NCBI GenBank assembly: GCA_031283505.1 | Contig: JAITBO010000188.1 | Location: 1 to 16,163, forward strand | Length of the DNA: 16,163 bases | Origin: Treponema sp. | Lineage (GTDB): Bacteria; Spirochaetota; Spirochaetia; Treponematales; Breznakiellaceae | Reading direction: 5' to 3' | Shown: positions 1-16,163 of the stretch, piece by piece | Numbering within the stretch: the first letter of the stretch is position 1 | Layout: every line of letters starts with the position of its first letter | Position numbers and translations under genes: made by a program | Notes under the pieces: generated by a model | The model's database searches: none | Told to the model about the DNA's origin: nothing | The model's input: only the letters and a program-made list of their open reading frames with translations

Positions 1-76
1 GGGATGTGTTCCCCCGCATACACAAAGATTTCACGGAGAAATCTTCGATACCCCGCCGCTCTGCGGCGGGGAGGTT
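1..76. repeat. Tandem-hairpin element end, possibly IS200/IS605-like or REP-like
   Basis: Two perfect hairpins lie side by side. The first has 8-bp arms AAGATTTC (25-32) and GAAATCTT (38-45). The second has 9-bp arms CCCCGCCGC (51-59) and GCGGCGGGG (63-71) around a 3-base loop. No T-run follows, so a simple terminator is unlikely. Closely spaced GC-rich hairpins of this form are typical of the subterminal structures of IS200/IS605 transposons and of REP-type palindromes. The element ends where a truncated transposase frame begins (about position 77), which suggests it inserted into that gene. The left part of the element is outside the window, so the family assignment is an inference. Confidence 0.4.
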
Positions 77-196
77 CATTTCTGTAGAATTAAGAGCTAT
101 CTGTCAACGTGTGAAAAGCACGATATTTCATCCGCTGACGCCTTAAAGATGCTTTTTGAAGGTCAAATGCCTGGTTTCATGCTTGAAAAGCTATAA
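77..196 (+). pseudogene. C-terminal remnant of an IS66-family transposase
   Basis: An open frame of 39 codons ends at TAA (194-196). It starts with residues HFCRIKSYLST and continues with a segment containing SSADALKMLFEG. This resembles the C-terminus of IS66-type TnpC transposases, which typically carry an FCRIRSYIST-like stretch followed by a short Leu-rich helix. There is no start codon in context, and the frame runs upstream straight into the hairpin element, so this is a 5'-truncated remnant. The sequence just after the stop, GGCTGAATAGTTAC (200-213), could be the right terminal inverted repeat of the original element. The frame is too short for routine ORF calling. The family call rests on remembered motif similarity, not on a search. 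Confidence 0.6.
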
Positions 197-288
197 TGCG
201 GCTGAATAGTTACTAAAAAACAAGGTTTTACGAAAAAAATACAAAAAAAGACGATTGAGGCTGTTTCAAAATCTGACATCCGGGCCTT

Positions 289-304
289 GGAACTGTACAG
301 TTCC
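289..304. repeat. 16-bp perfect palindrome, part of a dispersed motif
   Basis: GGAACTGTACAGTTCC is its own reverse complement. The half-site GGAACTGTACA recurs at 9207-9217 and, inverted, at 15716-15726, always between genes. It lies in the 148-base gap between the transposase remnant and hprK. It could be a protein-binding operator or a scar of a small mobile repeat; the sequence does not decide between these. The rest of the gap (214-326) is A-rich and shows no credible gene. Confidence 0.5.
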
Positions 305-326
305 GTATGCGGATTTTACCGGCCTA

Positions 327-355
327 TTCACTAATTCCCCCTTTTGAAGTATGAT
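327..355 (+). promoter_or_regulatory. Candidate hprK promoter
   Basis: A -10-like TATGAT (350-355) is preceded by a weak -35-like TTCACT (327-332) with a 17-base spacer. The hprK ATG at 362 begins six bases after the -10 box, so transcription from this promoter would start at or next to the start codon, giving a leaderless mRNA. The absence of a Shine-Dalgarno sequence before the ATG fits this. The -35 match is poor. Confidence 0.3.
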
Positions 356-361
356 ACAGGT

Positions 362-1351
362 ATGGCTGTAAAGCAGTTCACGGTCCTGGATCTTATTGAT
401 ATAGACCTCAAGGAACACAATTCCCTTAACCTTCACTGCATAGGGGGGCGCAAGGGGTTGACCAGGAAGATCGATATTCCGGACCTGAACCGGCCAGGGC
501 TGGCTTTGTCCGGTTTTTTCGAGTCCTTTGCCTCCCAGCGTATACAGCTTTTTGGCCGCGGGGAAGTCGCGTATCTCAGAAAACTTACCGGCGAAGGCAG
601 TCTCGAAACCGTCAAACAGATGTTCACTTATCCCATTCCCTGCTGTATTTTTACCCATAACTTGACGCCGGACCGGGAATTTTTTGAGGAAGCCGAGAAC
701 GCCCAGTGCCCCATACTTCAGACCGATCTTGGGACGGCGGAATTTTCCGCCCGGATCATGCGTATTCTTTCGGACATCTTTGCGCCGCAAAAGAGTATAC
801 ACGGGGTACTGGTAGAGGTCTACGGCGTGGGGATTCTTATTCTGGGGGATTCCGGCGTTGGAAAAAGCGAAAACGCCCTGGAGCTTATAGAGCGGGGCCA
901 CCGGCTCGTGGCGGACGATGTGGTGGAAATACGGTGCGTCAACGGCAACATCCTTATTGGTTCCGGGGCCAACAAGATCATAGGCCACCACATGGAAATA
1001 CGGGGGCTGGGGATAGTCAACGTGACCCACCTGTTCGGGGTTGGGGCCATCCGGGACCGGAAGCAGATACAGCTTGTGGTGATTCTGGAAGAATGGGATT
1101 CCGCAAAAAGTTACGACCGTCTGGGTATGGAAGAGAAAGTCATGGAAATCCTGGGGGTCAGCATCCCCAAACTGGAGATTCCCGTAAAGCCCGGACGGAA
1201 TATTCCCATCATCATAGAAACCGCAGCCATGAACGAACGGCTCAAGAAAATGGGTTACAATTCCGCCAGAGAATTCAACCGGAATATCCTCAAATGGATC
1301 GAAAGCGATGCTGCCCGGTCGGTTTATTTTGGGCAGGAAGATATAATCTGA
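362..1351 (+). CDS. hprK: HPr kinase/phosphorylase
   Basis: Bifunctional enzyme that phosphorylates HPr on Ser46 and removes the phosphate again, linking carbon status to regulation in the cytoplasm. The 329-residue product has the usual family length. The N-terminal domain (about 1-135) leads into the catalytic domain with a conserved His148 (SIHGV), the P-loop GDSGVGKS (162-169), the Asp pair in VADDVVEI (185-186) and the HPrK/P signature around HHMEIRGLGIVNV (209-221). The ATG at 362 is preferred over the in-frame TTG at 344, because the protein then begins just before the conserved FTVLDL stretch; neither has a clear ribosome-binding site. Its substrate gene ptsH follows 34 bases downstream, which strongly supports the call. 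Confidence 0.95.
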   Translation: MAVKQFTVLDLIDIDLKEHNSLNLHCIGGRKGLTRKIDIPDLNRPGLALSGFFESFASQRIQLFGRGEVAYLRKLTGEGSLETVKQMFTYPIPCCIFTHNLTPDREFFEEAENAQCPILQTDLGTAEFSARIMRILSDIFAPQKSIHGVLVEVYGVGILILGDSGVGKSENALELIERGHRLVADDVVEIRCVNGNILIGSGANKIIGHHMEIRGLGIVNVTHLFGVGAIRDRKQIQLVVILEEWDSAKSYDRLGMEEKVMEILGVSIPKLEIPVKPGRNIPIIIETAAMNERLKKMGYNSAREFNRNILKWIESDAARSVYFGQEDII

Positions 1352-1385
1352 AATAACTTCAGATAAAAAACGAAAAGGAATCCCT

Positions 1386-1652
1386 ATGATAGAAAAAATA
1401 GTTACTATACAAAACCGCGCAGGCATACATGCCCGTCCGGCGGCGCTTCTGGTGCAGATTACCAAGGATTTTCAATGTAAGATATACCTTGAAAAAGAAG
1501 GTGACCGGATCAACGGCAAGTCCATTATGGGTATTATCACCCTGGGGGCCTCCTACGGGACGGAAATCAAGATTATTGCGGAAGGTCCGGACGAACAGGC
1601 TGCGGTAGACGCCATAGTCAGGCTGTTTGATTCCAAATTTGAAGAGGAGTAA
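1386..1652 (+). CDS. ptsH: Phosphocarrier protein HPr
   Basis: Small cytoplasmic phosphocarrier of the phosphotransferase system, 88 residues, the normal family length. The histidine phosphorylated by enzyme I is His15 in AGIHARPA, and the regulatory serine modified by HprK is Ser46 in NGKSIMG; both sit at their canonical positions. A GGAA sequence about six bases before the ATG serves as a ribosome-binding site. It directly follows hprK, so kinase and substrate are probably co-transcribed. No enzyme I or sugar-specific EII gene is visible in the window, so the role could be regulatory rather than sugar transport; that is an inference. Confidence 0.95.
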   Translation: MIEKIVTIQNRAGIHARPAALLVQITKDFQCKIYLEKEGDRINGKSIMGIITLGASYGTEIKIIAEGPDEQAAVDAIVRLFDSKFEEE

Positions 1653-1702
1653 GGGAAGGGCCGTGTCAGTTCCGCACGGATCCAAACCAAAACCAGGAGA
1701 CC

Positions 1703-3547
1703 GTGAAGACCGTCAGAATTCATCCAAAATATTTTTTCATTAATGTCAGGGGGCTCCTGCTCATCTACCTCCTGCTTTGTATTCTGTCGATCCTGTTTTC
1801 CAGAAATTTTTTGTCCGAACTTCTGCGGGATGGTACCGCTCCGGAACCCCTGTCCATTATCGTATTTTTCACCATACCTCTGGTGCTCCTTGGTTTTCTG
1901 GCCGTTTCTGTCGTCAATCTGATTAGGGATTATATCGCCCACAGGGCAGGAAGCAAGTTCCAGACCCGCCTTTTCGCCTACTTCATCGTTACCGTCACCT
2001 TTACCGCCGTTCCGGTAACGGTCATAACGACCCAATCCCTATACGAACTTCTTCAGTTTTGGCGTACTCTCCGGGTTGAACAGGCCCTGACGGACGCGCA
2101 GAACTTCGCCATGGACGCCTACTCCTTCCGCCTGGAGCAGTTTGAAAAGAAGATAGAGACTGTGAATTTTGGGCGTATCATGAACATGGCCTTGTCTCTG
2201 GAGAAAACCGGAGGGGAGGAAAATTCCCCTGCGGCTGCGGCTCTGGATCAGGCGGCGGGAAACCTGGCCGTTTTAGGGGTAACCGGCGTACAGGATTTCC
2301 GGCCCGGCGGGGATGAGGCCTGGGTCAGCCGGGTTTTTGTAGGGGATCGTAGCCGGGAACTTGAGACGCCGCCGGGAACCTTGCGGGGTTTTGTTTCCCG
2401 GGAAATACCCCGTGACATAGACACGATACGGTATGTTCTCAGGCCCGAACCTGATTTGATCCGAGTGGTAAGTTGCGACCTGGGGATCGGGTTTGATGCG
2501 GCGATAGAAAACATAGAAAACGAACAGGCCAAATTCGAGCTTCTTGAATCCCTGAGTATCAATCTCCGGGCCCTCCTAGCGTTCTTCTACGGGGTGTTCC
2601 TCCTTCCCATCCTGCTCATGACGGCGATCATCGCCATCTCCTTTACCCGGCGAGTATCCCAGCCGCTGATGGAACTCACCGAAGCTACCCGGCGGGTGGC
2701 GGAAGGAGATTTTTCCATTCAGATACTGGTCCGGCCCAGGGATGAATTGGGCCTTCTTATCCGGTCCTTCAACGCCATGGTCAGGGACCTGGAAAAAAAC
2801 CGGGGATCCCAGCTTATAGCGGAGAAAATATCCATTTGGCAGAGCCTGGCCCAGCAGCTTGCCCATGAGATCAAGAATCCCTTGACCCCCATCAAACTTT
2901 CGGCGGAACGGGTTCTCAGACGCTGGCGTACCGATCCGGACCGCTTGGGAGAAATCCTGGAAACCTCCATGCTGGCGATCATCCAGGAAGTCGAGGGGCT
3001 TTCCACTCTGCTCACGGAATTCCGTACCCTTTCCCGGCCCATAGAGCCGGCCCAGACCTGGACCCCCCTTAGGGAGACCATAGAAGAGATGATCGTTCCC
3101 TACCACAGTTCCCATCCCAAAGTACGCTTTGATACCCAATATATTCAAAAAGATATTTCAGTCAAAATGGACCAGCGCCATATCAGCCAGGTGCTGACCA
3201 ATCTCATCATCAACGGAATTGACGCCATGGACGGAGAGGGCCAAATTGAAATCAGGACCGATCTTGTCAAAAAGCGGGAGAGCCGTTATTGTAGATTAAG
3301 TGTTCGGGATTCCGGCAAAGGGATCCCTCAAAAAGACCGTAACCAAGTTTTTACCCCCTATTTTACCACCAAAGATTCGGGAACCGGTCTGGGGCTTCCT
3401 ATCGTTGAACGGATTGTCAATGATCACGGCGGTACGATTTGGTTTAACTCGGCGGAAGGAGCGGGGGCTACCTTTTTTATTGATTTTCCCCTGGACAACG
3501 CGGCGCCGGTTCCTAAACCGGTTATTGAAGAGGGAACAAAGCCATGA
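1703..3547 (+). CDS. NtrY-like membrane sensor histidine kinase
   Basis: Membrane histidine kinase of 614 residues, the sensor for the response regulator encoded next. Three N-terminal membrane segments (about 13-33, 50-74, 89-112) precede an extracytoplasmic region, a fourth segment (about 288-312) and a HAMP domain (about 313-366). This layout is that of NtrY. The catalytic part has the H-box with phospho-acceptor His388 (LAHEIKNPLTPIK), the N-box with Asn500 and Asn504 (NLIINGIDAM), the G1 box DSGKGI (536-541), and then FTPYFTTK and GTGLGLPIVERI. The start is GTG at 1703, with AGGAGA (1695-1700) unusually close to it. No later in-frame ATG would keep the membrane segments. The stop overlaps the regulator start (ATGA), so the two are translationally coupled. 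The sensed signal is unknown. Confidence 0.88.
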   Translation: MKTVRIHPKYFFINVRGLLLIYLLLCILSILFSRNFLSELLRDGTAPEPLSIIVFFTIPLVLLGFLAVSVVNLIRDYIAHRAGSKFQTRLFAYFIVTVTFTAVPVTVITTQSLYELLQFWRTLRVEQALTDAQNFAMDAYSFRLEQFEKKIETVNFGRIMNMALSLEKTGGEENSPAAAALDQAAGNLAVLGVTGVQDFRPGGDEAWVSRVFVGDRSRELETPPGTLRGFVSREIPRDIDTIRYVLRPEPDLIRVVSCDLGIGFDAAIENIENEQAKFELLESLSINLRALLAFFYGVFLLPILLMTAIIAISFTRRVSQPLMELTEATRRVAEGDFSIQILVRPRDELGLLIRSFNAMVRDLEKNRGSQLIAEKISIWQSLAQQLAHEIKNPLTPIKLSAERVLRRWRTDPDRLGEILETSMLAIIQEVEGLSTLLTEFRTLSRPIEPAQTWTPLRETIEEMIVPYHSSHPKVRFDTQYIQKDISVKMDQRHISQVLTNLIINGIDAMDGEGQIEIRTDLVKKRESRYCRLSVRDSGKGIPQKDRNQVFTPYFTTKDSGTGLGLPIVERIVNDHGGTIWFNSAEGAGATFFIDFPLDNAAPVPKPVIEEGTKP

Positions 3548-4932
3548 CCAAAATTCTTATCATTGATGATGAACCGGGCATACGGCGGACCCTCGCGTCT
3601 ATCCTTGAGGATGAAAATTACCGGGTTTTTACTGCCGAAGACGCCCTGATAGGCATAAACATCCTCGAAAAAGAGCGGATAAGCCTGATTTTTCTTGACG
3701 TACTCCTCCCTAACCTGGGAGGGCTGGAAGCTCTGGAACGGATACGGAAGGAATGGCCCGGTATAGAAGTGGTGGTCATATCCGGCCACGCCAATGTAGA
3801 CATGGCGGTACGGGCAGTCAAACTCGGCGCTTTTGATTTTTTGGAGAAGCCTCTGTCTCTGGACAAGGTTCTGACGGTCTGCCGTAACGCCTTGACCCTA
3901 CAAAAACTCCGGGAAGAGAACATAGGGCTAAAAAAAAACGTCCCACAAAAAGATGAAATTATAGGAAAAAGTCCGGCCATAGAAAACCTCCGGGAACTGA
4001 TACGTCAGGCGGCGGCCACCGATGCCCGTATCCTCATTACCGGGGAAAACGGCTCCGGCAAGGAACTGGCGGCCCGGGCCATACACCGGCTTTCCGGCAG
4101 GGCCGCCATGCCCTTTGTAGAGGTAAACTGCGCGGCTATCCCGGACACGCTCATAGAGAGCGAACTTTTCGGTCATGAAAAAGGGGCCTTTACCGATGCG
4201 GTTTCCCGCCGCCGGGGACGCTTCGAAATGGCAGCCGGCGGTACCCTTTTTCTGGACGAGATCGGGGACATGAGCCTTTCCGCCCAGGCCAAGGTACTTA
4301 GGGTGATTCAGGAAGGCAAACTGGAACGGGTAGGCGGAGAGAAGACCATAGACATAGATGTCCGCATTGTGGCCGCCACCAACAAAGACCTGGAACAGGA
4401 ATGTAGGCAGGGCAAATTCAGGCAGGACCTCTTCTTCCGCCTTAACGTCATTCCCGTCAAAATCCCGTCTCTGCGGGAACGTCCGGAGGATGTTCCCTTT
4501 CTTCTTCTTCACTTTCTCAAAGAGATGAACGTCGGCCATATAGTGTTGGATAACAGCGCCATTGATTTTCTCATGTCCCGGAGCTGGCCGGGGAATGTCC
4601 GGGAACTCAAGAACCTGGCTGAACGTATCGTGGTTATGTACAACGGCGACCTCATCGGGGCCGAAGAACTGAAAAATCTGGTTCAAAAAAAGCCGGAATT
4701 TCATGAAAATTTTTTGAATTCCGAGTATCCGGGGGATGTGCAAAACAGGCAATTCGAGAGTATAATGAATCTAAGATATACAGAAGCAAAAAATTCTTTT
4801 GAAAAGCTGTATTTGGAATTTCAGCTTGCGCAGAATGATGGTATCATATCAAGGACTGCGGAAGCTATTGGAATATATCCCAGCAATCTGCACGCAAAAT
4901 TGCGAAAATACGATTTAAGGATTGGAAGGTGA
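3544..4932 (+). CDS. Sigma54-dependent response regulator, NtrC/NtrX class
   Basis: Bacterial enhancer-binding transcription activator of 462 residues. The receiver domain (1-120) has the acidic pair Asp8/Asp9, phospho-acceptor Asp52 and Lys102. The AAA+ domain (about 138-370) has Walker A GENGSGKE (167-174), Walker [12 protein letters not shown] (232-242) and the sigma54 contact loop as GAFTDA (214-219) rather than the textbook GAFTGA. A Fis-type helix-turn-helix lies at about 435-458. The position directly behind the NtrY-like kinase makes the two a cognate pair. The ATG overlaps the kinase stop, and its own stop overlaps the lexA start. Targets are unknown, since no sigma54 (-24/-12) promoter was recognised in the window. 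Confidence 0.92.
4804..4827. promoter_or_regulatory. Inverted repeat upstream of lexA, possible operator
   Basis: AAGCTG (4804-4809) and CAGCTT (4822-4827) form 6-bp perfect arms around 12 bases, inside the 3' end of the regulator gene and about 100 bases before lexA. A -10-like TATAAT lies at 4761-4766, but no good -35 box accompanies it. LexA usually represses its own promoter, so a binding site here is plausible. The spacing differs from the E. coli CTG-N10-CAG pattern, and a 6-bp inverted repeat can arise by chance in coding sequence. Confidence 0.15.
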
Positions 4933-5540
4933 AAGAACTTACCGAACGCCAGCGGGAAGTGTTGTCCTTCATCAGAAATTGCATCAATACCCATCACTAT
5001 CCGCCTACGGTTAGAGAAGTAGCGGATTATTTTGATATATCGGTAAAAGGTGCCTATGATCATCTTTCGGCTTTGAAAAAAAAAGGCCGTATGCGTATGG
5101 GCAGGGGTCCCCGGACCATAGAACTCATCAAGGTAAAGGATGAAGAAGATTCCCTGGATTTTGTGGATGTCCCTATCCTGGGAGCCGTAGCTGCGGGAAT
5201 TCCCATCAACGTGGAATCCAACATGGAAGGAACTATCTCGGTCCATTCTTCCATACTCAAAAACGGGAATGACTACTTCGCATTAAGGATTCAGGGGGAT
5301 TCCATGACAGGGGCGGGTATCCTGGATGGAGATATAGCCATCATCAAACAGACGAACATCGCCCAAAACGGTGAGATCGTGGTAGTCCAGGTAAATGACA
5401 ATACGACGCTAAAACGTTTTTACTATGAAAGCTCCCGGGTCAAGCTTCAGCCGGAAAACCCGGCTTACCAGCCCATCTTTAGCAATCTGGAGAATGTTCG
5501 TATTTTAGGGTTGCTGGTTTATCTTGTCCGATCCTATTGA
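4929..5540 (+). CDS. lexA: LexA repressor, SOS regulator
   Basis: Self-cleaving transcription repressor of the DNA-damage response, 203 residues, the usual length. The N-terminal winged helix-turn-helix (about 1-65) includes PPTVREVADYF and a recognition helix near SVKGAYDHLSALKKKG. The C-terminal S24 peptidase domain has the cleavage site Ala89-Gly90 (AVAAGIP), the nucleophile Ser125 (GDSM) and Lys162 (TLKRF), so it should be active in RecA-stimulated self-cleavage. The start is GTG at 4929, overlapping the regulator stop as GTGA, with purine-rich GGAAG just upstream. The overlap indicates translational coupling to the two-component genes, an unusual location for lexA. holA begins three bases after its stop. 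Confidence 0.95.
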   Translation: MKELTERQREVLSFIRNCINTHHYPPTVREVADYFDISVKGAYDHLSALKKKGRMRMGRGPRTIELIKVKDEEDSLDFVDVPILGAVAAGIPINVESNMEGTISVHSSILKNGNDYFALRIQGDSMTGAGILDGDIAIIKQTNIAQNGEIVVVQVNDNTTLKRFYYESSRVKLQPENPAYQPIFSNLENVRILGLLVYLVRSY

Positions 5541-5543
5541 TAT

Positions 5544-6530
5544 ATGGCAAAGGGACGCTGTTACCTGTTTCTTGGGCCGGAGATCGGGGAAAAGCAGGAT
5601 GCCGTTGAGGAAATCCGGCGTTCCCTAAAGGGCGCGGGGACTTCTTTTGAAGAGACCTCTTTCTACGCCGGAGAGACACCGGTCACCGACATGGTTGCCG
5701 CCCTGCGGAACGGTTCCCTGTTTAGCGATTCCCGGCTCTTCCTCATAAAAAACGCCGACGCCCTTAAAAAAAAGGATGATGTCGAACTCCTAGCCTCCTA
5801 CATGAAATCCCCCCAGGACGACACTATCCTTATCTTGACAGCCGATGCTATAGGTCTGGAAGAACGGCTGGAAAAAGCCGCAGGCCCCCAGGCCAAGCGT
5901 ATATTCTGGGAACTCTTCGAGAACCGCAAGACAGAATGGGTATCCTCCTTTTTCCACCGCCAGGGCTGCCGCATTACCGGGGAGGGCATAACGGCTATTC
6001 TGGAACTGGTGGAAAACAACACCGATGCATTAAGGCGGGAATGTTCCCGGCTCATGCTGTTTCTGGGAAAAGATAAGCCGGTAGATGAGGAGGATGTGGA
6101 AAAATGGCTTGCCCACACCAGAGAAGAATCGTCCCGCACTCTCTTTTCCCGTATAGCCGCCGGGGATTTGCCCAAAAGCATAGAAATTCTCCACACTCTT
6201 TTGGCCGCCAAGGAGCCGCCTCAAGCCATATTGGGGGGCCTTGCCTGGAGTTTCAGAACCCTCAGAAACTATCTGGCGGTAACCGCCTCGGGCGCCGCCG
6301 ATGAAGGGGAGTTCCGCAGGATAGGTCTCGCCTCCAAAACCCGGCGGAAAGACTTCTCCGCCGCAGCCGGACGTTACGCTTCCGCCGACGGCCCCCTTGC
6401 CCTCATCGGGGAATTCGACTTTCTTATACGCTCCGCAGGTTCGGCGCCGGAAGGGGCGCTGATGGACCTGCTGATCTGCAAACTCATCACCGGCGCGGAC
6501 AGGCCCAGGGAGAAGTGGTACTACTACTAA
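5544..6530 (+). CDS. holA: DNA polymerase III subunit delta
   Basis: Delta subunit of the clamp loader, which opens the beta sliding clamp at replication forks. The 328-residue length fits the family. The N-terminal region has the family's degenerate nucleotide-binding fold (CYLFLGPEIGEK, then SLFSDSRLFLIKNAD and the LILTAD strand). The middle has the helical segment TAILELVENNTDALRRECSRL, which resembles the delta collar-side motif with conserved Asn and Glu. The C-terminal helical domain contains AAKEPPQAILGGLAWSFR, typical of HolA (LL..GEpP..iL..l..qfR). The ATG lies three bases after the lexA stop and has no clear Shine-Dalgarno sequence, so translation probably depends on coupling to lexA. 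Confidence 0.9.
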   Translation: MAKGRCYLFLGPEIGEKQDAVEEIRRSLKGAGTSFEETSFYAGETPVTDMVAALRNGSLFSDSRLFLIKNADALKKKDDVELLASYMKSPQDDTILILTADAIGLEERLEKAAGPQAKRIFWELFENRKTEWVSSFFHRQGCRITGEGITAILELVENNTDALRRECSRLMLFLGKDKPVDEEDVEKWLAHTREESSRTLFSRIAAGDLPKSIEILHTLLAAKEPPQAILGGLAWSFRTLRNYLAVTASGAADEGEFRRIGLASKTRRKDFSAAAGRYASADGPLALIGEFDFLIRSAGSAPEGALMDLLICKLITGADRPREKWYYY

Positions 6531-6569
6531 GGACCGGCGTCTGTCAACCGTATCTGGAATAAGGACTAC

Positions 6570-9110
6570 ATGGTGCGGTATACTGTCCTCAATATGGAAT
6601 TGAATCAGGAATTTATTGACGACCTTAAAATTAACGAAGTAGCGCTCATGCGGAAAATAGCGGAAGAACTTTCCGTTGCGGTGGGGCAGGTTTCGGCAGT
6701 GATTGGGCTTCTTGAAGAAGGAAGTACGGTGCCCTTTATCGCCCGGTACCGCAAGGAACGGACCGGAAGTCTGGATGAAGTGCAGGTGAGGGATATCGAG
6801 CATCTGTTTACCAGCGGAAAAAACCTGGAGACCCGGCGTATTGAGATTACCCGGGGGATTTTCGATCAAGGGAAGCTGACGGAACCGCTCTACGAAAACA
6901 TCATGAAAGCGGCGACCCTTACCGAATTGGAGGATATTTACGCGCCCTACAAGCGTAAAAAGAAGACCAGGGGTATGCTGGCGGTCAAAAAGGGGCTTGA
7001 GCCCCTGGCGGACGCGATGACCGGGCTTGAGGAAGCGGTGCTGCTTGCCAAAGCTGCGGAATTTGTGCATGAAGATACGGAGCGGCCTGAATTGTCGGTG
7101 GCGTCAGTTGAAGACGCGCTCCAGGGGGCCATGGATATTATCGCCGAGCGGGTGTCCCAGGATGCCGGGAACCGGGCGGCGGTGAAAGCCTTCTACCGCA
7201 AGGACGGACGTGTCATCGTCAAAGCCTCCGGAAAAGAGGGCCTTGGAGACGAGGAGGCGAAAAAAACTTCCACGTACCAGATGTACTGGGACTACACGGA
7301 ACCCCTGTCGCAGATTAAGCCCCACCGGGTTTTGGCGATAAACCGGGGAGAACGGGAAGGGATTCTTGATGTCACCATCGACGTGGACGCCGATACGGCA
7401 GTAAAGCTATTGCAGAAAAATTACGTCCTTCACAATGATTATCACAGAACCGCTGTTGAGGACGGCCTCAGACGGCTCCTCTCTCCGGCGGTGATTCGGG
7501 AACTGCGGGGGGATCAGGGGGACGCGGCGGACGATCACGGTATATCCGTGTTCAGCCAGAACCTCAAGAATTTGCTCATGCAGCAGCCTATCAAGGGGAC
7601 CCGTGTGCTGGGGATAGACCCGGGGATCAGAACAGGAACGAAGTGCGCGTTTCTGGACGACACCGGAAAATACCTGGGGAATGTCGTCATCTACAACCAC
7701 AAGGTTGAGGAGGCCAAGCGGCTTCTCCTTGAGGGAATTAAGCGTTACGATGTGCAGCTTATCGCTGTAGGAAACGGAACGGGTACGAAGGATGCGCAGG
7801 AGATCGTTTCCCAGGTAATTTCCGAAAACAGCCTTGAAGCGCTTTACACAGTGGTGGACGAAGACGGGGCGTCGGTGTACTCCGCAAGCGATATAGCCAG
7901 GGAGGAATTTCCGGAACTGGACCTGACCATACGGGGGGCGATTTCCATAGGCCGCAGGCTGCAAGACCCCCTGGCGGAACTTGTCAAAATCGATCCCAAG
8001 TCCATAGGGGTAGGGCTCTACCAGCATGATGTGAATCAAAAGAAGCTGTCGGAAACCCTGGACGAAGTGGTGTCATCGGTGGTGAACAATGTGGGCGTCA
8101 ACCTCAATACCGCCAGCGCTTCGCTCTTAAAATACGTCTCGGGGATCAACAGTTCCCTTGCGCGGAAAATCGTAAAGTACCGGGACGAAAAGGGCAGGAT
8201 CGCAAGCCGCGAGGAACTTACCACAGTGCCGGGGATGGGGCCGAAAAGCTACGAACAGTGCGCGGGGTTCCTCAAGATTCCTGAAAGCGCCGATCCCCTG
8301 GATAATACCTGGGTGCATCCCGAAAATTACGGGATTGCCCGGGACATACACAACACCATTACGGTCACCGGAAACATAAATACCGCAGAGGCGGCGCGAT
8401 TAAAAGAGAAGTACGGCGTGGGGGATACCACCATTAACGACATATCAGAGGAGCTTAAAAAACCGAACAGGGATCCCAGGGACGAATATCCCAAGCCCAT
8501 CATGCGCAAGGGGGTGATGACCTTTGAGGACTTGAGCGAAGGGATGAGCATTACCGGTAAGATCAAAAATGTGGTGGACTTCGGCGCTTTTGTGGATCTG
8601 GGGATCAAAGAGACCGCCCTGGTTCATATTTCCGAGATGAGCGACCATTTTGTAAAGGATCCCCTGGAAGCGGTAAAGGTAGGAGATGTGCTGGAATTCC
8701 GCATCCTCATCCTGGACCGGGACCGGCGGCGTATCAGCCTTACCCGCAAGACCAGCGGCCAGGGCAGACCTGAACACGGCGCGGTCGTGGGTCCTTCGTC
8801 AGATGTCCGGACACAACAGAGCGGGACCTCCGCTCCGGTGGAAAGGCACGGCGGTACAGGCAGGGACGGCGGCCCGGACAGACACAGCGGCGAACACCAA
8901 CGGGCGCTTGTGAAGAAGGCCGGTGCCGCACCAGGGAGCGGACCTGGCGCGGAGCGAGCCGGAGTGGGCCGGGGAGAACGGAGCGGATCGGCTGGCCGTG
9001 GAGACGGCCAGGGCGGTTTCGGCAGGGAAAGCCGGGACGATGACGGGACCATGTACAATCCCTTTGCGGAGGCATTCAAAAAAATACAGGACAAGAAGAA
9101 CAGGCGGTAA
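6570..9110 (+). CDS. tex: Tex family S1 RNA-binding protein
   Basis: Conserved nucleic-acid-binding protein linked to transcription and RNA metabolism. The 846 residues contain, in order, the N-terminal helical region with GSTVPFIARYRKERTG, a YqgF/RNase H-like domain with LGIDPGIRTGTK (Asp350), a helix-hairpin-helix pair (about 508-560, NLNTASASLL and the VPGMGP turn) and an S1 domain (about 656-730). A Gly/Arg/Ser-rich, probably disordered tail of about 115 residues follows and ends with NPFAEAFKKIQ. The tail makes the protein longer than the roughly 770-780 residues typical of proteobacterial Tex. ATG 6570 is chosen because AAGGA lies just upstream; ATG 6594 is an alternative. No convincing terminator follows, only a weak 5-bp hairpin at 9117-9131. 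Confidence 0.95.
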   Translation: MVRYTVLNMELNQEFIDDLKINEVALMRKIAEELSVAVGQVSAVIGLLEEGSTVPFIARYRKERTGSLDEVQVRDIEHLFTSGKNLETRRIEITRGIFDQGKLTEPLYENIMKAATLTELEDIYAPYKRKKKTRGMLAVKKGLEPLADAMTGLEEAVLLAKAAEFVHEDTERPELSVASVEDALQGAMDIIAERVSQDAGNRAAVKAFYRKDGRVIVKASGKEGLGDEEAKKTSTYQMYWDYTEPLSQIKPHRVLAINRGEREGILDVTIDVDADTAVKLLQKNYVLHNDYHRTAVEDGLRRLLSPAVIRELRGDQGDAADDHGISVFSQNLKNLLMQQPIKGTRVLGIDPGIRTGTKCAFLDDTGKYLGNVVIYNHKVEEAKRLLLEGIKRYDVQLIAVGNGTGTKDAQEIVSQVISENSLEALYTVVDEDGASVYSASDIAREEFPELDLTIRGAISIGRRLQDPLAELVKIDPKSIGVGLYQHDVNQKKLSETLDEVVSSVVNNVGVNLNTASASLLKYVSGINSSLARKIVKYRDEKGRIASREELTTVPGMGPKSYEQCAGFLKIPESADPLDNTWVHPENYGIARDIHNTITVTGNINTAEAARLKEKYGVGDTTINDISEELKKPNRDPRDEYPKPIMRKGVMTFEDLSEGMSITGKIKNVVDFGAFVDLGIKETALVHISEMSDHFVKDPLEAVKVGDVLEFRILILDRDRRRISLTRKTSGQGRPEHGAVVGPSSDVRTQQSGTSAPVERHGGTGRDGGPDRHSGEHQRALVKKAGAAPGSGPGAERAGVGRGERSGSAGRGDGQGGFGRESRDDDGTMYNPFAEAFKKIQDKKNRR

Positions 9111-9148
9111 GACTTACAGGGGAAATCCCTGCACTACTCTTCCGCCCC

Positions 9149-9175
9149 TTGATTTTCCTGATGATTCTGTATAAT
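9149..9175 (+). promoter_or_regulatory. Candidate promoter of the riboflavin transport operon
   Basis: TTGATT (9149-9154) and a consensus TATAAT (9170-9175) are separated by 15 bases, shorter than the optimal 17. Transcription would start near 9182 and read through the inverted repeats and the FMN riboswitch into rfuA. It is the best sigma70-like promoter in the gap after tex. Confidence 0.5.
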
Positions 9176-9188
9176 ATCATAAATACCG

Positions 9189-9206
9189 TAAGTTCAGTTG
9201 AACTTA
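9189..9206. repeat. Short palindrome in the rfu leader
   Basis: TAAGTTC (9189-9195) and GAACTTA (9200-9206) form 7-bp perfect arms around AGTT. The sequence starts about seven bases after the predicted transcription start, so it would form a 5'-terminal hairpin on the leader RNA or serve as an operator for a dimeric repressor. Confidence 0.4.
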
Positions 9207-9255
9207 GGAACTGTACATAAATAAAATGCACAGTATGTTATTTATGTGCAGTTCC
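9207..9255. repeat. Inverted repeat, 18-bp arms, related to a dispersed repeat
   Basis: GGAACTGTACATAAATAA (9207-9224) pairs with 9238-9255 over 18 positions, all Watson-Crick except one G-U, around a 13-base loop. Positions 9203-9220 (CTTAGGAACTGTACATAA) are repeated exactly, inverted, at 15711-15728, and the half-site GGAACTGTACA also builds the palindrome at 289-304. This points to a small non-coding mobile or palindromic repeat. It lies between the operon promoter and the riboswitch, so it would be transcribed as a stable hairpin. Confidence 0.6.
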
Positions 9256-9269
9256 CTACGGCAAATTGA

Positions 9270-9460
9270 GATTTTCAGGGTGGGGTGAGCTGAGATTTAT
9301 TACTTGAGACCTGTTGTCTCAAATAATAAATCTCTACGCGATTCCCGACCGGCGGTATAGCCCGCGAGTCCTGAATGCGCCGGGATTCTATGTCCTGGCG
9401 GGGAAGGATTGAACCGGTGAAATTCCGGCGCCGACGGTATAGTCCGGATGGAAGAAAGTC
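9270..9460 (+). ncRNA. FMN riboswitch (RFN element) with an expanded P2 loop
   Basis: Binds flavin mononucleotide and controls the downstream riboflavin transport genes. P1 is GATTTTC (9270-9276) with GAAAGTC (9454-9460). J1/2 is AGGGTG (9277-9282). P2 is GGG (9283-9285) with CCC (9344-9346), followed by the conserved GACCGGCGG and P3 ending CCCGCGAG. P4 is TCCT/AGGA with an inner helix CGCCGGGA/TCCTGGCG. P5 is CCGG around TGAAATT and CCGG, followed by GCCGAC. P6 reads GACGGTATAGTCCGGATGG. These blocks match the class consensus closely. P2 is odd: its loop holds a 51-base insert. A candidate antiterminator pairs GGCTTC (9468-9473) with GGAGCC (9505-9510), overlapping the terminator's 5' arm, which suggests control by transcription termination. 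Confidence 0.93.
9289..9339 (+). repeat. Self-complementary insert inside riboswitch loop L2
   Basis: The arms 9292-9310 and 9316-9334 pair at 18 of 19 positions (one C-A mismatch) around the loop CTGTT. The flanks GC (9289-9290) and GC (9338-9339) can extend the helix across small bulges. The insert splits the canonical seven-base L2 exactly: TGA remains before it and GATT after it. The insert shows no coding capacity and no obvious target-site duplication. It may be a former mobile palindrome or an evolved helix extension. Confidence 0.75.
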
Positions 9461-9506
9461 GAGAGCCGGCTTCATAAAAGGCGCGGTTTCTTTTTTCCAA
9501 AACAGG

Positions 9507-9539
9507 AGCCCTTGGAGAGCGATCCCCAAGGGCTTTTTT
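9507..9539 (+). terminator. Intrinsic terminator, riboswitch expression platform
   Basis: AGCCCTTGG (9507-9515) and CCAAGGGCT (9526-9534) form a perfect 9-bp stem around ten bases, followed by a run of six T (9534-9539). It lies 46 bases after the FMN aptamer and 78 bases before the rfuA start. This is the classical arrangement in which ligand binding favours the terminator and stops transcription of the operon. Confidence 0.92.
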
Positions 9540-9617
9540 ATGCTCTGAAAGTCTCCAGATGCGGATAAAAGGGGTTTCTTCAAAACAAAGGATTTGAAAG
9601 CCCCAAAGGAGTGTAAA

Positions 9618-10697
9618 ATGAAAAACGCAACAAAATCTGCGGGGAAAATGACGGCAAAGCCGGTGGTACTTCTTGCGGCGGCTTTGGTACTTCTTGCGGC
9701 GCCGGTGTTTGCGGGCGGAACCCCGCAGAGCGGCGCGAAAAGCGGACAGAAGAATTCCCTGTCGGTACTGGTCTACATCACCGGGATGCTGGCAGGAAGT
9801 CCGCCCTACGAACTTCTGTCCGCCGGGGCAGAAATTTTTGCCGCCGCCCATGAGGGGGTAAGGGTAAAAGTCTACGAGGCGGGATTCAACCAGGCCGAAT
9901 GGGAGGAACAGTTGAGTTCCCTCGTGGCAAGCGGCGAATACGATGTCGTCTTGGGTTCCAATCCCTCGTTGCCCGAAATCTGCGCCAATGTGGGGAAAAA
10001 ATTCCCCAATCAGAAATTTATCATCACCGACGCTGCCTATGAAGGGAACGCCCAGATCAGCACATACCTTTACAACCAATACGAACAGTCTTTGTACCTG
10101 GGCTATCTGGCGGGGCTCATCACCGTGAGCGGTATGCCTCACGCCAATCCCGCCAAACGGCTGGGTTTCATCGCCGCCCAGGAGTATCCCCTGCTCAACA
10201 ACCATATCGTCCCCGGTTTCCTTGCCGGGGCGAAGCTGGCCGATCCCGGCGTCACCCTGGACTTTCGGGTAATAGGGAACTGGTATGACGCGAACAAAGC
10301 TGCGGAACTGGCCGGAAGCATGATCAGCGCCGGCGTGGACGTGTTCGCCGTCATTGCGGGAGGGGCCGCCCAGGGCCTCATCAAGACCGCCGCCAAACGC
10401 GGCGCGTATATAGTCTACCACAACACCAACGAGTACAGCGCCGCGCCGGGGATTATCCTGGGCTGCGGCCTCATGGAACAGAAGAAACTCGTGGAAGAGA
10501 TACTCTCCGATGTACTGGCCGGAAAGATTCAATACGGTACATCCCGTACTGTGGGGGCGGCGGAAGGCTACCTTGATTTCATCACCGGCGATCCGGGGTA
10601 CACCGATTATGTTCTCCCGGAAATACAGGCGAAGTTCAACAGTTTCCTTGCCGATATTAAGGCGGGGCGGGTGAACTATACCCTGCCGTCTCTGTAA
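9618..10697 (+). CDS. rfuA: Riboflavin-binding periplasmic protein, BMP family (RfuA-like)
   Basis: Substrate-binding component of the importer, 359 residues. The BMP (Bmp/PnrA/TmpC) fold is indicated by YDVVLGSNPS, KKFPNQKFIITDA, SLYLGYLAGLI, RLGFIAAQEYPLLN and DVFAVIAGGAAQGLI. The FMN riboswitch upstream points to riboflavin rather than nucleosides, as for T. pallidum RfuA. The start is ATG 9618, with AAGGAG (9606-9611) at good spacing; the in-frame TTG at 9594 has no such site. The signal peptide has a basic start, the hydrophobic core VVLLAAALVLLAA and a signal peptidase I-like site PVFA-GG. It lacks the lipobox cysteine expected of a spirochaetal lipoprotein, so the mature protein may be soluble in the periplasm. 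Ligand identity is an inference from context. Confidence 0.88.
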   Translation: MKNATKSAGKMTAKPVVLLAAALVLLAAPVFAGGTPQSGAKSGQKNSLSVLVYITGMLAGSPPYELLSAGAEIFAAAHEGVRVKVYEAGFNQAEWEEQLSSLVASGEYDVVLGSNPSLPEICANVGKKFPNQKFIITDAAYEGNAQISTYLYNQYEQSLYLGYLAGLITVSGMPHANPAKRLGFIAAQEYPLLNNHIVPGFLAGAKLADPGVTLDFRVIGNWYDANKAAELAGSMISAGVDVFAVIAGGAAQGLIKTAAKRGAYIVYHNTNEYSAAPGIILGCGLMEQKKLVEEILSDVLAGKIQYGTSRTVGAAEGYLDFITGDPGYTDYVLPEIQAKFNSFLADIKAGRVNYTLPSL

Positions 10698-10701
10698 CGC
10701 C

Positions 10702-12336
10702 ATGATTATCCCTGCCGCCTGTACATCGGCAAAAGAGAATCCGGTGGTGGAACTCCGGAATATTTCAAAGTTTTACGGCGGCAGAACCGGCGGGCATTGC
10801 CCTGATGTGGTGTATTGGGCAAACCGGAAAGTATCTTTGGACCTGTACAAAGGGGAGATACTCTGCCTTGCCGGTGAAAACGGCGCGGGAAAAAGCACAT
10901 TGATGAAAATACTCTACGGCCTCATCCCCCCTACTGAGGGAGAGATACTGGTAAGGGGCAGGAAAGTGAGCATCCACTCACCGGTTCAGGCAAACAAGCT
11001 GGGTATAGGAATGGTACACCAGCACTTTATGCTTTTTCCGGAATTCACGGTGGCGCAAAACGTAACCATGGGAATAGAGCCGGTTCGTTTTGGCGTTTTT
11101 TATGATACGTCCGCAGCCGAACGGCGGGTTCGGGAACTCATAGAAAGGCATCACTTTTCCGTCAAGCCCGGAACGCCGGTAGAAGAGCTTACTGTGGGAG
11201 AAATGCAGCAGGTAGAAATACTCAAGATGCTCTACCGGAACGCGGACATCCTTATCCTTGACGAACCGACAGCGGTGCTGACGAATCGGGAGATAACCGC
11301 CCTCTTTCGTACCTTTAAGGCTCTCTCTGAATCCGGTAAGTCCCTGATTCTTATCACCCACAGACTGAATGAAATCAAGCTGATTTCCGACAGGGTAGCG
11401 ATCCTGCGGAAAGGAGAAATGGCAGCCGTCCGGAAAACCGCCTCTCTTGATGAATTTGAGATGTCCCGTCTTATGGTAGGAACGGAAGTAAATCTGTGGT
11501 CAGATACCAAACGGCAGAAAGACTGCGCTGAGGGAGAACCGGTGATCGCCTTTGAGAACGTAACGGTGGAACGCCGTGGACAGAAACAGCCGCTCCTGGA
11601 CAATGTTTCTTTTGCCGTCCGCGCCGGGGAAATTCTAGCCTTTGCCGGCGTAGGGGGGAACGGCCTTGGGATGCTGGAAGCGGTTCTTGGGGGCTTCCTC
11701 CCTGTTACCGCCGGGCGGATACTCCTCTGCGGAGAGGACGTGTCCCGCTTCAGGACACGGGAACTGCGGAAACGGGGGTTGGCCTATGTTCCGGCAGACC
11801 GGCTGGGAGTGGGCAGCGCCGGGGAAGCCATGGTCTGGGAAAATATGATCGTGAACCGGCGGCGGGAATTTTTCCGGTGGGGAAAGGGATCTTGGTCTCG
11901 TGGCCGGGTCCCTCGTTTTCTCCCGGACAGGAAGAAAATGCTGCGTTACGCGAATCACCTCATCGAACGGTTCGGCGTCATGGGGGATGCGAATCAGCGC
12001 CTTGGCGTTCTCTCCGGAGGGAACATACAGAAGGTCATTCTGGCGCGGGAAATCGATCAATACAGAGATTATATCGTCTTTTCGGAACCGGCTTGGGGAC
12101 TCGATGTCGCCGCAAGCCGCTATGTTTACGAACAAATAACGGAACTTAGGGGAAAAGGAGCCGCGGTTATTCTCATTTCCTCAAACCTGGATGAAATACT
12201 GTCCCTGGCCGACAGGGTTATTGTTTTTTACCGGGGCGCTGCCACAGTGGAATTGCACCTTGAGGGGAACGGCAGAAACACCGGCATAAAAGAAGAAATC
12301 GGGGCGTATATGACAGGATTTAAACATGGAAACTGA
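10702..12336 (+). CDS. rfuB: Riboflavin ABC transporter, double ATP-binding protein (RfuB-like)
   Basis: Cytoplasmic ATPase of 544 residues made of two fused ABC domains, as in the RbsA/MglA/YufO group. Domain 1 is complete: Walker A GENGAGKST (58-66), signature region LTVGEMQQ (163-170), Walker B LILDEPTAVLT with Asp187-Glu188. Domain 2 is degenerate in the way usual for this group: GVGGNGLG in place of Walker A without its lysine, signature LSGGN (437-441), and SEPAWGLDV with Glu462. The gene starts four bases after the rfuA stop. ATG 10702 has no clear ribosome-binding site; GTG 10744, close to the conserved VELRNISKFYGG, is an alternative. It is coupled to the binding protein and two permeases of one operon. 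Confidence 0.92.
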   Translation: MIIPAACTSAKENPVVELRNISKFYGGRTGGHCPDVVYWANRKVSLDLYKGEILCLAGENGAGKSTLMKILYGLIPPTEGEILVRGRKVSIHSPVQANKLGIGMVHQHFMLFPEFTVAQNVTMGIEPVRFGVFYDTSAAERRVRELIERHHFSVKPGTPVEELTVGEMQQVEILKMLYRNADILILDEPTAVLTNREITALFRTFKALSESGKSLILITHRLNEIKLISDRVAILRKGEMAAVRKTASLDEFEMSRLMVGTEVNLWSDTKRQKDCAEGEPVIAFENVTVERRGQKQPLLDNVSFAVRAGEILAFAGVGGNGLGMLEAVLGGFLPVTAGRILLCGEDVSRFRTRELRKRGLAYVPADRLGVGSAGEAMVWENMIVNRRREFFRWGKGSWSRGRVPRFLPDRKKMLRYANHLIERFGVMGDANQRLGVLSGGNIQKVILAREIDQYRDYIVFSEPAWGLDVAASRYVYEQITELRGKGAAVILISSNLDEILSLADRVIVFYRGAATVELHLEGNGRNTGIKEEIGAYMTGFKHGN

Positions 12337-13456
12337 AAAAGAACGGATCGGGATAAACAGGAGATCCAATGGGCCGGGAATGTTGCAGCTTGCATTTTTC
12401 AGGAATTTACCGGCCCAGGCAGGAAGCGTAATACTTATTCTTTTCATCTCAATGACTGTAATGATGCTGATGGTTTTTTTTCTGAGCAAAGACCCGGCTG
12501 TTGCCCTCTCCTGTTTCTTCCTGGGCCCTCTGCGGAATACCTACTACTTCGGCAACATGATAAACAGCGCCGTTCCCCTCATCTTTGGGGGCCTTGGGGC
12601 GGCTGTGGCCATGCGGGGCGGGAATTTCAATCTGGGCGGCGAAGGACAGATATATTCGGGCGCATTTGTCGCCGTGATTGCTTCTCTTGCCCTGACATCT
12701 CTAGGCGCGGCAGGCGCAGTTCTGGCGCTCCTTGCGGGGGCGCTATTTGCCGGCGCGGCGGCGGGTTTTTCGGGGTTCCTGAAGGAAAAGTGGGACGCCA
12801 ATGAACTCATCACTTCCTTCCTGATTTCAAATGCACTGATACTGTTCACCAATTATTGCATCACCGGACCCTTTCTGGACCCGGAGACTAACCTCCAGTC
12901 CACCCGAAAACTTGCCGAATCCTGGAGGCTGCCCCGCATCCTGCCGCCTTCCAGTTTGAATGTCGCCCTCTTTTATGCCCTTGCTATGGCGGCCCTGGTA
13001 CACATCTTCTTCTACCGGACCCGGACAGGGTATGAAACCCGGCTCTGTGGAATCAATCCCTGGTTTGCCAAATATGGGGGGATCGATACCGGGAGAAACA
13101 CAATCCTTGCCATGTTTGTCTCCGGCGCCCTCTATGGACTAGGCGGAGGCATGACTGCTTACGGTACTTATTACGCAGCTATAAAGGAGTTTTCCTCCGG
13201 CATGGGGTGGAATGGCCTGGCAGTCGCCCTTCTTGCCCGGTCAAAGCCTGCGGCGGTTATTCCGGCGGCGGTTTTCTTCGCATGGATAGGCGCGGGCGCG
13301 CGGATAGCCATGCAGTTTTCCGATGTAACTTTCGAACTTGCTTCCATCATTCAGTCGGTGATCTTCTTCCTGGTTTCAAGCGCCGTACTGAGAGATCTTT
13401 TTGCGGCGGGAGATAAGACACGGAGACGGGAGCCGCCTCGGGGAGAAGTCCCCTGA
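12326..13456 (+). CDS. rfuC: Riboflavin ABC transporter permease 1 (RfuC-like)
   Basis: Inner-membrane permease of 376 residues, BPD_transp_2 family. A hydrophilic N-terminus (about 1-30) precedes a membrane segment at about 33-53 and several further hydrophobic stretches. The hallmark FNLGGEGQ (101-108) corresponds to the FNIGxEGQ motif of permeases that work with BMP-type binding proteins. It should form the channel with the second permease encoded next. The ATG overlaps the rfuB stop by 11 bases, with AGGA shortly upstream. The C-terminus is charged (KTRRREPPRGE) and probably cytoplasmic. Confidence 0.9.
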   Translation: METEKERIGINRRSNGPGMLQLAFFRNLPAQAGSVILILFISMTVMMLMVFFLSKDPAVALSCFFLGPLRNTYYFGNMINSAVPLIFGGLGAAVAMRGGNFNLGGEGQIYSGAFVAVIASLALTSLGAAGAVLALLAGALFAGAAAGFSGFLKEKWDANELITSFLISNALILFTNYCITGPFLDPETNLQSTRKLAESWRLPRILPPSSLNVALFYALAMAALVHIFFYRTRTGYETRLCGINPWFAKYGGIDTGRNTILAMFVSGALYGLGGGMTAYGTYYAAIKEFSSGMGWNGLAVALLARSKPAAVIPAAVFFAWIGAGARIAMQFSDVTFELASIIQSVIFFLVSSAVLRDLFAAGDKTRRREPPRGEVP

Positions 13457-14367
13457 TGACATCCATCCCGATACTCCACAGCGCAGTAACCATTATGACG
13501 CCTCTGCTCCTGGTGGCGACAGGCGGACTTTTCACGGAACTTGCGGGAATGCTCAATATAGCCCTGGAAGGGCTTATTTTGACCGGGGCTTTCAGCGCTG
13601 TTGTGTGCGCCTATTTTACCGGGAGCATTGCTTTGGGTATTCTGGTGTCCGTCCTCAGCGCCATGGCGTTGGCGGCTCTGCAAGGAGTAATCACGCTAAA
13701 GCTCAGGACAAACGCTTTTATCACAGGGCTCGCAACTAATCTTTTCGCGTCCGGTCTGACAGTAATACTGTCGCACCATATCTTCGCCACCCGAGGAGTG
13801 GCAGCGCCGGGAGGCATACCCGGTCTCAGAACCCTCAGCATCCTTGTTTTGGAGAGAATCCCGGTGATAGGCGATGTCTTTTCCGGGCATACCTGGTACG
13901 TCTATGCAAGCTGGATTCTGCTATTCATCTGCTGGATAGCCCTCTACAAGACGCCTTTTGGTTTCCGTCTTCGTGCCTGTGAACGCCATTCCCTGGCATT
14001 GGTTTCTCTAGGATTGAAGCCGGACATATACCGGTTTGCCGCCTTCCTGATTTCAGGCTTCACCTGCGGTTTGAGCGGCTCCTTCCTCACCCTGAACCTG
14101 GGGGCCTTTATCCCAAACATCTCCGCCGGTAAGGGGTGGATCGCTCTGGTGATTATCTTCCTCGGAAACCGCAGACCGGCGGGCCTTCTCATCGCCGCTT
14201 TTGTTTTCGGCCTGGCCGAGGCGTTCTCCAATTACGCCCAGGGCGTTCTTAACGTACCGGCGGACTTCATCCTGGCTATTCCTTATGTTTTTACGCTTCT
14301 CATCATGATTGGTACATCTGCTTTTACAAAGCGCAGATATGGTGTGCGTAAGCATGGAATCGGATGA
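13456..14367 (+). CDS. rfuD: Riboflavin ABC transporter permease 2 (RfuD-like)
   Basis: Second inner-membrane permease, 303 residues, same BPD_transp_2 family as its neighbour but shorter. It has about eight hydrophobic segments and the motif LNIALEGLIL (33-42), equivalent to INIGLEGMML of nucleoside-type BMP permeases. GFTCGLSGSFLTLN and the FGLAEAFSNYAQG region match the C-terminal half of the family. The start ATG shares one base with the rfuC stop (TGATG), and GGGAG lies about ten bases before it. It is the last gene of the operon: the next 391 bases hold no credible gene and the following gene is on the other strand. Confidence 0.9.
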   Translation: MTSIPILHSAVTIMTPLLLVATGGLFTELAGMLNIALEGLILTGAFSAVVCAYFTGSIALGILVSVLSAMALAALQGVITLKLRTNAFITGLATNLFASGLTVILSHHIFATRGVAAPGGIPGLRTLSILVLERIPVIGDVFSGHTWYVYASWILLFICWIALYKTPFGFRLRACERHSLALVSLGLKPDIYRFAAFLISGFTCGLSGSFLTLNLGAFIPNISAGKGWIALVIIFLGNRRPAGLLIAAFVFGLAEAFSNYAQGVLNVPADFILAIPYVFTLLIMIGTSAFTKRRYGVRKHGIG

Positions 14368-14758
14368 TCGGATATACTATCAGGCATGAAGAAACGCCTA
14401 GAAACAACATAGGCAAAGAATGAAAATATGTTATAACGGAAGCATAGACGAATCAACAAAATAACAAATTGATACGATGCTGCTCTTATTAAAAGAAAGA
14501 CAGCGAAGATTGTTTTTGACAAACGAGGCAAAGACCACCGGATTTGGCGGAATACGTGCGGTAAACAGAATATCCGGGGTCTTTCGTCCGAAGGCGGAGG
14601 CATACATGAAGATCGGGGAGGCAGTACCGTCGAATGACAGTTTTTGTCAATGATGGCTCAGGAAGCCAGGTTCAGGAACACTTTTTATAACTCATTGTCT
14701 AAAATAAGGCAAAATTTGACTGTAGCGTTACATGGGATGAACTATTCTTCTTTCCTGC
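14368..14758. other. Intergenic gap without a recognisable gene
   Basis: The gap separates rfuD from a convergent gene. It is more AT-rich than its neighbours and contains no frame with credible coding features on either strand. Besides the hairpin at 14530-14584 there are only short hairpins, such as TGACA/TGTCA around 14635-14649. No strong T-tailed terminator for either flanking transcript was found. Confidence 0.6.
14530..14584. repeat. Imperfect inverted repeat with 13-bp stem
   Basis: AAAGACC (14530-14536), one bulged A, and CCGGAT (14538-14543) pair with ATCCGG (14572-14577) and GGTCTTT (14578-14584) across a 28-base loop. No U-tract follows on the plus strand, so termination is not clearly supported. 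It could be part of a small RNA, a 3'-end stabilising structure for the rfu mRNA, or a repeat remnant. Confidence 0.4.
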
Positions 14759-15592
14759 CTACAACCAAAGATAAACCCGGTGTAACTGGTTACAGATGAA
14801 CCAGGTTCCCGCTAGAAGAATCGCCAGCCCCGGAAGAGGAGTCGCCCAGGTATCCGCCGCAAGGAGCAGGTTCCTGCCTACGCTCACCAGAAGGGTACCG
14901 GCGCCTATAAACACATATTCCCTGGCGCCTCGGATATAGGAGGATACCAGGAAACTGGCCATGGTAATCAGGATGATACCGATTTCTACCAGGCGGAACA
15001 TGGAAGCGTACCCACTGATAAGAGATAGAGTACTGTCCCAGGAAAGACCGTCTACCGGCATACCCAGAGCGACAATCAGGGTTGCCCCTGATATGAGCAG
15101 GATAACGTTCCTGGGCTCCCTGATTTCCAGGCCCGAAGCGCATACGCCGGCGACAAATAATGAAAAAAGTCCGAAATAACGGCCAAAAATGAGAACCCGG
15201 TAGGCGGCAATAAGATATGGGCCGGGAAGTTCCCAGGCGGAACAGAGGGGAACTATGAGCCGGGCCGATTCAAAGGCAAAGGAAAGAGTAAAGAAGGCAA
15301 TAAAGAGGATTTCCGGCGCTTGGGTTTTTTCAAAAAAATAATAGATTAGGATCATGGTAATAAGAGAATAGGCAACGGCGGTGATGATAGTAGCAAAGGG
15401 CACGTAGGGAGCGGGGGACAAGAAATGACCTGTCAGGGCCTGTATAACGCCCTGTGGACGCAGGACCGCACGAGGAATCAGCGTGGGATAGAAGGGTAAC
15501 ACTATCCTGGAAACCGCCGCAATCCCGACAAGAATCGCCGAAGAGATAAAGATTCCCATTTTAAAAAAACAATTCCGGTTCGACAAGGTCAT
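14759..15592 (-). CDS. Multi-pass membrane protein of unknown function
   Basis: I do not recognise this 277-residue protein. It has about eight hydrophobic segments (roughly 11-31, 63-87, 94-115, 128-152, 161-181, 199-220, 226-246, 252-272) with short loops, so it is an integral inner-membrane protein. Charged and polar residues near or in membrane segments (FAFESARLIVPL at about 105-116, VGRNLLLAAD at about 238-247) might be functional. There is no extra domain, cysteine motif or nucleotide site. The gene stands alone on the minus strand, convergent with the rfu operon. The start is taken as ATG at 15590-15592, with no clear Shine-Dalgarno; an internal ATG at 15557-15559 is possible. The regular hydrophobic pattern and 834-base open frame support it being real. 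Confidence 0.7.
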   Translation of the reverse strand: MTLSNRNCFFKMGIFISSAILVGIAAVSRIVLPFYPTLIPRAVLRPQGVIQALTGHFLSPAPYVPFATIITAVAYSLITMILIYYFFEKTQAPEILFIAFFTLSFAFESARLIVPLCSAWELPGPYLIAAYRVLIFGRYFGLFSLFVAGVCASGLEIREPRNVILLISGATLIVALGMPVDGLSWDSTLSLISGYASMFRLVEIGIILITMASFLVSSYIRGAREYVFIGAGTLLVSVGRNLLLAADTWATPLPGLAILLAGTWFICNQLHRVYLWL

Positions 15593-15598
15593 ATTCTA

Positions 15599-15627
15599 AG
15601 CATAGTTCATTCCGCTATTTGCCTCAA
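15599..15627 (-). promoter_or_regulatory. Candidate promoter of the membrane-protein gene
   Basis: Read on the minus strand, TTGAGG (plus 15622-15627) and TATGCT (plus 15599-15604) are 17 bases apart. The -10 box lies six bases before the ATG, so the transcript would start at or beside the start codon and lack a leader, as proposed for hprK. Both boxes match consensus at only four of six positions. Confidence 0.3.
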
Positions 15628-15640
15628 GTCACAAGAACAT

Positions 15641-15673
15641 CCTCCCCAGGATCGGCGGGTTCCTCCCCAGGAT
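15641..15673. repeat. 12-bp direct repeat
   Basis: CCTCCCCAGGAT occurs at 15641-15652 and again at 15662-15673, 21 bases apart start to start, i.e. about two helical turns. It lies just upstream, on the minus strand, of the candidate promoter of the membrane-protein gene, so paired regulator sites are possible. Duplication by slippage is the simpler alternative. Confidence 0.4.
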
Positions 15674-15710
15674 AAACGCAAGAAATGAGAGTATGCCTAA
15701 ATTGCCCGAC

Positions 15711-15728
15711 TTATGTACAGTTCCTAAG
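15711..15728. repeat. Inverted copy of the dispersed 18-bp repeat
   Basis: TTATGTACAGTTCCTAAG is the exact reverse complement of 9203-9220, in the leader of the rfu operon. Only one arm is present here; the second arm that forms the hairpin at 9207-9255 is missing, so this is a solo or truncated copy. Confidence 0.6.
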
Positions 15729-15769
15729 GGCACAGTACCCCCGGATCTGGCGGTACTTCGTGGAAAAAA

Positions 15770-15848
15770 CCACGGAGGACATGGGGTTTTACGGAGAAAT
15801 AAAGAAAAAATTGAGATTTGTAACCCAAAACCCCGTGTTCCTCCGTGG
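15770..15848. repeat. Long imperfect hairpin, REP/MITE-like
   Basis: The arms 15770-15790 and 15827-15848 are complementary over about 21 pairs, with one bulge and one G-U pair. They begin CCACGGAGGA and end TCCTCCGTGG, and they enclose a 36-base A-rich loop. The loop starts with ACGGAGAAAT, a decamer also found in the hairpin element at the left edge (33-42). Families of dispersed palindromes with CTCCGTGG-type arms are common in genomes rich in insertion sequences. No gene is supported between 15593 and 15996. Confidence 0.6.
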
Positions 15849-15929
15849 TTAAAATTCCTATACGTTTATCCTGTTGAATAATCCTTTTGCCTTTTATATC
15901 CCTAAGGAGTATCATTTTGTAAACTTTTT

Positions 15930-16163
15930 GGTGGTGATCTACAAAGTATGATGGAGGGGTAATGACAACAGGGGCACAAGGGAATACTATGAAATTATGC
16001 TCATCACCATAGACATCAAGTGCCCCCATTGCCACAGCCCTAACATAACCAGAAACGGGAAAAAGAATAAGAGTAAACAAAATTACCTCTGCAAGGATTG
16101 CGACCGTCAGTTCATAAGTGATCATGAACGCACCTATCGCGGAACGTTCTCATGGGTTAAAAA
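15930..16163 (+). mobile_element. Left end of an IS1-family insertion sequence, cut by the window
   Basis: The frame starting at 15997 is an IS1-type InsA protein. GGTGGTGATCTACAAAGTAT at 15930-15949 is a candidate left terminal inverted repeat: it begins GGTG, as IS1 ends do, and lies 67 bases before insA, close to the distance in E. coli IS1. The right end lies outside the window, so neither the inverted repeat pair nor a target duplication can be confirmed. Confidence 0.6.
15997..16163 (+). CDS. IS1-family transposase InsA-like protein, partial
   Basis: The visible 55 codons encode the N-terminal zinc-finger part of an InsA-like protein. The Cys pair in IKCPHCHS and the pair in LCKDCDRQF form a C2C2 finger, with the typical NGKKNK stretch between them and TYRGTFSW after. 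In IS1 elements InsA binds the terminal repeats and, after a programmed frameshift, forms the N-terminus of the InsAB' transposase. The start is ATG 15997, with AAGGGA about 13 bases upstream, a weak site. The frame is open at the window end, so intactness is unknown. Confidence 0.85.
   Translation, partial: MLITIDIKCPHCHSPNITRNGKKNKSKQNYLCKDCDRQFISDHERTYRGTFSWVK

What the first reader, a model, noticed from the sequence alone, without database searches (positions are those of the whole stretch)
9289..9339. FMN riboswitch with a 51-base helix inserted into its invariant P2 loop
In FMN riboswitches P2 is a three-pair stem closed by a near-invariant seven-base loop (UGAAAUU). Here the stem GGG (9283-9285)/CCC (9344-9346) is intact, but the loop is split after its third base by a self-contained hairpin with 18 of 19 arm pairs. 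The remaining seven bases, TGA and GATT, equal the canonical loop with one change. All other conserved blocks look normal. Since L2 contacts L6 in known FMN aptamer structures, the insert should either point outward harmlessly, change ligand response, or serve as a docking site for protein or RNase. The precise insertion point suggests a transposed palindrome or an evolved extension.
Basis: partly seen in the sequence, partly recalled or inferred. Interest (0 to 1): 0.72.

Follow-up and report, generated by a model that had tools for sequence, protein, structure and literature searches.

The report
FMN riboswitch with extended P2 hairpin
This vitamin-B2-sensing RNA switch carries a long extra hairpin in one of its conserved loops, but most of the related genomes examined that have the switch carry a hairpin of varying length at the same point, so it is a lineage feature and not a one-off oddity; in the closest relative examined, surprisingly, that hairpin contains a palindrome that is repeated across the genome.

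Summary
Rfam's FMN model matches window 9267-9463 (+) at 91.4 bits; the 51-nt hairpin splits the P2 loop between TGA (9286-9288) and GATT (9340-9343), with 18 of 19 arm pairs. The element precedes an rfuABCD-like importer operon.

It is not unique. In 195 genomes of the family of the nearest named relative, 76 of 92 FMN matches have a P2-loop hairpin, 11 a 7-nt loop, 5 were not parsed; in 392 phylum genomes, 21 of 111 matches. The insertion point is shared; sequence and length (L2 15-85 nt) vary; basal pairs covary (232 of 279 standard; shuffles 159, maximum 180). T-loop bases U1 (92/93) and A5 (89/93) persist. [quoted passage not shown] So this is a long example (third of 93) of a known variable extension.

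Side result: in the relative L001 the extension contains a dispersed palindromic repeat (49 copies elsewhere in that genome, 0 for the reversed pattern). The window's own hairpin is not shown to have that origin.

The parts
9267..9463 (+). FMN riboswitch aptamer (RFN element), RF00050 model 1-138
   Evidence: cmscan 91.4 bits, gathering 66.2, E 3e-20
9269..9276 (+). P1, 5' strand (3' strand 9454-9461)
   Evidence: structure line of the cmscan alignment
9283..9285 (+). P2, 5' strand GGG
9286..9288 (+). T-loop positions 1-3 (TGA) of L2
   Evidence: U1 kept in 92 of 93 extended elements
9289..9339 (+). 51-nt hairpin inserted between T-loop positions 3 and 4; arms 9292-9310 / 9316-9334, closing pairs 9289-9339 and 9290-9338
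   Evidence: same insertion point in the other extended elements
9340..9343 (+). T-loop positions 4-5 (GA) and two further loop bases (TT)
   Evidence: A5 kept in 89 of 93
9344..9346 (+). P2, 3' strand CCC
9347..9453 (+). P3-P6 and junctions, consensus-like; P4 variable
   Evidence: close to L001 outside the P2 insert and P4
9463..9499 (+). expression platform, first hairpin followed by a T-rich run; the T-run can also pair with 9449-9458, which overlaps the 3' strand of P1
   Evidence: prediction
9504..9539 (+). probable intrinsic terminator, GAGCCCTTGG..CCAAGGGC plus T6, conserved in L001; the simple terminator scan did not report it on the + strand (its loop limit is 8)
9605..9611 (+). Shine-Dalgarno-like AAAGGAG before the ATG at 9618
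   Evidence: sequence
9618..10697 (+). rfuA-like substrate-binding protein
   Evidence: Pfam Bmp PF02608; best PDB relative 4IIL, named TpN38(b), E 7.1e-66; the equation of TpN38(b) with T. pallidum RfuA is recalled
10702..12336 (+). ABC ATPase (RfuB-like)
   Evidence: PF00005; NCBIfam matches all listed below their cut-offs
12326..13456 (+). permease (RfuC-like)
   Evidence: PF02653
13456..14367 (+). permease (RfuD-like)
   Evidence: PF02653

Best explanation
A functional-looking FMN riboswitch of an rfuABCD-type flavin importer operon whose P2 T-loop carries a long apical helix. The helix interrupts the loop between T-loop positions 3 and 4, a site where this bacterial family usually carries a helix of variable length and sequence. 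It most likely leaves the T-loop intact (U1-A5 pair, gap between positions 4 and 5 that takes the base of L6), points away from the FMN site, and acts as a peripheral structural extension, at most stabilising P2 while the RNA folds. FMN binding would stabilise P1 and favour the downstream terminator. Shown: insertion point, pairing, covariation, conservation of T-loop bases, prevalence in relatives. Inferred: geometry, neutrality for ligand binding, termination control.
For: Model match with P1-P6. Family draw: 92 matches in 81 of 195 genomes; 79 elements fetched or given as loci, 75 parsed, 65 with L2 of at least 15 nt and 10 with 7 nt; of the other 13 rows 11 extended and 1 with 7 nt were already parsed (L089) is cut by a contig end. 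Phylum draw: 21 of 111 matches extended, 86 with 7 nt, 4 other. Of the 80 loci a pattern scan found an FMN element in 8, and all 8 have the hairpin. Basal three apposed pairs of the insert standard in 232 of 279 cells over 93 distinct L2 strings; 1000 shuffles of 3' ends mean 159.5, sd 6.3, maximum 180. U1 92/93, A5 89/93, last loop base T 93/93; L6 GGTATA or GGTACA in 73/93. Window and L001 are close in the aptamer core but differ strongly in the insert. Precedent: PMC2258182, passages read, for interruption of the GNR triloop of FMN T-loops by a helix; PMC3764141, passages read, for L2 as a T-loop UGAAA with A90 of L6 intercalating between its fourth and fifth bases.
Against: No structure, probing or expression data. 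Position 4, a purine in all 97 elements without a hairpin, is C or T in 20 of 93 with one, so the loop may be somewhat changed. The window's insert is long: third of 93. The shuffle does not correct for relatedness, and one element (G220) is in it twice, in two registers (L165, L293). L2 was parsed by my own pattern scripts; at least one row is doubtful (L363) and a few have shifted registers. Two earlier parsers missed most elements and were replaced.
Confidence: 0.86

Rival explanations
1. The 51-nt insert is a transposed, dispersed palindromic repeat (or its decayed remnant) that landed in L2.
For: In L001 the L2 extension holds a repeat-A copy: 35 of 40 identical to the consensus, score 55 against a maximum of 31 in 20,000 pair-preserving shuffles; repeat A has 49 copies in G001 and 21 in G002 at up to 3 mismatches, reversed-pattern controls 0. 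Window and L001 inserts are weakly alike beyond shared pairing (p = 0.037, 5000 shuffles), and the window's inner arm TTGAGAC/GTCTCAA resembles the outer arm of repeat A. In one relative, G559, four places match the same 27-nt stretch of the window's hairpin at 85% (E 0.045 each, three of them near the start of a contig, not followed up). Another palindrome, 9207-9255 just upstream of the riboswitch, does look dispersed (15 matches in G001, some being both strands of one place, best E 3.3e-9; 18-nt exact copy at 15711-15728).
Against: The window's insert shows no significant similarity to repeat A (p = 0.41) and no hit at E <= 10 in 8 relatives. In 195 relatives 54 give a match at E <= 1 but none better than 0.045 per genome, about what 195 searches give. 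The second-longest L2 (G523) is unique in its own genome (best other place E 0.139).
Confidence: 0.1
2. The hairpin is a regulatory add-on: a docking site for a protein or RNase, or a second sensor, that tunes the riboswitch.
For: It is long, stable (z -7.66), and pairing at the base is kept in relatives.
Against: Sequence and length differ widely, also between window and L001. Extended elements precede rfuA-like genes and, by eye, rib genes. I did not run a motif search over the inserts.
Confidence: 0.08
3. The riboswitch is disabled by the insert.
For: Loop interrupted; L001 scores only just above the family cut-off (68.9 against 66.2).
Against: Core conserved, basal pairing of the insert conserved, and the extended form is the commoner one in the family.
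Confidence: 0.03

Closest known systems
FMN riboswitch / RFN element (RF00050)
   Same: P1-P6, conserved core blocks, gene context of a flavin importer
   Different: L2 T-loop interrupted by a 51-nt helix
Interrupted T-loops of FMN and AdoCbl riboswitches as described by Barrick & Breaker 2007 (PMC2258182, passages read)
   Same: [quoted passage not shown] stated for the loops capping P2, P3 and P5 of the FMN class together with two AdoCbl loops
   Different: The passages read give no lengths, lineages or counts, nor which of the loops; the figures were not seen
rfuABCD homologue under an FMN riboswitch in Spirochaeta smaragdinae (PMC4418817, passages read)
   Same: Riboswitch upstream of the same kind of operon in a spirochaete
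   Different: Loop anatomy is not discussed in the passages read
Rickettsia palindromic elements in tmRNA and RNase P (M1) RNA genes (PMC2229807, passages read)
   Same: Palindromic mobile repeat inside a structured RNA; comparable to L001 only
   Different: Different element and size; the window's insert is not shown to be a repeat

Membership tests
FMN riboswitch (RF00050) | covariance-model score over the gathering cut-off, full model length | tested here: met
   91.4 bits against 66.2, model 1-138
FMN riboswitch (RF00050) | upstream of flavin synthesis or transport genes | tested here: met
   rfuABCD-like operon starts at 9618; transport of riboflavin itself not tested
FMN riboswitch (RF00050) | binds FMN | not testable with these tools
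   needs in-line probing
FMN riboswitch (RF00050) | ligand-controlled expression platform | tested here: inconclusive
   terminator-like hairpins predicted downstream, similar in L001; switching not shown
FMN T-loop interrupted by a helix (Barrick & Breaker) | U1 and A5 of the T-loop kept, helix inserted inside the GNR triloop at one point | tested here: met
   window TGA|insert|GATT; U1 92/93, A5 89/93 in extended elements
FMN T-loop interrupted by a helix (Barrick & Breaker) | insert is a base-paired helix, with covariation | tested here: met
   relatedness not corrected for
dispersed palindromic repeat A | similarity to the repeat consensus above a pair-preserving null | tested here: not met
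   window p = 0.41; L001 0 of 20,000
dispersed repeat of any kind | further copies in the same genome | not testable with these tools
   the window's genome is not held; relatives searched

The most novel reading that the evidence does not exclude
The tip of the P2 extension is a tolerated landing site where dispersed palindromic (REP-like) elements are captured and turned into riboswitch arm, so that mobile hairpins lengthen the helix coaxially without breaking the aptamer. L001 would be a recent capture and the window an older, internally shortened one.
Probability: 0.13. Interest if true: 0.6.

Novelty: new member of a known kind. Interest (0 to 1): 0.3.

Why it matters
It shows how much freedom a riboswitch's tertiary contact loop has: in one bacterial family the FMN T-loop is usually opened at one fixed point and filled with helices of varied sequence. 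That gives a natural series of L2 lengths (7 to 85 nt) for testing how T-loop contacts tolerate insertions, and an insertion point that covariance searches should allow for. The repeat inside L001's hairpin is a candidate case of a mobile palindrome built into a regulatory RNA.

Tried and rejected
Unique or artefactual insert: rejected, 76 of 92 family matches have one. A different placing of P1/P2: none offered by the model. Transposed palindrome in the window: not supported. Extension tied to transport genes only: rejected; frames that look like ribD and riboflavin synthase follow some extended elements (read by eye by recalled motifs, no family search was run on them). In the family draw 47 of 64 extended and 4 of 7 other elements have an rfuA-like gene in the fetched stretch, some stretches being cut short. 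AAACTGYAGTTT as a repeat core: too few copies; the longer palindrome was the right query. Repeat copies inside other structured RNAs: Rfam over 20 loci gave four tRNAs and nothing else at or above the gathering score. Searches that led nowhere: phages, viral contigs, plasmids (57 records, matches of about 48 bases or less in the rows shown).

Limits. L001's insert is L001:638-715; I queried 629-706, so 9 nt of core were included and 9 nt of the insert left out. One search counts hits at E <= 10 and counts both strands of a palindrome. The pattern has fixed length and misses copies with one base more, such as those seen in G005 and G006; it does not list L001's own copy. Four elements present in both draws (L289, L293, L294, L296) were dropped before the merged count. 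Of 79 fetched family elements 4 were not parsed (L348, L357, L360, L361). FMN elements outside the Spirochaetota-type genomes were not surveyed. Closer relatives of the rfuA-like protein (88%) are known only from metagenomes whose DNA I could not reach.

Not in print, as far as searched (open-access library; listings only, except the passages named): FMN riboswitch with Treponema (4 papers); with P2 helix and insertion (2); with spirochete and riboflavin transporter (5); RFN element with additional stem-loop (0); palindromic repeats in termite-gut Treponema (4, of which 3 listed); riboswitch with repetitive extragenic palindromic (6). The papers listed there were not opened except PMC2258182, PMC3764141, PMC4418817 and PMC2229807, passages only.

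Full report
WHAT IS THERE. The window reads GGG-TGA-[51 nt]-GATT-CCC at 9283-9346. The Rfam covariance model for the FMN riboswitch covers 9267-9463 over its full length at 91.4 bits and places the extra bases in the P2 loop. The insert folds as a hairpin with 18 of 19 arm pairs and two closing G-C pairs. P2 plus insert is far more stable than 200 dinucleotide-preserving shuffles (z -7.66).

CONTEXT. Downstream lie a Bmp/PnrA-type binding protein, an ABC ATPase and two permeases. The closest solved structure to the binding protein is 4IIL, named TpN38(b) (E 7.1e-66), which I recall as RfuA of Treponema pallidum. NCBIfam gave nothing over its cut-offs; its best models for three of the four proteins are a putative B6 transporter, well below cut-off. 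PMC4418817 (passages read) reports an FMN riboswitch on an rfuABCD homologue in Spirochaeta smaragdinae. The nearest relatives of the binding protein in genome contigs are two Treponema MAGs at 86%; closer ones (88%) are known from metagenomes only. After the aptamer come two terminator-like hairpins, the second a strong one with six T, both with counterparts in L001. A stretch overlapping the 3' strand of P1 can pair with the T-run of the first, which suggests transcription control, but switching is inferred.

RELATIVES. Among the 80 loci, a pattern scan found an FMN element in 8 (some contigs start close to the gene), and all 8 have a hairpin in the same place, with inserts of 14 to 78 nt. 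Rfam itself was run on 19 of those 80 loci and found FMN in L001 and L012 only, in line with the scan. In 392 genomes drawn from the phylum of G001, 103 had a match; of 111 matches 21 have an L2 hairpin (20 fetched plus L001), 86 a 7-nt loop and 4 another short loop. In the 195 held genomes of the family of G001, 81 had a match, 92 matches in all. Of 79 elements read anew 75 were parsed: 65 with an L2 hairpin and 10 with a 7-nt loop. The other 13 rows were known already: 11 extended, 1 with 7 nt, 1 cut by a contig end (L089). That makes 76 extended, 11 with 7 nt and 5 not parsed of 92. Apart from a few rows of doubtful register, the insertion point is constant: after the third and before the fourth base of the T-loop.

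IS IT A HELIX UNDER SELECTION. Over 93 distinct L2 strings the first three apposed base pairs of the insert are standard in 232 of 279 cells; re-dealing the 3' ends 1000 times gives a mean of 159.5 (sd 6.3, maximum 180). G-C, G-T, A-T and T-A occur at the first pair, C-G, T-A and G-C at the second. This control does not correct for relatedness, and one element is counted twice in two registers. T-loop bases persist: U1 in 92 of 93, A5 in 89 of 93, final T in 93 of 93, and L6 keeps GGTATA or GGTACA in 73 of 93. Against full neutrality, position 4 is a pyrimidine in 20 of 93 extended loops but in 0 of 97 others.

WHAT IS KNOWN. [quoted passage not shown] PMC3764141 (passages read) describes L2 as a T-loop UGAAA into whose gap between the fourth and fifth bases A90 of L6 intercalates. 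The window fits both. It is a long example, third of 93 by length, of a described kind of variation. What is added here is its prevalence and covariation in one bacterial family.

A SURPRISE IN THE NEAREST RELATIVE. A query covering most of L001's insert (629-706; the insert is 638-715) hits the eight genomes first examined 11 to 77 times each at E <= 10, both strands counted. Twenty of the matched places, read with flanks, share a palindrome of about 38 nt, in full or with one arm worn, close to TGAGGCTTTCCCAAAACT(GA/TC)AGTTTTGGGAAAGCCTCA. Its core occurs 49 times in G001, 21 in G002 and 1-4 times in the other six at up to 3 mismatches, with none for the reversed pattern. L001's hairpin matches 35 of 40 consensus bases, keeping one pair by changes on both sides, and scores 55 against a maximum of 31 in 20,000 pair-preserving shuffles. 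So a dispersed palindrome forms the tip of L001's P2 extension. Y1-transposase matches are most numerous in the same genome, G001 (10; 0-2 in the other seven); with eight genomes this is only suggestive of a REP/RAYT pair.

DOES THIS HOLD FOR THE WINDOW. Not shown. Its insert has no significant similarity to repeat A (p 0.41), only a weak one to L001's insert (p 0.037), and no convincing further copy in 8 or 195 relatives. The best there is E 0.045, in G559 at four places with the same 27-nt stretch (and once in G185); these were not followed up. Its own genome is not held. The separate palindrome just upstream, 9207-9255, does look dispersed: an 18-nt exact copy at 15711-15728 and 15 matches in G001. 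That search also shows that the method can find diverged repeats across species.

VERDICT. A real FMN riboswitch with an ordinary, if long, lineage-typical P2 extension. Modest interest for the finding itself; more for the repeat in L001.

Noticed in passing
window 9207-9255 and 15711-15728: A palindrome (21-nt arms, 90% complementary) lies just upstream of the riboswitch; an 18-nt stretch of it recurs exactly at 15711-15728 and G001 gives 15 matches, some being both strands of one place: a dispersed repeat family.
   Followed up: partly
L001 about 656-695; genomes G001, G002: A dispersed palindromic repeat (49 and 21 copies) lies inside the P2 extension of L001's FMN riboswitch.
   Followed up: partly
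G559 (L365 and three more places): Four places match the same 27-nt stretch of the window's hairpin at 85% identity, three near the start of a contig; E 0.045 each.
   Followed up: no
L194, L195: FMN elements whose P2 appears capped by a UUCG-type loop (GGGACTTCGGGTCCC) instead of the T-loop, upstream of rfuA-like genes.
   Followed up: no
L190, L197, L198: FMN elements with extra sequence in the L6 region between GACGGT or GACAGT and AGTC.
   Followed up: no
G001:C265:7233-7262 and 7534-7629: A repeat-A copy lies about 270 nt from a Y1-transposase fragment; G001 has 10 such matches.
   Followed up: no
window 15768-15850: A 23-nt inverted repeat, 78% complementary, near the end of the window.
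   Followed up: no
L003 222-253: Repeat-A-like palindrome reaching the start of the rfuA-like match (252) in another treponeme.
   Followed up: no
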